Source: Haloarcula salinisoli (lineage in GTDB: Archaea > Halobacteriota > Halobacteria > Halobacteriales > Haloarculaceae). Taken from it: 64,000 bases of DNA. The stretch lies in assembly GCF_019599405.1 (NCBI RefSeq), contig NZ_RKLQ01000001.1, positions 992,001-1,056,000 of the forward strand. The letters are read 5' to 3'. Position numbers and translations under genes: made by a program. This document shows, piece by piece, positions 1 to 64,000 of the stretch (the first letter of the stretch is position 1; each line of letters starts with the position of its first letter). Under the pieces are notes generated by a model. The model searched no databases. It saw only the letters and a list, made by a program, of their open reading frames with translations, and was not told the DNA's origin.

Positions 1-2
1 CC

Positions 3-746
3 GCCGACGAGGATATCTACGGTCGTATCGCCGACTACTCCGACATCGAGGACCCGACTCGACCCGAGTTCACGCTGTTGCGGGACGACCGCGACGGGAT
101 GCCTCGACGGGTCGTCTTCGACAGCGTCACCGTCCCGACCGACCGCGGCGACGTGCAACTCGTCGGTCGGGAAGAGCCGTTCCGGGCCCTGCGGACCCAC
201 GAGTTCGCGCTGGGCTTTGACAGCGCGGACCTCGTGTTGGAGGAGGTCGTCGAACTGCAGGACGACCCCCTGCGGACTATCGACGAGATAAACGACCGCA
301 TCGACCCGCTGGACACCGACGTCCGGGTGGCGACCGGGCTCGGTGATACGGTCTACCACACGCTGCTGGCGACGCCGACCGTCGTCGATAGCCAGGACCG
401 GCCCCTCGACCGGGAGTTCGTTCGGAACTACGCGGGCGAACTCTGTATCTCCCCGCGGTACGAACGGCTCATCGAAGCCGTCATCGGGACGGCCGCGCTG
501 GACGATATCACCTTCACCTACCCCGAGAACGGGCAGGAAGAAGAAGCGGCTATCGCCGACACCGGATTCGGCGTCTACCTCACGGTTACCGGGTCGACCG
601 CCCGGGACCACGACCTCGAACTGGGCGACCGACTCTTCCCCAGCGAGACCGTCCTGCTGGAGAACCGTTCCGAGCGAACCCCGGTGACCGAACAGGTCGC
701 GGAGCTGTTCACCGAACCCGAAGCGACCGCACTCCAGTCGCTCTGA
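3..746 (+). CDS. Unrecognised protein, 3' part of a gene cut by the window edge
   Basis: The reading frame is open from the first bases of the window, so this is the C-terminal 247 residues of a longer protein. A TTG at 78 or ATG at 99 could be a start, but codons upstream of them (ADEDIYGRI...) keep the same acidic haloarchaeal composition. The product is soluble, rich in Asp, Glu, Arg and Val, with no membrane segment, signal peptide or metal motif that I recognise. It ends in TGA and is followed by 278 non-coding bases. I assign no function. Confidence 0.7.
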   Translation, partial: ADEDIYGRIADYSDIEDPTRPEFTLLRDDRDGMPRRVVFDSVTVPTDRGDVQLVGREEPFRALRTHEFALGFDSADLVLEEVVELQDDPLRTIDEINDRIDPLDTDVRVATGLGDTVYHTLLATPTVVDSQDRPLDREFVRNYAGELCISPRYERLIEAVIGTAALDDITFTYPENGQEEEAAIADTGFGVYLTVTGSTARDHDLELGDRLFPSETVLLENRSERTPVTEQVAELFTEPEATALQSL

Positions 747-1024
747 GAGTAGGCCGCCCCTGTCGGCCGGCCGCGACGCGACCGTGGACCGTCGTCCCCG
801 GCAAACCGGTGTCGAACTATTTTGGCTGTCGCTATCTATCAGTTCGCTCGCGCCGTCGCCACGCAGTCGAGGACTCCGTTATTGGGACCTACGACGCCGG
901 TAACTCCCGCCGTCTGTCGGGTAACGACGCTGTAACAAATGGGTACCCGGCGCTCGGTTTGCTCGTAACGTGGCTGTCAATCGGCTGATGAACCGCTCCA
1001 CCAGCAACCACGGCGACGTATGCG

Positions 1025-1549
1025 ATGGATCAAAACAACACCGAACTCACACGCGATCGCATCTTCGACATACTCAGTAGTCCCCGGAGACGGTACGTGC
1101 TCTATTTCCTGCGGACGGAGCCGAACCCGATTCAGCTGACCGACCTGGCCGAGCACGTCGCTGCCTGGGAGAACGATACGACCGTCGAAGAGCTATCGAC
1201 CCAGCAGCGAAAGCGCGTCTACGTCTCGCTGTACCAGACGCATCTCCCGAAACTGGCCGAGTCCGGACTCGTCAACTACGACGAGGAGTCCGGTGACGTC
1301 TCTATCGCCGCGAAAGCCAGCGAAATAGACCCACTACTGGGCGAACAGCGCCAGGAACCGGCCTGGTACATCTACTACTTCGGGCTGGCGGTGTTGAGTA
1401 CGCTCCTGGTCGTGGTGTCGGTGGCCGGGCTGGCTATCCCACAGGTCGCCCTCGCCGTGGGAATCATCGCCGCGTTCGTACTCCTGACTACCGTCCACGT
1501 GGTGTACGAGTGGCGCCAGCAGTCGCCCCCTGCGGAGTTTCGCGAGTGA
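1025..1549 (+). CDS. DUF7344 winged-helix protein with two C-terminal membrane helices
   Basis: The 174-residue protein has an N-terminal winged-helix domain of the haloarchaeal DUF7344 type (about residues 10-105). Family marks are ILSSPRRRYVLYFL, the segment LAEHVAAWEND, and QRKRVYVSLYQTHLPKL. Two hydrophobic helices follow (about 115-138 and 140-162) with a short charged tail, so it is probably membrane anchored with the putative DNA-binding domain in the cytoplasm. It is transcribed alone. A very similar protein lies at 34994-35626, at the other edge of the glycan locus. The target is unknown; a regulatory role is inferred from the fold. Confidence 0.85.
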   Translation: MDQNNTELTRDRIFDILSSPRRRYVLYFLRTEPNPIQLTDLAEHVAAWENDTTVEELSTQQRKRVYVSLYQTHLPKLAESGLVNYDEESGDVSIAAKASEIDPLLGEQRQEPAWYIYYFGLAVLSTLLVVVSVAGLAIPQVALAVGIIAAFVLLTTVHVVYEWRQQSPPAEFRE

Positions 1550-1619
1550 GAGTATACGGACTGCTGAAGCGTCTGTTCGATTGGTGCGACCGGACCGACC
1601 CAGACCACAACAGTCCGTC

Positions 1620-1730
1620 TCAGTCTGCGTCTTCGGGCAACAGTTGCTCGGGCGTTCGCAGATACGTCGGCGTGTTCGCAAATTCCGTCATCCGCTCGAG
1701 CTCGCTCTCAGTGATGTGTTCTGGCATCAT
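1620..1730 (-). CDS. 36-aa haloarchaeal microprotein, paralogue of the one at 30119-30250
   Basis: A short reading frame on the minus strand encodes 36 residues; the start may be either of two adjacent ATGs (1730 or 1727). The core EFANTPTYLRTPEQLLPE matches EFADTPKHRRRPEQLLPE of the microprotein at 30119-30250, which argues for a real gene. It also has a promoter-like AATTACTAA (1762-1754) 27 nt before the ATG at 1727, the same element and spacing used elsewhere in the locus. The function is unknown; the length and charge would suit a small regulator or protein-binding peptide, but that is a guess. Confidence 0.6.
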   Translation of the reverse strand: MMPEHITESELERMTEFANTPTYLRTPEQLLPEDAD

Positions 1731-2054
1731 AGGTGTGCTCTGCAGGGGAGCGGTTAGTAATTGAGTTCATAGCAACCGGAATGAAGGCTATACTACGGTC
1801 GCAAACGACAGGGTCCCGAGAGCGCTGCAGTCACCCGCTTGCGGGCCCCAAACCCGGTTAGCGGCCAGGTATACGGTGGATAACCGCCGGCCGGAGTGTG
1901 TCGTTCCGATGGGGTTACAGCGTAGCGACCGTCGGCGGCGCCGGTCTCGACCACGTGACCGTCCCCAGCTGTCGGGACCGTGCTGAACCGACCGGAGCGG
2001 CAGAAACTACCGGAAATTTTAACAGTGGCTGAATTTATCATTCCGATAGTACAA
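1731..2054. other. Non-coding gap between a microprotein and the HalOD1 gene
   Basis: These 324 bases hold the divergent promoters of the microprotein at 1620-1730 and the HalOD1 gene at 2055. An AT-rich AAATTTTAAC near 2014-2023 is a good TATA candidate about 32 nt before the HalOD1 start. I see no other gene or repeat. Confidence 0.5.
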
Positions 2055-2393
2055 ATGAGTGGTCCGGACCCGTGGCACGCACTCGGTGGGAGACCCAGCT
2101 TAGAGGGGGCCGAGCGCGTGACAGAAGACGGTCCGACGTACGACCCGAAGACAGACACGTACGTCGGGATGTTCGATACGGAGCCGGCGAGCCTCGCGGT
2201 TATGGAGGCGCTCGCCACCGTTCGTCACTGCGAACCGACGGAGCTCGACCCGCTATACTGCTCGGTCGACCCCGACGCGCTGGACCGTCTCGTCGCATCC
2301 GGTTCGGACCAGCTCTGTGTGACGATGCATATCGACGGGTTCGAAGTCGTCGTCACCGGGACCCGTCGCATCGAAATCACGCCGCCCGAATGA
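2055..2393 (+). CDS. HalOD1 output-domain protein
   Basis: The 112-residue product matches the halobacterial output domain 1 (HalOD1), a small domain found alone or fused to haloarchaeal receivers. Visible family features are the opening SLAVMEALATV helix, a central LDPLYCSVDPDALDRL segment and the closing CVTMHIDGFEVVVTG strand pair. I chose ATG 2055 because the 25 codons upstream in frame overlap the AT-rich promoter. HalOD1 is thought to act as an output or interaction module; its partner here is unknown. Confidence 0.8.
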   Translation: MSGPDPWHALGGRPSLEGAERVTEDGPTYDPKTDTYVGMFDTEPASLAVMEALATVRHCEPTELDPLYCSVDPDALDRLVASGSDQLCVTMHIDGFEVVVTGTRRIEITPPE

Positions 2394-2499
2394 CTCCAGG
2401 GCCGTCACCGACCCACCGGTCCCAGGTCAGTGCTGTTCTCCGCTGAATCTCCCGGTTACGCACTCGGTTACGATTATCGTCCCCGGCGTCTGCGTCGGC

Positions 2500-2856
2500 G
2501 TGTACCAGTTGCTCAGCGAGGATGCGGTGTACGTCGCAGACACCAGGCTCCGGTGTGACTATCTGCTGTGGGTGCTGGTCCTCGCGGCCGCGGCCGGCGA
2601 CGTGGTGCTGACGTTCGCAGGACTGTCGCTGTGTTTCACCGAGGCGAATCCAATCGCGCGAGCGTTCATCGATGTCGCCGGGCACGCCGGACTAATCGGA
2701 CTGAAACTGGCCGCCCTGGCCGTGCTGTTTGCTGTCTATCGGACGGTGCGTCCGCTGTTCCGTCGCGCGGCGCTGGTCGCCTTTTTTGCACCACAGCTGT
2801 TCGCCGTCTCGCACAACGGATTGCTCCTCGCGCAACACGCAGCCGACTGCCCGTGA
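2500..2856 (+). CDS. Small membrane protein, DUF5658-like
   Basis: The product has 118 residues and three or four hydrophobic helices (about 21-45, 62-84 and 88-108). The sequence D-V-V-L-T-F-A-G-L before EANPIARAF fits the DUF5658 pattern of an acidic-NP motif between the first two helices. It starts with GTG; there is no upstream in-frame ATG. It lies in the inner membrane by prediction. No function is known for the family, and nothing in the neighbourhood defines one. Confidence 0.65.
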   Translation: MYQLLSEDAVYVADTRLRCDYLLWVLVLAAAAGDVVLTFAGLSLCFTEANPIARAFIDVAGHAGLIGLKLAALAVLFAVYRTVRPLFRRAALVAFFAPQLFAVSHNGLLLAQHAADCP

Positions 2857-2920
2857 GACGGCCGGCGACATCGCAGGTCGACGGGACGTTTCGAGCGGTC
2901 TACGGGGAACGACCTGCCGG

Positions 2921-3451
2921 TCAGACCGACTCGTCGAGGACGACCGCTCCGGTCTCCCCCGTCCGCTCCCGTGCCAGATGCGAGACGAGGTTCTCGGGCG
3001 TGTAGGCGGTTCCATCGAGGAGACACGGGAAGACGGCTGCCAGCTCACCCGCTTCGTAGATAGCGACCGCCCGTGACGGTGGGACGATGCGACTGAACGC
3101 GTCGGGGTTGTACTCCGTCGTCACCGTCGAGACGTTGAAAAACGGGGCGATGGAGAGCTCGCTGTTCGCTGCCAGGTCGTAGAACTCACCGATGGCGTCG
3201 AGGATTCGCTGGCCGTTCCCGACTTCGGTGAGCGGGCTGGCCGTACAGATGCTGTTGCCCCAGACGACCAGGTCGAGATCGTCGAGGACGCTTCGCTCGG
3301 TGAGACTCGCTAACTCCGTCACCAGCTGGTCCTGGTCTGACTTGCACTCGGCCGGGCCCAGAGAGTGAACGAAGACAGTCGCCGTGAGGTCGCTGTCTGT
3401 CGGTGGCAACAGTGCATCGAGCGTCGGGTCGGTGGCGTCGTCTGCTCTCAT
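2921..3451 (-). CDS. Haloarchaeal protein resembling HTH_63-associated regulators
   Basis: The product has 176 residues from ATG 3451; an upstream GTG/TTG-type start at 3514 would add 21 residues but looks less likely because those lie in the probable promoter. The protein has the alternating layout seen in haloarchaeal HTH_63 proteins: an N-terminal FVHSLGP strand, a central LVVWGNSICT strand, and a C-terminal block ending AVAIYEAGELAAVFPC, TPENLVSHL. I do not see a clear helix-turn-helix. It is convergent with the DUF5658-like gene. A regulatory role is possible but weakly supported. Confidence 0.55.
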   Translation of the reverse strand: MRADDATDPTLDALLPPTDSDLTATVFVHSLGPAECKSDQDQLVTELASLTERSVLDDLDLVVWGNSICTASPLTEVGNGQRILDAIGEFYDLAANSELSIAPFFNVSTVTTEYNPDAFSRIVPPSRAVAIYEAGELAAVFPCLLDGTAYTPENLVSHLARERTGETGAVVLDESV

Positions 3452-3592
3452 CTGTGTAGCGATGGCTCTACAGTGGTGATAAACGGACAGGTCGCTTTCG
3501 ACGGATAGAAGCATCTTACCGGCTGTCTACGGAAATTGGGGGAGAGCAACAACGCAGACCGGACGACGACGGCCGCCGTCGTGTATGGCCTA

Positions 3593-3623
3593 GGTGGGGG
3601 TGGGGTGGGTGAGTTGGCAAGGG
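3593..3623 (+). other. G-rich tract with four G-runs (possible G-quadruplex)
   Basis: The stretch contains G5, G4, G3 and G3 runs separated by 1, 1 and 11 bases. It sits in the 386-base divergent gap between the genes starting at 3451 (minus) and 3838 (plus), where G-runs stand out from the surrounding sequence. A quadruplex on the plus strand is possible, but no function is visible. Confidence 0.35.
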
Positions 3624-3777
3624 ATGGACCGGTGGCCAGTACGTGCGGATGGGTGCTCTCCCCGCGATAAGACCCACAGACTCCTGTATAATTGTTACTC
3701 CGTGGTTAGTCTCGGTAAGCTCTTCCACACGACAGGCCGGTAATTCGACGGGGCGGTTTCACAGGCCGAAAGCGCAC

Positions 3778-3786
3778 CATAACTAA
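3778..3786 (+). promoter_or_regulatory. Promoter-like 9-mer CATAACTAA
   Basis: It matches the element shared by the glycan locus. It lies 52 nt before ATG 3838 and 17-20 nt before GTG codons (3803 and 3806) that open a 12-13 codon ORF ending at 3844, which overlaps the GTG codon 3841 of the DUF7344 gene as GTGA. The spacing is less typical than at the other sites. Confidence 0.35.
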
Positions 3787-3837
3787 TCACACGTCTCCGG
3801 TTGTGGTGACCGAACGCGCCTCTCTGGATTCCAAACC

Positions 3838-4182
3838 ATGGTGACAGACGACCCCGACGGTGTGGCCGAGACGACAGCGCAATCCCAGGCCGAACAACTG
3901 GAGTTGCTGGCCTCGAAGCGTCGTCAGACGCTGCTCGAACTGCTGGCGACATCCGCTGACGACGTGCATACGCTCGAATCCCTGGCGACAGCGATAACAC
4001 AGACCGAACAGGGAGCAGACCTCGGTGCGCGCCCGGCCCACCGGGTGTGTCTGTTCCTCCGCCACGTCCACCTGCCGAAACTCGACGCCGCCGATATCGT
4101 CGAATACGATCCACAGCAAAACGTCGTCGAGTGTACCGGCGATGGCCGGCTCGACCGGCTCCTCGATGCGACGGGCCGGTAA
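3838..4182 (+). CDS. Soluble DUF7344 winged-helix protein
   Basis: The 114-residue protein is a DUF7344 domain without membrane helices. Family marks are LLASKRRQTLLELL, the middle LESLATAITQTEQG, and RVCLFLRHVHLPKLDAADIVEYD. The start is either ATG 3838 or the next codon GTG 3841. It lies just left of the glycan locus, is the third DUF7344 member in the window, and is convergent with the FemAB-like gene. It probably binds DNA or partners with the membrane DUF7344 proteins; that role is inferred. Confidence 0.8.
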   Translation: MVTDDPDGVAETTAQSQAEQLELLASKRRQTLLELLATSADDVHTLESLATAITQTEQGADLGARPAHRVCLFLRHVHLPKLDAADIVEYDPQQNVVECTGDGRLDRLLDATGR

Positions 4183-4252
4183 CGACCGGCGACTGGCTGC
4201 CCTCTGTCGGCCCGGCTCGCTGTCCCGAGCGTTCTGTCGTCCCGACTGGCTA

Positions 4253-5254
4253 TCACGAGAGCTGTCGGTAGAGCCGTGCCGCGGTACCCAGACCTGTCGA
4301 ACTCCGTTCGAGCGAGTGATACGTCCGGAGGGTGGGAGCGAACTTCGACTTGTACCGGGAGAGCCGCGGGTCGTTCGCGCCGACCAGGTCGTAGGCGCTG
4401 TGGCCCCGCTCGGCCGCCGCCCGCAGCACCTCCCAGTGTAGCAGGTCGTTCACGTCGTAGTCGAGGTCCTGTTTGACCGTCCCCTGCCAGTTGTACACCC
4501 GCTCGCCGTCGTCCAGTATCAGCGAGCCCCCGACGAACTCACCCGCCACGCGACAGGCGTATGGGCGGAGGTAGCCCTCGGGGAGCGCCCCGTAGAGGTC
4601 CCCGACGAAGTCGGCGGAAAGCGGGAAGTCGAGGTCCTGTTCCTCGTGCCGGTTCTGGACCTGCGTGATGACCCGGCGCGCCGTCTCGGCGCCGGATTCC
4701 TCGACCGTACAGGCCTCCGCCGCGTCGCGGACGTTCGAGCGCGCGTCGCGACTGAACCGGTCACGCAGGCTGTCGGGCTCGGCGTCGAGGTCGACGACGT
4801 ACGTAAATCGGGGGGTCTCATCGAACGTCGCCCAGCCGAACGGGCGGACGTCGGGCGAACTCATCGCGGTGCGGACGTGGACGTACTCCGGGTCGTACTC
4901 GGTGTCCAGCCAGTCGAGACAGCCGTCGACGAGTCGCCGCCGACGCTTCTCCGTGCTGTGTGGTTTCATGCCCGGCTGTGCGATGACGACCGGACCGAGA
5001 TAGCTCACCTTCAGCTCCGGTGGCGGCGAAAAGGCCGCCGTTATCGGTCCCTTCTGGAGCGTGAAGAACGGAAAGAGCCCGACCGGCTCGTTCCCCTTGT
5101 AGGCCAGTAGCGGGTGGAGCTCGGCACCGGCGTAGTCGGCGAACACCTCCAGGGCCTCGAATCGGTGGAACGGCGTCCGCTCTCGCGTTCGTCCCAGTGC
5201 GTCGTTCCATGTGGCCGCCTCGTTGCGGGCGAGCTCGGTTATCTCCAGGGCCAT
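4253..5254 (-). CDS. FemAB/GNAT-fold acyltransferase 1
   Basis: This 333-residue soluble protein has the double-GNAT fold of the FemAB / BioF2-like family, whose members add aminoacyl or acyl groups to amines on cell-wall and surface-glycan precursors. Landmarks are TPFHRFEALEVF near the N terminus, LLAYKGNEPVGLFPFF, a SRDARSNVRDA loop, FVGGSLILDDGERVYNWQG, and YDLVGANDPRLSRYKSKF near the C terminus. The last block recurs as YDLMGANTERLCDYKGKF in the paralogue at 20128-21129. It sits alone at the left end of the locus, on the opposite strand to the DUF1616 gene. The acyl donor and acceptor are unknown. Confidence 0.8.
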   Translation of the reverse strand: MALEITELARNEAATWNDALGRTRERTPFHRFEALEVFADYAGAELHPLLAYKGNEPVGLFPFFTLQKGPITAAFSPPPELKVSYLGPVVIAQPGMKPHSTEKRRRRLVDGCLDWLDTEYDPEYVHVRTAMSSPDVRPFGWATFDETPRFTYVVDLDAEPDSLRDRFSRDARSNVRDAAEACTVEESGAETARRVITQVQNRHEEQDLDFPLSADFVGDLYGALPEGYLRPYACRVAGEFVGGSLILDDGERVYNWQGTVKQDLDYDVNDLLHWEVLRAAAERGHSAYDLVGANDPRLSRYKSKFAPTLRTYHSLERSSTGLGTAARLYRQLS

Positions 5255-5409
5255 CTACGGCCACCGCGCTGTCGGAATCCGGCGCTCGTGTACTAGCATC
5301 TGTCGGGTGAACCCTGGCTGTGGCCGGCGGTAAGTATAGTCGTCTTACCGTCTACACCTGCCCAACAGGTCCATATCCCCTGTCCGACACCGGTTCCCGG
5401 TACGATAGC

Positions 5410-5418
5410 CATAACAAA
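5410..5418 (+). promoter_or_regulatory. Promoter-like 9-mer CATAACAAA
   Basis: A member of the locus element, 31 nt before the ATG of the 15-codon leader ORF at 5449-5496 that leads into the DUF1616 gene. Confidence 0.45.
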
Positions 5419-5448
5419 ACGACGCCTCCCGATACCCCAACTCGTACT

Positions 5449-5496
5449 ATGTCTGTGGTCAGCGCTGGGCCTGGAACCCAGGTGACACTGCAGTGA
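5449..5496 (+). CDS. Possible 15-aa leader ORF coupled to the DUF1616 gene
   Basis: ATG 5449 opens 15 codons (MSVVSAGPGTQVTLQ) ending in TGA 5494-5496, which overlaps the GTG start of the next gene as GTGA. It is the first start codon downstream of the promoter-like element at 5410. Translation of this ORF could deliver ribosomes to the GTG start. Chance overlap is possible because the peptide has no recognisable relatives. Confidence 0.35.
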   Translation: MSVVSAGPGTQVTLQ

Positions 5497-6542
5497 CCGT
5501 GTCCGAGACGGCCCGTCGCGTGGTCAGGTCGACACTGTCGCTCGTCCCCATCGACCTCGTGCTCGTCCTCGCGTACGTGACCTTCGCAACCGCGGCCGTC
5601 GAGACTGGGGAGGGGTCGACCGTCCAGTTTCTCATCGGCGTCGGGCTGGTCCTGTTCGCACCCGGATACACCGTCGTCGCGGCGCTGTTCCCGGCTCGGG
5701 CCCGACAGCGCGAGGAGCGCCAGCCGACCAGCGTGCTCGCGCTGACGCGGCCACACGATGGCGTGTTGGTCCGTGAACGGCTGGCACTTGCCTTCGGCGT
5801 GAGCGTGCTCTTGCTTCCTATCGTGGCCGTCGCCTACGGCGCCGTCGGCATCTCGCTGACGACGTCGTCGATACTTGCGGCGGTCTGGGCTATCGTCGGT
5901 GTCGGGGCCGTCGTCGGGACGGCCCGGCGGCTAGCGCTGCCCGAGCGGGAACAGTTCGACCTGTTGCGGGTCGCTCAGGGCGTCGGTACCGGTCGCCCAC
6001 TCGCCGACGATTCGACGACGACGCTGCTCACTGTCGCGCTCTGTTGCATGGTCGTCGTCTCCCTGGGAGCGTTCTCGGCCGCTATCGCCGGTCCGTCCCA
6101 GTCGATGTCCTACACGAGCGCCTCGCTGCTGACCACTGGCCAGAACGGGGAGCCGGTGGCGAGTGGCTACCCGGCCAACGTCTCTCAGGATGAGTCGGTC
6201 CCGCTGGTCGTTCGTGTGACCAACCACCACGACACGGCGGCAAACTACACCGTCGTGACCAGACTCCAGCGGGTCGAGGGCGGGACCGTCCAGTCCGGCC
6301 AGCGGGTCTGGCAGGGGCGCCAGCGCCTCGGCGTCAACGAGACCTGGACGCAGAACCACACCGTTGTGCCGCCTTTTGCCGGCCAGGACCTCAGACTGAC
6401 GTACTTCGTCTACCGCGGCTCGGTGCCCGAGACCGTCTCCCAGTCGACGGCAGACGACGTGCTGTATCTGCGCCTGGACGTCTTTCCGAACGGGGCGAGG
6501 AACCCACAGACGCCCACTGGCAACAGTACTGGCCAGGGGTGA
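5493..6542 (+). CDS. DUF1616 family membrane protein
   Basis: The 349-residue protein has four hydrophobic helices (about residues 18-38, 45-68, 95-118 and 122-145), then a fifth near 178-198. An exterior domain of about 145 residues follows, with beta-strand character and several N-x-T/S sequons (NYT, NET, NHT). This layout, and the phrase GVGLVLFAPGYTVVAALFP, are typical of archaeal DUF1616 proteins, which are often found in surface-glycan loci. The GTG start overlaps the stop of a short leader ORF. It is likely a membrane protein with an extracytoplasmic Ig-like part. Its molecular role is unknown. Confidence 0.8.
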   Translation: MTVSETARRVVRSTLSLVPIDLVLVLAYVTFATAAVETGEGSTVQFLIGVGLVLFAPGYTVVAALFPARARQREERQPTSVLALTRPHDGVLVRERLALAFGVSVLLLPIVAVAYGAVGISLTTSSILAAVWAIVGVGAVVGTARRLALPEREQFDLLRVAQGVGTGRPLADDSTTTLLTVALCCMVVVSLGAFSAAIAGPSQSMSYTSASLLTTGQNGEPVASGYPANVSQDESVPLVVRVTNHHDTAANYTVVTRLQRVEGGTVQSGQRVWQGRQRLGVNETWTQNHTVVPPFAGQDLRLTYFVYRGSVPETVSQSTADDVLYLRLDVFPNGARNPQTPTGNSTGQG

Positions 6543-6690
6543 GTAACTGACTCGGTCAGCACGGGCCGGTTGTGAGAATCAGCAGAGCGGTCGGTGCGGA
6601 CAGACGGTATCTGTGATCCGGACAGGTCTCAGACGCGTCCCGGCCGGGTACAGCGGTCGCGTCGACGCGCAATCGCTCGGCCGGCAGTAC

Positions 6691-7800
6691 TCACGTGCTA
6701 TCGGTACTCAGCGGGACAGTCTGTTCTTCGTCGGCCTCCGTCGCTGCCGCGCGAACGGCCTCGATGATACGGAGCGTCCACGTCCCCTCGGTGACCGGGA
6801 CTGCCGTCGGCTCGTCGCGCTGAATCGCCCTGACTTCCTCGCCGAACTGATAGCTGTGTGAGTCCAGGTTCCGGACCGAGTCCCAGTCGTCGTCGACGGT
6901 GCGGCGAGCGACGGCGACGAGGTTCTCGACTGTCCCCTGGACACGGCCGAGGATGTGGTCGACGTTGGCCAGCGCGCGGGCCTTCGGCGATGCCTGGTAG
7001 TCGCGGTCCAGCACCGTCACCGACTGGGAGACGACGTCTATCTCGATGCTCCCGCGGTCGCCGTGGACCTGGATGACCTTGTGGGGGACGTCGCTGGCCA
7101 GCACTGTCCCGCTGCAGAGGACGCCGTCGTCGGTGGTGTACTGGAACTGGACGCTGTCGTAGTCGAACTCCTGGGTGTACTCGTTGGCGAGCGAGGTGCT
7201 CGCCTGAATCGAGTCGGTGCTTTCGGGGTAGCCGCCGAGGTTCAACACCATGTATATCGGGTGGGGTAACCCCTCCTCGAACTCGCCGCCAGGGAGCTCG
7301 AACGCCCACGCGCCCCGACGGACGTCGTCGGGGAACGTCTCGCCGGCGTACAGCAGGTCGACGGAACGCAGCCGTCCGATGGTGCCGTCCTCGATGAGCT
7401 GGCGGGCCTTTCGCATGGCCGGCGAGAAGTTGTGGTTGTGGACCACCGAGACGGTGGCGTCGTGTTCCTCGACGAGCCGTTCCAGTTCCTCGGCCTCCGC
7501 GACGGACTCGGTGACTGGTTTCTCTATCAGGACGGGGATGCCGTCCTCCATGGCCATCCGGGCCAGTTCGAGGTGTGTTCCGACCGGTGTACAGAGATGT
7601 ATCCAGTCGAGCGACTCCCGGGCCAACATCCCCTCGAAATCGGCGTAGGCGTTGATGTCGTACTCTGTGGCTTTCTCCCTGGCTCGTGACTCGTCCAGGT
7701 CGCAGATGGCGACAAGTTCGGTGTCGGGACACTGCTGTAGCCCCGAGAGGTGGTAATCGGACACCACGCCGCCGCCGACGACCGCGGTTTCCAGTGTCAT
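6691..7800 (-). CDS. Gfo/Idh/MocA family sugar oxidoreductase 1
   Basis: The 369-residue protein has an N-terminal Rossmann domain (AVVGGGVVSDYHLSGL, residues 5-20), the family EKP motif in VLIEKPVTES (near 90-99), and a C-terminal alpha/beta substrate domain. Members oxidise or reduce sugars or sugar nucleotides with NAD(P). It is the most divergent of the three copies in the locus: the usual His-Asp pair after the EKP motif reads VHNHNFSP and the later site GLPHPIYM. It is divergently transcribed from the GT2 gene, with a TATAACAAT element 27 nt upstream of its ATG. The substrate is unknown. Confidence 0.85.
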   Translation of the reverse strand: MTLETAVVGGGVVSDYHLSGLQQCPDTELVAICDLDESRAREKATEYDINAYADFEGMLARESLDWIHLCTPVGTHLELARMAMEDGIPVLIEKPVTESVAEAEELERLVEEHDATVSVVHNHNFSPAMRKARQLIEDGTIGRLRSVDLLYAGETFPDDVRRGAWAFELPGGEFEEGLPHPIYMVLNLGGYPESTDSIQASTSLANEYTQEFDYDSVQFQYTTDDGVLCSGTVLASDVPHKVIQVHGDRGSIEIDVVSQSVTVLDRDYQASPKARALANVDHILGRVQGTVENLVAVARRTVDDDWDSVRNLDSHSYQFGEEVRAIQRDEPTAVPVTEGTWTLRIIEAVRAAATEADEEQTVPLSTDST

Positions 7801-7826
7801 CGTCCCATCTCCCCGCGTGTGAATAT

Positions 7827-7835
7827 ATTGTTATA
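7827..7835 (-). promoter_or_regulatory. Promoter-like 9-mer TATAACAAT
   Basis: On the minus strand it reads GTATAACAATAT. Its 3' end is 27 nt from the ATG of the oxidoreductase at 7800, which fits a leaderless or nearly leaderless mRNA. Confidence 0.55.
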
Positions 7836-7953
7836 CCCGAGATGTCCGGGGGTAGCTGATTGCTACCGAGACGCCGTCGGAATTCGTCGCTGCAAGAATA
7901 TTGGAATAATGATAATTCTGCCCTGTCAAACTGCTACTGACACGAAAGATGGA

Positions 7954-7962
7954 TATAACAAT
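7954..7962 (+). promoter_or_regulatory. Promoter-like 9-mer TATAACAAT
   Basis: A perfect copy of the element, facing right, 30 nt before ATG 7992 of a 34-codon ORF that overlaps the start of the GT2 gene. With the copy at 7827-7835 it forms a divergent promoter pair. Confidence 0.5.
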
Positions 7963-7991
7963 ACTCGAATAGGTTCACGAATTGTCCGAGC

Positions 7992-8096
7992 ATGGCCGCC
8001 AACTGCGTTCGTACGGATTGCTGGAGTCTCGTGGTACCGGAACAGCGGTTGCCGGAACACGGCTACACCAATCCGTATCACGAGGTGTGGGCGTGA
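7992..8096 (+). CDS. Possible 34-aa leader ORF coupled to the GT2 gene
   Basis: ATG 7992 is the first ATG downstream of the TATAACAAT element. The ORF encodes 34 residues ending HGYTNPYHEVWA and stops at TGA 8094-8096, overlapping the GTG 8093 start of the glycosyltransferase as GTGA. It could be a short protein or a translated leader. The peptide has no relative that I recognise. Confidence 0.4.
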   Translation: MAANCVRTDCWSLVVPEQRLPEHGYTNPYHEVWA

Positions 8097-9121
8097 CCTA
8101 CGACGGTGCGACGGTCGCGGTCGTCGTTCCGGCGTACAACGAATCCGGCCTGGTCGGGGGCGTCATCGAGACGGTCCCCGACTACGTCGACCGCGTGTAC
8201 GTGGTCGAGGACGGCTCGACCGACGACACGTGGGCCGAGATACGTACGACAGCCAAACGAATCAACGCCGAGAGCCCGTCTGGCGGCGAGTTCGACCGTC
8301 GCGTCGTCCCGATCCGCCACGAGGAAAACCGGGGCGTCGGCGGCGCCATCAAGACCGGCTATCTCGCCGCCCGCGACGACCGAATCGACGTCACGGCGGT
8401 GATGGGCGGTGACGCACAGATGCGGCCGGAGTTACTCGCGGGCGTCATCGACCCTATCGTGGCCGACGAGGCCGACTACGTCAAGGGCAACCGGTTACTG
8501 AACGCCGACCACCGGGAGGGGATGCCCCGCTTTCGCTACGTCGGCAACCGCATCCTGACGTGGCTCACCAGAATCGCCAGCGGCTACTGGACCATCGGCG
8601 ACCCACAGAACGGCTACACCGCTATCTCCCTGCACGCGCTGGAGACGGCGGGTATCGAGGAGATGTACGAGTACTACGGTTACTGTAACGATCTGCTCGT
8701 CAGATGTAACGTCGCGGGCCTGCGCGTGATGGACGTCCCTCGCCCGGCCAATTACGGCGAGGAGGAGAGCCACATCGACTACCGCTCCTACGTCCCGAAG
8801 GTCTCGGTGATGCTGTTCAGGGGGTTCCTCAGGCGACTCTGGCGCAAACACGTCCGGGCGGACCCCCACCCGATGGTCGGGCTCTATGGGGCCAGCGCTG
8901 CGGGTGCGCTGTACGCCGCCCACCGAGCGGTTCGCAGCGAGGGGACGAGCGGACTGGGGCGGGCTGCGGTGGTGCTGCTCACTGCCGGGCTGTGTCTCGT
9001 CGCCGCCCTGACGCTCGACCGGAACCACGACGCCGCGCTCGGCCGCCGCCGTGAGACGCTGCAGCGACCAGAGCCGACCGAGTCGGCGTCGACGCCCGCC
9101 ACACCGGTCGAACAGGACTAG
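8093..9121 (+). CDS. Family 2 glycosyltransferase (dolichyl-phosphate sugar synthase type)
   Basis: The 342-residue protein has a GT2 domain like the archaeal DPM1/AglJ group: VAVVVPAYNESG at the N terminus, VVEDGSTDDT for the first acidic site, VMGGDAQMRPEL for the second, and a KGNRLL loop. C-terminal hydrophobic segments (about residues 262-282 and 288-312) suggest membrane attachment. Such enzymes transfer a sugar from a nucleotide donor to dolichyl phosphate or to a lipid-linked glycan on the cytoplasmic face. I chose GTG 8093 because it gives the normal family N terminus; a TTG at 7982 would add 37 atypical residues. The start overlaps a leader ORF. Confidence 0.85.
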   Translation: MTYDGATVAVVVPAYNESGLVGGVIETVPDYVDRVYVVEDGSTDDTWAEIRTTAKRINAESPSGGEFDRRVVPIRHEENRGVGGAIKTGYLAARDDRIDVTAVMGGDAQMRPELLAGVIDPIVADEADYVKGNRLLNADHREGMPRFRYVGNRILTWLTRIASGYWTIGDPQNGYTAISLHALETAGIEEMYEYYGYCNDLLVRCNVAGLRVMDVPRPANYGEEESHIDYRSYVPKVSVMLFRGFLRRLWRKHVRADPHPMVGLYGASAAGALYAAHRAVRSEGTSGLGRAAVVLLTAGLCLVAALTLDRNHDAALGRRRETLQRPEPTESASTPATPVEQD

Positions 9122-9196
9122 AGAGACGACCGGGGACTCCCCCTCGTCTGGGACCACAGGAGCATCTTATCCGTGCCGTCGGATGCACACGCTGGC

Positions 9197-9205
9197 TATA
9201 ACAAT
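9197..9205 (+). promoter_or_regulatory. Promoter-like 9-mer TATAACAAT
   Basis: A perfect copy 25 nt before GTG 9230, the preferred start of the secreted beta-helix gene. This spacing argues against the alternative GTG at 9173, which would lie upstream of the promoter. Confidence 0.55.
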
Positions 9206-9229
9206 AGCTGCGACGCCGTTTGTCCGGAT

Positions 9230-10618
9230 GTGACCCCTGATTGGACACGGCGACAGTATCTCTCGCGACTCGGTGGGGTAGCCCTCCTCGGTGCTCTCGC
9301 CGGGTGTCCCGGGACGGACGGTCCCGACGTCGATACGCCCTCCCCTGTCGGCACCCCCGAGACCGACGGCACCGAGCCCGACCGGGACCGCCCCCAGACC
9401 GACGCGTACGACTCTGTCGTCGATATCACCGAGGCCGGCGCTGACGCCGACGGTGAGGAGTCCATCGTCTCGACGCTCGAGGATATCGACACCTCGAACA
9501 CGCTCGTCCGGTTCCCGAAGGGGACCTACTTCATGGACGACACCTGGGGCCCAGAGGGGGCCGAGCGCCTCGGCCTGTACGGGCCCGAGGCGACAATCAC
9601 GACCGTCGAGGAGTTCACGGGACCGCTGTTCGGGCTGGGCACCGACGGGGCGGTCGCCGACCTCTTCGTCGGCGGGTTCACCTTCGACCTGACGCCCGAC
9701 GATACCGGCCCGCGCCCCATCAACGGCCGCGTCACCGACCGGATGCGTATCGATAACGTCACCGTCCGCGGGGAGATGGACCTAGACCAGGACGGGATGC
9801 GGTTCGACGTCGCCGAGAAAGACGGCCACGGCGTCGTCTGGAACCTCCGGATGCCCGACGGCGGCGACCCGGAGTACAAGAACACCGGCTGTTACGTCGG
9901 CGAGAGCCACGTCGGTGAGCTCCGCTTCCAGAACTGCCGCTTCGATGGCTTCCCCGACAACGGCCTCTATGCCTCCCCCGCGAAGGGCCGGGTCAACGTC
10001 GTCGGTGGCCAGTATCGCAACAACGGCGTCGCCAACATCCGGGTCAGCGGGCCCTCGACCGTTCGCGGGGTGGTCGTCCGCTGTGACGAAGCCCGAGATG
10101 GTGTCGAGAACATGCGTGGTATCCGGCTCAGAGGCGGCAGCGACGTCGTCGTCGAGAACAGCCGACTCGTCTTCGATACCGTGACCTCGAGCGACGGGGC
10201 GATAACCTGCGCCGAGTGGCTCGACGCCGCGACCATCCGGAACACCCATATCACTGTCAACGCCGACGACGTCCCCGCGATCTGGGCAAAACCGCCCAAT
10301 GGCAACCGGTCGAACGTACGTGACCATCCCATTCAGATCAAGTCGGTTCGCATCGACGGGTCGGCCAGCAGCGGCGCGGCCGTCCGCATCTCCGAGCGCA
10401 GCGACACCTTGCTCTCGGACCTCTGTATCTGCCAGCACGGAGACGAGCGTGACGGCATCGCCGTCTCCGGTGGCGACGGAACCACCGTCCGGGGCTCCGC
10501 TATTTCTGTCTCGGGCCAGCCGCTGGCCACCGGCGGGCTCTCGGTCAGACGAGACAATCTCTCGCTTGAGTCCACGGCGACCAGTTCGTCCTCGTGTTCC
10601 TGCCCGAAGAACCGCTAG
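9230..10618 (+). CDS. Tat-exported lipoprotein with right-handed parallel beta-helix
   Basis: From GTG 9230 the protein has 462 residues. Residues 6-24 form a Tat signal (TRRQYLSRLGG, hydrophobic stretch, then lipobox LAGC), so it is predicted to be exported folded and lipid-anchored. A Thr/Pro/Asp-rich linker follows. The rest is a pectate-lyase-like beta-helix with repeated short strands and NNGVANIRVSG / VVENSRLVF turns. It is a paralogue of the protein at 12490-14238, and the two flank a phosphodiesterase. It may bind or cut the surface polysaccharide made by this locus, but no catalytic triad was identified. Confidence 0.8.
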   Translation: MTPDWTRRQYLSRLGGVALLGALAGCPGTDGPDVDTPSPVGTPETDGTEPDRDRPQTDAYDSVVDITEAGADADGEESIVSTLEDIDTSNTLVRFPKGTYFMDDTWGPEGAERLGLYGPEATITTVEEFTGPLFGLGTDGAVADLFVGGFTFDLTPDDTGPRPINGRVTDRMRIDNVTVRGEMDLDQDGMRFDVAEKDGHGVVWNLRMPDGGDPEYKNTGCYVGESHVGELRFQNCRFDGFPDNGLYASPAKGRVNVVGGQYRNNGVANIRVSGPSTVRGVVVRCDEARDGVENMRGIRLRGGSDVVVENSRLVFDTVTSSDGAITCAEWLDAATIRNTHITVNADDVPAIWAKPPNGNRSNVRDHPIQIKSVRIDGSASSGAAVRISERSDTLLSDLCICQHGDERDGIAVSGGDGTTVRGSAISVSGQPLATGGLSVRRDNLSLESTATSSSSCSCPKNR

Positions 10619-12225
10619 CGGTCCTCGGAGATGTAGCCCAGGTGAGCGAGCCGGTCGGCGACGTCTTCGCCCGCGCCAGCGGCGCCGTCCATCTCCTCGT
10701 AGGGCGGATACGTCTCGACTGGTGACGGCGAGACGACCGGGAGCGGCTGTCCGTCTAGCCGCTCCGGACGGGCGACCCCCAGCGTCGAGAGCACCGTGGG
10801 TGCGACGTCGAACAGATGCGCATCAGACAGGGACCCACCTGTGTCGACGTCCGGGCCGGTGATAGCTACCAGCCCGTCGCGCTTGTGGTTCCAGGGTTCC
10901 CGCGGTGTCCCGAAATGGTCGCCAAGCAGGGAGCCGTTGAGGAAGTTCTCGAAGCCCCGCGGGACGACTACGACATCTGGTGCTGCCTCCGTGTACGGGC
11001 CATCGAAGACGGCTTCCCGGGGTGCGACGCGCTCGAACACCGGGCGGCCGTCCGGGTCGGTGAGTTCGCGGAGCCGCGCTACGAGCTGGTCGCGAACGGC
11101 ATCGTACTCGGCGGCCGGCACCACGCCCGCTGGCTCCCGACCCGCGAGATTGAGGCGGACGCCCAGCTCGATGCGGTCGCGCATATAGGCCGTCGAGGCG
11201 GGGAAATCGACCTGTTCGGTCCCGGCGCGAACGGCGTCGGTGGGCGCCAGCTTCGCCACCGGCTCGGCCAGTCCCAGCGGTTCGAGCACGCGTTCGATGC
11301 GCTGGCTGGTCAGGCCCAGTCGGGCAAGCATCGCCACGGCGCGCTCGGCCACTCCGGGGTCGGGCGTCCCGCCGCGTTCGCCCTGCTGGAGACGCTTTCT
11401 GGCGATGGCGTCCCAGGACGGCATCCCCTCGCCCTCGGCGGTCGCGCTGACGTTGCCCCACTCGCGCAGTATCTCGTTGAGCCGCACCTCGTAGCCGTCG
11501 TACTCCCCGATGCCGTGGTCGCTGACGACGACGACGGTGTCGGGGTCGGCCGCCGACAGCGCCGTCTCGACGGCGTCGTCGACCGCACCGAACACGCACT
11601 CGATGGCCTCCCGGTCCTCTGGGCGTCGGTGGAAGACGGTGTCAGTCTGCTGGAACTCCAGGAAGCCAAAGTCGGGGTCGAATCGGTCGACCAGGTGGGC
11701 GAAGGCGTCCCCGCGTGAGCGGGCGTGGGACCGAATCGCCGGTAACGCCGCCTTTCCGGGCGTGTCCATCGGGCCGTAGACGCTGTACTCGCCCGTCGCG
11801 TCGCGAACGTCGCCCAGTATCCCCTCCGGATGGCCCGGCGGGTCTTCCGGCGAGATGTAACCCGGGATTACCGCCCCGTCGATGGCTCGTGCCGGCGCTG
11901 TGACGGGGACGTTCACGACGACACTCCCGTAGCCGCGCTGGTCCAGCAGCTCCCAGAGCGCGTGTGCGTGGACGTCCGTCGCGTCGACGACGTCGTGGTC
12001 GTAGCCGTCGAACTTGAGAAAGCCGTACACTCCATGTTTCCCCGGATTGACACCGGTGTACAGCGACGGCCAGGCGCTCGGCGTCCACGGCGGGAGCTGT
12101 GAGGTGAGCGGTCCCGTCGCGCTCCGACCGACCAGGGACTCGATGGTCGGCGCGACACCGCTCTCGATGACCGAATCGAGTACCGGTAACGACACACCGT
12201 CGAGTCCGAGTAACAGAGTCCGCAT
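10615..12225 (-). CDS. Alkaline-phosphatase-superfamily phosphodiesterase/phosphotransferase
   Basis: The 536-residue protein belongs to the type I phosphodiesterase / nucleotide pyrophosphatase group. Visible active-site parts are the first metal Asp9 in LLGLDGVSLP, the nucleophile Thr57 in WPSLYTGVNPGKHG, the metal pair in VVVSDHGIGEYDGY, and a late His in WNHKRDGLVAITGP. There is no signal peptide or membrane helix, so it acts in the cytoplasm. Enzymes of this fold cleave or transfer phosphodiesters, for example on nucleotide sugars or phospho-decorated glycans. Its stop overlaps the preceding convergent gene by 4 nt. The substrate is unknown. Confidence 0.8.
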   Translation of the reverse strand: MRTLLLGLDGVSLPVLDSVIESGVAPTIESLVGRSATGPLTSQLPPWTPSAWPSLYTGVNPGKHGVYGFLKFDGYDHDVVDATDVHAHALWELLDQRGYGSVVVNVPVTAPARAIDGAVIPGYISPEDPPGHPEGILGDVRDATGEYSVYGPMDTPGKAALPAIRSHARSRGDAFAHLVDRFDPDFGFLEFQQTDTVFHRRPEDREAIECVFGAVDDAVETALSAADPDTVVVVSDHGIGEYDGYEVRLNEILREWGNVSATAEGEGMPSWDAIARKRLQQGERGGTPDPGVAERAVAMLARLGLTSQRIERVLEPLGLAEPVAKLAPTDAVRAGTEQVDFPASTAYMRDRIELGVRLNLAGREPAGVVPAAEYDAVRDQLVARLRELTDPDGRPVFERVAPREAVFDGPYTEAAPDVVVVPRGFENFLNGSLLGDHFGTPREPWNHKRDGLVAITGPDVDTGGSLSDAHLFDVAPTVLSTLGVARPERLDGQPLPVVSPSPVETYPPYEEMDGAAGAGEDVADRLAHLGYISEDR

Positions 12226-12251
12226 CGGTTCGACCGCCGAGGCGATACTGT

Positions 12252-12260
12252 TTTGTAATT
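12252..12260 (-). promoter_or_regulatory. Promoter-like 9-mer AATTACAAA
   Basis: On the minus strand, its 3' end lies exactly 27 nt from the ATG at 12225 of the phosphodiesterase gene. It is the AATTAC variant of the locus element. Confidence 0.4.
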
Positions 12261-12452
12261 TTACACTTACCGCGACGAAGATAGAGAAACACCAATCAGA
12301 GAGACAGTATAGTATATTAACACTTTATTCGCGTTCCGGCGGCACCGTTAAATTTTCACACCTCGCTACTAGAAAAAGTTGGAGTGGTACGTACCCCGTG
12401 TACAGTTGGATAGCAGCTTCTCACAACTAGGCATACCTTACTGACAAGGTGG

Positions 12453-12470
12453 CCAGAACCTCTTTTCTGG
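12453..12470 (+). promoter_or_regulatory. Inverted repeat CCAGAA-N6-TTCTGG at the promoter of the second beta-helix gene
   Basis: Two perfect 6-base arms spaced by 6 bases end 19 nt before the ATG at 12490, over the position expected for the core promoter. This placement would suit an operator. No regulator can be named. Confidence 0.35.
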
Positions 12471-12489
12471 TAGGATTATCCTGACCGGT

Positions 12490-14238
12490 ATGGCAGGCAA
12501 CCCTAAAGACGAGACGAACGGGAAAGCACAGTCTACCAGTCGACGAACGTTCATGCGCCTCGTCGGCGTCGGCGCGGCGGCCACAGCGGTCGGCACAGCC
12601 TCGACTGGCGGTGCCGTCGGGGCCGAAGACACCGTCGACCTCGGGGCGGAAGGGCTCCGTAACGGCGACCTAATCGACCCCTACCTCGAGGAATACTTCA
12701 CCGACGGCAACGAGGTACAGATTCCGGCCGGGGAGTACGACTACACCGGCGATGGGCTGGGCGGGGACAAGGCCGACTGCGCGCTCGTCGGGTCGGCCGA
12801 CGGCGTCACGTTCAACCGCCCGGAGGACCCGGAAGTCGAGGTCCGGCCGACTATCATGGCCACCGATGGGACGGTCCGCATCGAGAACATCACTATCCGC
12901 GGCAAACGCGGTGAGGCCCAGTCTCGCTGGCGTGTCGGTGCCGAGGAGGGCGCGACGATGGAAGTCGTCAACGTGAACGTCCCCGACGGCACCATCGACG
13001 GGTCGGACTCGACGGGGCTGTACGCGGGGACGGACCACGCCGGGACCCTCCACTGCAAGGCCTGTTACTTCGAACAGATGGGGAACGTCGCGATGTACGT
13101 CTCGGACGCCTACACCGGCGGGGACGGTCAAGTCGTGGTCGAGGACTGTGTCTTCCGCAACATCAACTCCTCGATGCTGCGCTTCGCGCCGACCGATAGC
13201 GTCGTCCGGGGCTGTTACTTCGAGGGGACAGAGGAACCGCCGTCGGACCACACCGGCGGCACGACGCTCCGAGGTATCAAGGTCGACGACGCCGGCACCG
13301 GCGCGCTCATCGAAGACTGTGACTTCTACTTCACGCGCGGGAGCAACCCCATCCGACTCCACTACCGCGGCGAGGACGGGTCGGGCACCATCCGTAACGT
13401 TCGCATCTACAACGACGGCGACAGCGATGCAATCCAGCAAGACTGGGACACGGAGGGGAGCTGGGCCGGCGAGGCAATCCACCTCACCGGTAGCGGGAAC
13501 CTCGACGTCCCCGAGCACTTCGAGACGGTCACCGGCGACGGTGCAGAGGCGCCAAACACCGATTACAGTGTCTGGACCCCGGTCGATGGCGAGTCCAGCG
13601 GCGGCAGTGAAACCGACGCGGCGCCGGTCGACGGGTCAGCACCCCAGGCAAGCGACCTCGTCATCCGGGCGAGTCCGGACAATCCCGACACCAACTGTGA
13701 CGTGACCTTCACCGCGACAGAGGAGATACAGTTCGGCGACGAGGCCGAGCCCGGCACCGACCGTATCACCGAGAACGACGACGGGAGCTACACGGCGACA
13801 AGCGTCGAGATGAACCCCGACGCGGTCGACTCGTATCTGGTCTCGGGGACCATCACGGCCTTCACGGTCACCGAGGGGTACGAGGTCAGCGTGACCCGCG
13901 ACGGCGAGTCGGTGACCCTCGATGACCTGGTCGACGACCAGGACCGGGGGAACGGCGAGGACACCGGTCCCGCGTCGCTCCCGAATCGCATCGAAATCGA
14001 CGGCACCGGCGACGCCGAGGAGAGCGCCTACTACGACTTCGCTGTCACTGGGAATCTCACGCTCGACGAGGGGCGGACTGTCGTCGGGAGCGGCGAGACG
14101 CTGTGGTTGACCGGCGATATCAGCGACGGGAAGGTAAGCGGCCACGTCCGCAACGGCGTGGACGCGTTCTTCTACAGTGGCACCCTGAAACGCATCGAAA
14201 TCGACGGCGACGCCGACGTCAACGTCTTCCACGGGTGA
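12490..14238 (+). CDS. Tat-exported right-handed beta-helix protein
   Basis: The 582-residue protein opens with a Tat signal (SRRTFMRLVG at residues 18-27, hydrophobic core to about residue 45, likely cleavage near VGAED). Residues 50-360 are a right-handed beta-helix with Cys-containing rungs (CKACYFEQ, EDCVFRNI, RGCYFEG, EDCDFYFTR). A linker rich in Ser, Gly and Asp and two beta-rich C-terminal modules follow, the last with YYDFAVTG and GHVRNGVDAFFYSG. It is a larger paralogue of 9230-10618. It is predicted to be secreted and may act on, or bind to, the surface glycan. No catalytic residues could be assigned. Confidence 0.8.
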   Translation: MAGNPKDETNGKAQSTSRRTFMRLVGVGAAATAVGTASTGGAVGAEDTVDLGAEGLRNGDLIDPYLEEYFTDGNEVQIPAGEYDYTGDGLGGDKADCALVGSADGVTFNRPEDPEVEVRPTIMATDGTVRIENITIRGKRGEAQSRWRVGAEEGATMEVVNVNVPDGTIDGSDSTGLYAGTDHAGTLHCKACYFEQMGNVAMYVSDAYTGGDGQVVVEDCVFRNINSSMLRFAPTDSVVRGCYFEGTEEPPSDHTGGTTLRGIKVDDAGTGALIEDCDFYFTRGSNPIRLHYRGEDGSGTIRNVRIYNDGDSDAIQQDWDTEGSWAGEAIHLTGSGNLDVPEHFETVTGDGAEAPNTDYSVWTPVDGESSGGSETDAAPVDGSAPQASDLVIRASPDNPDTNCDVTFTATEEIQFGDEAEPGTDRITENDDGSYTATSVEMNPDAVDSYLVSGTITAFTVTEGYEVSVTRDGESVTLDDLVDDQDRGNGEDTGPASLPNRIEIDGTGDAEESAYYDFAVTGNLTLDEGRTVVGSGETLWLTGDISDGKVSGHVRNGVDAFFYSGTLKRIEIDGDADVNVFHG

Positions 14239-14240
14239 CT

Positions 14241-14441
14241 ATGTTCTCGAATTCAGAGTGGGACCTGGTTCCCGAAGACCCCGACCCACACGAGAACCTC
14301 GGCTACGAACTCGAGGAGCTGACGGTCATCCGTTCCGAGACGAACGACCAGTACGTCTTCCTGCCGGCGGAGGAGTCACACCTGCTGGAGGAGGCGTTCA
14401 TCGTCGCTACGGAGGACGCGCTCGTCGAACTGAAACAGTAG
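14241..14441 (+). CDS. Small acidic haloarchaeal protein
   Basis: ATG 14241 lies 2 nt after the stop of the beta-helix gene and opens 66 residues that are strongly acidic and end ATEDALVELKQ. The tight spacing suggests co-transcription. Composition and codon usage are like real haloarchaeal genes. There is no membrane segment or Cys motif. It resembles small uncharacterised haloarchaeal proteins of this size; I assign no function. Confidence 0.65.
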   Translation: MFSNSEWDLVPEDPDPHENLGYELEELTVIRSETNDQYVFLPAEESHLLEEAFIVATEDALVELKQ

Positions 14442-14447
14442 GAAACT

Positions 14448-14456
14448 GATAACTAA
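14448..14456 (+). promoter_or_regulatory. Promoter-like 9-mer GATAACTAA
   Basis: A member of the locus element lying 52 nt before the BKACE-like gene, the same distance as the CATAACTAA at 3778-3786 from its gene. Confidence 0.35.
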
Positions 14457-14507
14457 CCCTGCGACCCGTCTCCTGTCAGGCACTCCGCCCCAGCGTCGGG
14501 CACTCCG

Positions 14508-15380
14508 ATGACCTACCGTGAGTACATGCGCGGCGACGAGGTGACTCTCGGCGTCGCTCCGACCGGCTATCGCTACTCGACTGACGTGAACGACGCTCTC
14601 CCGGTCGAGCCCGAATCAGTCGCGACACAGGTGTACGAGTCGATGGCGCTCGGGGCCACTGTCACAGTCCTCCACGGTCGTGACGCCGACGGGAACCCCG
14701 ACCCGACCCGTCTGCCCGCCTTCGGTCGGGCGGTCCGGGAGCTGTGTGGGGACGACGTCTTGCTCGAGTACGCCGCCGAACCGGACGCACCCCTCGGGGA
14801 TTTCCTCGACGCGCTCGACGGGGAGCCGGCCCCCGACCTCGCCACCGTCCGGCTGGGTCCCACCCAGACGGGCTACCGGCGGGTTTCGGAGACGAGCCGC
14901 CGCGACACGGAGCAGTTGGTCGACGCGCTGACCGACCGGGGCATCACCCCGAACGTGCTCGTGACCGGCGGCGCCGACTGCCACGAACTCGCCCGGCTGC
15001 GCGAGCAGGCAGTCCTCCCCGACCCGCCCGTGGTGACGGTTCTGCTGGGTGCGCCCAGTGGCGCTGTCGGGACGCCGCTGTCCCTGCTTTCGGTCCTCGA
15101 CGCGGTTCCCGACGGCGCACACGTCTTCGTCCGCGCGACCGGCCCCAACCAGTACCCGCTGACGACGCTCGCCTTCTTCATGGGTGCGCACCCGATGGTC
15201 GGCATGGCGGACAACCTCTTTTTCGACCCCGACACGCCGGTCGAGCGCAACGCCCAGCTCGTGCGGACGGTCGCCCAGCTGGCACAGCGTTCGCTGCGTT
15301 CGCTCGCCGATATCGGGGCTGCCAGCCGTCGCCTGACACTCCCCCCGGCCGTCGCCGAGGGGAACGACGTCGAAGCGTAA
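14508..15380 (+). CDS. BKACE (DUF849)-like protein lacking metal ligands
   Basis: The 290-residue protein follows the beta-keto acid cleavage enzyme fold: an N-terminal block ending ALGATVTVLHGRDADG, a middle VLLGAPSGAVGTPLS, then ATGPNQYPLTTLAFFMGAHPMVGMADN and the C-terminal NAQLVRTVAQLAQRSLRSLADI. Canonical members bind a divalent metal through HxH and a late Glu, and use an Arg near it. Here the first His is Val54 (only His56 remains), the Glu is Ala234 and the Arg is Met230, while the neighbouring Asp235 stays. Condensing a beta-keto acid with acetyl-CoA is therefore unlikely. It precedes the nucleotidyltransferase gene in the glycan locus; its present role is unknown. Confidence 0.7.
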   Translation: MTYREYMRGDEVTLGVAPTGYRYSTDVNDALPVEPESVATQVYESMALGATVTVLHGRDADGNPDPTRLPAFGRAVRELCGDDVLLEYAAEPDAPLGDFLDALDGEPAPDLATVRLGPTQTGYRRVSETSRRDTEQLVDALTDRGITPNVLVTGGADCHELARLREQAVLPDPPVVTVLLGAPSGAVGTPLSLLSVLDAVPDGAHVFVRATGPNQYPLTTLAFFMGAHPMVGMADNLFFDPDTPVERNAQLVRTVAQLAQRSLRSLADIGAASRRLTLPPAVAEGNDVEA

Positions 15381-15472
15381 GGGCGACCAAGCCGTCAAAA
15401 GTGGTGTTAACGGCCACGAAACCGTCGAAGGCGGTGTATACCTTTCCTTGCGGGCATCGCGCTCCGGATACG

Positions 15473-16264
15473 ATGGACGCAGTGATACTCGCGGCCGGAC
15501 AGGGGACTCGACTCCGCCCACTCACCGACGACAAGCCAAAAGGGATGGTCGAAGTGGACGGCAAACCGATACTCACGCACTGTTTCGACCAGCTCATCGA
15601 GCTGGGCGCCGACGAGCTGTACGTCGTCGTGGGCTACAAGAAACAGAACATCATCAACTACTACGAGGACGAGTACCAGGGCGTCCCGATAACGTACACG
15701 CACCAGCGCGAACAGAACGGGCTGGCCCACGCCCTGCTGACGGTCGAGGAACACATCGACGACGACTTCATGCTGATGCTGGGGGACAACATCTTCCAGG
15801 CGAACCTCAGCGACGTGGTCAACCGCCAGCAGGAGCAGCGGGCCGACGCCGCCTTCCTCGTCGAGGAGGTCCCCTGGGACGAAGCCAGCCGCTACGGCGT
15901 CTGTGACACGAACAAGTACGGCGAGATAACGGAGGTCATCGAGAAGCCCGAGGAGCCGCCGTCGAACCTCGTGATGACCGGATTCTACACGTTCACGCCC
16001 GCTATCTTCCACGCCTGCCAGCTCGTCCAGCCCTCGAACCGGGGCGAGTACGAGATAAGCGACGCCATCGACCTGCTCTTGCACTCCGGGCGAACCATCG
16101 ACGCCATCCGGATGAACGGCTGGCGAAACGACATCGGCTATCCCGAGGACCGCGACGAGGCCGAACGTCGGCTCCAGGATGAGACCGAGAAAGCCCAGAC
16201 CGAGGAAGCCCAGACCGAGGAGGCTGCGGTCGAGGACGCCGCGTCCGTTCCGTCCTCGGAGTAA
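15473..16264 (+). CDS. Sugar-1-phosphate nucleotidyltransferase (AglF/RmlA type)
   Basis: The 263-residue enzyme couples a sugar 1-phosphate to a nucleoside triphosphate. Motifs are VILAAGQGTRLRPLTDDKPKGM at the N terminus with the pyrophosphorylase Gly-rich loop, GRD-type metal site in LMLGDNIF, VEEVPWDEASRYGV, and VIEKPEEPPS. Length fits the haloarchaeal glucose-1-phosphate uridylyltransferase AglF group, but dTTP use cannot be excluded. I chose ATG 15473 because the frame upstream lies inside the BKACE-like gene. The last 35 residues are a Glu/Ala/Thr tail containing a tandem TEEAQTEEA repeat. It probably supplies the activated sugar for the locus. Confidence 0.85.
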   Translation: MDAVILAAGQGTRLRPLTDDKPKGMVEVDGKPILTHCFDQLIELGADELYVVVGYKKQNIINYYEDEYQGVPITYTHQREQNGLAHALLTVEEHIDDDFMLMLGDNIFQANLSDVVNRQQEQRADAAFLVEEVPWDEASRYGVCDTNKYGEITEVIEKPEEPPSNLVMTGFYTFTPAIFHACQLVQPSNRGEYEISDAIDLLLHSGRTIDAIRMNGWRNDIGYPEDRDEAERRLQDETEKAQTEEAQTEEAAVEDAASVPSSE

Positions 16265-16285
16265 CGGCGTCGCTTTTTTCGCTGT
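16265..16285 (+). terminator. T-rich terminator after the nucleotidyltransferase
   Basis: A T6 run within GCGTCGCTTTTTTCGCTG follows the stop codon immediately. Archaeal termination at short U tracts is well known; the position between convergent genes fits. Confidence 0.45.
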
Positions 16286-16319
16286 CGCGTTCGCGAGCGA
16301 GAGCCAACGCCGCGCCAGC

Positions 16320-17261
16320 CTACGCCGCAGTGACGTCTTCCGTGACCACGCGGTCCGCGACCGTCCGCATCGTCTCGACTGTGAGGTCGGTGTCGGCCCG
16401 CACATCGTCGATGTGGGCACAGATGGCCCGGAACCGCGCCAGGTCGGCCTCCGTCGTGAGGTTGTTCGGGTGGAGCCAGAGGTGACAGATACCCTCGCCC
16501 GCGGCTGCCGCGTCGACGCCGAGGCGGGCCTGTCTGACGACCGGGTCCCCGACCGTCGCCGAGAGCACCCGCCGGGCCGGGCCTTCGAATCCGAACAGGT
16601 ACAGCGACGCGGGGATGTTCACCAGCCCGAACTCGTCGACGGTCGGTTCGACCAGCGGCGGCGGGTCCCGTACGACCGTCGCCTGGGCGAGCTTGCGAAG
16701 CGGCGCCGAGTAGGGGCCGTCGGCGGTTGTCTCCGGCTCCGTCCCGCGGTAACAGCGAAAGCCCGACTCGGCCAGTATCTCCCGGTGGCCGATACGGTTG
16801 CGGGGGAAGACAAACGAGTCCATCGTGATGCCCGCGGCCTCGGCAGCCTCGACGGCGCGGTCACACTCCGCGCGCGCGAGGTCCTCGGTGGCGTAGTCGG
16901 CGTCGAATTCGACGTGCGAGTAGGTGTGAGAGCCGATGTCGTGGCCGACGTCACTCTCGGCGAGATCGGCGAGTAAGTCCGGGGCGAAGCGGTACTGGTC
17001 GTCCATCGGGTCGTCGCCGCGCTCGTGGGCGAACCAGCCCGACGGCGAGGGATGGCCGACGTGGGCGCCGGCACAGTCGTCCTCGAAGAGATGCCCCACC
17101 ACTGCCCAGGTGGCCGGGATATCGTGCTCCGCGAGCGTCTCGGCCAGTTGCTCCCACCCCCACCGCGAGCGCGCGATGCGGTCGGTCGGCCGTTCGTCGG
17201 CCGGGTAGTCGTGGAACCCCCAGCCAAGCTCTGCGTCGATAGAGATGACGACTGCTCCCAT
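16320..17261 (-). CDS. Polysaccharide deacetylase (NodB fold) 1
   Basis: The 313-residue protein has the NodB carbohydrate-esterase-4 fold. Metal-site parts are Asp9 in VVISIDAELGWG and the pair His112/His116 in HDIGSHTYSH. A later LVNIPASLYLF strand and CHLWLHPNNL supply the rest of the active site. The family removes N-acetyl groups from glycans or nucleotide sugars using a divalent metal. There is no signal peptide, so it acts in the cytoplasm, perhaps freeing an amine for acylation by the FemAB-like proteins. A TATAACTTA element lies 27 nt upstream. Confidence 0.85.
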   Translation of the reverse strand: MGAVVISIDAELGWGFHDYPADERPTDRIARSRWGWEQLAETLAEHDIPATWAVVGHLFEDDCAGAHVGHPSPSGWFAHERGDDPMDDQYRFAPDLLADLAESDVGHDIGSHTYSHVEFDADYATEDLARAECDRAVEAAEAAGITMDSFVFPRNRIGHREILAESGFRCYRGTEPETTADGPYSAPLRKLAQATVVRDPPPLVEPTVDEFGLVNIPASLYLFGFEGPARRVLSATVGDPVVRQARLGVDAAAAGEGICHLWLHPNNLTTEADLARFRAICAHIDDVRADTDLTVETMRTVADRVVTEDVTAA

Positions 17262-17287
17262 TTGTTCCCGAGTGACCCCGCCCCGTC

Positions 17288-17296
17288 TAAGTTATA
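17288..17296 (-). promoter_or_regulatory. Promoter-like 9-mer TATAACTTA
   Basis: On the minus strand, its 3' end lies 27 nt from the ATG at 17261 of the deacetylase. Confidence 0.45.
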
Positions 17297-17374
17297 CCGC
17301 GCGATGATGGCGGCCCCCAACGGGTAGCACATTGCTACGCATATGCGCTCCAGCCGCGCTCGTCACAGGAACAG

Positions 17375-17383
17375 TATAACAAA
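17375..17383 (+). promoter_or_regulatory. Promoter-like 9-mer TATAACAAA
   Basis: Faces right, 36 nt before ATG 17419 of a short leader ORF and 104 nt before the acetyltransferase gene. Confidence 0.45.
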
Positions 17384-17418
17384 GCAGTGAACTGTCGGAA
17401 ATCCCGGACTGAGTTCAG

Positions 17419-17490
17419 ATGACCGGTACGAATCATAGCCAGAACGGGCCAGTGACGGAGAACGCGCCACGCCGGGGGACCTACCAATGA
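17419..17490 (+). CDS. Possible 23-aa leader ORF coupled to the acetyltransferase gene
   Basis: ATG 17419 opens 23 codons (MTGTNHSQNGP... ending GTYQ) and stops at TGA 17488-17490, overlapping ATG 17487 as ATGA. It is the first start codon after the promoter-like TATAACAAA. It may be a translated leader; chance cannot be excluded. Confidence 0.35.
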   Translation: MTGTNHSQNGPVTENAPRRGTYQ

Positions 17491-18068
17491 GTAAGTGCCA
17501 GCTCGGTGATGGCTGTCGTATCGCGGAGTCGGCGGATATACTCCCGCCGGAGGGGGGCCAGTCGCCAGCGAGAATCGGGTCGGACTCCATCGTCCGCGCG
17601 GGGTCGGTCCTCTACCCGGACGTCGTCACCGGCAACCGGTTCCAGACCGGTCACCACGCCGTCGTCAGGGAGGAGACCACCGTCGGTCACGACTGTGTCG
17701 TCGGCTCACAGGTCGTCGTCGACGGCCAGAGCGACCTCGGTGACGGGGTGAGTCTCCAGACCGGCGCCTACGTGCCCGCCGAGACGACTATCGGTGACAG
17801 GGTGTTCCTCGGGCCGCGGGCCGTCCTGACGAACGACCCCTACCCGCTCCGACAGGGGGTCGACCTCGCGGGACCGACCCTCGAAGCCGACGTCACCGTC
17901 GGCGCGAACGCCACCGTGTTGCCGGGCGTGACCATCGGCGAACGCTCCTTCGTCGCCGCGGGAGCCGTCGTCACCGAGGACGTCCCGCCGTCGACGCTCG
18001 CGGTCGGCACGCCGGCGAAACACCGGCCCCTCCCGGAACCGCTCGCGGCCGGCAACGTGCATCGATGA
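17487..18068 (+). CDS. Hexapeptide-repeat sugar N-acetyltransferase (WbpD/WlbB-like)
   Basis: The 193-residue protein is a left-handed beta-helix acyltransferase. Hexapeptide repeats are clear from about residue 30 to 165 (IGSDSIVRAGSVLYPDVVTG, VGHDCVVGSQVVVDG, IGDRVFLGPRAVLTND, VGANATVLPGVTIG). The NDPYPLR loop and the closing GAVVTEDVPPSTLAVGTPAK are typical of WbpD/WlbB enzymes that acetylate the 3-amine of UDP-2-acetamido-3-amino uronic acid. With the dehydrogenase, oxidoreductase and aminotransferase at 31328-34768 it would complete that pathway. It heads a run of rightward genes. Confidence 0.85.
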   Translation: MSKCQLGDGCRIAESADILPPEGGQSPARIGSDSIVRAGSVLYPDVVTGNRFQTGHHAVVREETTVGHDCVVGSQVVVDGQSDLGDGVSLQTGAYVPAETTIGDRVFLGPRAVLTNDPYPLRQGVDLAGPTLEADVTVGANATVLPGVTIGERSFVAAGAVVTEDVPPSTLAVGTPAKHRPLPEPLAAGNVHR

Positions 18069-18123
18069 GCGAACTCTCGTCGTACGCACCGCTCCCCAGT
18101 CCGGGGCCCACGACCCGGTAACG

Positions 18124-19161
18124 ATGCGGGCCCACTTCGAGGTCGGCCATCCGGCCCACGTCCACCTGTTCAAGCACGCTATCCGCGAGCTGGAGGGGGC
18201 GGGCCACCGAACCCTCGTCACCGCCCGTGAGAAGGAGGTGACGACGGCGCTGCTGGACGCCTACGACATCGACTACGAGGTGCTCTCGACGCAGGGCGAG
18301 ACGACCCCGGAGCTCCTGCTGGAGTGGGCGCTCCGGGAACTGCGGCTCATCCGGTCCATCCGACGGTTCGACTCGGACGTGGTCGTGAGTCACCTCAACC
18401 CGGTCGCGGCCCAGGCCGCCAGGGTCACACGCACGCCGAACGTGACCTTCACCGACGACGAGGTGGCGACCCGGTCGCTCTCGAAGGTCACCATCCCCTT
18501 TACCTCGCGGGTCTGCACGCCGGCGTGTTTCGAGATGGACTTCGGGACGAAACACCGCCGCTACGACGGCTATCACGAACTCGCGTACCTTCACCCCGAC
18601 CGGTTCGAGCCCGACCCCGAACCGCTCCGTGCCCACGGCGTCGCCGTCGACGAGCCCTACTACGTGCTCCGCTTTGTCTCGTGGGCGGCCCACCACGACG
18701 TCGGCGAAACCGGCATCTCCAGGGCTGGCAAGCGCGAACTCGTCGACTACCTCGCAGAGCGGGGCCAGGTGTACATCACCAGCGAGTCCCCGCTGCCACG
18801 GGGCTTCGAGGCCCATCGGCTCCCGGTGCCACCCGAGCGCATCCACGACCTGCTGTACTACGCCGACGGCTACATCGGCGACTCACAGACGATGGCCATC
18901 GAGGCGGGTGTGCTGGGGACGCCCGCTATCCGGACGAACTCCTTCGTCGGGAACAAGGACCTCTCGACGTTCCGGGAGCTGGAATCCCACGGGCTCGTCT
19001 ACAACCTCAACGAGGAGCGGGCGGCCATCGAGAAGCTGAAGGAGTTCGTCGAGGACCCCGACACCGCCGCCACGTGGAACCGCCGCCGGTCCCAGCTGCT
19101 GGCCGAGCGCGAGGACGTGACCGACGTGGTCGTCGAGGAGACGCTCGGAGCAGCTTCATGA
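18124..19161 (+). CDS. DUF354 family glycosyltransferase-like protein
   Basis: The 345-residue protein matches archaeal DUF354, which has the GT-B-like fold. Landmarks are GHPAHVHLFKHAIREL at the N terminus, DVVVSHLNPVAAQAARV, LRFVSWAAHHDVGE in the middle, and DGYIGDSQTMAIEAGVLGTPAIRTNSF in the C-terminal nucleotide-binding half. DUF354 genes are commonly located in archaeal surface-glycan loci. The stop overlaps the next gene start by 4 nt (ATGA), so the two are translationally coupled. It probably binds a nucleotide sugar; whether it acts as a transferase or an epimerase is not clear. Confidence 0.8.
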   Translation: MRAHFEVGHPAHVHLFKHAIRELEGAGHRTLVTAREKEVTTALLDAYDIDYEVLSTQGETTPELLLEWALRELRLIRSIRRFDSDVVVSHLNPVAAQAARVTRTPNVTFTDDEVATRSLSKVTIPFTSRVCTPACFEMDFGTKHRRYDGYHELAYLHPDRFEPDPEPLRAHGVAVDEPYYVLRFVSWAAHHDVGETGISRAGKRELVDYLAERGQVYITSESPLPRGFEAHRLPVPPERIHDLLYYADGYIGDSQTMAIEAGVLGTPAIRTNSFVGNKDLSTFRELESHGLVYNLNEERAAIEKLKEFVEDPDTAATWNRRRSQLLAEREDVTDVVVEETLGAAS

Positions 19162-20051
19162 GTGGGGAGTGGGTGCCGGAGGGTCACGAGTTTGCCCTCT
19201 GTCTCACCCACGACGTCGACCGGCCATACAAGACCTACCAGTCGCTGTTCTACGCGCTGACCCGCCGTGACCCGAGTCAGTTGCTCGACCTCACGCCGGG
19301 CCGGCGGCCCTACTGGACCTTCCCCGAACTGCTGGCCTTCGAGCGCGAACACGGCGTCAGGTCGGCCTTCTACGTCCTTGACGAGCAGTCGCTGTTCCGC
19401 GACCGCCCGCCCCGTGAGTGGCTGACGGCCGAGGGCTGGCAGCTGTACGCCGGCCGCTACGACATCGAGGACGCCCCGATTCGTGGCCTGCTCGGGACGC
19501 TGCGGCGGGGTGGCTGGGAGGTCGGTCTGCACGGCTCCTACGAGGCTGTCGACGACCGAGCGATGTTGCGCGAGGAGAAACGCCGGCTGGAAGCGGTGCT
19601 GGGCGAGTCGGTCCGGGGCGGGCGCCAGCACTACCTCCGGCTGGAACGGCCCGCGACCTGGGAGCACTACCGGGCTATCGGGCTCGACTACGACACGACC
19701 CTCGGGAGTCCCGACGAGTACGGCTTCGCCCACGGCTACCAGCCACTCCGGCCGTTCGACGACGAGTTCGTCGTCTTCCCCCTGACGGTGATGGAGGGCG
19801 CGCTGCCGGACCCTGGCGAGGATTTCGACCGCGCCTGGGCCGCAGTCGAGTCGCTGCTCGCGGAGGCCGCCGCGAACGACGCCGTGATGACGGTCCTCTG
19901 GCACCCGCGTCACTTCAGCCCCGACCACCCCGGCTACGGTCGTCTCTACCGCCGGCTCGTCACGACTGCGCTGGAGGCAGACGCCTGGGTCGGTCCCCCC
20001 GGCGAGCTGTACTCGCTGTGTGCGTCGACGGCGGTCGCCGCGGACGACTGA
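19158..20051 (+). CDS. Polysaccharide-deacetylase-fold protein 2
   Basis: This 297-residue protein shares the NodB-like beta/alpha barrel but is a different subfamily from the one at 16320. It shows CLTHDVDRPYKTYQ (Asp19/Asp21) at the N terminus, VGLHGSYEAV as the His motif, RQHYLRLERPATW, and VLWHPRHFSPDHPG near the C terminus. Such proteins occur in loci for surface glycans. It overlaps the DUF354 gene by ATGA. A hydrolase or deacetylase role on a sugar is likely; the substrate is unknown. Confidence 0.75.
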   Translation: MSGEWVPEGHEFALCLTHDVDRPYKTYQSLFYALTRRDPSQLLDLTPGRRPYWTFPELLAFEREHGVRSAFYVLDEQSLFRDRPPREWLTAEGWQLYAGRYDIEDAPIRGLLGTLRRGGWEVGLHGSYEAVDDRAMLREEKRRLEAVLGESVRGGRQHYLRLERPATWEHYRAIGLDYDTTLGSPDEYGFAHGYQPLRPFDDEFVVFPLTVMEGALPDPGEDFDRAWAAVESLLAEAAANDAVMTVLWHPRHFSPDHPGYGRLYRRLVTTALEADAWVGPPGELYSLCASTAVAADD

Positions 20052-20127
20052 GCGACCTACTGGGACCCCACGCAGCATAAGCTCCCGATACTCAAGCCGG
20101 TACCGGCGGGAGGGTCGTCTGAGCTAT

Positions 20128-21129
20128 ATGCGCGTCGAAAGACTGTCACTTTCGGAGTGGGCCGAGACCCTTCCGGACTCGGGGTACGAGGTGTTTCACA
20201 CACCGCCGGCGCTGTCGGCGATTGACCGCCACGCCAGCGGCGAGTTGCAGCTCTACGGCGGCTTCAAGGGTGAGCAGCCGGTGGGATTGTTGCCGGTCGT
20301 CGAGGGGAACCGGCCCGTCGGTCGCACCATCATGTCGCCACCGCCGGCGATGAACATCCCGCGGTTGGGGCCAATCGTGATGCCGACCAGCCCGAAACAG
20401 CGCAAGCGCGAAGGGGTCAACAAGACGTTCGTCGAGGAGGTCCTGGCGGAGCTTGGGACCGACGGCCCGCTGTCACTGGTGCGGCTGATAACCGGGCTGG
20501 GATACGACGACCCGCGACCGTTCCACTGGGCCGACTTCGACCTCACGACGCGATACACCTACGTCGTAGACCTCGAAGACACCGACCCCGACAGCGTCCT
20601 CAAATCCTTCAGCAAGAGCCTCCGCCGGGACGTCACGAACGCCCGCGAGAGCGACGTGACCGTCGCGGTCGAGGGTCACGACGCGACCCGGACGGTGTTC
20701 GAACGCACCAGGGACCGCTACGCCGAGCAGGACCGCGGGTTCCCGCTGTCCTGGCGGTACGTCAGCGACCTCGTCGCGGGACTGGACGACCGGGCCCGGA
20801 CCTACGTGGCCCGCGACGCCGACGGCGAACTCCTCTCGGGCGTGACGGCGCTGTTCGGGCCCGACACGGCGTACTTCTGGCAGGGCGGGACGCGGGCTGA
20901 GTGCGACGTGGCCGTCAACAGCCTGCTCCACTGGCGAATCATCGAGGACGTACTCTCCGACCCCGAACTCGACTCGGTCACCGGCTACGACCTGATGGGC
21001 GCAAACACCGAGCGCCTCTGTGACTACAAGGGCAAGTTCGCGGGCGACCTGGTGCCCTACTACGAGGTCGAGACCGACAGCCCGGCGATGAACCTGGCCA
21101 AGACCGCTTTCAGCGCGGTGAAGCGATGA
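20128..21129 (+). CDS. FemAB/GNAT-fold acyltransferase 2
   Basis: The 333-residue protein is a paralogue of 4253-5254. Shared parts are the N-terminal VFHTPPALSAIDRH, GEQPVGLLPVVEG, the KSLRRDVTNAR loop, LLSGVTALFGPDTAYFWQGG, and YDLMGANTERLCDYKGKFAGDL. It should transfer an acyl or aminoacyl group to a sugar amine. ATG 20128 was chosen because the frame upstream overlaps the previous gene. Its stop overlaps the GT4 start by 4 nt. Confidence 0.8.
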   Translation: MRVERLSLSEWAETLPDSGYEVFHTPPALSAIDRHASGELQLYGGFKGEQPVGLLPVVEGNRPVGRTIMSPPPAMNIPRLGPIVMPTSPKQRKREGVNKTFVEEVLAELGTDGPLSLVRLITGLGYDDPRPFHWADFDLTTRYTYVVDLEDTDPDSVLKSFSKSLRRDVTNARESDVTVAVEGHDATRTVFERTRDRYAEQDRGFPLSWRYVSDLVAGLDDRARTYVARDADGELLSGVTALFGPDTAYFWQGGTRAECDVAVNSLLHWRIIEDVLSDPELDSVTGYDLMGANTERLCDYKGKFAGDLVPYYEVETDSPAMNLAKTAFSAVKR

Positions 21130-22079
21130 CTGGCCTGCGCGTCCTCAACCTCGTCACCAACGCCCAGTCCCAGTTCTTCCGGGCCCAGGTCGCCGAACTG
21201 GAGCGGCGCGGGGTCGAGATGACGACGCTGTCGGTGCCCGGTGAGAACCACTCCCAGTCGGTCGACGCGGGGACCGAGGGGAGTCGCTCGGTCTGGGACT
21301 ACGCCCGGTTCTACCCCTCGGTTCTTTCCCAGTCGCTGGGCGGCTACGACCTCGTCCACGCGAACTACGGCCTCACCGCACCGATGGCTATCGCCCAGCC
21401 GCGCCTGCCGGTGGTGCTCTCGCTGTGGGGGTCGGACCTCATGGGTCGATACGGACCGGTGACGAAACGACTCGCACCGCTGTGTGACGCAGTCGTCGTC
21501 ATGTCCCAGGGGATGGCCGACGTCTACGGCGGCGACTGCCGCGTCATCCCTCACGGCGTCGATCTGGACATGTTCGAGCCGATGGACCGTGACGGCGCCC
21601 GCGAGGAAGTCGGCTGGCCGACCGACGAGCGCATCGTCCTCTTTCCGTACCCGCCCAAACGCGAGGTGAAGAACCACCCTCGCGCTCGGGCCATCGTCGA
21701 CCGCGTCGCCGCCCGACTCGACCTGCCGGTGTCGATGCGGACCGCGACGGATATCCCACACGAACGGATGTCCTACTACCTCAACGCCGCCGACGCCCTG
21801 CTGTTGACCTCCCATCGCGAGGGGTCGCCCAACACGGTCAAGGAGGCACTCGCCTGCAACCTCCCCGTGGTCGCGACCGACGTCGGCGACGTCGCCCGGC
21901 GCCTCGACGGGGTCGAGCCCAGCACTGTCAGCGACGACGACGACGAACTCGTCACGGGGCTGGCCGAGATACTCCGGAGCGGCGACCGCTCCAACGGCCG
22001 CGAGCACGCCACCGAAATCGGCGTCGAACGGATGGGGGCGCGGCTCCTCTCGGTCTACGAGTCGGTGGCCACCTCCTGA
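21126..22079 (+). CDS. Family 4 glycosyltransferase
   Basis: The 317-residue protein has the GT-B fold of family GT4: an N-terminal LNLVTNAQSQFFRAQVAEL, a central LVLFPYPPKREVKNHP donor strand, HERMSYYLNAADALLLTSHREGSPNTVKEALACNLPVVATDVGD near the C terminus with the EGSPNxxKEA signature that binds the nucleotide sugar. It is slightly short for the family (usually 340-400). It works at the cytoplasmic face to extend a lipid-linked glycan. It overlaps the FemAB-like gene (ATGA). Confidence 0.85.
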   Translation: MTGLRVLNLVTNAQSQFFRAQVAELERRGVEMTTLSVPGENHSQSVDAGTEGSRSVWDYARFYPSVLSQSLGGYDLVHANYGLTAPMAIAQPRLPVVLSLWGSDLMGRYGPVTKRLAPLCDAVVVMSQGMADVYGGDCRVIPHGVDLDMFEPMDRDGAREEVGWPTDERIVLFPYPPKREVKNHPRARAIVDRVAARLDLPVSMRTATDIPHERMSYYLNAADALLLTSHREGSPNTVKEALACNLPVVATDVGDVARRLDGVEPSTVSDDDDELVTGLAEILRSGDRSNGREHATEIGVERMGARLLSVYESVATS

Positions 22080-22148
22080 GACCGTGACGGAGATGTCCGC
22101 TAGAAACCCCCGGACGACGAAACAGTCCCATACCGCCCACAACCCGCC

Positions 22149-22157
22149 AATAACAAT
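22149..22157 (+). promoter_or_regulatory. Promoter-like 9-mer AATAACAAT
   Basis: A member of the locus element, 28 nt before the ATG at 22185. It gives the polymerase-like gene and the flippase their own promoter. Confidence 0.5.
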
Positions 22158-22184
22158 GCCCGACGACCGACCAGCAAGGCGCAG

Positions 22185-24023
22185 ATGGCCGTAACATCTC
22201 AGCGTCGACGGCGCCAGGTCGCCGCCCTCCTCGTCGGCTATGTCACGTACACGGTCGGTCTCGTCGTCGCCGCCGGCTCCCAGCCCACGGGCTACGAGAT
22301 ATCTATCTACCGGGCCACGCCGGTCCTGTTCTGGCTCGGCAGCGCTATTGCGCTTCTGGCGGCTATCGCCGTCGGATTACGCGCGTCCGCGACGACGCTC
22401 CGGAGCCGCCTCGCCATGCTGCTCGGTTCCCTCGTGGGAATCAGCGTCGCGATACTGCCGATTATCCGGGATTACTACTACAACGGCTCCGGTGACGCCC
22501 TCTCCTATCTCGGCTGGACGCGGCTGATTGCCGAGGGGTCGCTGAACCCGGCGAACTTCCTCTATCCCGGTATCAACACCATCGCGGTCGTGCTGACACG
22601 CGTCACAGGCCTCCCCCCGCGGCGGACCCTCCAGTTGGTCGTCCCCATCTTCATGACGATGTACATCCTCTTTACCGCCCTCTGTGTGACACGGATCGCG
22701 GCTCGTTCGAAGGGCGCCGCCGTCGGGACGTTCTTCGCGCTTCTGTTCTTGCCAATCAACAACATCCACACCTACATCTTCCCGTATCCCACCACCGCCG
22801 CCATCTACTTCACCCCCTTCGCGGTGTATCTGCTCTTGCGCTACGTCGGCGAGCGGGAGACGCTGGCCACGGTCCGGGGCTACGACGTCGCCACGCCGCT
22901 TGGCGTCCTGTTGACCCTCGCCGGCATCGCGGCGATTCTCGTCCACCCACAGTCCGGCTCGAACGTCCTGCTACTCATCGGCGCCGGCTTCGGCCTGCAA
23001 CTGCTCGCGCGGCTCTACAGCCGGTACCGGGAGACGGACCGGCTGACCGACCACCGGTCGCTGGCGCCACAGACAGCGCTCGTCGGACTCTTTTTCGCCC
23101 TCTGGATTCCCCGCTTTGGCCGGGCCACCGGGACCGTAAGCGCCGTGGTCAACGGGCTGCTGTACGGCGCCAACCCCGGCGACGAGATATCCACGGTCAG
23201 CACCTCGCTGTCGACGCTTGGCAGCGGTATCGGCGAGCTGTTTGCCAAGATATTCCTCGTCAGTGCCGCCCTGAGCGCGGTCGCCGGCGTCGTGATGCTC
23301 CTGGCCGTCACCGGCAAGCTAGACGACCGCTTCCCCGACCGCAACACATTGTTGCGGTACGTCACCTTCGGCTTCGTCCCCGTCTTCGTCCTGTTCGGGC
23401 TGTTCTACATCACGAGCGTCACCCGCCAGCCGTTCCGCTACCTCGGCTTCATGATGGTGTTCGTGACCGTGCTGGTCGCTGTCGCCGTTACCGACGGCAT
23501 CCCGTTTTCCCCCTCCCTGTCGGCGAAACACTGGCAGGCAGCCGTCGCAGTCGCTCTCGTCTTCCTGCTGGTTCCCCAGGCCATGATACTCCACCAGTCG
23601 CCGTATATGTACAAGGACTCCGACCACGTCCCCGAGACGTACTACGAGGGGTACACCACCTCCTTCGACCAGCGCGACCCCGAGGTGTACTTCGCCGGCC
23701 CGCGCGGGGGACCGCGCCGCTACGTCGACGCCTACTACGGGACGACCGGGACCGACGTGACGCCCGGGGGGAAAGAGTTCCCCGGCAAGGAGGCGATGAT
23801 ACCCTTCTCGGTCTTCGGCAACAACACGACACAGTACTACTCCCGGTGTCGGTACGTGCCGCTGACGTCGAGCGACTATCAGCGCGAAGTCGGGCTCTAC
23901 GACGGGTTCAGATACTCGGCGGCGGCGTTCCGCTCGTTCCGGCAGAACCCCGACGTCTCGCGGGTCCAGACCAACGGTGACTACCGGCTCTACTACGTCC
24001 GCGGGGACGAGTGTAGCCGATGA
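22185..24023 (+). CDS. Polytopic membrane protein, polymerase- or GT-C-like
   Basis: The 612-residue protein has about ten to twelve membrane helices through residue 475, with an outside acidic loop after the third helix (YYYNGSGDALSYLGWTRLI) as in GT-C enzymes and Wzy-type polymerases. The last 130 residues are hydrophilic, Tyr-rich and probably extracellular. No close family is recognised. It is followed by an overlapping flippase gene, so a Wzy-like or lipid-linked-sugar transferase role at the outer face is plausible. The assignment rests on topology and context. Confidence 0.65.
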   Translation: MAVTSQRRRRQVAALLVGYVTYTVGLVVAAGSQPTGYEISIYRATPVLFWLGSAIALLAAIAVGLRASATTLRSRLAMLLGSLVGISVAILPIIRDYYYNGSGDALSYLGWTRLIAEGSLNPANFLYPGINTIAVVLTRVTGLPPRRTLQLVVPIFMTMYILFTALCVTRIAARSKGAAVGTFFALLFLPINNIHTYIFPYPTTAAIYFTPFAVYLLLRYVGERETLATVRGYDVATPLGVLLTLAGIAAILVHPQSGSNVLLLIGAGFGLQLLARLYSRYRETDRLTDHRSLAPQTALVGLFFALWIPRFGRATGTVSAVVNGLLYGANPGDEISTVSTSLSTLGSGIGELFAKIFLVSAALSAVAGVVMLLAVTGKLDDRFPDRNTLLRYVTFGFVPVFVLFGLFYITSVTRQPFRYLGFMMVFVTVLVAVAVTDGIPFSPSLSAKHWQAAVAVALVFLLVPQAMILHQSPYMYKDSDHVPETYYEGYTTSFDQRDPEVYFAGPRGGPRRYVDAYYGTTGTDVTPGGKEFPGKEAMIPFSVFGNNTTQYYSRCRYVPLTSSDYQREVGLYDGFRYSAAAFRSFRQNPDVSRVQTNGDYRLYYVRGDECSR

Positions 24024-25489
24024 ATCTGACCGACCGCATCGCGGCCGGATTCAAGGTGACGATGGCCGCGCGGGTGATCCACGCGGCGACCAACGGCCTG
24101 TTGCTCCTCGTACTGACGCGGTACCTGCTCGAACCCGACCAGTACGGCCTGCTGTACTTCGCCATCTCGGTCGTCGGTATCGCCGAACTGTTCGGCACGC
24201 TCGGCGTCCCGAACGCCACGGCCCGCTACGTCAACGAGTACGCCGAGCGTGACGAGACGCAGGTCCGATACATCATCCGGTGGTCACTCGCCATCATCCT
24301 GACCGTCGCCGTCACCGTCTCCGTGGTCGTCTCGCTGGCCGGCGCCGAACTGGCGCGGCTCCTGGGTCGCCCGGCGGTCGCGCCGGTCTTGACCGTCGGC
24401 GGGCTCTACATCGGCGGCCGGTCGCTGTTTGGCTACCTGAAATCCGTCTTCCAGGCGTTCAACCGCGTCGACTACAGCGCCGCCGTGACCGTCATCAACA
24501 GCACCACGAGGCTTATCATCACGACGGGGCTGGTCGTGGCCGGCTACGGCGTCACCGGGGCGATGGGTGGCTACGTCGTGGGCTTTCTCGCTTCGGTCGC
24601 CTTCGGGCTGGTGGCGCTGTACACGCAGTTTTACCGCTCGCTCCCGCCGACCGACCAGCCCGAGAGCGACCTGCGGGGCCGTATCGCGCGCTACAGCGTC
24701 CCCACCGCCGCGACGCGGGCCAGCGTCGTCGTCGACAGCAAGTTAGACACCGTCCTCGTCGGCGTGCTGGCGACGCCGGTCGCCGTCGGCTTCTACACCC
24801 TGGCCCGCCAGATAGCCGACCTCTGTATCGCGCCGGCCTCGTCGCTTGGCTTCACCATCACGCCCACCCTGGGCGAGCAGTCCGCCGCCGAGAACCCCGG
24901 TGTCGCGGGCCGCATCTACCTCGAGTCGCTGCGGAACGTCCTCCTGCTGTACGTGCCGGCGGCTGCCGGGCTCGTCATCGTGGCCGAACCGGCCGTCACG
25001 TACGTCGTCGGTGAGGAGTATCTCGGGGCTGTCGTGCTGATACAGCTCTATGCCTTCTTCGTCATCGTCAGAGCCATCCACAAGATAACCGGGTCGGCAC
25101 TGGACTACCTCGGGCTGGCCCGCGTGCGGGCCATCGCCCGCGCCACGAGCGCGGCGGGCAACGTCCTGTTGAATCTGTTGTTGATTCCACCGCTGGGCGC
25201 GCTGGGGGCCGGCATCGCCACGGTCATCACCTACAGCGCCTACACCGGCGTCAACGTCTACTACATCCACCGCGAACTGGAGTTCGACCTCGGTGAACTC
25301 GCCAGCGACCTGGCCAGAGTCGCCGTCGTCGCGCTGGTCATGGCTGGTGTCGTGCTCTCGGTGTTGCCCTACGTCACCGGGCCGTTCTCGCTGGCCGCCG
25401 TCGTCGCCACCGGTGGGGCGGTCTGGGCGACCCTCTCCGTGGCCAGCGGGCTGGTCGAACCCAGCACGGTCATCTCGTTTATTACCTGA
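24020..25489 (+). CDS. Polysaccharide flippase (Wzx / AglR type, MOP superfamily)
   Basis: The 489-residue protein has about 14 membrane helices and the typical N terminus IAAGFKVTMAARVIHAATNGLLL, with a GVPNATARYVNEYAERDE loop and the PTAATRASVVVDSKLDTVLVG repeat start at mid-protein. These are features of archaeal oligosaccharide flippases. It would move the dolichol- or undecaprenol-linked glycan across the membrane. Its start overlaps the preceding gene by ATGA. Confidence 0.85.
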   Translation: MNLTDRIAAGFKVTMAARVIHAATNGLLLLVLTRYLLEPDQYGLLYFAISVVGIAELFGTLGVPNATARYVNEYAERDETQVRYIIRWSLAIILTVAVTVSVVVSLAGAELARLLGRPAVAPVLTVGGLYIGGRSLFGYLKSVFQAFNRVDYSAAVTVINSTTRLIITTGLVVAGYGVTGAMGGYVVGFLASVAFGLVALYTQFYRSLPPTDQPESDLRGRIARYSVPTAATRASVVVDSKLDTVLVGVLATPVAVGFYTLARQIADLCIAPASSLGFTITPTLGEQSAAENPGVAGRIYLESLRNVLLLYVPAAAGLVIVAEPAVTYVVGEEYLGAVVLIQLYAFFVIVRAIHKITGSALDYLGLARVRAIARATSAAGNVLLNLLLIPPLGALGAGIATVITYSAYTGVNVYYIHRELEFDLGELASDLARVAVVALVMAGVVLSVLPYVTGPFSLAAVVATGGAVWATLSVASGLVEPSTVISFIT

Positions 25490-25534
25490 CCGTCCCGGCC
25501 GTATTCTCAGGGGCCGCGGCCCGGTCAAGCGCTG

Positions 25535-25543
25535 CATAACTAC
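25535..25543 (+). promoter_or_regulatory. Promoter-like 9-mer CATAACTAC
   Basis: A variant of the locus element, 26 nt before the ATG at 25569 of the formyltransferase. Confidence 0.45.
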
Positions 25544-25568
25544 AGTGGCTGTTCCGGAAGGAGTCGGT

Positions 25569-26420
25569 ATGCCATCGGTCGCATTCTTCGGGAGCCATCC
25601 GCTCGGTGAGCGCTGCCTGGACGAACTGACCGGCCACGACGCCTTCGACGTCGAGCTGGTCGTCACCTACGGGCCCGACGAGGACACCTGGTGGGACGGC
25701 TGTCTGTACGACCGCGCCCAGCAGCTGGGCCATCGGGTCCGAACCCGAGCCGACGAACGGGAGGTGCTCGACTACGACGTGGACTACCTCGTCAGCGTCT
25801 ACTACCCCAACATACTCGGCGAGGAACTGCTCGACCACCCGACCGTCGCGCCGCTGAACCTCCATCAGGCCGAACTGCCCCGCTATCGCGGGAGCAACGT
25901 CTTCTCCCATGCCATCATGAACGCCCGCGACGACGACCACTGGCGCTACGGGACCACGCTGCACGTGATGGCGCCGGAGGTCGACGCCGGTGACATCGTC
26001 GCCCGCCGGTTCGTCCCCATCGAGGAGACCGACACCGCCCGGACCCTGTACGACCGCGTCACCGAGGCCTCCGTCGACCTGTTCCGCGAACAGCTCACGA
26101 CGCTCCGGGACGGGGCCGTCCACCGGGTCGCGACGCCACAGTCGGCGTACAACGGCGAGCGGTACTTCTACACCAAGGAGAGTCTCGACGGCGAGAAGGC
26201 GATCCCGGTCGAGCGGCTGGCCGACGACGACGAGGCCACCCAGCTGGCGGTGTACGACAAGATTCGAGCACTGGATTTCCCGCCGTTCGAGCCGGCCTAC
26301 ACGGAGCTTTCCGGGCGGCGACTCTACCTGACGGCGACGAACTACGACGACCTCTTCGGGGGTGCGACGGTACCGAACTTCGGCGTCGAAGACGACCCCG
26401 TCGCGGCCACGCAGGACTAG
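25569..26420 (+). CDS. Sugar formyltransferase (methionyl-tRNA formyltransferase fold)
   Basis: The 283-residue enzyme has the N10-formyltetrahydrofolate transferase fold. Catalytic residues are in place: Asn97 and His99 in LNLHQAELPRYRG and Asp139 in EVDAGDIV. The length and C-terminal domain match sugar N-formyltransferases rather than Fmt; archaea do not formylate initiator Met. Its product would be an N-formylated amino sugar nucleotide. It has its own promoter element and converges on the oxidoreductase/aminotransferase pair, which it overlaps by 4 nt at the stops. The amine substrate is probably produced by the DegT protein at 27418. Confidence 0.85.
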   Translation: MPSVAFFGSHPLGERCLDELTGHDAFDVELVVTYGPDEDTWWDGCLYDRAQQLGHRVRTRADEREVLDYDVDYLVSVYYPNILGEELLDHPTVAPLNLHQAELPRYRGSNVFSHAIMNARDDDHWRYGTTLHVMAPEVDAGDIVARRFVPIEETDTARTLYDRVTEASVDLFREQLTTLRDGAVHRVATPQSAYNGERYFYTKESLDGEKAIPVERLADDDEATQLAVYDKIRALDFPPFEPAYTELSGRRLYLTATNYDDLFGGATVPNFGVEDDPVAATQD

Positions 26421-27421
26421 AACTGCGTCACGGTGTCGGGCTGCTTGACGGGCACGACGCTCTTCTTGCGGGCGGACTCCTCGGCGTACTCCAGGGTCTC
26501 GACGGCGCGGGCACCGACGGCGCCGTCGGCGCGTGGCTGTTCGCCCGCTCGGCTGGCTTCGACGAAGGACTGGACCTCGACTTTCAGCGGTTCGCGGTCG
26601 TCTGTGCTGTGTGAGATTGCGCCGTCGTTTCTCGACTTGAGCCCGTCGTCCGGGTCGGAGAACACCTCGGCGTCGAACAGTTCGAGCTTCGTGTTCTCCA
26701 GATAGTCGACGTACGCCGACCGGTTGGAGCCGACGACGACGAGGTCACGTTTCTTGTCGAAGACGGGCACCTGCCAGGAGGAGTTGATGACGCCGCTGGT
26801 GTCGCCGTACTGCAGCGTGATAGTCGCCGTCTCGACGATGTTCTCCCGGACGAACGAGTCGAGCTGCCCGTGGACGGTGTCGGGTCGTCGGCCCAGCAGG
26901 TAGTCGTAGATGTCCACGTCGTGGACCGCAAGCGAGTAGAGCACGCCCGTCGTCGTCCGGGGCACCCGAAACGAGAAGCGACGGGTCTGGAGGTACTTGA
27001 TTCGCCCCAGCTCCCCGCGGTCGATGCGCCGTTTCAGCGCGACCAGCGCCGGGTGGTAGCGGAAGATATGCCCCACGCCGAGCGTACAATCGTTGTCGTC
27101 GGCGGCCTCGACGATGTCCCAGGCGTCGGCCGAGGTCAGCGCCAGCGGTTTCTCGACGAGCAGGTCGATGTCCCGCTCCAGCAGCGACAGCGCGACCGTC
27201 CGGTGGGTCGTCGACGGGGTGGCGACGGTCGCCGCGTCGACGTCGAGATTCCCGACGTCCGTCTCGTAGGGCAGACCGTACGTCTCTGCGAGTTTCGAGG
27301 CGCGGCTCTCGTCCGTATCACACAGCACCACCTCGTCGAGTTCCCCGTCGTCCATGAGCTCCTTCGCGACCCGGACGTGGTTTTTCCCCCAGTAGCCGGT
27401 GCCGACGACGCCGTATCTCAT
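26417..27421 (-). CDS. Gfo/Idh/MocA family sugar oxidoreductase 2
   Basis: The 334-residue protein has the Rossmann start YGVVGTGYWGKNHVRVAKEL, the EKP motif in LLVEKPLALTS, VGHIFRYHPALV, and SLAVHDVDIYDYLLG, the last carrying the usual catalytic His/Asp pair. It is close in layout to WbpB/WlbA-type UDP-sugar dehydrogenases that make the 3-keto sugar used by a PLP aminotransferase. It is translationally coupled to the DegT gene upstream, with its ATG overlapping the DegT stop. Confidence 0.85.
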   Translation of the reverse strand: MRYGVVGTGYWGKNHVRVAKELMDDGELDEVVLCDTDESRASKLAETYGLPYETDVGNLDVDAATVATPSTTHRTVALSLLERDIDLLVEKPLALTSADAWDIVEAADDNDCTLGVGHIFRYHPALVALKRRIDRGELGRIKYLQTRRFSFRVPRTTTGVLYSLAVHDVDIYDYLLGRRPDTVHGQLDSFVRENIVETATITLQYGDTSGVINSSWQVPVFDKKRDLVVVGSNRSAYVDYLENTKLELFDAEVFSDPDDGLKSRNDGAISHSTDDREPLKVEVQSFVEASRAGEQPRADGAVGARAVETLEYAEESARKKSVVPVKQPDTVTQF

Positions 27422-28518
27422 CGGTAGAACCTCCGGACTTCGTCCGCGACGCGGTCGATTTCGTCGTCGGTGATGCGCGGGTGCATCGGCAGGGAGACGA
27501 TGCGGTCACAGAGTCGCTCGGTCTCCGGCAGCGAGGGAACCTCCGCCAGGTACTCGCCCATTGCCGGGGTGAGATGGACGGGCGGGTCGTAGTGGATGCC
27601 CGTGTCGATACCCTGCTCGTCGAGGTGTGTACGGAGGGCCTCGCGCTCGGGGACCTGGACGACGAAGAGGTGGTAGACGTGGGTCGCGTTGTCGCGCTCC
27701 GTCGGCAACACCACTTCATCGAGGTCGGCCAGCCGCTCGTGATAGCGGTCGGCGGCCGCGGCGCGGTCGGCGTTCCAGTCGGCCAGATGTGAGAGCTGTT
27801 CGAGCCCGACGGCCGCGCTCACCTCGTCCATCCGGTGGTTCAAGCCGAGTCGCACGTGGTTCCCGTCCTCGTCACGGCCGTGGTTGCGGAGTTCTCTCGC
27901 CGTGCTCGCGAGGTCGGCGTCGTCGGTGACGAGCATCCCCCCGTCGCCGGCGACGGTCATGTTCTTCGACGGGTAGAAGCTGAAACAGCCGGCGGTGCCG
28001 AGCCCGCCGACCGGGTCGCCCCGGTAGGTGGCGCCGTGGGCCTGACAGCTGTCCTCGAACACGTCGAGGTCGTACTGGTCGGCGATGGTCGTAATCGGCC
28101 CCATCGCTGCAGGTTGGCCATAGAGGTGGACCGGCGCGACGGCGGCCGCGTCGTCGTGGGCCGCGGCCTTCTTCGCGAGGTCCGTCTCGTCGATGGTGTA
28201 CGTCTCCGGGTCGACGTCGACGAACACCGGCTCCGCTCCGAGTTCGACGACCGGGCTGACCGTCGCAAAGAACGTGTGTCCGGGGACGAGTACCGTATCG
28301 CCCTCCCCGATACCTGCCGCCTTCATTGCGAGGTACAGCGCCGCTGTGCCGCTGCTGACGCCGACGGCGTGGTCGGTGTCGCAGGTGTCGGCGAACTGTG
28401 CTTCCAGCGCTTCGACGCGGGGCCCTTTGACGTATCGCCGCGTCTCCAGCACCTCCGTCGCCCGGTCGACGATGTCGTCGTCGACGTAGACGTCTGTAAA
28501 CGGGACCTGTTCGGTCAT
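27418..28518 (-). CDS. DegT/DnrJ/EryC1/StrS sugar aminotransferase 1
   Basis: The 366-residue PLP enzyme transfers an amino group to a keto sugar nucleotide. Visible are GVSSGTAALYLAMKAAG for the phosphate-binding turn, VFEDSCQAHGATYRG with the PLP-contacting Asp, and the Schiff-base Lys185 in SFYPSKNMTVAGDGG. It overlaps the oxidoreductase gene downstream by 4 nt. The same DegT then Gfo order is found on the other strand at 31328-33420, so one module is an inverted paralogue of the other. Confidence 0.9.
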   Translation of the reverse strand: MTEQVPFTDVYVDDDIVDRATEVLETRRYVKGPRVEALEAQFADTCDTDHAVGVSSGTAALYLAMKAAGIGEGDTVLVPGHTFFATVSPVVELGAEPVFVDVDPETYTIDETDLAKKAAAHDDAAAVAPVHLYGQPAAMGPITTIADQYDLDVFEDSCQAHGATYRGDPVGGLGTAGCFSFYPSKNMTVAGDGGMLVTDDADLASTARELRNHGRDEDGNHVRLGLNHRMDEVSAAVGLEQLSHLADWNADRAAAADRYHERLADLDEVVLPTERDNATHVYHLFVVQVPEREALRTHLDEQGIDTGIHYDPPVHLTPAMGEYLAEVPSLPETERLCDRIVSLPMHPRITDDEIDRVADEVRRFYR

Positions 28519-28820
28519 CAGCGTCGGCTAGCGTTGACCGACCTATTGTTATACTGACCGTTCGTACTGAGGGAGAAAATTGCGGAACACTTCGGTTCAG
28601 AAAGGTGTTTGAAACCGGCCGCAATAGTTCGCGAGCTCGTCGGGTAATAGTCGGGGAAGCCGCGCTTATGATGTGGCAGCGAGAGGCTATGTTGTCCCCT
28701 TATTTCACAAAATAACACGTATCTGAATATTTTCTGAACCCACTCCAACAACCCCGAATAGTTGGCTTTCCAAGTACTATTTTCCTGGTAACTTTCCAGC
28801 TGTTCCCCGAGCCAGACGGC
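28519..28820. other. AT-rich divergent region between aminotransferase and ATP-grasp genes
   Basis: These 302 bases are lower in GC than the surroundings. They carry the TATAACAAT at 28545-28553 for the leftward genes and weaker TAAC-containing sites (AATAACACG at 28711-28719 and GGTAACTTT at 28787-28795, the latter 26 nt before ATG 28821) for the rightward gene. No gene is seen. Confidence 0.45.
28545..28553 (-). promoter_or_regulatory. Promoter-like 9-mer TATAACAAT
   Basis: On the minus strand, its 3' end is 27 nt from the ATG at 28518 of the aminotransferase. Sequence and spacing are the same as at 7827-7835. Confidence 0.55.
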
Positions 28821-30014
28821 ATGGCCGCACAATCTACTTCGGATGACGCCATCGTCGTCGTCTCCAACCAGGCGCCGGCGTCGCTGAATATCGTTCGGTC
28901 GCTGGGCCGTCGCGGCGTCCGGACTATCGCCGCTGCCAACCGCGAGGGGACGCCCGCAATCGCCTCGCGGTACTGCGACGAGTCGGTTCGGTTACCGGAC
29001 CCGTTCGAGGACATCGTCGCCTATCGGGACGCACTGCTGGAGCTGGCCGAGCGGCCCGCCGTCAGGACTATCGCGCCCGTCCGCGAACCCGACGTCTACG
29101 TCCTCTCGAAGTACCGCGACGAGTTCGCCGAGCACGTCTCGACGCTGTGGCCCGACGCGGAGACGCTGGCACAGGCCCACGACCGGGTCGCACTCGTCGA
29201 CGCGGCCGAGACGGCCGGCGTCGCCGCTCCGGATACCGAGCTCCTGACCGACGTCGAGGACTGGAGCGGCCGCCGCATCGTGAAGGCCCGGTACGGCTTC
29301 CTGGCCGACCGGTACGTCGAGGACCTCGGCCCCGAGAACGCCATCGAAGCGGGCACGACCGAGTATATCGAACCCGACGAGAGACCGGACGTCGACGCGC
29401 TCGTCGACCAGATGGGCCACGTCCCAATCGTCCAGGAGTACGTCGATGGGACGGAGTACACTATCCGCGCGCTGTACGACGAGGGCGAGCCGGTGGTCTC
29501 GACACAGAAGGCCCTGCGGCGCGGGATGAAATACCCGCGGGGCCCCAGCGTCTACCACGAGGCCGTCGACATCCCGGAACTGGAGCGGGCCGGGCTCGCC
29601 ATCCTCGACGAACTCGACTGGCACGGTCCCGCCTCCGTCGGGTTCATCCGGGACAGCGAGACGGGGACGTTCAAACTGCTGGAGATAAACCCCCGCTTCT
29701 GGGCGTCGCTGCCCTGTGATATCCACGCCGGGGTCGACTACCCGCACTACTACTGGCAGCTCGCCAACGGGGCGACGGGACCGTTCGACCCCGCCTATCG
29801 CCCGGGGACAGCGTCGCATTTCCTTCGTGGTGAACTGGTCCACCTCCACAGCGTGCTCACAGAGGAGTACGCCTTCGTCCCCCGCCCGTCGGTCGGCGAG
29901 ACCGTCAGCGGGATGGCGGGGTCCTTGCTCGAACAGCCCAACTTCGACGTCTTCAGTCTGGACGACCCGCGCCCGTTCCTCCGGGACACACTGAACACCG
30001 TCCTCGGGCTGTAA
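28821..30014 (+). CDS. ATP-grasp carboxylate-amine ligase-like protein
   Basis: The 397-residue protein has the pre-ATP-grasp domain (VVVSNQAPASLNIVRSLGRRG, residues 13-33) and a central ATP-grasp domain with VKARYGFLADRY, PIVQEYVDGTEYTI and the metal-binding LLEINPRFWASLP. These enzymes use ATP to join a carboxylate to an amine or thiol through an acyl phosphate. In this locus it may attach an amino acid or other acid to an amino sugar or uronic acid. It is transcribed alone between the two DegT/Gfo modules. Substrates are unknown. Confidence 0.8.
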   Translation: MAAQSTSDDAIVVVSNQAPASLNIVRSLGRRGVRTIAAANREGTPAIASRYCDESVRLPDPFEDIVAYRDALLELAERPAVRTIAPVREPDVYVLSKYRDEFAEHVSTLWPDAETLAQAHDRVALVDAAETAGVAAPDTELLTDVEDWSGRRIVKARYGFLADRYVEDLGPENAIEAGTTEYIEPDERPDVDALVDQMGHVPIVQEYVDGTEYTIRALYDEGEPVVSTQKALRRGMKYPRGPSVYHEAVDIPELERAGLAILDELDWHGPASVGFIRDSETGTFKLLEINPRFWASLPCDIHAGVDYPHYYWQLANGATGPFDPAYRPGTASHFLRGELVHLHSVLTEEYAFVPRPSVGETVSGMAGSLLEQPNFDVFSLDDPRPFLRDTLNTVLGL

Positions 30015-30082
30015 CGACCGCCGTGTTTCCGAGGCCGCTGTCGCTGTCCACTACAAGCCTCACCTATGTCCGATAGCCGCTA

Positions 30083-30091
30083 AATTACCAA
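30083..30091 (+). promoter_or_regulatory. Promoter-like 9-mer AATTACCAA
   Basis: The AATTAC variant of the element, 28 nt before the ATG at 30119 of the microprotein. The paralogous microprotein at 1620-1730 has AATTACTAA at the same distance. Confidence 0.4.
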
Positions 30092-30118
30092 GTCGCTTGC
30101 CGCAATCACTGTGGCTGT

Positions 30119-30250
30119 ATGAGTGGTCATCTGACGGCTGACGAGTGGCGACGCATCAACGAGTTCGCGGACACGCCGAAACACCGTCGTCGCCCGGAAC
30201 AGTTGTTGCCCGAAGGAACTCTGCCGGACGGGGAATCGACCGAGCAGTAA
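30119..30250 (+). CDS. 43-aa haloarchaeal microprotein
   Basis: ATG 30119 opens 43 codons ending in TAA 30248-30250. The core EFADTPKHRRRPEQLLPE is shared with the 36-residue product of 1620-1730 (EFANTPTYLRTPEQLLPE), which supports both as real genes. The product is hydrophilic, with a basic middle and acidic ends. It is convergent with the winged-helix gene, whose stop lies at the very next base. The function is unknown. Confidence 0.65.
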   Translation: MSGHLTADEWRRINEFADTPKHRRRPEQLLPEGTLPDGESTEQ

Positions 30251-30532
30251 TTACAGCATATTCTCGGCCTCGATGGTCTCCCATACCTCGAGGCCCTCGT
30301 CAGTGATACCGTAGACCCGTCCTTTGCGCCGGTTCTCGGAGACGAGCAGGGTCACGAGGTCGGCGTCGCGAAGCTCCTGGAGGGCCCGCGAGACGTGGGC
30401 GATACTGAGGTCGGTCTCGTCCGCGATGAGCGACGGCGTCGCCGGCCCGTCTGAGAGCCGACGCAGCGTCGCGATGCGATAGCGGGAGCTGATGACGTAA
30501 CTGATGTCGTCCCACGGGTCGGGCTCGCTCAT
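30251..30532 (-). CDS. Winged-helix transcription regulator (ArsR/MarR-like)
   Basis: The 93-residue protein is a single winged-helix domain: ISSRYRIATLRRLSDGPATPSLIADETDLSIAHVSRALQELRDADLV is the helix-turn-helix, and ENRRKGRVYGITDEG forms the wing. It closely follows the haloarchaeal small wHTH family usually annotated as MarR- or ArsR-like. Its place in the middle of the glycan locus makes it a candidate local regulator. Its ATG overlaps the stop of a short upstream ORF (30529-30615). Confidence 0.85.
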   Translation of the reverse strand: MSEPDPWDDISYVISSRYRIATLRRLSDGPATPSLIADETDLSIAHVSRALQELRDADLVTLLVSENRRKGRVYGITDEGLEVWETIEAENML

Positions 30533-30615
30533 CTGTGTCTCCTCCCGGCGGACGAGTCGTAGTCACTGTCAGATTCGGTTCGGTCGCTCGGTCGGTCGGG
30601 TGTGTTTGTAGCCAT
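30529..30615 (-). CDS. Possible 28-aa leader ORF before the winged-helix gene
   Basis: A 28-codon ORF (MATNTPDRPSDRTES...) rich in Asp, Ser and Arg ends with TGA that overlaps the ATG of the winged-helix gene as ATGA. It could be a coupled leader or simply the end of a long non-coding frame that runs on up to 31068. Confidence 0.25.
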   Translation of the reverse strand: MATNTPDRPSDRTESDSDYDSSAGRRHR

Positions 30616-31225
30616 GAGGGTTCGGGTACGCCTGCTGGCGCTGCTCGGTCGGTCGAACCGACGTCGGCGCGTGTCTGTCGTCGGTTGCTGGTCCGGCGGT
30701 CGTGTCCCCCGGCGATATCGTTCGTCTGTGAGCTGTACGACTGACAGCGAGGCAGGGACGACGTGGACGCACAGTGGCAGCTGCCTGGTCGGCAGTCCCG
30801 GACCGTCGGCGACGACTCCCCGTGGGTCGGCCGCGCCATCGCGCCGGTAGCGCGACGCACCGACACCACCCGTCTGCAGGGTCGGACTCGCTGTCCGGGC
30901 CTGGGATATAATTTCGGTACAGTGACATATAAACCCATCCTCGGCCGGCCGGCGCTGGGTGGCCACCGATCTCCGGGTCGGGCAACTGGTGTCGACTGAA
31001 GCCTGTATCATTCTTTCTCCACGTGGATGCGGATGTCCCCGCCTCGAAGCCACTGTTGAGAGATACACACGTGGACCCGCCTTTGTTACGTATCACATAT
31101 ACCGGATACAGATGGGGTATCTCCGGCAAAACGAACCGGAACTCACGTGGACCGGAACTGGTCCGCTCTCACCCCCTACAGACACCCTGTCGGGCGAAAC
31201 TCGACGTTTCTCAGTGCAAGCTACA
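30616..31225. other. Non-coding region between the winged-helix and DegT genes
   Basis: No convincing protein gene is seen. Long Arg-rich frames on the minus strand lack the acidic composition of real haloarchaeal proteins. Several AT-rich sites could be promoters: GATATAATTTC and CATATAAAC around 30905-30938, and, on the minus strand, CGTAACAAA at 31082-31090. An untranslated leader of the winged-helix gene or a non-coding RNA is possible. Confidence 0.4.
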
Positions 31226-31234
31226 CATAACAAT
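31226..31234 (+). promoter_or_regulatory. Promoter-like 9-mer CATAACAAT
   Basis: A member of the locus element, 26 nt before GTG 31260, the start of a 23-codon leader ORF that runs into the DegT gene. A second TATA-like GTATATTC lies at 31291-31298. Confidence 0.45.
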
Positions 31235-31259
31235 GCCGATACTTTGCTTGCCGAAAACC

Positions 31260-31331
31260 GTGATCGCTGTCCAATCGACACCGACCGGACGAGTCGGTAT
31301 ATTCCCACCGTATGGCGGTGACGCGCCGTGA
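31260..31331 (+). CDS. Possible 23-aa leader ORF coupled to DegT aminotransferase 2
   Basis: GTG 31260 opens 23 codons (ending GIFPPYGGDAP) and stops at TGA 31329-31331, overlapping the GTG start of the aminotransferase as GTGA. Distance from the promoter-like element is 26 nt. The arrangement matches 5449-5496, 7992-8096 and 17419-17490. Confidence 0.35.
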   Translation: MIAVQSTPTGRVGIFPPYGGDAP

Positions 31332-32428
31332 CTGAGACGCAGTTACACGAGCCGACCATATCGATAGCCTCGCCGGCTGTCGGCCGGGAGGAACTCCACA
31401 GGGTAGCCGAGGTGCTCGGTTCCGGTCGGCTCAGCGGCGGCGAGGCGGTCGAGGCATTCGGCTCTGAGTTTGCCACCTACTGTGACGTCTCCCACGGCGT
31501 CCCGACGACGAACGGGACGACCGCCCTGCACGCGGCGCTGGCCGCGCTCGACATCGGGCCCGGAGACACCGTGGTAACGACGCCTTTTTCGTTTATCGCG
31601 ACGGCGAACGCGATCAGACACGTCGGCGCACGACCGGTGTTTGCGGACATCAACCCCGAGACGTACAATCTCGACCCCGACCGCGTCGCCGCCGTCGCGG
31701 ACGCCGAGGGCATCGACGCGGTACTGGCCGTCCACCTCTATGGTTGTCCCGCGCCAATCGACGAGTTACAGGCAATCGCGGACCGACACGACGCCGTCCT
31801 CGTCGAAGATTGCGCACAGGCTCACGGCGCGACCTACCGGGGCGACCCGGTCGGCAGCTTCGGCGACGCCGGCTGTTTCAGCTTCTACCCCACGAAGAAC
31901 ATGACCACCGGCGAGGGCGGCATGGTCGTCACCGACGACGACGACGTGGCCGAACGCTGTCGCAGCTTCATCGACCACGGCCGGGGGCCGGACGGGAGCC
32001 ACGAGCGCGTCGGACACAACTTCCGTATGCCGGACCTCTGTGCGGCCATCGGGCGCGTCCAGCTCTCGAAGCTCGACGACTTCGTGGCGGCCCGCCGGGA
32101 GCACGCCGCCCAGTTCGACGACGCCATCGCGGACGCACCGATACAGCGGCCAGTCGAACCCGACGGCTGTCGCCACGCGTACCACCAGTACACGGTCCGC
32201 TGTGACGACCGGACGGCGCTTTCCGCTCATCTGGAGGAGTACGGCGTCGGTTCGGCGGTGTACTATCCACGGGCGATTCACGAGGAGCCGGCCTACGACG
32301 GCGTCACGGTCGAGTTACCGGTCGCCGAACGGGCCGCCGAGGAGGTCCTCTCGATTCCGGTCCACCCCGAGCTGTCCACCGAGGACGTCCGGCAGATAAC
32401 GCACGCGCTCACGGAGTTTTCGACATGA
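31328..32428 (+). CDS. DegT/DnrJ/EryC1/StrS sugar aminotransferase 2 (WbpE-like)
   Basis: The 366-residue PLP enzyme is a paralogue of 27418-28518. Features are TTNGTTALHAALAAL, VLVEDCAQAHGATYRG, and the Schiff-base Lys190 in SFYPTKNMTTGEGG. It heads a three-gene unit with an oxidoreductase and a UDP-sugar dehydrogenase, the order expected for WbpE-WbpB-WbpA, which make UDP-2-acetamido-3-amino-2,3-dideoxy uronic acid. The stop overlaps the next start by 4 nt. Confidence 0.9.
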   Translation: MTETQLHEPTISIASPAVGREELHRVAEVLGSGRLSGGEAVEAFGSEFATYCDVSHGVPTTNGTTALHAALAALDIGPGDTVVTTPFSFIATANAIRHVGARPVFADINPETYNLDPDRVAAVADAEGIDAVLAVHLYGCPAPIDELQAIADRHDAVLVEDCAQAHGATYRGDPVGSFGDAGCFSFYPTKNMTTGEGGMVVTDDDDVAERCRSFIDHGRGPDGSHERVGHNFRMPDLCAAIGRVQLSKLDDFVAARREHAAQFDDAIADAPIQRPVEPDGCRHAYHQYTVRCDDRTALSAHLEEYGVGSAVYYPRAIHEEPAYDGVTVELPVAERAAEEVLSIPVHPELSTEDVRQITHALTEFST

Positions 32429-33420
32429 CCGAACAACTGGCTGCTGGGGTCGTCGGCGTCGGCAGCATGGGCCGACACCACGCTCGCGTCTACAACGAGA
32501 TACAGGGGGTCGAACTCGTGGGTATCGCCGACGCAGACGAGGAGGCCGCCGCGCAGGTCGCCTCGACCTACGGTAGCACGGTCTACGACCTGGAAACCCT
32601 CCTGGGAACGGTCGACCTCGTCTCTATCGCCGTCCCAACTCGATACCACTACGAGGTGGCCTCGAGAGCCATCGACGCCGGCGTCTCAGTACTGGTGGAG
32701 AAACCGTTCGTGACCGACGCCGCGAAGGGCCGCGAACTCATCGACCGGGCCGAGGCCGCCGGCGTGACCCTGCAGGTGGGTCACATCGAGCGGTTCAACC
32801 CAGTCGTCGACGTGCTTGAGGACGTTCTCGCGAACGTCGAACCCATCGCGGCGTCGGCCCGCCGACTCGGGCCGCCAGTCTCGCGGGACGTGAAAGACGA
32901 CGTCGTGATGGACCTGATGATACACGATATCGATATCGCCTGTTCGCTGTTCGGCGACGAGGTGGCCGGCGTCACCGCCATCGGCGCCTGCGACGGCGAC
33001 TACACCGACGCCCAGATAGAGTTCGACGGCGGGACCCTTTGCTCGCTGACGGCCAGCCGCGTCACACAGGAACGCATCAGGGACCTCTCCGTGACCGCCC
33101 GCGAGTGCCACGTCAACGTCGATTTCATGGACCAGTCTGTGCGAATCTATCGCCACTCGGACCCGTCCTATCACACGGAGAACGGCGACGTGCGCTACAG
33201 CCAGGAGAGCATCATCGAGCGTCCCGCCGTGGACAGTGACGAACCGCTCAAGCGGGAACTGCGTTCCTTCGTCGACTGTGTGCGCAACGGTTCGACCCCG
33301 CGGACCACCGGGAGCGACGGGCTCTACGCCATGTTGCTCGCCGACGAAATTAGTTCGATAGCGGACTCGCGGACTCTCGCCCTGGAGGAGGTGAGCGTCG
33401 GTGACCGCAGCACAATCTGA
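32425..33420 (+). CDS. Gfo/Idh/MocA family sugar oxidoreductase 3 (WbpB-like)
   Basis: The 331-residue protein has GVVGVGSMGRHHARVYNEI, the EKP motif in VLVEKPFVTDAAKG, VGHIERFNPVVDVL and MIHDIDIACSLFGDE with the His/Asp pair. It is predicted to oxidise the 3-hydroxyl of UDP-GlcNAcA with NAD, giving the keto sugar for the coupled aminotransferase. It overlaps the dehydrogenase gene by 20 nt, an unusually long overlap. Confidence 0.88.
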   Translation: MTEQLAAGVVGVGSMGRHHARVYNEIQGVELVGIADADEEAAAQVASTYGSTVYDLETLLGTVDLVSIAVPTRYHYEVASRAIDAGVSVLVEKPFVTDAAKGRELIDRAEAAGVTLQVGHIERFNPVVDVLEDVLANVEPIAASARRLGPPVSRDVKDDVVMDLMIHDIDIACSLFGDEVAGVTAIGACDGDYTDAQIEFDGGTLCSLTASRVTQERIRDLSVTARECHVNVDFMDQSVRIYRHSDPSYHTENGDVRYSQESIIERPAVDSDEPLKRELRSFVDCVRNGSTPRTTGSDGLYAMLLADEISSIADSRTLALEEVSVGDRSTI

Positions 33421-34768
33421 GGCGGCGGTGTACGCCGGTGACCGCGCCGGCACGGCGCTCCAGTCGGCCTTCGCCACCGGGGAGATTCCGGTCGCCGTCT
33501 ACGGCCTGGGGAAGATGGGGTTGCCCCTGGCCGCGGTTCTGGCCGACGTCACCGGCAACGTCGTCGGCGTCGACATCGACGAGTCGGTGGTCGAGGCCGT
33601 CGCAGCCGGCGAGAGTCCGGTCGACGGCGAGCCGGGGCTGTCGGAACTGGTCGCTGAGACGAGTGCCGACGGCTCCCTGTCGGCGACGACGGCGTCTGGA
33701 CAGGCGGCCGCGGATGCGAGAGTCCACGTCGTCATCGTCCCGACGCTCATCGAGGGGACGGAGCCGGACCTCTCGATGCTGCTGGCTGCCGTCGACGCCA
33801 TCGGTTCGGGGCTCGACGCGGGCGACCTGGTGATAATCGAATCGACGGTCCCGCCCGGCACGACCCGGGACGTCGTCACGCCCCGACTGGTCGAGCGAAG
33901 CGGGCTCGACCCCGCCGAGTTCGGCGTCGCGTTCTGTCCCGAGCGGACCGCGAGCGGCCGGGCAATCCAGGACATACGGGGCGCTTACCCGAAGGTGGTC
34001 GGCGGTGTGGACGACGAGAGCGAGCGTGTCGCCGGCCTGCTGTACGACGAGCTGACGACCAACGAGGTCATCCCTGCGGGGGACGCCACAACCGCGGAGT
34101 GTGTGAAGGTTTTCGAGGGCATCTACCGCGACGTCAACATCGCGCTGGCGAACGAGCTCGCGAAGGTCGCCGAACCACTCGACGTCGACGTGACCCGGGC
34201 CATCGAAGTCGCCAACACCCAGCCGTTCTGTGAGATTCACGACCCCGGACCCGGCGTCGGGGGCCACTGTATCCCGCTGTATCCACATTTCCTCACGGCC
34301 ACGGTCGAGATGGACCTCCCGCTCGTCGAGACGAGCCGCGGCGTCAACGACGAGATGCCGTCGTTCGTCACCGACGCCACCGTCGACCTGCTCGAAGACA
34401 ACGGTGTCGCTATCGAGGACGCCAGGGTGCTGGTGCTGGGCGTCGCCTACCGCGCCGGTGTCGACGAGACACGCAAATCGCCCACGCGGCCCGTCGTCGC
34501 CGAACTCGACGAACGCGGAGCGGACGTCTGGGCAGCCGACCCAGCCGTCGACGTGCCGGCCGTCCCCGACTTGCCGGCCAGCGCTTGCTCGATGGCCGAC
34601 CTGGAAGCGACTGCCGACCGGTACGACGCCGTGGTCGTGATGACCGACCACGACGCGTACGCCGACCTCGATTTCGCCGCCTTCGGCGATGCAGTCGTGG
34701 TGGATGCACGGGACACACTCGGGGCGCTCCCGCTAACGACCTACACCGTCGGTGCCGGCCGGTCGTAA
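33401..34768 (+). CDS. Nucleotide-sugar 6-dehydrogenase (WbpA/WecC type)
   Basis: The 455-residue enzyme oxidises the C6 of a UDP-sugar to a uronic acid in two NAD-dependent steps. Features are the N-terminal AVYGLGKMGLPLAAVLAD, IESTVPPGTTRDVV, FCPERTASGRAIQDI, ECVKVFEGIYRDVNIALANEL and the catalytic Cys290 in GVGGHCIPLYPHF. These sequences fit the UDP-GlcNAc / UDP-ManNAc dehydrogenase group rather than UDP-glucose dehydrogenase. The GTG start lies 20 nt inside the upstream gene. It closes the biosynthetic unit and the locus. Confidence 0.9.
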   Translation: MTAAQSEAAVYAGDRAGTALQSAFATGEIPVAVYGLGKMGLPLAAVLADVTGNVVGVDIDESVVEAVAAGESPVDGEPGLSELVAETSADGSLSATTASGQAAADARVHVVIVPTLIEGTEPDLSMLLAAVDAIGSGLDAGDLVIIESTVPPGTTRDVVTPRLVERSGLDPAEFGVAFCPERTASGRAIQDIRGAYPKVVGGVDDESERVAGLLYDELTTNEVIPAGDATTAECVKVFEGIYRDVNIALANELAKVAEPLDVDVTRAIEVANTQPFCEIHDPGPGVGGHCIPLYPHFLTATVEMDLPLVETSRGVNDEMPSFVTDATVDLLEDNGVAIEDARVLVLGVAYRAGVDETRKSPTRPVVAELDERGADVWAADPAVDVPAVPDLPASACSMADLEATADRYDAVVVMTDHDAYADLDFAAFGDAVVVDARDTLGALPLTTYTVGAGRS

Positions 34769-34823
34769 GCACCGTTGCCCTGCTGGTATCCAGCAGTGTA
34801 ACCGGAGCTACCTGAACAGTACG

Positions 34824-34832
34824 TATAACATA
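34824..34832 (+). promoter_or_regulatory. Promoter-like 9-mer TATAACATA
   Basis: A member of the element 33 nt before ATG 34865 and 24 nt before GTG 34856, both in frame with the DUF7344 gene, but 162 nt before the ATG 34994 that gives a normal N terminus. Confidence 0.4.
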
Positions 34833-34993
34833 TCTGTCAAAACAAAGTATTAAGTGTGGGACGAATGACTGTTTTGACAGGCGCTTGGGGTTCGGACAAC
34901 CCACAGGTCTTGCAGGATATCGGGGGGTGCAAGGAGCCAATCCCGTTCCGAGGACTGCGTACAGTCCGGATTCCGGGCCACGGAGGACCATAC

Positions 34994-35626
34994 ATGAGTA
35001 CCCAGGACCAAACCGCACGTACCACTACTGACCAACCGACGGGAACCGATAACCAAGATGAAGTGCCAGACAGCACGGCACCCCAGGAGGATGGGGTCAC
35101 CGAGGCGGAGCAAGAGCCGGAGCCGCTCTCGCTCGACCTCGTGTTCGAGATACTGAAAAACAGTCGCCGGCGCGAGGTCATCCACTATCTCAGAGAGCAC
35201 GAGTCCGACGAGCGTGTCTCGCTCGGCGAGCTGGCCGAACACGTCGCTGCCATCGAGAACGACACGACGACGGACCAGCTCACGTCCAGTCAACGAAAAC
35301 GGGTCTACGTCGGGCTCTACCAGTGTCACCTCCCGAAGATGGACGACATGGGCGTCGTCGACTTCAACCAGGACCGCGGACACGTCGCCCTGGCTCCGCA
35401 AGCGGACTCTCTGACCGAGTATCTCGACCGACCAGCCGAAGACGATAGCGTCCAGTGGCACCAGTACTACGGCGCTATCTCAGGAGTCGGCGTCGCCATC
35501 GTCGCGCTCTCGCTCGGTGTCGGCCTCGGTTCGGGCCTCATGATGGGACTGCTCGGACTCGTCGTCGCGACGTTCGCGTTCTGCTCGGCGTGTCACTGGG
35601 TCACAGAAGCACGCGACGACGACTGA
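34994..35626 (+). CDS. DUF7344 winged-helix protein with C-terminal membrane helices
   Basis: From ATG 34994 the protein has 210 residues. An acidic, Thr/Gln-rich N-terminal tail (1-45) precedes the DUF7344 domain (ILKNSRRREVIHYL, LAEHVAAIENDTTTDQ, QRKRVYVGLYQCHLPKMDDMG) and two membrane helices (about 158-180 and 182-200). It is the closest relative of 1025-1549. The frame is open upstream to ATG 34865, and the promoter element at 34824 would give a leaderless mRNA starting there, so a 43-residue extension is possible but compositionally odd. It probably regulates through a membrane-held DNA-binding domain. Confidence 0.82.
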   Translation: MSTQDQTARTTTDQPTGTDNQDEVPDSTAPQEDGVTEAEQEPEPLSLDLVFEILKNSRRREVIHYLREHESDERVSLGELAEHVAAIENDTTTDQLTSSQRKRVYVGLYQCHLPKMDDMGVVDFNQDRGHVALAPQADSLTEYLDRPAEDDSVQWHQYYGAISGVGVAIVALSLGVGLGSGLMMGLLGLVVATFAFCSACHWVTEARDDD

Positions 35627-36473
35627 CGGCAGACGGGGTCACACGGAACTATCTTTTCGGCGTCGTCTTCGCGAGTACCGGCAGGACTGATACTGAAGGG
35701 GGTGGGTCCGGAGCGGTGGCCGGCCGCCGGCCTGCACGCGAGTCGGATGGGGTACACGTAACGGCCAGCCAGCTGCGCCCCGTGATGTCGGACACAAGTG
35801 GATGGTGAACCGTTCCGGGTTAGGGTGGCCGACTGCTCATACGGTCGGTTGTACCGGGCCCCGCTCCGATGCACACGCGAGCGTGTGGTGGAGACGAACG
35901 CACGGACGACCGACAGTATCACGCCGTCACCGGCGCGCGTCGGCAATTGAACGAACAGCCGACAGCAGTATTGTAACCCTGTTCCTACGTACTAAACGGC
36001 GTAGACTGACGAATATGGGCCCCACCCGTCAGTATCCGGTAAGTTTCGTATACAGTATCCCGGCAGTGAGCGTCCCGTACGTCCCGATACAGCTGGCCCA
36101 GACGCCATCGAACGGTGGGTCGGTCACTCCCGGTGTCGGCTGACGGACGTGTGTCGCTCCCTCGGGGCGTGGGCGGCAGCTGACGACCCAGTCGAGTGCG
36201 AGGCCGTGGGCCGGTCTCAGGACGACTTGACCACTACACAGGCGACGTTGAAACGGGAAAAACAAACTCCGGCTGTCGCGACTGCGGCCGAGGGACAGGA
36301 CCAGTTGGAGGCCTCGCCGGGTCGCGACGGTAAAACATTACACACCACCGTGCATGATTATATATGACCTATAACTCCGTGGGAGACTATCACTATCGCT
36401 ACTGTCCGCGCCCGGGATCGCCTGTCTACCCCGGCCCCACACCTATACCATTGTGCCCCACCTACCGGGAGGT
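35627..36473. other. 847-base region without a convincing gene
   Basis: Short frames here (for example 35802-36143 and 36149-36367) lack haloarchaeal composition and have no relatives that I recognise. The right end holds the promoter of the phosphopantetheine adenylyltransferase gene, with CTATACCATT at 36443-36452. A GATTATATATG at 36356-36366 is another TATA-like site. No repeats or tRNA were seen. Confidence 0.4.
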
Positions 36474-36995
36474 ATGTCAGCACGTATCGCTATCCTTGGC
36501 GGCACGTTCACCCCGGTGCACAATGGACACCGCGCGCTTCTCCATAGTGCGTTTCAGACCGCGAGTCACGACGGTGAGGGGGACGGGCACGTCATCGTCG
36601 GTCTCACGGCCGAGTCGCTGGCACGGGAGACGCGCAGTGACCCCTCACACGCCGAGCTCCTCGGGTCGTTCCCCGAGCGCCGGGAGGCGCTTTCGGACGC
36701 GTTAGAACGTATCAGCGGCGCCTACCCGGCGACGTGGGACATAGTGAAGATAACGGACACGTTCGGCCCCGCCGCGACTCGCGAGGACGCCGACGCGCTC
36801 GTCGTCGCGCCGGAAGGCAAGGCCCAACAGCGGGCCCGCGAACTCAACGACGAGCGACTGCAGCGGGGCTATCACCCGCTCGAAATACACACCTCCCCGT
36901 TCGTCGTCGCCGAAGACGGGCTGCGGATAAGCAGCACGCGCATCCGGAACGGCGAGATCGACGCCCAGGGACGGTTGCTCGGCGACGGCGACTGA
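36474..36995 (+). CDS. coaD: Phosphopantetheine adenylyltransferase, archaeal type
   Basis: The 173-residue protein is an archaeal PPAT of the nucleotidyltransferase superfamily. It has the GGTFTPVHNGH start with the HxGH motif (His16, His19) and a C-terminal EDGLRISSTRIRNGEID, matching the ISSTRIR signature. It makes dephospho-CoA from 4'-phosphopantetheine and ATP. I chose ATG 36474 because it places the GGTF strand at the N terminus; a TTG seven codons upstream is the alternative. It is transcribed alone. Confidence 0.88.
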   Translation: MSARIAILGGTFTPVHNGHRALLHSAFQTASHDGEGDGHVIVGLTAESLARETRSDPSHAELLGSFPERREALSDALERISGAYPATWDIVKITDTFGPAATREDADALVVAPEGKAQQRARELNDERLQRGYHPLEIHTSPFVVAEDGLRISSTRIRNGEIDAQGRLLGDGD

Positions 36996-37000
36996 GCCGT

Positions 37001-37231
37001 CTACTCCCGCTGGCTCTCGGCGTTCGGTTCGGCCAGCGTCTCGGAGAGGCCGTCGTCTTGCACCATCGACGAGACGTACTCGGCCGTGGTGTCGCCCTCA
37101 GGGGCGACGTCACGACCGGGTTCGGTGTCCTGTTCCTGTGTCTCGACGCAGACGTCGGTCCCGGTCACCTCGACGAAAATGTCCTGCAGGTGCTCGTGCG
37201 ACGGTTTATCGCCCTCAGCGTCGCTGCTCAT
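37001..37231 (-). CDS. Small acidic protein of unknown function
   Basis: The 76-residue product is strongly acidic and hydrophilic (VTGTDVCVETQEQ, AEYVSSMVQDDGLSETLAEP). It lies 5 bases from the coaD stop, convergent to it. Composition is that of a real haloarchaeal gene. A single Cys and no motif are seen. I assign no function. Confidence 0.6.
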   Translation of the reverse strand: MSSDAEGDKPSHEHLQDIFVEVTGTDVCVETQEQDTEPGRDVAPEGDTTAEYVSSMVQDDGLSETLAEPNAESQRE

Positions 37232-37634
37232 CGGTTACCCCACCTACACGCCGTAGCTTTCCACACCCCATGGGTGTGTGCACATTCGTCAACCATGACA
37301 TGACGCCCTGGAACGGTGCGGATATAAATATACAGTGACAAATTCGGTTAATCGCTGACTATCGTCGCTGGAGTTGTGTTTTACAGCACCTACTTTCCCC
37401 TGAATTCTCGTGGACTGGCTGAACGACGGCCCGCCATGCTCACCGCAGTCGTGTCGAGACGGTCGAGTCAGAGATAATAACAACTGTACGTTTGTTATTT
37501 TCTGGGTAGTAGCTGGTAGCCAGTCATACTGGAACCGGATGCAATTGTGTTCACGAGGCTCCCATCTTTTGTATAGCGACATGTAGTTTATCTGGCCGCG
37601 ACCAGACGGGAGAACTTTCCAATATGTTTTCCGT
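37232..37634. other. 403-base AT-richer gap downstream of the integrase
   Basis: No gene is seen. GC is clearly lower than around it. It holds the inverted repeat at 37476-37499 and several TATA-like stretches. The gap could contain an old attachment site of the neighbouring integrase, but no tRNA fragment or direct repeat was found. Confidence 0.4.
37476..37499. repeat. Inverted repeat AATAACAA-N8-TTGTTATT
   Basis: Two perfect 8-base arms separated by 8 bases, in the AT-rich gap downstream of the integrase. Each arm contains the ATAACAA core of the glycan-locus promoter element. It could be an operator or a recombination site; no start codon lies at promoter distance. Confidence 0.45.
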
Positions 37635-38672
37635 TTACACCAGCGAGTAGATGTTTGCCTCGTAACTCTCCCGAACGCGGCTCCCCCACTCGTGGGTGTA
37701 AGTGTCGATGACGTCCTGGGCCACGTCGCCCCGCAGGTACTTGACGACCCCGCGATCTCCGGTTCTGTCCCGGAGATGGGTCGTGAAGAAGTGCCGGAAA
37801 TAGTGCGGTGTAACGTTCTCTTCGGTTCCGCCGCCGTCGCGGTACCAGCCGTGGTCGCGGGCGTGTCGTTCGACGAGGTGGTGCACCATGTCGGGTGTGA
37901 GCCGCTGGCCCCAGTCACCGCTCGTCGAGACGAACAGGGCCTCGGCGTCTGAGCGAACGTCCGGCCGAATCGCTAGCCAGCGCCGCAGTGTGCGGGCGAG
38001 CTCGTCGTCGATAGGCACCGTCGTGTCGCGTTTGCGCTTGTTCGACGCCGACCGCTCCTCGCCGTTGGTCACCGCACCGCGACTCGGCTCGCTCGCGACG
38101 TACAGGGAGTCTTCGCGCCCGTCGAGGGCGGCGCGCACGGGCACCTCGGGACGGGGTCCCGGTTCGGACAGATTGCAGTCTCGGAGGTCGAGATTACACA
38201 GCTCACCGGCGCGAATCCCGGTTTTCAACAGCGTGAGGACGACGGCTCGCTCCAGGGGATGACCGATAGTCCCGACGAACGCACGCATCTCCGCGACACT
38301 GATCTCGCGTCGGGTCGGGTCGGTGTTGATGGACTCGTCCATCTCCTCCATCACCAGCGCCATCGGGTTCGATTCGAAGGTGCCCACTTGCGTCATGTAG
38401 GCGAAAAACCGGTGGAGATAGGAGGCGTACGTCGCGACGGTGCTCTCGCTGTGGTCGCCTCTGAGCCCGTGGACGTATGCCATGCAGTCCCTGTGGGAGG
38501 CAGCAGCGACCGCCGTGGGATGGCTGCCCTCGCTCAGATACGTCTGGAATTCCCGGAGCACGCGCTCGTAGAAGGCCCGAGTGCGCTCGCTTTTCCCGTG
38601 GTAGGTCACGTCGTCGAGGAAGTAGCCGATGGGGTCCTCGTCTGGTTCGGGTGTCGCGGTGTCTGAGCTCAT
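37635..38672 (-). CDS. Tyrosine recombinase/integrase (XerC/D-like)
   Basis: The 345-residue protein has the N-terminal SAM-like DNA-binding domain (about 15-105) and a C-terminal catalytic domain: Arg154 in TGIRAGEL, His290-x-x-Arg293 in TPHYFRHFF, and Tyr325 in DTYTHEW. At the position of the usual second His is Asp316 (LRGD), as in many haloarchaeal recombinases of this type. It is coupled to the DUF5805 gene upstream by a 4-nt overlap. It may act in chromosome or element recombination; no full mobile element is visible. Confidence 0.88.
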   Translation of the reverse strand: MSSDTATPEPDEDPIGYFLDDVTYHGKSERTRAFYERVLREFQTYLSEGSHPTAVAAASHRDCMAYVHGLRGDHSESTVATYASYLHRFFAYMTQVGTFESNPMALVMEEMDESINTDPTRREISVAEMRAFVGTIGHPLERAVVLTLLKTGIRAGELCNLDLRDCNLSEPGPRPEVPVRAALDGREDSLYVASEPSRGAVTNGEERSASNKRKRDTTVPIDDELARTLRRWLAIRPDVRSDAEALFVSTSGDWGQRLTPDMVHHLVERHARDHGWYRDGGGTEENVTPHYFRHFFTTHLRDRTGDRGVVKYLRGDVAQDVIDTYTHEWGSRVRESYEANIYSLV

Positions 38673-39082
38673 TCGTCCAGCACGTACCCCCCGTGGCGGC
38701 CGCTGTATCTGACCCGGCCTTCCGACTGGAGCTCCTGCAATGTCTCGTCGAGTCGCTGTTCGATGTCGTCGGTCAGCGCTGCGACCAGGTCGTCCCAGTC
38801 GCAGTGGTCGCCGTCAGCGAGGGCCTCGACGACCCGGTCTTTCAGGCCGTTACCCCTGGGGTTGGCGCCCGGAGAACGGGGTTCCGTTTCTTCGGCGCTC
38901 GCCGAACTCTCGCCGGTGTCGGACTCCGGCAGTTCGAATCCGCTTCGACCTGCCTGCACCATCGTCCGGACGAACTCGCTCTGGCTCATGTCGAGCTCGT
39001 CGGCGTGGGACTGCCAGTTCTCCTTCTGGTATTCCGGAACGTAGGTCCTCACTGAGGTGCGCTCCTCGCCATCGGCTGCCAT
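38669..39082 (-). CDS. DUF5805 protein, integrase partner
   Basis: The 137-residue protein begins with a ribbon-helix-helix-like part (VRTYVPEYQKENWQSHADELDMSQSEFVRTMVQAGRSGF) and ends in a winged-helix-like segment (LQELQSEGRVRYSGRHGGYVLDE), joined by an acidic linker. DUF5805 genes are often found next to tyrosine recombinases in haloarchaea. It overlaps the integrase start by 4 nt. It probably binds DNA at the recombination site or controls the integrase; inferred. Confidence 0.75.
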   Translation of the reverse strand: MAADGEERTSVRTYVPEYQKENWQSHADELDMSQSEFVRTMVQAGRSGFELPESDTGESSASAEETEPRSPGANPRGNGLKDRVVEALADGDHCDWDDLVAALTDDIEQRLDETLQELQSEGRVRYSGRHGGYVLDE

Positions 39083-40433
39083 ATCTGGGGGTCGACCCCC
39101 GGCTACTTCAAGCTAGTGCCACATACCCGGATAAAGACACTTATTTGTGCAGATGAGGCCGTAATTTCGGCCAAATCACGCCGCTACTGAAGGATTGCTG
39201 ATACTTTTGCCAAGGTATAGTGCCACACTCACAAATCTAATTTCGGCAGTTTGTCGGGTGTCTGCTCCACGAACTCGAACTGTAGTCGGGGGTGGCGCCG
39301 TTCGTCACCAGGTCGCGCCACTCGGTCGGTGGGTCACCCTCCAGACCGGCGGTATGCCTGTACCCGGTTACACTCTCCAGGGGCTCCTCAGACTATGTGG
39401 TCGCTACGAGCTGTACGTCTCTCGAGTCCGGTAGTGCTCCATCGAACGATGATCTGTGACCACCAGCAGGCCGTCACGGTTGGTCTAACTCTTCCCGCAG
39501 CCTTCTGGAGCCCTCGCTATCAGAGTGGCACTCAGAGCCCGTGAGAGGCGCTTGCGCTGTCTCCCGGGAGCCCTTCGGGTCACTACTCTCACGTAGGTCC
39601 TTACCACTCACAGCCGGGTCCGTCGACTCGTCTGATCGACCCCAGGCTCGTCGATAGCGTAGTGCGGACTGGGAGGTGGTATCGAACGAGGTCCCGTTTC
39701 TGGTGCTCCACCCCAGGGGTAGCGCCCGTCAAAGCGGGTCTCTGGTCGGTGGCGACAGTGGTCCACGACAGCTCGGCCCCAGTAATCGCTGCCGGCGGCT
39801 CACTTCCCATACTGACAGCTGGAGTTCGTTCAGCTATCGGTACCAAGTGCGTACTTTCGTTCGTATTGTGACGGACGACAGTCTGGCTTCTCCGCGTGGC
39901 GGGGAACCACCATCCGCGCTACGATATGGAACATCCCGGTTGGGGCCGCGGGAGCTGGGTCGCTGCAACGGTGGTCCTCTGTCGGACAATGTGGATTGGC
40001 CGCTCTCGGGGGCGCCCCCACCGGCGACTGGTCCTGACCGGGGCCTTTCAGTGGATGTCATCTGGTGGCAGATGCCTCTGAAGGCCGACTACAGATTCGT
40101 TTCACTTGGTGGGGTGGCTCCTCTCCCTGCCCTCCGTGGCGAACCACCTGTTTCCGGCTGCAACCGACTGAACGCTGATACGAGCTCCGACACACTCCTC
40201 GAACTGGTGGGTTCTCGTCCGAAATGCCAGTTGCCAGCAACAAAAATGTCAAATAACGCCAATATCATACTGGCTGGCTACCGACTCGTAAACTGTATGC
40301 CGCTATATCCAATCTCCTTCCGGCATCCCACCGAATTCCCCGTCTATTCGGCGAATCGAATCCAGAGTGCTCGCTGTGCGCTGTGGGCCCCGGTTTGGCG
40401 GGATTTATGTCTGCCCGGCGACGACGACTGGAT
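39083..40433. other. 1.35-kb region without a convincing gene
   Basis: The region is less GC-rich than neighbouring genes. Long frames such as 39676-40746 lack acidic composition and overlap the KDG kinase. It contains the compact inverted-repeat element at 39540-39593. I found no transposase motif, tRNA or terminal repeats. A decayed mobile element or a non-coding RNA locus is possible. Confidence 0.45.
39540..39593. ncRNA. Candidate structured RNA element (three-way junction)
   Basis: A perfect 8-bp outer stem (39540-39547 with 39586-39593) encloses two hairpins: GCG-CTTG-CGC at 39548-39557 and GA(G)CCC-TTC-GGGTC at 39568-39581. Folding works on either strand. It could be an RNA, the end hairpin of an IS200/IS605-type element, or chance in GC-rich DNA; no tnpA or tnpB is nearby. 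Confidence 0.35.
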
Positions 40434-41393
40434 ATGGCTGACCTGGTTACGTTCGGCGAGACGATGCTCCGGTTCTCACCGCCTGACGAGGAGCGTCTCG
40501 AAATCGCCGACCAGTACGACGTCGACGTGGCGGGTGCCGAGTCCAACGTGGCTGTCGCAGCCCAGCGCCTCGGGCTCGAGGCGACCTGGCTCTCGAAACT
40601 CCCGGACTCACCTATCGGCCGGAAGGTCGCCGGCGAACTCCGGAGCCACGGCGTCTCTGTCGACGTCGTCTGGGACGACTCGCCCGAGCGTCGACAGGGG
40701 ACGTACTACCTGGAGCAGGGGCGACCGCCCCGTGGGAGCGAAGTAATATATGACCGCGCGCACGCGAGCGTCACCACTGCGACGGCCGACGACCTCCCGA
40801 CGGAGGCACTGGAGGGAGCGGACTGTTTCCACACGACGGGTATCACCCCCGCGCTGTCGGCGACGCTGGCGACGACGACCGCCGAGTTACTCGAACGGGC
40901 GGGGTCGTCCGGGGCGCTGACGAGCTTCGACGTCAACTTCCGCTCGAACCTCTGGACGCCAACCGAGGCGAAGGAAGTGCTTACCGAACTGTTCCCGGCT
41001 ATCGATATCCTGGTGGTCGCCGAGCGCGACGCCCGCGTCGTCCTCGACGCGGACGGCGACGCGGAGGCTATCGCCAGAAAGCTCGACGACGAGTACGGGT
41101 TCGAAGTCGTCCTCGTCACCCGTGGCAGCGATGGCGCCCTCGCGCTCTCGGAGGGGGAGGCGTTCACGCAGCCGACCTACGAGGCGCCGGACGCCTATCC
41201 TGTCGGGACCGGCGATTCCTTCGTCGGGGGCTTTCTCTCGCAGTATCTTCAGGGCGAGCCGGTCCAGAAGGCGCTTTCCTGGGGTGCCGCGACCGCTGCG
41301 TTGAAACGGTCCATCCCCGGTGATATGGCGACCATCGCTGTGCAGGAGGTCCGCGAGGTCATCGGTGGGACGACGGAGTCGCTGTCCCGGTAG
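40434..41393 (+). CDS. kdgK: 2-keto-3-deoxygluconate kinase (PfkB family)
   Basis: The 319-residue PfkB sugar kinase starts LVTFGETMLRFSPPDEERLE and has the family end motif YPVGTGDSFVGGFL with the catalytic Asp. FGETMLR and the AGAESNVAVAAQRLG substrate lid are typical of haloarchaeal KDG kinases of the semi-phosphorylated Entner-Doudoroff pathway. ATG 40434 fits the family N terminus and a TATA-like GGATTTATG about 30 nt upstream; ATG 40407 would add nine basic residues. It lies 121 nt before pyruvate kinase, which fits the pathway. Confidence 0.82.
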   Translation: MADLVTFGETMLRFSPPDEERLEIADQYDVDVAGAESNVAVAAQRLGLEATWLSKLPDSPIGRKVAGELRSHGVSVDVVWDDSPERRQGTYYLEQGRPPRGSEVIYDRAHASVTTATADDLPTEALEGADCFHTTGITPALSATLATTTAELLERAGSSGALTSFDVNFRSNLWTPTEAKEVLTELFPAIDILVVAERDARVVLDADGDAEAIARKLDDEYGFEVVLVTRGSDGALALSEGEAFTQPTYEAPDAYPVGTGDSFVGGFLSQYLQGEPVQKALSWGAATAALKRSIPGDMATIAVQEVREVIGGTTESLSR

Positions 41394-41425
41394 TCCCGCG
41401 CAGGCCCGCGAAAACTGCAGTGTCT

Positions 41426-41440
41426 GATAAGCTTCTTATC
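41426..41440. promoter_or_regulatory. Inverted repeat GATAAG-CTT-CTTATC before pyk
   Basis: A perfect 6-base palindrome with a 3-base spacer, overlapping the TATA-like region upstream of pyruvate kinase (75 nt before ATG 41515). A 19-codon frame (41463-41522) lies between it and the gene. It is a candidate operator for a sugar-responsive regulator. Confidence 0.4.
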
Positions 41441-41514
41441 CCCTGGCTCGGTACGGGGGAGTATGATTCAACTACCGACGTCGCCGACACTCCGTCTCAC
41501 AGGGGGAGCCGCCG

Positions 41515-43272
41515 ATGCGTAGCGCGAAAATCGTCTGCACACTCGGCCCGGCCAGCGAATCGGTCGAACAGATCGAGTCACTGGCGGAGGCCGGGATGTC
41601 CGTCGCGCGGCTGAACGCGAGCCACGGGTCGCCCGAACACCGCCGGACGATGATCGACCGCATCAAGGAGGTCGACGAGAAGGTCGACACGCCGGTGGCC
41701 TCGATGCTGGACATGCCTGGTCCGGAGGTCCGGACCGCGCCTATCGAGGCGCCAATCGAGCTCGACCAGGGGACGACCGTGCGCTTCGTCGTCGGCAACG
41801 ACGCCACACCCCAAGAGGTCGGGCTCTCACAGTCTATCGCCAGCGCGAGCCCGGGCGACCGGGTGTTGCTCGACGACGGCCGCATCGAGACCACCGTCGA
41901 GAGCGTCGACGGCGACACCGTCACTGCCCACGTAGAAAACGGCGGCACGCTGGGCGCCCGGAAAGGCGTCAACGTCCCTGGTGTCGACCTCGACCTCGCG
42001 ACGATAACGGAGAACGACCGGCGCGAAATCGAGGTCGCCGCGGAGAAGGAACCCGACTTCGTCGCCGCCTCGTTCGTCCGTGACGGCGACGCCATCTACG
42101 AGATAAACGAGGCTCTAGAGGAGAAGGGCGTCGACATCCCCATCATCGCGAAGATAGAGCGAGCGGGCGCCGTCGAGAACATCGATAGCATCATCGAGGC
42201 CGCCTACGGTATCATGGTCGCCCGTGGCGACCTCGGCGTCGAGACGCCACTCGAAGACGTCCCCATCATCCAGAAACGCATCATCCGGAAGTGCCACCAG
42301 GCCGGTGTCCCCGTCATCACGGCGACGGAGATGCTCGACTCGATGATTCACTCCCGTCGGCCGACCCGTGCGGAGGCTTCCGACGTGGCCAACGCAGTGC
42401 TCGACGGCACGGACGCCGTGATGCTCTCGGGCGAGACGGCCATCGGTGACCACCCGACCCGCGTCGTCGAGACGATGGACCGCATCGTCCGGGACGTCGA
42501 GGGCAGCGAGGAGTACGCCGAGTCCCGCGAACAGCGCATCCCCAACGCCGGTGGCACCCGGACCGACGCGCTGGCCCGGTCGGCTCGCTTCCTCGCACGC
42601 GACATCGACGCCGACGCCGTCGTCGCCGCCTCCGAATCGGGCTACACCGCGCTCAAGGCCGCAAAGTACCGTCCCTCGATTCCCATCGTCGCCTCGACGC
42701 CCAGCGACAGGGTCCGTCGCAAGCTCGCCCTCTCCTGGGGTATCATCCCCGTGACGACAGAGTACACCAACGACGGTGCCGATGCCGTCATCCAGAGCGC
42801 CGTCCAGGCCGCCCTCGACACTGAGGCCGCCGACGGTGGTGACACCGTCGTGGTCCTCTCGGGGATGATGACCGAACTGGAGGGGATGAACACCGCGAAC
42901 ATGCTGAAGGTCCACGTCGCCGCCGAGACGGTCGTCAGCGGCCGGTCGGTCGTCGACGGACTCGCGACCGGACCGGTCTATCACGTCGGCGACGGCGATA
43001 TCTCCGACGCCCCGGAGGGCGCGATTCTCGTCGTCCCGGCGGGCTTCGACGGGGAGTTCACCGGCGAGACCGAGCATATCGGCGGTATCGTCGACGCACA
43101 CGAGGGCGTCACGAGCTACGCCGCCATCGTCGCCCGCGAACTGTCGGTTCCGATGGTCTCCGACGCGACGTTGCCCGACCGCATCGAGAACGACGACATC
43201 CTCACGCTCGACGCCGAACGCGGTGTGGTCTACGAGGAAGCCGCCGGCCGGGAACAGCTCCCCGAACGGTAA
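41515..43272 (+). CDS. pyk: Pyruvate kinase with C-terminal PEP-utiliser domain
   Basis: The 585-residue enzyme converts PEP and ADP to pyruvate and ATP. Motifs are [47 protein letters not shown] and [26 protein letters not shown]. Residues 480-585 are an extra domain like the phospho-His domain of PEP-utilising enzymes. In that domain the usual TSHAAI reads TSYAAI (Tyr535), so it cannot carry phosphohistidine. It follows the KDG kinase gene and precedes glucokinase. Confidence 0.92.
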
Positions 43273-43324
43273 GGCTACGGTGAATCTGTGCAATTAAGTA
43301 CTCAAGGAGCCACCGTCTGACCAA

Positions 43325-44296
43325 ATGGGCGCATACGCTGGGGTCGACCTCGGTGCGACGCATATCAGGGCTGTCATCGGTGACGCTGACGGGGCGGTCA
43401 TCGCCTCCCACAAGCGAGATACCCCACGCGGGCCGACTGGTATCGACGTGACCGAGGCCGTCCTCGATGCCCTTCGGGGCGCGTGCGAGGCAGCCGACGT
43501 CGCACCGTCGGAGGTCGTCGCGGCCGGTATCGGCTCGTTTGGCCCGCTGGACCTGGCCGGCGGCGCGGTGGAGAACCCCGCAAACCTCCCGGACTCCATC
43601 GACCGCATCCCGCTCGTCGGGCCTGTACAGAACCTCTTCGAGACCGACCGGGTGTACCTTCACAACGACGCCAACGCGGGGCTGATCGGCGAGCGCTACT
43701 ACGCCGACCGGAATCCCGACGACATGGTGTATCTCACCATCTCCTCGGGCATCGGGGCCGGTGTCTCGGTCGACGGGAACGTCCTGCGGGGGTGGGACGG
43801 CAACGCCGGCGAGGTCGGTCACATGACCATCGACCCACACGGCTTCATGACCTGTGGCTGTGGGCACGACGGCCACTGGGAAGCGTACTGCTCGGGCGAG
43901 AACATCCCCCGCTATGCCACCCGCCTCCACCGGGAGGACCCCGTCGAGACCGCCCTCCCTATCGACACGGAGGGCTTTACCGCGGCCGACGTCTTCGAGT
44001 ACGCCGGCGAGGACGACTTTGCGACCCACGTCCTCGACCAGATCTCACACTGGAACGCTATTGGCGTCGCCAACATGGTCCACGCCTTCGCGCCACTGGT
44101 CGTCTCCATCGGCGGGGCCGTCGCTATCAACAATCCGGACCAGATTATGGACCCCATCAGGGACCGGCTCGACGATATGGTGATGGCCAACATCCCAGAC
44201 CTCCAGCTGACGACACACGGTGACGATGTCGTGGTTCGCGGGGCGCTCGCCTCGGCACTGACCGGCGGTACCGGCGACTCGACGGCAGTGCGTTAA
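43325..44296 (+). CDS. glk: ROK family glucokinase
   Basis: The 323-residue sugar kinase has the ROK layout: GVDLGATHIRAVIGDADG for ATP binding, VYLHNDANAGLIGE with the catalytic Asp, ISSGIGAGVSVDGNVLRG and GNAGEVGHMTID, then the zinc motif CGCGHDGHWEAYCSG, where the third Cys of CxCGxxGCxE is His. It probably phosphorylates glucose. Its stop overlaps the stop of the convergent Cdc6-like gene by 4 nt. A TATA-like AATTAAGTA is 26 nt upstream. Confidence 0.85.
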   Translation: MGAYAGVDLGATHIRAVIGDADGAVIASHKRDTPRGPTGIDVTEAVLDALRGACEAADVAPSEVVAAGIGSFGPLDLAGGAVENPANLPDSIDRIPLVGPVQNLFETDRVYLHNDANAGLIGERYYADRNPDDMVYLTISSGIGAGVSVDGNVLRGWDGNAGEVGHMTIDPHGFMTCGCGHDGHWEAYCSGENIPRYATRLHREDPVETALPIDTEGFTAADVFEYAGEDDFATHVLDQISHWNAIGVANMVHAFAPLVVSIGGAVAINNPDQIMDPIRDRLDDMVMANIPDLQLTTHGDDVVVRGALASALTGGTGDSTAVR

Positions 44297-45465
44297 CCGA
44301 GGTCGTAGAGCCGACGGAACACCGTCGGTGGGAACCGCGGTTCGACCCGGCTGGGCGGTCTGCCCTGTCCGCCCTGTGTCGCAGCCTGGACGCGTTCGAC
44401 GACCCCGGCTTCTGCCATCTCGTAGAGAAATCGCTTGACGGTGCCCGGCGAGAGGTCGACGCGCTCGGACCCGCCGATGGCCGCGGTGGTCGCCGTCACC
44501 GAGGAGCGCTCCTCCTCGTCCAGATCGACCAGCTCTCGCAACACGGCCTGCCTGTTGTCCGGCAGGGCCAGAACGATACCCAGTGAGACACAGGGTATCG
44601 GTATCTCCTCGAATGCCGCCTCCACGTCGGCCCGGCTCAACTCCGACCGACCGGCCTGCTCGGCGTGGTGGGTCGCGATGAACAGCGCGGCCAGGGCGTC
44701 GTGTGCGTTCCCGTTCGCCCACTCGGCGATCTCGTCGGCGAGGTCGTGTTCGATCGCCTGCTGGGAGAGTCCGATCGACGCCCGCGTCATCAACACGTCG
44801 ACGAGCATCTGTTGCTGGTACGGGTCGACGCGGATGCACTCGGCGGTGTACTCCGCGAGTTCGGTCTCGGCCGGTCGTTTCCGGCCCATCGCCAGCCAGC
44901 TCACGTTACTGGGCAATCCCGCGAACAGGTCGACCAAGTCGCTCTCGGAAGTGCTCCGTGGTTCCCCGACGTGGTCGACGGCGACGACGACGCCGATGCG
45001 TGATCCGGCCAGCTCCTCGTGCAAGCGGGCCCGCAACGTCTCCGTTCCGATACCGTGTTCCGGAACCGACTCCTCGACCAGGGAGTCCAGTACCGCGTGG
45101 AAGAAGGCGAATTCGCTCGTCGTCTGTCTGGTGTCCAGATAGACAAAGGAGGGCGAGGTCAGCGACTGTGCCCGCGTGGTCGTATGAATAACCGTCCGTG
45201 TCTCGGTCGGCAGCCGGTTCAGTTGACTGAAAAGCGCCGTAACCACGGCGCTCTTACCGACACCGTTTGGACCGTAAAGGTACGCGTTGGCGGGAAGATT
45301 CCCATCGAAAACCGGGTCCAGGTGGTCGAGCAACCGCTCGAGCAGCGGACCCCTGTCTGCCGGCTCGTCGATGTGGGTCACCGGCGACAGCGTCTCGTAG
45401 TCCTGAACCAGGCGCGGCTCGCCGTCGTGTCGCTGCCGTCGCTTGATTCTGGCTTCTATATCCAT
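44293..45465 (-). CDS. Orc1/Cdc6-like AAA+ ATPase with altered Walker B
   Basis: The 390-residue protein has the Orc1/Cdc6 layout: Walker A GPNGVGKS (65-72), an ATPase core with the GNAHDALAALFIATHHAEQAGR sensor-II helix, and a C-terminal winged helix (VKRFLYEMAEAGVVERV). The Walker B reads VVVAVDHVGE (Asp164-His165), so the usual catalytic Glu is missing. ATP binding is possible; hydrolysis is doubtful. It is not next to an obvious origin, so it may be a DNA-binding paralogue rather than an initiator. Confidence 0.8.
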   Translation of the reverse strand: MDIEARIKRRQRHDGEPRLVQDYETLSPVTHIDEPADRGPLLERLLDHLDPVFDGNLPANAYLYGPNGVGKSAVVTALFSQLNRLPTETRTVIHTTTRAQSLTSPSFVYLDTRQTTSEFAFFHAVLDSLVEESVPEHGIGTETLRARLHEELAGSRIGVVVAVDHVGEPRSTSESDLVDLFAGLPSNVSWLAMGRKRPAETELAEYTAECIRVDPYQQQMLVDVLMTRASIGLSQQAIEHDLADEIAEWANGNAHDALAALFIATHHAEQAGRSELSRADVEAAFEEIPIPCVSLGIVLALPDNRQAVLRELVDLDEEERSSVTATTAAIGGSERVDLSPGTVKRFLYEMAEAGVVERVQAATQGGQGRPPSRVEPRFPPTVFRRLYDLG

Positions 45466-45531
45466 TGGTGCTAGAGAGCTCTCGGACTACGAGGTTCGTA
45501 CAAAAATGAAAATCCGACGTTGGCCGGACAG

Positions 45532-46623
45532 TTAGAAGACGGCGAACAGCCCTCGCGCCGTCACACCAGCCACCGACAGGATGCCGATGAGGAGCGTGCA
45601 GACGAAGATACCGAACGCGGGCGGGTCGACGTGCGTGTCGCCGTGTGCGTAGAAGACGCGCTGGCCAGCTTCGCCGACGAGCGCACCGAGGATGCCGAAG
45701 GCGCCGCCCAGGAAGAGGGCGACGAGCTGCGACGAGCCGGTCGGGTCAGCGACGAACGCGGCTGCACCGGCGGAGCCGGGCAGCGTCATGTGGTGGGTCA
45801 CCGGAATCTTCTCGACGCCCAGGTTGAGGAAGGTCAGGGACGCCGCGGAGATACCGAAGCCCAGGAACATGCTGTTCAGCGTGATGACGAGATAGCCACC
45901 GAGCAGACCGGCGACGAGGCCGATCATGGCGACGTTGCCCCACTTGTACTGGTGGGGGAGCCACGGCTCGACGGCGGGTCGCATGACTTCGCTGCCACCG
46001 TCGGCGGCGACCTCTTCGCCGTTCTCGAACGGGGTCATGTCGAAGTAACCGCTGCCGCCGGGCGAACCGAACAGCGAGTAGCCGAAGACGATGCGGTGCA
46101 GCAGGGCAGAGAAGAACACCGTAAAGGCGATGGTGTCAAAGGCCACAGCCGTGGCGACGAGGCTGCCCAGCAGCGTGTTGCTGATGGCACCGAAGATACC
46201 GAAGACACCACCGACGGCGAGGACGTCGGGGCGCGTACCGAGCGCGTAGGCGATGTCCTTACCGGGGTGGTAGCCACCGTCTTCCTGGGGTGGCATGGCG
46301 CCTTCCTTCTTTGCGGCGTAGGCGGCCGCGGCCGCACCGCCAGCGAAGGCGATGTGCGGACCGAAGACCGGACCGAAGCCGACCAGACCGGTCAGACCGG
46401 AGGCACCAAGTTCGAGGGACGAGCCCGAGGGCGCGCCCGTGACACCGAGCAGGTTCGCTGCCTCGCCGGCGATGACCGCGAAGCCGGTGAAACAGAAAGC
46501 CGGGAGTGCGCCGATAGCCGCACCGAAACAGCCACCCGCGAAGGCGGCGACGAGCCAGTAGACGAACTCCACGGCGGTTCGACCGCCCAGAGCGTCAATC
46601 TGCAGTAGTACTGGGTCCACCAT
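45532..46623 (-). CDS. Polytopic membrane protein of the glycerol operon
   Basis: The 363-residue protein has about 10 hydrophobic helices, rich in Gly and Ala (AVEFVYWLVAAFAGGCFGAAIGALPAFC, GLTGLVGFGPVFGPHIAFAGGAAAAAYAA, and others), with polar loops holding YHPGKDIAYALG and FENGEEVAADGG. It lies 3 nt after glpK, in the same orientation, so it is likely co-transcribed. A comparable membrane gene next to glpK in Haloferax is proposed to help glycerol uptake. It is not related to the GlpF aquaporin by any motif I see. Confidence 0.65.
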   Translation of the reverse strand: MVDPVLLQIDALGGRTAVEFVYWLVAAFAGGCFGAAIGALPAFCFTGFAVIAGEAANLLGVTGAPSGSSLELGASGLTGLVGFGPVFGPHIAFAGGAAAAAYAAKKEGAMPPQEDGGYHPGKDIAYALGTRPDVLAVGGVFGIFGAISNTLLGSLVATAVAFDTIAFTVFFSALLHRIVFGYSLFGSPGGSGYFDMTPFENGEEVAADGGSEVMRPAVEPWLPHQYKWGNVAMIGLVAGLLGGYLVITLNSMFLGFGISAASLTFLNLGVEKIPVTHHMTLPGSAGAAAFVADPTGSSQLVALFLGGAFGILGALVGEAGQRVFYAHGDTHVDPPAFGIFVCTLLIGILSVAGVTARGLFAVF

Positions 46624-46626
46624 GTT

Positions 46627-48159
46627 TTATTCCTCCCGTGCCCAGTCAAGGGATTTCTCGACTGCGTCGTCCCATCGGTCGTAGAGCTTGTCGACCTCTT
46701 CTGCGTCCTTCTCGGGACTGAACTCGCGGTCGATCTGCCAGTTGTCGCGCAGCTCGTCGACGGTGTCCCAGTAGCCGACGGCGAGGCCGGCGGCGTAGGC
46801 GGAACCGAGCGCCGTGGTCTCGTCGACCTCGGGTCGCGCGATGTCCGTCTGGATGATGTCGGACTGGAGCTGACAGAGGAAGTTGTTCTTGACCGCACCA
46901 CCGTCGACTCGGAGCGTCGTCGTCTCGACGCCGGAGTCGGCCTCCATCGCTTCCGCGACGTCGCGGGTCTGGTACGCGATGGATTCGAGGGTTGCACGCA
47001 CGATGTGCTCTTTGCGGGTACCACGCGTCATACCGACGATGGTACCGCGAGCGCGGCCGTCCCAGTGCGGGGCACCCAGGCCGGTGAAGGCCGGGACCAT
47101 GTAGACACCGTCGGTCGAATCGACCGAGCGGGCCAGTTCCGCGGTCTGGGCGGCGTTGTTGATCAGGTCGACGTCCTCGAGCCACTCGATAGCGGCGCCA
47201 GTGATGAAGATGGCGCCCTCGAGGGCGTACTGGACCGGCTCACCGGACATCTGGAAGCCGATGGTGGTCAGGAGGCCGTGGTCGGACTCGACGGCGTCGG
47301 TGCCGGTGTTCATCAGGTAGAACGAACCGGTCCCGTAGGTGTTCTTCGCGTCACCCTCGTCGAAACAGGTCTGGCCGAACATCGCGGCCTGCTGGTCACC
47401 CAGCGCACCTGCGACAGGCACCTCGGCGCCGAGGAAGCCGTCGGCGTCCGTGGAACCGTAGGTGTTCTCGTCCGAGGACGGTCGGACTTCCGGCACCATC
47501 GATTTGGGCACGTTGAACTCCTCGAGGAGCTCGTCGTCCCACTCCAGGTCGCGGATGTTGTACAGCATCGTCCGCGACGCGTTGGAGACGTCGGTGATGT
47601 GGTTGCCGGTGAGGTTGTAGATGACCCACGTGTCGATGGTCCCCATGAGGAGTTCGCCGTTCTCCGCTCGTGTGCGAACGTCCTCGCCGCGGGAGGCTTC
47701 CATCTTCAGCGGCTCTGCGTTGTCGAGAATCCACTCGGTCTTGGTCGCCGAGAAGTACGCGTCACATTCCAGACCCGTCTTCTCGCGGATCCACTCGACC
47801 TTGCCCTCTTCCTGAATCTCCTCGACGCGGTCCGTCGTACGACGGTCCTGCCAGACGAGCGCGTTGTGGACAGGCTTGCCGGTCTCCTTGTCCCACACGA
47901 TCGTGGTCTCACGCTGGTTCGTGATGCCGATAGCCTCGAGCTGCTCGGCGTCGAGGTCAGCTTCGTCGAGACCGGTGGTCACGACGTCTTTGGTGTTTTC
48001 CCAGATCTCCATCGGGTCGTGCTCGACCCAGCCGGGCTCCGGGTAAATCTGCTCGTGTTTCTCGTATGCGTTCGCGACGACCTGCCCGCTGTGGTCGAAT
48101 ACCATAAAGCGGGTGCCAGTCGTCCCCTGGTCTATCGCACCGACGTATGTGTCTGCCAT
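46627..48159 (-). CDS. glpK: Glycerol kinase
   Basis: The 510-residue FGGY kinase phosphorylates glycerol to glycerol 3-phosphate with ATP. Signatures are YVGAIDQGTTGTRFMVFD, TNQRETTIVWDKETGKPVHNALVWQDRRT, and ALEGAIFITGAAIEWL and WDGRARGTIVGMTRGT in the C-terminal half, all typical of GlpK. It is divergent from glpABC and followed by the membrane protein. Upstream (48186-48194, minus) lies GATAAACAA, 27 nt before the ATG. Confidence 0.95.
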   Translation of the reverse strand: MADTYVGAIDQGTTGTRFMVFDHSGQVVANAYEKHEQIYPEPGWVEHDPMEIWENTKDVVTTGLDEADLDAEQLEAIGITNQRETTIVWDKETGKPVHNALVWQDRRTTDRVEEIQEEGKVEWIREKTGLECDAYFSATKTEWILDNAEPLKMEASRGEDVRTRAENGELLMGTIDTWVIYNLTGNHITDVSNASRTMLYNIRDLEWDDELLEEFNVPKSMVPEVRPSSDENTYGSTDADGFLGAEVPVAGALGDQQAAMFGQTCFDEGDAKNTYGTGSFYLMNTGTDAVESDHGLLTTIGFQMSGEPVQYALEGAIFITGAAIEWLEDVDLINNAAQTAELARSVDSTDGVYMVPAFTGLGAPHWDGRARGTIVGMTRGTRKEHIVRATLESIAYQTRDVAEAMEADSGVETTTLRVDGGAVKNNFLCQLQSDIIQTDIARPEVDETTALGSAYAAGLAVGYWDTVDELRDNWQIDREFSPEKDAEEVDKLYDRWDDAVEKSLDWAREE

Positions 48160-49247
48160 TGTGTGTGTTCTCCGTTGGGCGGACCTTGTTTATCCAAGAC
48201 CCCGCCTTGAGAGTAAACAATATAGTGAATCATTATAAAGATTACTGCTGCTGTCGGAGAGGTAGTAAAAAATAGCAAAAACTGTGTATAAACGACTCTC
48301 GTCGCTGGTTTCGGCGGATTTGATACCCTCTAACTGAGATTATTACGAGCTTTTGTCCGCCAATTGAACTATTTCTCTACGCACGGTGGGAGCTCGGACG
48401 CGGCCGAGACGGCTGAAACGGCAGGTATTGCTGCTAAAATCGACTCACAACGCTGCGAGTGGCATAGGGCCAGTAAAATATATGATAGACCGTGTTCATC
48501 GGGAATTCGTGAACATTCTGTGGATGCTTCCCATCTATATCTCTAGTTTGTACAGTCACTGACGGTGTTTTTGAACACGTCTTCTGGGGTTACTGGCCCC
48601 AGCTCCACCAGTCATGGCCGGCCCGCGCGTGAGCGACAGCCCCAGTGACTCCAGCTGGAGGTGGCTATCTGGTCGTTTGCACCGCGAAGGCTCCGAAGCG
48701 CCGAGGACGACGGGAGTAACTACGGTCTTTCGTCCGCCATGTCGCGATTCGGCCGTTCGTACTGGGCAGTACGGCAGTCTCGGCGGTCTCGATCGCGGAC
48801 GAGCCGGTCGATTCTAGCGGTCCCTGAGTGGCAGATGAATTGGTTGTCATATTCACGCGCGTGCGTAATGAAGAACACAGAAGTTCACAGCGGCCAACAC
48901 ACGAATCGGTGCCACGACAGACGAGTAAATCGCTGGCCGACGAGGGGCATTACAGTTCCGGGTAGCGGTGGGTCGTCGATAAACAACTGTTCTATTTACT
49001 GGTGGTTGGCCGTATCGAATCAGCCAGTGTGGTTCTTTACTCACAGGGGTAGTGGCTGGTGACCGAACAGGCCCCGTCGTGAGTGGTCCGGCGTACTGTC
49101 CCTGTCTGGCCGGACTTCCGGTTCCAGCCCCAGCGCGGCTGTTCCCGTGGGCCGCAGTAACATTCATGATTACCAATAAAATTTACTGGCGGACCCCTGT
49201 TTAGCGGTAAAATAAAGTGTATGTGGTCCAAAGCCGAGGTATAACAG
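48160..49247. other. 1.09-kb divergent region between glpK and glpABC
   Basis: No convincing gene is seen; frames such as 48661-49062 are basic and unlike haloarchaeal proteins. The left end is AT-rich (48180-48360) with the glpK promoter, and the right end (49165-49220) has an AT-rich AAAATAAAG stretch that may be the glpA promoter. The long spacing leaves room for several regulatory sites or a small RNA. Confidence 0.4.
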
Positions 49248-50978
49248 ATGGGACAGACACCACACATCGCCGTCATCGGCGGCGGTTCGACCGGTATCGG
49301 CATCGCCCGTGACCTCGCTATGCGGGGTCTTGATGTCACGCTGGTCGAGCAAGGCAACCTGACACATGGAACGACCGGCCGAATGCACGGACTCCTCCAC
49401 AGTGGGGGGCGATACGCGGTTGCTGACCAGGCCAGCGCGACCGAATGTATCGAGGAGAACCGCGTCCTCCGGGACATCGCGAGTCACTGCGTCGAGATGA
49501 CCGGTGGCCTGTTCGTCAAACGACCCGAGGACTCCGAGGAGTACTTCCAGAAGAAACTCGAGGGCTGCAAGGAGTGTGGCATCCCCGCGGAGGTCATCTC
49601 CGGTGAGGAGGCCCGTGCTATGGAGCCCCACCTCGCGAAGGACATCGACAAGGCGATTACCGTCCCCGACGGCGCTATCGACCCGTTCCGGCTGGTCGTC
49701 GCCAACGCCGCCAGCGCGGAGGAACACGGCGCCCGCATCGAGACCCACTCCAAGGTGACGGACCTCATCATCGAGGACGACGAGGTCGTCGGCCTGGAAG
49801 TCGAACACGCTTCCGGCGAGGGCAAGCGCATCCACGGCAAGGAGGGCGGCACCGAGGAGATTCGCGCGGACTACGTCGTCAACGCGACCGGTGCGTGGGC
49901 CGGCCGCATCGGCGACATGGCCGGCGTCGACATCGCGGTTCGGCCCTCGAAGGGCGTGATGACCATCATGAACATCCGGCAGGTCGATACGGTGGTCAAC
50001 CGCTGCAAACCGAAAGGTGACGCCGACATCGTCGTCCCACACGAGACCACCGCCATCCTCGGGACCACCGACGAAGAGGTCGAGGACCCGGAGGACTACC
50101 CCGAGGAGGGCTGGGAGGTCGACAAGATGATCGACACCCTCAAAGAGCTCGTCCCGATGCTCGAAGAGGCCCGCACTATCCGTTCGTTCTGGGGCGTTCG
50201 CCCGCTGTACGAGCCGCCGGACGTCGGCAGCGACGACCCGACGGACATCACCCGGGACTACTTCCTGCTCGACCACGACGAGCGGGACGACCTGCAGGGG
50301 ATGACCTCCATCGTCGGCGGGAAGTTCACCACCTACCGGATGATGGGCGAGGAGATCTCCGACCACGTCTGTGCCAAGTTCGGTATCGACGCCGAGTGTC
50401 GCACCGCCGACGAGCCACTGCCGGGCAGCGAGGACTTCTCTGTACTGCGCGATTACATGGACGAATTCGGCCTGCGCTCGCCCATCGGGCGCCGGAGCGT
50501 CGAACGCCTCGGTTCACGGGCTGACGACGTGCTCAAGACCAGCGACCCGAACCCGACGGTCTGTGGCTGTGAAGGCGTCACCCGTGCGGAGGTCCAGGAC
50601 GCCATCTCACAGTCCGGCTCGGACCTCAACGCGGTCCGAATCCGGACCCGTGCGTCGATGGGGAACTGCCAGGGCGGATTCTGCTCTAGCCGACTGGCCA
50701 GCGAGCTCCACGGCGAGTACGACGAGAGCATCGCCCGGGAGGCGTGGGACGAACTGCTCCAGGAGCGCTGGAAAGGGCAACGCCACGCCCTGTGGGGCGA
50801 ACAGCTCTCACAGGCCGCGCTGAACTACGCCCTGCACTCGACCACGCAGAACCGCGACAACGACCCGGCCGACGGGGAGCCAGTCGACTTCGCCGCCTTC
50901 GACAGCGGCGTGAGTGCGAGCGACGCTTCGGGGACTGCCGACGTAGCTGCCGACGGAGGGACACGGAATGGCGATTAA
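49248..50978 (+). CDS. glpA: Anaerobic-type glycerol-3-phosphate dehydrogenase subunit A
   Basis: The 576-residue flavoprotein oxidises glycerol 3-phosphate to dihydroxyacetone phosphate. The N-terminal FAD motif is [19 protein letters not shown], followed by [29 protein letters not shown] and [14 protein letters not shown]-terminal BFD-like [2Fe-2S] domain has TVCGCEGV and [11 protein letters not shown]. Immediately before the ATG lies GGTATAACAG. It overlaps glpB by 11 nt, so the three subunits are made together. Confidence 0.95.
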
Positions 50979-52242
50979 CTCCGACGTACTGGTCATCGGT
51001 GGCGGCCTCGCCGGGCTGACGAGCGCGCTCAAGGCCGCGCGCGAGGGCGCGGACGTGCGCCTGGTCTCGTATAAACAGAGCTCGCTTCGACACGCCTCCG
51101 GGCTCGTCGACCTGCTCGGATACACACCCGACGGCGAGGGGCCGGTGACCGACCCCTACGCCGCGATGGGTGACCTCCACGACGCTCACCCCTACAAGAC
51201 GGTCGGCGTCGAGACGGTCCGGGAGGCTATGGGCCTGTTCGACGACGTGACCGACTACCGGGGCGACCACACCGACACCAACGCCCTGGTGCCGACCCAC
51301 GGCGGCACGGTCAAACCCACGGCTCGCTACCCGACGGGCGCGGCGGCCGGGCTGGCGAGCGACGACCGCGACGTGTTGCTGGTGGGACTGGAATCGATGG
51401 TCGACTTCGACGCGCCACACGCCGCCGCCCACCTCGAAGCGGCGGGGGTGCCCTTCGACGTCCGCGGCGAGACGATTCGGTTCCCGGGCGACCTGCAGGC
51501 CGACGCGAAGATCACCCGGTACGCCAAGCTGCTCGACACCAACGGTGAGGTCGCGGTGCGAGGCCGCAAGAAAGGCGCCCGCGACGCGCTGGCCGAACGG
51601 GTCAACACCGTCAGGGAGAAAGAGGCACGGGTCGGCTTCCCGGCCATCCTCGGTGACGACCACACGGACGCGGTGCGGGCGGCTCTGGAGGAGAAGATCG
51701 GTGCCGACGTCTTCGAGGTCCCGATGGGGCCGCCGTCGCTGCCGGGACTCCGGCTGGAGGACCGTCTCTTCGAGGCGCTGGACGAGTCCGGCGCGAGCTT
51801 CGAGACCGGCAACCCGGTCGTGGACTTCGACGCCGATGGGGACACAATCGAGACGGTGTACATCGAGAAAAACGGCGCGAAGATCCCCAACAGTGCCGAC
51901 CAGTACGTTCTCGCGACGGGCGGGCTGGTCGGCAAGGGCATCGAGTCCGACCGCGAGAGCGTCCACGAACCCATCTTCGACTGCCACATCGAGCACGGCG
52001 AGGACCGCTACGAGTGGTTCGACGGCGACGCCTTCGGTGACCACCCCTTCGCCAGCTTCGGCGTCGAGACCGACGAGACGCTGCGGCCGCTGACGGCTTC
52101 AGATTCGGTCGAGTTCGAGAACCTGCGGGCCGCGGGGTCGGTGCTGGGCGGGTACGACTTCGCCGCAGAGAAATCCGGTAGCGGAGTGTCGATTGCGACA
52201 GGCTACGTGGCGGGCGAGAACGCAGCAGCGGAGGCACGATGA
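50968..52242 (+). CDS. glpB: Glycerol-3-phosphate dehydrogenase subunit B
   Basis: The 424-residue flavoprotein subunit begins [21 protein letters not shown], the FAD-binding Rossmann motif. [13 protein letters not shown] and [18 protein letters not shown] are conserved GlpB blocks. It links the FAD subunit A with the iron-sulphur subunit C. It overlaps glpA by 11 nt and glpC by 4 nt. Confidence 0.93.
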
Positions 52243-53609
52243 GCGACGCACAATCCCCAACAGACTTCGACCCAGTTGAACCGAACACGGGCGAAGACTT
52301 CGAGCCCGTCGACGTCTTCCCCGACAGCAACGACTTCGACCTGCGACCCGGCGCCGACTCCTGTTTCAAGTGCTCGGTGTGTGACACCAACTGTCCGGTC
52401 GCCGAGGTCGACGACGACTTCCCCGGACCGAAGTTCCAGGGTCCCGAGCAGTGGCGGCTCAAACAGACCGACGACGACTACGAGATAGACGACTCGGTGA
52501 TGTCGTGTTCGAACTGCATGCGCTGTGACAACGCCTGTCCGTCGGGCGTGCCCCTCAGCCAGATGCACAACACGGCCCGCGGGGAGTACGTCGAGAACCA
52601 GATGTCCAAGACGGACCTGGAGTACTGGCGCAACCGAATCCTCTCGAACTACCGGCTGTCGGCCTCCATCGCCAGCAAGGTGCCCCGACTCGCGACCTGG
52701 GGCATGAACTTCGGGCCGGCCCGCTGGCTCATGGAGAAGACGATGGGCGTCACGAAAGAGCGTGACTTCCCCGACTTCGCCACCCAGACGTTCCGCGAGT
52801 GGTGGGCCGAACGCGGCGGCGCCGACGCCTCCCGGCGGAACGCCCAGCAGCGCCGTGAGGAACTGGGTCTAGACCGCAACGCGGACAAGAAGGTGGCGTA
52901 CTTCCACGGCTGTTACTCCAACTACAACACCGTCGACGTCGCGAAGGCGATGGTCCGCGTCTACGAGCACTACGGCTACGAGGTCGTCGCCCCCGAGCAG
53001 AAGTGCTCCGGGACGCCGATGTTCGCCAACGGGATGCTCGAGGACGCCCGCCGCCACGCCGAGGTCAACGTCTCCTCGATGTCCGACCTCGTCGACCAGG
53101 GGTACGACGCCATCGCGTCGTGTACCTCCTGTTCGATGGCGCTGCGCCAGGAGTACCCCGAACTGTTCGACATCGACGGCATCGAGAAGGTGTCCTCGAA
53201 CACCTTCGAGGCCGTCGAGTACCTGCGCATCCACGAGGACGTCAAAGAGGACGTCCAGGAAGCACAGGTCTCGGGCGAGCTGGCCGAGGAGTTCGCCTAC
53301 CACGCGCCGTGTCACGCCCGCAACCAGGGGCTGGAGCGCCAGTCCGTCGAGCTGTTCCGTGACCTGGAGGGTGCCGGTATCGAGGACGTCGGTGAGTCCT
53401 GTTCCGGTATCTCCGGCACCTACGGCTGGAAAGAGGAGAAGTACGAGAAGTCCATGGAGATCGGCGAGGAGATGTTCGACCACATGGAACACGCCGAGGG
53501 CGAGGTCGGCATGACCGAGTGTCCGACCTGTGCGATGCAGATGGAACACGGCACCGGCTACGAGATTCGCCACCCGCTCGAACTGCTCGAAGCCGCTATC
53601 GTGGAGTAA
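52239..53609 (+). CDS. glpC: Glycerol-3-phosphate dehydrogenase subunit C (iron-sulphur)
   Basis: The 456-residue subunit has two [4Fe-4S] clusters near the N terminus (SCFKCSVCDTNCPV and SCSNCMRCDNACPSG). Two CCG domains follow, FHGCYSNYNTVDVAKAM / EQKCSGTPMF and YHAPCHARNQGL / ESCSGISGTYGWKEEKYEKS. It passes electrons from GlpAB to the membrane quinone pool and probably holds the complex at the membrane. It overlaps glpB by ATGA. Confidence 0.94.
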   Translation: MSDAQSPTDFDPVEPNTGEDFEPVDVFPDSNDFDLRPGADSCFKCSVCDTNCPVAEVDDDFPGPKFQGPEQWRLKQTDDDYEIDDSVMSCSNCMRCDNACPSGVPLSQMHNTARGEYVENQMSKTDLEYWRNRILSNYRLSASIASKVPRLATWGMNFGPARWLMEKTMGVTKERDFPDFATQTFREWWAERGGADASRRNAQQRREELGLDRNADKKVAYFHGCYSNYNTVDVAKAMVRVYEHYGYEVVAPEQKCSGTPMFANGMLEDARRHAEVNVSSMSDLVDQGYDAIASCTSCSMALRQEYPELFDIDGIEKVSSNTFEAVEYLRIHEDVKEDVQEAQVSGELAEEFAYHAPCHARNQGLERQSVELFRDLEGAGIEDVGESCSGISGTYGWKEEKYEKSMEIGEEMFDHMEHAEGEVGMTECPTCAMQMEHGTGYEIRHPLELLEAAIVE

Positions 53610-53614
53610 CCACC

Positions 53615-53635
53615 CGGCCGTTTTTTCGGTTTACC
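53615..53635 (+). terminator. T-rich terminator after glpC
   Basis: CCGTTTTTTCGGTTTACC follows the glpC stop. A T6 run flanked by CCG and CGG gives a small hairpin with U tract, a good archaeal termination site for the glpABC mRNA. Confidence 0.5.
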
Positions 53636-53798
53636 GCTGGCACAGCGACAGCCTCGGCCACGACGCAGTAGCGGACACCGCGGGGCGCTCACCGGGCTTG
53701 CACTCGGTAGCCCGCTGCGGCGCTGTCGGGTCTGTGAAAGGGGAGAACACAGCTTGGTGTCGCGTGGGCGACACCTGGGGTCTTGGTGGCCCGGCGAC

Positions 53799-54251
53799 CT
53801 ACTCGTCGCCGCGGACGAAGGTCACGGGACAGGGGGCACTCAGCATGACCTCCTGGGCGGTCGAGCCGAAGACGGCCTTGCCGGTCGGCGAGCGCTTGCG
53901 GCCGCCGACGACTATGAGGTCGGCCTGTGTCATCCCGGCGAGCGCGACGATTTCGACGCCGTGTTCGCCGACGGCCCCGCGGACGCTCGTCGGGATATCG
54001 GCCTCGGTGAGCCGCTGGCGCAGCTCCCGGACCGTCGCGTGACGGTCGGCCACCTCGTCGGGTTCGGCCTGGGCGACCGCCTCGAACTCCAGTCGTTCGA
54101 CGGCCGTCTCGTACTCGTCGTCGGTGAAGACGTGTGCGACGACGACATCGGCCCCGGCCGGGCCGGCGATGTCGATGACGGTACTCACCAGTTCGTCGAT
54201 GCGGTTCGCGTCGTTGGGCCCGACCGCGAGAAGGACCGTGTCGAGTGCCAT
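53799..54251 (-). CDS. UspA-family universal stress protein
   Basis: The 150-residue protein has the UspA fold: VLLAVGPNDANRIDELVST at the N terminus and the ATP-binding end GGRKRSPTGKAVFGSTAQEVMLSAPCPVTFV, with the GRxxxxxGxxxGS motif. It may bind ATP and act in stress response. It is transcribed alone. The family is very widespread in haloarchaea, so the role here is not specific. Confidence 0.9.
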   Translation of the reverse strand: MALDTVLLAVGPNDANRIDELVSTVIDIAGPAGADVVVAHVFTDDEYETAVERLEFEAVAQAEPDEVADRHATVRELRQRLTEADIPTSVRGAVGEHGVEIVALAGMTQADLIVVGGRKRSPTGKAVFGSTAQEVMLSAPCPVTFVRGDE

Positions 54252-54325
54252 ATCAGGTATGCTACCTACCGGAGCCTAAATCCTTCGGTAAAAACAACAG
54301 CCGTTGTAAAGAATTCAGGCGGCGA

Positions 54326-57022
54326 CTATCCGGTGTTCTTCATCCCGGCCGCGATACCCTGCACCGTCAGACGCAGCGTCCGCTTCTCGGTCTCCGTGAG
54401 GTGTGACTGGGCGAGCAGCCGGACCTGCAGCAGGTTCAGCGGGTCGACGTAGGGGTTTCGGCGTTCGAGGTTCTCCTCTAGCCACTCCCGCGAGAGGAGA
54501 CCGTCGCGCTGGGTGATATCGAGGACGAGGTCGACTGTCTCGTCGTACTCTGCTTTGAGTCGTGGGAAGATGCGCCCTCGCAGGTCGTCGTCGGCGAGGT
54601 CGGCGTACTCCTCGGCGATGTCGAAATCGGTCCGGGCGAGCGCGAGGGAGGCGTTGTCGACTTTCGTCCGGAAGAACGGCCACTCCTCGTACATCTCCTG
54701 GAGCGTCTCGATATCGCCGCCGTCCTCCAGATAGGCGTTCAGCCCGGTGGCGATGGAGTACCAGCCGGGGATGATACAGCGGGCCTGGGTCCAGGAGAAC
54801 ACCCACGGGATGGCCCGGAGGTCGTCGACGCTGCGGTCCTCGCTTCGGGAGGCCGGCCGCGAGCCCATGTTGAGGTTCTCGATGACTGTGATGGGCGTGG
54901 CCTGCTCGAAGTAGTCCACGAAGCCGTCGGTCTGGAGGAGGTCCTGGTACTCTTCGCGGGCAGCGGGTGCCGACTTCTCCATGGCTTCCCGCCACTCTTC
55001 GGGAATCTCTTCGACGGGGTCCTCCATGGCGTTGTGGCGGGCCCGTACCTGGGCGTTGAGCATCTGTTCGAGGTTGCGCTCGGCGATGTCGTGGTTGGCG
55101 TACTTCTCGGCGATGGCCTCGCCCTGCTCGGTGAACTTGATCTGGCCGGTGACCGTCTCGTTTGGCAGGGCCAGCATCGCGTCGTTCATCGGGCCGCCGC
55201 CACGGGAGATGGAGCCGCCGCGGCCGTGGAACAGGCGCATCTCGACGTCGAAGTCGGAGGTGATGTCGGCCAGGCGCTTCTGGTTGTTGTACAGCGACCA
55301 GTTCGCGGCCAGGAACCCGTTCTCCTTGTTGGAGTCCGAGTAGCCGAGCATTATCTCCTGGACGCCGTTGCGGGCCTCCAGGGCCATCTCGTAGGCCTCG
55401 TTCTCGAACAGCGTCCCCATGATGCGCCGGGCGCCCGAGAGGGCGTACTCGGATTCCAGCAGCGGGACGATGTCCAGGCCACAGTAGCCCGGCAGGTCGA
55501 CGATGCCGACCTGGTCGGCGAGGAAGAGTACTTCAAGCACGTGGCTTGGCTCCTCACACCAGGAGATGGCGTAGGTGTCGATGGCGTCGACGCCGAACTC
55601 GTTTTGCCAGTCGGCGGTCTTGCGGAACCGACGGAGCACACGTGCCGCGTCGTCGGAGAGCCCAGTCGTGTCCTCCATGTCGATGACCGGACCCTCCTGG
55701 GTGATGGCCTCGGTGAGGAACTCGGCGCGTTCGTCCTCGTCCATCCCGGCGTAGTCGATTCCCTGTCGGTCCACCGCCTCGGCGATGGCGTCCGTGTGCA
55801 TCTTGCGGTGGTCCCGGAGGTCGAGACTCGCCAGCGCGAAGCCGAAGGTGTCGACCTTCCGAATCAGTGGGTCGACGTGGGACTCGGCGACCACTTCGGC
55901 GTTGTTGTCCCGGAGACTCTTCGCGATGGAGCGAAGGTCCTTCAGCAGGTCGGCGGGGCTGTCGTAGCCACCCTGGCGAACGTCACTGACTCGCAGAACC
56001 GACTCGCGCATCAGCTTGAGCTTCTGTCGGTAGGGCTCGTCGGGGTACCGCTCTTCGGCCTCGCTCGCGACACCGGGGAGGCGCTCCTTGTGCTCGGAGA
56101 GGCGCTCGTCGAAGGTGTCGTCGGTCGTGATGTTCGAGGCGTCCTGAGAGAGCACGCCGGAGAGCTCTTTCAGCTTGTTGCGGTACAGCGGCAGGATGGT
56201 GTCGCGCTGGCGCTCCAGGGTCTCCTCGGTGACCTCCGGGGTGACGAAGGGGTTGCCGTCGCGGTCCGAGCCGGCCCACGAGCGGAACTCGTAGAGTTTG
56301 GGGACGTCGACGTCCTCGTCGTAGCGGTCGTCGATGGCGTTTTGCAGAGCGTCGTAGACCTCGTCGATGACCTCGAAGAGGACGTTCTCGAGGTACCACT
56401 GGACGTTCAGCGCCTCGTCGGTCACTTCGGGGCGCCGTTCACGGACCTGCGGGGTCTGCCAGAGACTCGTCACCTCGGAGGCCAGGTCGCGCTCGACGCG
56501 GGCCTCCTCGCGGTCGGTGAGGCGCCGTTCGTCGAGCATCTCCAGGTCCTGGGCGACCGACCGGAGCTTCGCCTTGACAGTCTTGCGGCGGGCTTCTGTC
56601 GGGTGGGCGGTGAAGGTCGGCTGGATGAGCACGTCGTTGAGGACCGACTCCAGTTCCTCGGCGTCGGCGCCGCGGTCGGCGAGTTCGTGGACTGCTTCCT
56701 CGACGCTGTCTGCGAGAATCCCCTCCTGGCTCCCCTCGCGAGTCTCCCGGACTCGCTCGCGCTCCTCGGCGAGGTTGATGAGTTCGAAGTAGGTCGTGAA
56801 GGCCCGGGCGACGATGTCCTGCATCTCGGGGTTGAGACGATCGAGGGTGCGACCGACCTCTTCCCGGGTCTCGGCGTCGCCACGCCGGTACTCGATAGAA
56901 GACACCCGTGTGCGCTCGACGATTTCGAACGCTTCGGTCGACGATTGCGCTTCGAGAACGTCGCCCAAGAGCTCACCAAGCTCCCGCACGTCTTGGTTTA
57001 TCTCTCTGGCGTGCAAAGTCAT
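54326..57022 (-). CDS. ppc: Phosphoenolpyruvate carboxylase
   Basis: The 898-residue enzyme makes oxaloacetate from PEP and bicarbonate. Catalytic parts are FTAHPTEARRKTV, WAGSDRDGNPFVTPE, GYSDSNKENGF, FHGRGGSISRGGGP and the C-terminal IAAGMKNTG. It is the bacterial-type PEPC; haloarchaea commonly carry this form. It refills the citric acid cycle. It is divergent from the alpha/beta hydrolase. Confidence 0.95.
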   Translation of the reverse strand: MTLHAREINQDVRELGELLGDVLEAQSSTEAFEIVERTRVSSIEYRRGDAETREEVGRTLDRLNPEMQDIVARAFTTYFELINLAEERERVRETREGSQEGILADSVEEAVHELADRGADAEELESVLNDVLIQPTFTAHPTEARRKTVKAKLRSVAQDLEMLDERRLTDREEARVERDLASEVTSLWQTPQVRERRPEVTDEALNVQWYLENVLFEVIDEVYDALQNAIDDRYDEDVDVPKLYEFRSWAGSDRDGNPFVTPEVTEETLERQRDTILPLYRNKLKELSGVLSQDASNITTDDTFDERLSEHKERLPGVASEAEERYPDEPYRQKLKLMRESVLRVSDVRQGGYDSPADLLKDLRSIAKSLRDNNAEVVAESHVDPLIRKVDTFGFALASLDLRDHRKMHTDAIAEAVDRQGIDYAGMDEDERAEFLTEAITQEGPVIDMEDTTGLSDDAARVLRRFRKTADWQNEFGVDAIDTYAISWCEEPSHVLEVLFLADQVGIVDLPGYCGLDIVPLLESEYALSGARRIMGTLFENEAYEMALEARNGVQEIMLGYSDSNKENGFLAANWSLYNNQKRLADITSDFDVEMRLFHGRGGSISRGGGPMNDAMLALPNETVTGQIKFTEQGEAIAEKYANHDIAERNLEQMLNAQVRARHNAMEDPVEEIPEEWREAMEKSAPAAREEYQDLLQTDGFVDYFEQATPITVIENLNMGSRPASRSEDRSVDDLRAIPWVFSWTQARCIIPGWYSIATGLNAYLEDGGDIETLQEMYEEWPFFRTKVDNASLALARTDFDIAEEYADLADDDLRGRIFPRLKAEYDETVDLVLDITQRDGLLSREWLEENLERRNPYVDPLNLLQVRLLAQSHLTETEKRTLRLTVQGIAAGMKNTG

Positions 57023-57233
57023 ACCAGTCTCTCCAAATCCGATACCTAAAACATTATTGAATCCGGGAGGTTCTGCGTCGCTGTTCCCCGTGTTCGTTCG
57101 TGATAGAACCTATTCTGAAACTATGTGCAGAGTTGAATTTTCAGCCGCGGGAGAGTTTGTGACACACTACCCATATCGGCCGGCCAGCGCGCGCCGACAC
57201 ACATTGAAACGGGCCGGTCACGTAGTCGGGCCC

Positions 57234-58034
57234 ATGCCGACTGCGACCAACGACGGCGTCCGCCTGTCGTACGACCGCGACGGGCCGCCCGAGGCCGAGA
57301 CAGTCGTGTTCGTAGAGGGCCTGGGCTACGGCCGCTGGATGTGGCGCTGGCAACGGCGGGCGCTCTCTGAGTACGACACCATCCGCTGGGACAACCGCGG
57401 CACCGGCGACTCCGGGACGCCTGAGGGTCCCTACACCATCGGCCAGATGGCGGAGGACCTCGCAGCCGTCATGGACGACGCCGGCGTCGAATCCGCCCAC
57501 GTCGTCGGAGCCAGCATGGGCGGGATGATAGCCCAGCAGTTCACAGTAGACTACGGGCGGGCGGACTCACTGACGCTGCTGTGTACGACGCCGGGCGGCC
57601 CGGAGGCCGTCCCGACGCCAGCGGAGACACAGGAGCGTATTTTCGACGTCCCCGAGGCGTACGACGAACGCGAGCGGCGGCGCTACAAGATGGCCCCCGC
57701 GATGACCGAGTCGTTCATGCGGGACAACGACGACCTCATCGAGCGAATCATCGACTGGCGAATCGAGAGCGACGCGAGCGACCGGGCGCTTTCCTGGCAG
57801 GCCAGGGCTGTCGAGAGCTTCGACCTCCACGACCGCCTCGGCGAGATAGGCGTGCCGGCGCTCGTGGTTCACGGGACGGCAGACCGGGTCGTCCCGGTCC
57901 AGAACGGCCGCTTGCTCGCCGACGGGCTGGGAGACGTCGAGTACCACGAACTCGACGGCGCGCCCCACCTCTGCTTCATCGAACGCGCAGACGCGGTCAA
58001 CGATGCGCTCCGGGGGTTCCTCGCCGATGTCTGA
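57234..58034 (+). CDS. Alpha/beta hydrolase
   Basis: The 266-residue protein has the catalytic triad Ser94 (GASMGG), Asp217 (HGTADRVV) and His245 (GAPHLCF), and the oxyanion-hole strand VVFVEGLGYGRWMW. It resembles 3-oxoadipate enol-lactonase-like hydrolases. ATG 57234 gives a normal N terminus. Its stop overlaps the start of the next gene by 8 nt, which suggests a joint role with the ligase, perhaps in acid or ester metabolism. Confidence 0.85.
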   Translation: MPTATNDGVRLSYDRDGPPEAETVVFVEGLGYGRWMWRWQRRALSEYDTIRWDNRGTGDSGTPEGPYTIGQMAEDLAAVMDDAGVESAHVVGASMGGMIAQQFTVDYGRADSLTLLCTTPGGPEAVPTPAETQERIFDVPEAYDERERRRYKMAPAMTESFMRDNDDLIERIIDWRIESDASDRALSWQARAVESFDLHDRLGEIGVPALVVHGTADRVVPVQNGRLLADGLGDVEYHELDGAPHLCFIERADAVNDALRGFLADV

Positions 58035-59580
58035 GTTTACCGACGGCCCCCAGGCCTGGGTCGGCGCCTGGAGCGAGAAGCGAGCAGCACTGACGCCGGA
58101 CCGGGTGGGACTGGTCGACGCGACCACCGGCCAGCGGTACACGTACGCGGCGCTGGACCGCCGAGCGAACCGGGCGAGTCGCCTCCTCCGGAGCCACGGT
58201 GTGGAGCGCGGCGACCGGGTCGCCGTGGTCTCGCGCAACCGTCCGGAAGTGGTCGACCTGTTCCTGGCGACGGCCAAGACGGGGAGCGTCCTCGCACCGC
58301 TCTCGCACCGTCTCGCACCGCCCGAACTCGCCGAGCTCCTCGGCCGGGTCGACCCGACCCTCATGGTCGTCGAGACGCCGTTTCTGGAGGAGACACGAGC
58401 GGCGCTGGCCGACGTGGAGACCGCGCCGACAGTCATGGCCGTCGAGACCGACGGCGACGAGACCGTCATCGCCGATGCCCCCACGTACACCGATGAACTG
58501 CCCGACTACGACGGTGCCGTCGAGACACCGACGCTCGCACCCGACGACACGCATCTGCTCTTGCACACGGGCGGCTCCACCGGGACGCCCAAAGAGACGG
58601 TTCTCAGCCACCGGACGCTCGTCTGGAACTCGCTGAACACCATCGCCTCGTGGGGGCTCCGTGACGACGACGTGACGCCGCTGACCTTCCCGATGTTCCA
58701 CACCGGCGGCTGGAACGTCGTCACCCTCCCCGTCTGGCACATGGGCGGCACCGTCGTGCTGGCCCGTGAGTTCGACCCCGGGCAGTTACTCGCGACTGTC
58801 GAACGTGCGGGTGCGACGGTGCTGGTCGCGGTCCCCGCAGTCTTGCGGATGCTCACCGACCACGACGACTGGGACGAAACCACGCTCTCGACGCTGCGAG
58901 TCGTCAAGTCCGGCGGTGGCCCCTGCCGCCAGTCCGTCATGGAGTCGTGGTGGGCTCGCGGCATCGACCTCACGCAGGGGTACGGGCTCACGGAGTGTGG
59001 CCCGAACAACTTCGCGATGCCCGACGGCTGGCCACGCGAGAAAGCCGAGACGGTGGGCAAGCCCGCGATGCACGTCGACGCCCGCGTCGTGGACGGCGGC
59101 GACCCTGTCGAACCGGGCGCCGTGGGCGAACTCCAGTTGCGTTCGCCACACGCCGCGTCGAGATATCTCGCGAACGACGCCGAGAGCGAATCGACCTTCG
59201 GGGGCGGCTGGGTGTCTACGGGCGACCTCGCGAGCGTCGACGCCGAGGGCTACTACCGAATCGAGGGCCGCAAGAAGGATATGTTCGTCAGCGGGGGCGA
59301 GAACGTCTACCCGAGCGAGGTCGAGTCGGTGCTCTCGGCCCACGAGGGCATCCACGAGGTCGTGGTCGTCCCCGTCGTCGACGACCAGTGGGGTGAGGTC
59401 GGCAGGGCCGTCGTCGAGGGCGACGAGTCGTTGACGCTCGCCGATATCGAGACGTTCTGTGAGGGCAAGCTCGCGCGGTACAAGATTCCGAACGACGTCG
59501 CGTTCGTCGACGAGATGCCCACCGCAGGGCCGGAGAAAATCGACCGGCAGGCCGTCGCCGAGCGGTTCGGCGAGGGCTAA
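58027..59580 (+). CDS. Acyl-CoA synthetase-like AMP-forming ligase
   Basis: The 517-residue class I adenylate-forming enzyme has the P-loop LHTGGSTGTPKETVLSHR, TQGYGLTECGPNNF, the hinge STGDLASVDAEGYYRIEGRKKDMFVSGGENVYPSEVE and the catalytic Lys in TAGPEKIDRQAV. It activates a carboxylate as acyl-AMP and passes it to CoA. The acyl chain is unknown. It overlaps the alpha/beta hydrolase by 8 nt. Confidence 0.88.
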   Translation: MSEFTDGPQAWVGAWSEKRAALTPDRVGLVDATTGQRYTYAALDRRANRASRLLRSHGVERGDRVAVVSRNRPEVVDLFLATAKTGSVLAPLSHRLAPPELAELLGRVDPTLMVVETPFLEETRAALADVETAPTVMAVETDGDETVIADAPTYTDELPDYDGAVETPTLAPDDTHLLLHTGGSTGTPKETVLSHRTLVWNSLNTIASWGLRDDDVTPLTFPMFHTGGWNVVTLPVWHMGGTVVLAREFDPGQLLATVERAGATVLVAVPAVLRMLTDHDDWDETTLSTLRVVKSGGGPCRQSVMESWWARGIDLTQGYGLTECGPNNFAMPDGWPREKAETVGKPAMHVDARVVDGGDPVEPGAVGELQLRSPHAASRYLANDAESESTFGGGWVSTGDLASVDAEGYYRIEGRKKDMFVSGGENVYPSEVESVLSAHEGIHEVVVVPVVDDQWGEVGRAVVEGDESLTLADIETFCEGKLARYKIPNDVAFVDEMPTAGPEKIDRQAVAERFGEG

Positions 59581-61958
59581 TCCAGCGACCGGGTAAACAG
59601 CGCGACGTCGCTATCGGCCAGTTCGAGCGGCTCGTCGGCCCCGTCGACGTCGAGGCCGGGCGAGGAGAGGGCGAGCTCCCAGCCGTCGTCGGTCACGTCT
59701 GTGAGTTCGGTCGGTCGGACGGTCTCGGCGACCCCCTCCATGTTGGCGACGAACAGCAGTGCCTCGCTGTCGTCGGGGGCCCGCCGGTGGCCGTAGTAGA
59801 TGACCGTGCCGTCCGTCGGATAGACGTAGTCGAGGGTATCGTCCTCCCCCAGGTCGCCCACCACCCAGTCGTGGTCGTGGCGAAACTGCCGGACAGCGAG
59901 GTCGAAGGCGGTGCGCTCGTCGTCCTGCTGGCCGTGCCAGTGAGCGAGGTTCGCGAACTCGCCCACGTCGCGCATCCAGTCCCGGCCGAGCTGCTCGAGC
60001 TCGGTGACGGTGAGTTCGTCACCGATGGGTGTCCCCATGGTGTTCAGCAACGTCGCAATCTCGTCCTTCTCGTAGTCGGTCATCTCGACGGCCCGGGCCA
60101 GGAGACCGAGGAACTCGCTCAGCTCCTCGCGGCTCCCGAAGCCCCACTCTTTGAGTCGCTGGAAGTGCTCGTCGTCGTCGAAATCCTCCGGTCGAATCTG
60201 CCAGGCCGGGAAGTGCTCCTCCTCGGCGAGCACTTTCAGATTCCAGACCGCGTCGGTGTCACGCATGAAGCCCCACGGCGCACGCATGTTGGCGTGGGTG
60301 AAGTCCATGGGACAGCCCGGCAGGAACCCGTGAAAGAGGACGGTCGAGGCCGGGTTGTTGTACGCGCGGTCGAGCTTCTCCGGCTCGCTAACACCGAGAT
60401 AGCGGTTTATCTGGGGCTGGCTGAAGGGCGGCTCCGGTTCGAGCTGGGTGCCCCGCCGGATGGTGTCGTGGTTGGCGACGCCCGAAATCCAGTTTTCGCC
60501 CATGTCGGCGACCTCCCGGACTCGCCACCACTTGGTCGCCCAGAACGTCTGGAGGGCGGGCGTGTTGTGGGCGAAGGTGACCGGTCCCCACTGGTAGGCG
60601 TGGGGGTGCTGGTCGATGAGCGTCCGGTAGGTGGAGGCCAGTTCCCAGTCAGACCGTGGCCAGGGACGGCCGTCCTCGAAAATCATCCACGGGCGGTACT
60701 CGACCCCGGCGACCTCCTGGGTGACGCGGTCCATCTCCGCCAGATACTCGTCGTCGTGCCACTCTTCCTCCGTTTCGGGGTCCCAGTTGGTGAAGTCCTG
60801 GGCGCCGTCGACACGGATGCCGTCGGCACCGAAGTCCATCTTCCGACGCTGGAGTTCCAGTAGCCCCGCCCGGACGACCGGCTGGGTGTAGTCCAGCTCC
60901 TGGCCGTACATTCCGGGGCCGGCGAGCCACTCGTCGTTCAGCAGCGGCAGGGCGCCGTTGTCGGCGTGGCCCAGCGCGATGTCGAAGACGACTTTCATCG
61001 GCTCGGGCAGTGTGTGCATGGTCGCGATGAAATCCACCAGTTCGTCCGGCCGCCTCGTCTCCAGGATAGCCGGATTCACGGTCCCGAACCCCGAGATGAC
61101 GATGTCGTACCCCCAGTTGACCATGTCGGGGCGGCGGACCGTCGCCAGGAGGCTGTCCGCGCTCTCCGTCTGGGGAAGCCAGTAGCCCAGTTCGTCCTCG
61201 TTCTGGGTGATGGGGGCCAGCGGCATCAGCTGGACCGCGTCGTAGCCGACGAAGTTCCGCTCGGCGGGGGTCAGCGACTCGCCGGCGGCCTGCTTCTCAC
61301 CGATGGCCTCGAACTGCCGCGTGAGTCCCGCCAGGGTCCCCGACTCGGTCGCGGTACCGGGGTGAATCTCCAGCATGCTCGTCGCCGGCTCGAACCGGGG
61401 GAGCCCGTCGTCCTCGCTCGCGAGCGGCTCGATGCCATCCTGTTCGAGCCGCTGGAAGTAGTCGCGGTCGTCACGTTCCTCGTCCAGCCGGGCCATGTCG
61501 TATAGCTCCGGTGGGCCGTACGCGCCGAAGGGCAGCGAGTCCGCGAAGGGGTCCGTAATCGTCTCGTACTCGCCGCCGACCTCGTAGCTGAGCCGATACA
61601 GGGTCCCCAGCCGGTCACGGGTCCCCGGCCGGATTCCCTCGACAGCGGCCCACGTGAACTCGCCCTCGCGGCGCGTCTCGACGAACGCGCGGTCGAACTC
61701 GACCGTCTCCTCGTCGGCGGTCAGGTCCACGTCCTCGGTCGGCGTCAGCAGTTCCAGACTGACCGCCGACTCGGGGACCTCGTCGACGAGCTGCGGGGTC
61801 CAGAAGCCGAATTCGGCGTGGCCGTCGCGCCAGTGGGCACCGAGGCGTGTGGTCACCACCTTCGCCGCCTCGAAGCGGTCGGCGTGTGCGTCGAACACCT
61901 CCCGCTGGCGGTCGACGAGCGCCGCCGTCGCGTCTGACAACGTCCTGTAGCTGGGCAT
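59577..61958 (-). CDS. GH13-like glycoside hydrolase (possible glucosylglycerol hydrolase)
   Basis: From ATG 61958 the protein has 793 residues; an upstream start at 62018 would add 20 unlikely residues. It has the alpha-amylase-type active site: nucleophile Asp384 in FGADGIRVDGAQDF, acid Glu428 in WMIFEDGRPW, and Asp498 in VANHDTIRRG. An N-terminal beta-rich domain and a C-terminal beta-sandwich flank the barrel. No signal peptide is seen, so it is cytoplasmic. Haloarchaeal proteins of this type are often called glucosylglycerol hydrolases, which would release glucose and glycerol; that fits the glycerol genes nearby but is inferred. Its stop overlaps the ligase gene by 4 nt. Confidence 0.75.
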   Translation of the reverse strand: MPSYRTLSDATAALVDRQREVFDAHADRFEAAKVVTTRLGAHWRDGHAEFGFWTPQLVDEVPESAVSLELLTPTEDVDLTADEETVEFDRAFVETRREGEFTWAAVEGIRPGTRDRLGTLYRLSYEVGGEYETITDPFADSLPFGAYGPPELYDMARLDEERDDRDYFQRLEQDGIEPLASEDDGLPRFEPATSMLEIHPGTATESGTLAGLTRQFEAIGEKQAAGESLTPAERNFVGYDAVQLMPLAPITQNEDELGYWLPQTESADSLLATVRRPDMVNWGYDIVISGFGTVNPAILETRRPDELVDFIATMHTLPEPMKVVFDIALGHADNGALPLLNDEWLAGPGMYGQELDYTQPVVRAGLLELQRRKMDFGADGIRVDGAQDFTNWDPETEEEWHDDEYLAEMDRVTQEVAGVEYRPWMIFEDGRPWPRSDWELASTYRTLIDQHPHAYQWGPVTFAHNTPALQTFWATKWWRVREVADMGENWISGVANHDTIRRGTQLEPEPPFSQPQINRYLGVSEPEKLDRAYNNPASTVLFHGFLPGCPMDFTHANMRAPWGFMRDTDAVWNLKVLAEEEHFPAWQIRPEDFDDDEHFQRLKEWGFGSREELSEFLGLLARAVEMTDYEKDEIATLLNTMGTPIGDELTVTELEQLGRDWMRDVGEFANLAHWHGQQDDERTAFDLAVRQFRHDHDWVVGDLGEDDTLDYVYPTDGTVIYYGHRRAPDDSEALLFVANMEGVAETVRPTELTDVTDDGWELALSSPGLDVDGADEPLELADSDVALFTRSLD

Positions 61959-62175
61959 ACCCTCTGTTGTGGTAGCCCGACAAAGAGGTTTTCCAATAAG
62001 ATACAACAGCTGTTGCAAACAAAACTCTCCCCTCCCAGGGACCCCACAATACGACCGAGTGATTTAGCGGTCGCTCGTGGCGCCGGCGGCATCGAAAGAA
62101 TCCGCAGAAACTCCTGCTCTCGGACGTTATCCTTCGTCGAATGCCGTGGAGCGAAGATTTTCGAGCCCGACGAAG

Positions 62176-63426
62176 CTACGCTTCGTCGAAGAGGGTGTCG
62201 CCGTCGACCATGTGTTCCTCGACGGCGTCCATGTCGAGGGTCACGCCCAGTCCCGGCTCCTCGGGAATCTCGATGTAGCCGTCCTCGATGACAGTCTCCT
62301 CGACCAGGTCGTCCCACCAGCCCAGCTCGTAGGAGTGGTACTCGACGGCCAGGGAGTTCGGCACGGCGGCGCCGACCTGTGCGCTGGCCATCGTCGCGAC
62401 CGGCGAGGCGACGTTGTGCATCGCGACCGGGATGTAGTACTGGTTGGCCACGTCTGCGATTTTGCGGGTCTCGCGCATCCCGCCGACCTTCGGGAGGTCG
62501 GGCGCGACCATGTCGACGGCCTGGTTCTCGACGAGCCGTCGCTCCTCGGTCACGCGGTATCGGTTCTCGCCGACCGTGATGGGCGTCGTCGTCGACTTGG
62601 TGACCTCCTCCTGCACTTCGAGATTCTCCGGCGGGACGGGGTCTTCCAGCCACCAGACGTCGTAGTCCTCGATGGCCTCGGCCAGTCGCTTCGCGGAGCC
62701 ACCGGAGAAGGTCCAGTGGCAGTCGAAGGCCACGTCGGCCTCGTCTTTGACTTCCTCCGTGACCTTCTCGACGATCTCGGCCTTGTGGCGTATCTCGCCC
62801 GAGCGGAGGTGACGGTTCGCGCGGTCTTTCTCCAGACCGCTCGGGACGTCGAGGTCGAACTTCAGCGCGTCGTAGCCCAGCTCGTCGACGACACGACGGG
62901 CTTCGGCGGCGCAGGCGTCGGCGTCGGCCTCCTCCTCGGTGTGACAGTCACAGTAGACCCGCATCTCGTCGCGGTACTTCCCGCCCAGCAGCTGGTAGGC
63001 CGGCACCTCCAGAATCTTGCCGGCGAGGTCGTGGAGCGCGATTTCGATGCCGGAGATAGCGGTGACCGTGACGCCTTCGACGGAGCCCTCGCCGGACATC
63101 TTCTGGACGAGGTGTTCGTAGAGCCGGTCGATGTCGAGCGGGTTCTCGCCGATGACGAAGGGCTTCATCCGCTCGATGAGCTCGGGGACGCCGGCGCCCC
63201 AGTAGGCCTCGCCGGTCCCGACGATACCGGCGTCGGTGTAGATGCGGACCAGCGTCCACGGGAAGTTCCCGTCGACCATCGTCGTCTGGACGTCGGTGAT
63301 CTCCACGTCCCGACCGCCGCCCCGCTTGGCCGTGACCCCCATCGTCTCCGCGGACAGCTCGCGCATCGTGTACTCCGCGTTGGGGTCGTGCAGGTCGGCG
63401 TAGTCGATATCGTTCGCTTTTCCCAT
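62176..63426 (-). CDS. gnaD: Gluconate dehydratase-like enolase-superfamily enzyme
   Basis: The 416-residue protein is a mandelate racemase/muconate lactonizing-type enolase. It has DALKFDLDVPSG, VAFDCHWTFSGGSA, WWLEDPVPPEN and VGENRYRV as the acidic metal ligands, and VAMHNVASPVATMASAQ with the His base. The N-terminal extension EYTMRELSAETMGVTAKRGGGRD is typical of haloarchaeal sugar-acid dehydratases of the GnaD type, which convert gluconate (or a related aldonate) to KDG for KDG kinase. Xylonate or galactonate use cannot be excluded. Confidence 0.72.
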   Translation of the reverse strand: MGKANDIDYADLHDPNAEYTMRELSAETMGVTAKRGGGRDVEITDVQTTMVDGNFPWTLVRIYTDAGIVGTGEAYWGAGVPELIERMKPFVIGENPLDIDRLYEHLVQKMSGEGSVEGVTVTAISGIEIALHDLAGKILEVPAYQLLGGKYRDEMRVYCDCHTEEEADADACAAEARRVVDELGYDALKFDLDVPSGLEKDRANRHLRSGEIRHKAEIVEKVTEEVKDEADVAFDCHWTFSGGSAKRLAEAIEDYDVWWLEDPVPPENLEVQEEVTKSTTTPITVGENRYRVTEERRLVENQAVDMVAPDLPKVGGMRETRKIADVANQYYIPVAMHNVASPVATMASAQVGAAVPNSLAVEYHSYELGWWDDLVEETVIEDGYIEIPEEPGLGVTLDMDAVEEHMVDGDTLFDEA

Positions 63427-63487
63427 GCGAGTGGCTTGCCTGCCGCCTCACAAAAGTCTACAGGATAGCAGTCTACAGCCGTTGTGC

Positions 63488-64000
63488 TCAACGTGCTGAC
63501 TGTATCTCGAACCGTGCGCCGCCGTCCTGGCTGGCCGTCACGGTCGTCTCCCAGCCGTGGACACTCGCGACCTGGTCGACTATCATCAGGCCGAGCCCCG
63601 TCCCCGCGTCGGTTCCGGAGACGCCTTCGTCGAAAAGGTCGGCTCGCTCGGACTCGGGGATACCGACGCCGTCGTCTTCGACGAAAAAGCCGTCGCCGAG
63701 TGGCCCGACCGTCACCGTCACCGGGTCGCGGTTGTGCTCGACGGCGTCGTCGGCCCCCGGCCGACTGCCCGTGGAACCGTGTTCCACGCTGTCATCGGGA
63801 CACGGCGCGTCCCGATTGCCAGTCGAGCCGTGCTCGACCGAGTTGCGAAACAGATTCTCGAACAGCTGCATGAGGAGTGTCCGCTTGGCCGGGAGCGTCC
63901 ACTCCCCGACGACCTCGAGCGTCGAGGCGTCGGTCTCGACGTTGCTCCAGGCTGCCTGTGCCACCGCACCGATGGACACCGGCGTCAGTTCGATATCGTC
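63488..64000 (-). CDS. Sensor histidine kinase, C-terminal ATPase part (cut by window edge)
   Basis: The frame is open to the right end of the window, so the N-terminal sensor part is missing. Visible is a HATPase domain: the N box FENLFRNSVEHGSTG, G1 box VEDDGVGIPESERADLFDEG, and G2 box GTGLGLMIVDQVASVHG. Between the N box and the next strand is an insert in which SVEHGSTG occurs twice and a third copy is AVEHN. Haloarchaeal kinases of this type often vary here. Signal and partner are unknown. Confidence 0.85.
   Translation of the reverse strand, partial: DDIELTPVSIGAVAQAAWSNVETDASTLEVVGEWTLPAKRTLLMQLFENLFRNSVEHGSTGNRDAPCPDDSVEHGSTGSRPGADDAVEHNRDPVTVTVGPLGDGFFVEDDGVGIPESERADLFDEGVSGTDAGTGLGLMIVDQVASVHGWETTVTASQDGGARFEIQSAR

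Follow-up and report, generated by a model that had tools for sequence, protein, structure and literature searches.

A BKACE-fold protein that has very probably lost BKACE chemistry, encoded between s66 and aglF in Haloarcula

A well-scoring member of the DUF849 family of beta-keto acid cleavage enzymes (BKACEs), encoded in a genome of the genus Haloarcula, is very probably incapable of BKACE chemistry. The gene lies in the window, by which we mean the whole 64,000-nucleotide stretch of DNA analysed, and the source genome (4.03 Mb) has Haloarcula rara SHR3 as its nearest named relative found. At about even confidence we consider the product a BKACE-fold pseudoenzyme or repurposed protein that would be accessory to glycan assembly, its ligand and function both being putative. 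The gene is as follows.

14508..15380, plus strand: BKACE-fold (DUF849) protein without the BKACE active site, 290 aa (PF05853, AlphaFold2 and Foldseek)

Several lines of evidence place this protein in the family. Profile search scores the ORF at 127.9 bits against PF05853 (BKACE/DUF849; cut-off 24.8), and phmmer aligns it to Kce (2y7d) at E=6e-17. The AlphaFold2 model, computed from 36 related sequences, has a mean pLDDT of 87.3 and a pTM of 0.88; its first-ranked Foldseek match in the PDB is Kce 2y7e (TM 0.86/0.90, 26% identity, E 3e-18), and ranks 2-28 are further Kce or DUF849-family structures. The homology to BKACEs that an earlier note had proposed from the letters of the sequence is thus borne out by both profile score and predicted fold. 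The NCBIfam equivalog cut-offs for individual BKACEs are not reached, with scores of 91.9 versus 382 for Kce and 64.2 versus 350 for 3-oxoadipate:acetyl-CoA acetyltransferase, and PF05853 gives 128 bits to the window protein as against 294 to the canonical haloarchaeal copy L049. A phage origin of the gene was considered and rejected, no PHROG match being present.

In Kce, His46, His48 and Glu230 are what we take to be the Zn ligands, and Arg226 is presumably a further active-site residue (for Kce, the chain number is the literature number + 6). The window protein shares with Kce the TIM-barrel, ~26% identity over the full length, and the equivalents of the second His ligand (His48/His56) and of Asp231 (Asp235), whereas the phmmer alignment pairs His46, Ser82 and Glu143 of Kce with Val54, Ala89 and Leu151, and Arg226 and Glu230 with Met230 and Ala234. 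The Zn triad (Val54, His56, Ala234) is therefore incomplete, the base position is Leu151 and the Arg position Met230. The codons concerned, with the state of each position in the clade of orthologues described below, are these.

14667..14669, plus strand: codon GTC, Val54 (position of the presumed Zn ligand His46 of Kce); His in 11/13 clade members and 36/36 canonical relatives
14673..14675, plus strand: codon CAC, His56 (position of the presumed Zn ligand His48 of Kce); retained in all
14958..14960, plus strand: codon CTC, Leu151 (catalytic base position, Glu143 of Kce and Glu171 of BKACE15); Leu in 12/13 and Val in 1/13 clade members
15195..15197, plus strand: codon ATG, Met230 (position of Arg226 of Kce); within the clade, Arg survives only in L015 and L016
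15207..15209, plus strand: codon GCG, Ala234 (position of the presumed Zn ligand Glu230 of Kce); Ala in 4 species, Gly in L015, Glu in 8

The earlier note had named Val54, Ala234 and Met230, and the Kce alignment assigns all three as it did; since orthologues 82-92% identical to the window protein align gap-free across the substituted sites, the substitutions are not an alignment artefact. The most telling change is one it did not list, the loss of the catalytic base. Glu143 of Kce corresponds, by alignment via a canonical haloarchaeal protein, to Glu171 of BKACE15 from Paracoccus denitrificans (8rio, 8rip, 9hnf), which has fold and family in common with the window protein but binds one Zn per active site (PMC11961710). 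Glu171 is the proposed catalytic base of BKACE15, and its replacement by Leu (E171L) abolishes activity (PMC11961710); Arg254, the equivalent of Kce Arg226, was proposed as the base in earlier work, according to the same report. The window protein has the equivalent of neither residue. Because the base is lost, and the published Glu to Leu change at that position abolishes BKACE activity, the window protein is very probably no longer a BKACE, in agreement with the earlier suggestion that it does something else. Among 36 canonical relatives, Glu is found at the Kce 143 position in 35, and 35/36 carry the full series His-His-Glu-Arg-Glu-Asp at Kce positions 46/48/143/226/230/231, so that haloarchaeal BKACEs at large do not share the three substitutions.

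Twelve intact orthologues were found besides the window gene, all in Haloarcula and 50-92% identical, the H. rara protein at 92%. All 13 fall in one clade (support 100/100) whose stem measures 1.36 changes per site. In two overlapping, evenly drawn samples, of 392 genomes at order level and 391 at class level, no member from outside Haloarcula exceeded 38% identity. At the six Kce positions just given, the window protein reads V-H-L-M-A-D, its three nearest orthologues H-H-L-(M/V)-A-D, seven others H-H-L-(M/V/T)-E-D, L016 H-H-L-R-E-D and L015 Q-H-V-R-G-D. The catalytic base is absent from 13/13 members and the Arg from 11/13, while all three metal ligands are retained in 8/13. Glu234 has become Ala in four sister species, including the window genome, and Gly in G021, and His54 is missing only in the window genome and G021. 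Parsimony on the tree requires one change at Arg230, two at Glu234 and two at His54, which points to a stepwise loss: absence of the base is shared by all, the Arg was lost a single time, and the metal ligands disappeared afterwards, independently in two lineages. Since eight of the 13 retain every ligand, the series is graded, with the metal-less state as its endpoint, and the trait that unites the clade is the loss of the base Glu143 (to Leu or Val) with a remodelled pocket. Loss of metal ligands, on which the earlier note built, came late and patchily and does not define the clade. Of the substitutions for which it proposed a survey of orthologues, Ala234 is found in four species; Val54 is private to the window genome. 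Intact-ligand orthologues, which it had regarded as a possible sign of error, exist in eight cases, but Ala234 stands. Sequencing or alignment error as the source of Ala234 and of the lost base was rejected, given the four species sharing Ala and the clade-wide absence of the base. At Val54 H. rara has His, and several bases across codons 53-54 distinguish the window genome from its nearest relative; this substitution, private to one genome, may reflect a sequencing error.

The same residues bear on whether the protein could still act as a BKACE, or as some related Zn enzyme, with metal and base positioned by other residues. His56, His228 and Asp235 are invariant, eight orthologues have the full triad, and members of the BKACE family are promiscuous (PMC4922564). 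Such residual activity is nonetheless very improbable: the base is Leu or Val in 13/13, BKACE15 with Leu at the matching position is inactive (PMC11961710), and in the Ala234 species the list of changed sites shows neither a gained His or Cys nor a nearby Glu to go with the ligand loss.

The neighbours of the gene and the upstream element are as follows.

14241..14441, plus strand: s66, 66-aa haloarchaeal small protein, directly upstream of the BKACE-fold gene (gap 66 bp)
14449..14456, plus strand: ATAACTAA element in the gap between s66 and the BKACE-fold gene, from the gap alignment of orthologues; 59 nt before ATG 14508
15473..16264, plus strand: AglF-type sugar-1-phosphate uridylyltransferase, the next gene on the same strand (NF041313 (AglF), 439.7 bits, cut-off 400)

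AglF is the UDP-glucose pyrophosphorylase of Haloferax N-glycosylation; here it is a neighbour, by NCBIfam an AglF equivalog, and not a homologue of the BKACE-fold protein. The earlier note had stressed the place of the gene before a sugar nucleotidyltransferase, and aglF does lie downstream in 12/14 loci (directly next in 10, past two opposite-strand genes in 2); the constant neighbour, however, is s66, directly upstream in 14/14 Haloarcula loci compared, even where other genes differ. The wider surface-glycan locus, putatively for an N-glycan or an exopolysaccharide, encodes glycosyltransferases, PseC-like aminotransferases, a formyltransferase, nucleotide-sugar dehydrogenases, a flippase, deacetylases and a hexapeptide transferase. 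s66 matches no Pfam or NCBIfam model, and its structure model (pTM 0.48) is too weak for a fold search; homologues occur in 74/146 genomes of the family, nearly always in single copy. Across haloarchaea s66 is often near surface-glycan genes, adjoining aglF, and its alignment-invariant columns are W7, P14, Y22, P42 and F53 (alignment numbering; W7 is not at the start). In Haloarcula genomes missing the BKACE-fold gene, and in genus g7, s66 and aglF stand next to each other without a BKACE gene, and the BKACE is therefore an optional passenger or accessory in the locus. A BKACE whose active site is complete occupies the slot behind s66 in genus g10 and in family f7; the slot copy that has lost its site is that of Haloarcula. 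The conserved-style promoter element mentioned in the earlier note is recovered in the orthologues as ATAACTAA, which is probably a basal promoter (TATA-like) element and occurs twice in the window versus 0.14 expected. The other copy, at 3779-3786, likewise precedes an ATG by 59 nt (3838, a probable small regulator). A second element, GAAGGC-N5-ATACCTTT at 15427-15445, lies upstream of aglF, is kept among nearer orthologues and is a probable aglF promoter.

The successive losses of catalytic and metal-site residues and the long branches could also be those of a decaying duplicate, retained only by time and locus structure, and one orthologue, in G024 (L048:8056-8867), is split into three reading-frame pieces, either as a pseudogene or through assembly errors. 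Among close orthologue pairs, however, NG86 dN/dS is 0.17-0.28 (L004-L005 0.21, L009-L010 0.17, L011-L013 0.17), which indicates that the BKACE-fold gene is not decaying and is under purifying selection; this is close to the values of 0.08-0.26 for neighbouring genes between the window genome and H. rara. With intact ORFs in 13 genomes at 50-92% identity, a conserved upstream element and a confidently predicted fold as well, decay is improbable.

Selection thus maintains a protein from which the original chemistry has very probably gone, and the distribution of conserved positions bears on what it may do. Clade-invariant sites make up 32/80 barrel-top versus 42/190 other positions (p=0.004). 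In the remodelled pocket, Tyr21, Tyr88, Asn149, Asp157 and Asn214 are clade-invariant, and Arg22 and Arg115 are present in 12/13. At eighteen positions the clade and the canonical relatives each have a single residue, but not the same one; seven of these lie on the open face of the barrel, Tyr21, Arg115 and Asn214 among them. The reading we favor, held at roughly even odds of being right, is that the protein serves glycan assembly in a binding or regulatory role that needs no metal. The earlier suggestion of a repurposed enzyme or a binding protein in surface-glycan synthesis is likewise putative. A haloarchaeal BKACE paralogue between s66 and aglF would have stopped being a BKACE and become a pseudoenzyme scaffold using the remodelled pocket, which may hold an anionic metabolite; the scaffold would then assist or regulate adjoining glycan steps, most plausibly those of AglF or s66, its retained neighbours. 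Retention of the predicted fold with clade-wide loss of the base, the E171L precedent (PMC11961710), the single clade on its long stem, the repeated loss of Glu234 and His54, purifying selection, the more conserved open barrel face, and the conserved position beside s66 and usually aglF are consistent with such a scaffold. Against it, metal may matter in the eight orthologues with a complete His-x-His...Glu triad, the link to s66 and aglF might simply reflect hitchhiking within a conserved locus, and the enrichment of pocket sites is modest and holds, more weakly, for canonical BKACEs too (p=0.04).

The polar residues conserved specifically in the clade may just as well form a new catalytic set. 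A new metal-independent enzyme on the BKACE barrel, in which these residues with His56, His228 and Asp235 act on a sugar or keto-acid glycan intermediate, is rather less likely than the scaffold. It would account for the 18 switched positions and for purifying selection, and cis-epoxysuccinate hydrolases have the same fold (phmmer and Foldseek matches). There is also precedent for family members without BKACE activity: in the part of PMC4922564 that restates Bastard 2014, DUF849 groups G6 and G7 carry the description "not BKACE", and decarboxylation activity is noted for one such group. With such members on record there, the Haloarcula protein is not a new kind of protein. What weighs against a new enzyme is that the barrel face shows no enrichment in switched positions (p=0.42) and that metal ligands were lost within the clade with no obvious substitute.

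The canonical relatives provide a further comparison for the scaffold reading that we favor. A gene for a Cys-rich protein of 70-80 aa lies within 1.5 kb of 28/29 canonical non-catabolic BKACE genes and 2.7 kb from the remaining one; with the exact L049 protein and one query with an approximate tail as search queries, it was found at 0/7 catabolic-branch loci and 0/13 clade loci ("catabolic branch" labels the seven-row group L001, L022, L025 and L027-L030, whose function is putative). The same-slot canonical BKACEs (G074, G077, G080; L017-L019) resemble the Haloarcula gene in lying downstream of s66 in a glycan locus, but their His-His-Glu-Arg-Glu-Asp site is complete and a Cys-rich 70-aa gene adjoins them. 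By gene content, then, the Haloarcula clade has lost the Cys-rich partner, which counts in favor of the scaffold reading. The Cys-rich protein (starting like MTCPYLEYR; L052:8185-8409, L049:8044-8256, L106:11784-12032 and others) often has a GNAT acetyltransferase gene alongside, reaches the cut-off of no curated family and matches DUF7140 weakly; BKACE and Cys-rich gene together look like an undescribed haloarchaeal module. In the tree the clade groups with non-catabolic canonical BKACEs and not with the catabolic branch (100/100). Its closest relatives by score are the same-slot g10 proteins, at 34-36% identity, and the best tree places them as its sister with nil support (17/0); a topology joining the clade, the wider same-slot proteins and its own canonical paralogue as one clade is not rejected (p-AU 0.09). 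With sister support nil, descent from the slot-mate BKACE of a neighbouring genus is only compatible with these data.

That canonical paralogue, paired with a Cys-rich gene and a GNAT gene at C2:712 kb of the window genome and present in seven other clade-bearing Haloarcula genomes, raises the alternative of an inactive subunit that pairs with this paralogue and tunes it, in the manner of enzyme-pseudoenzyme heteromers; BKACE15 itself assembles as a homotetramer (PMC11961710). Such pairing is most unlikely, since in the 99%-complete genome G015 the degenerate copy is the sole BKACE match, and a partner paralogue is therefore not required.

More broadly, one may entertain, tentatively, that an enzyme or sensor of BKACE fold, independent of metal and specific for a new ligand, evolved in one genus inside the aglF locus, with the steps of its dismantling (base first, Arg next, metal ligands last) preserved in living species; if so, the order of catalytic dismantling and of the gain of a role would be directly readable. 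The intact site of the neighbouring genus, the base-less but metal-competent proteins and the base-less, metal-less ones form a natural series in which the order of enzyme retirement is testable. A role in glycan assembly, if true, would make the protein an unrecognised accessory in haloarchaeal surface-sugar loci. In the literature searched, beta-keto acid cleavage and haloarchaea are co-mentioned nowhere, and the same holds for BKACE and pseudoenzyme.

Farther upstream in the window, two beta-helix-like proteins are encoded at 9230-10618 and 12490-14238, the second with a weak Tat-signal match, and a phosphodiesterase-type gene lies between them on the other strand (10615-12225); several haloarchaeal genera keep the same gene order.
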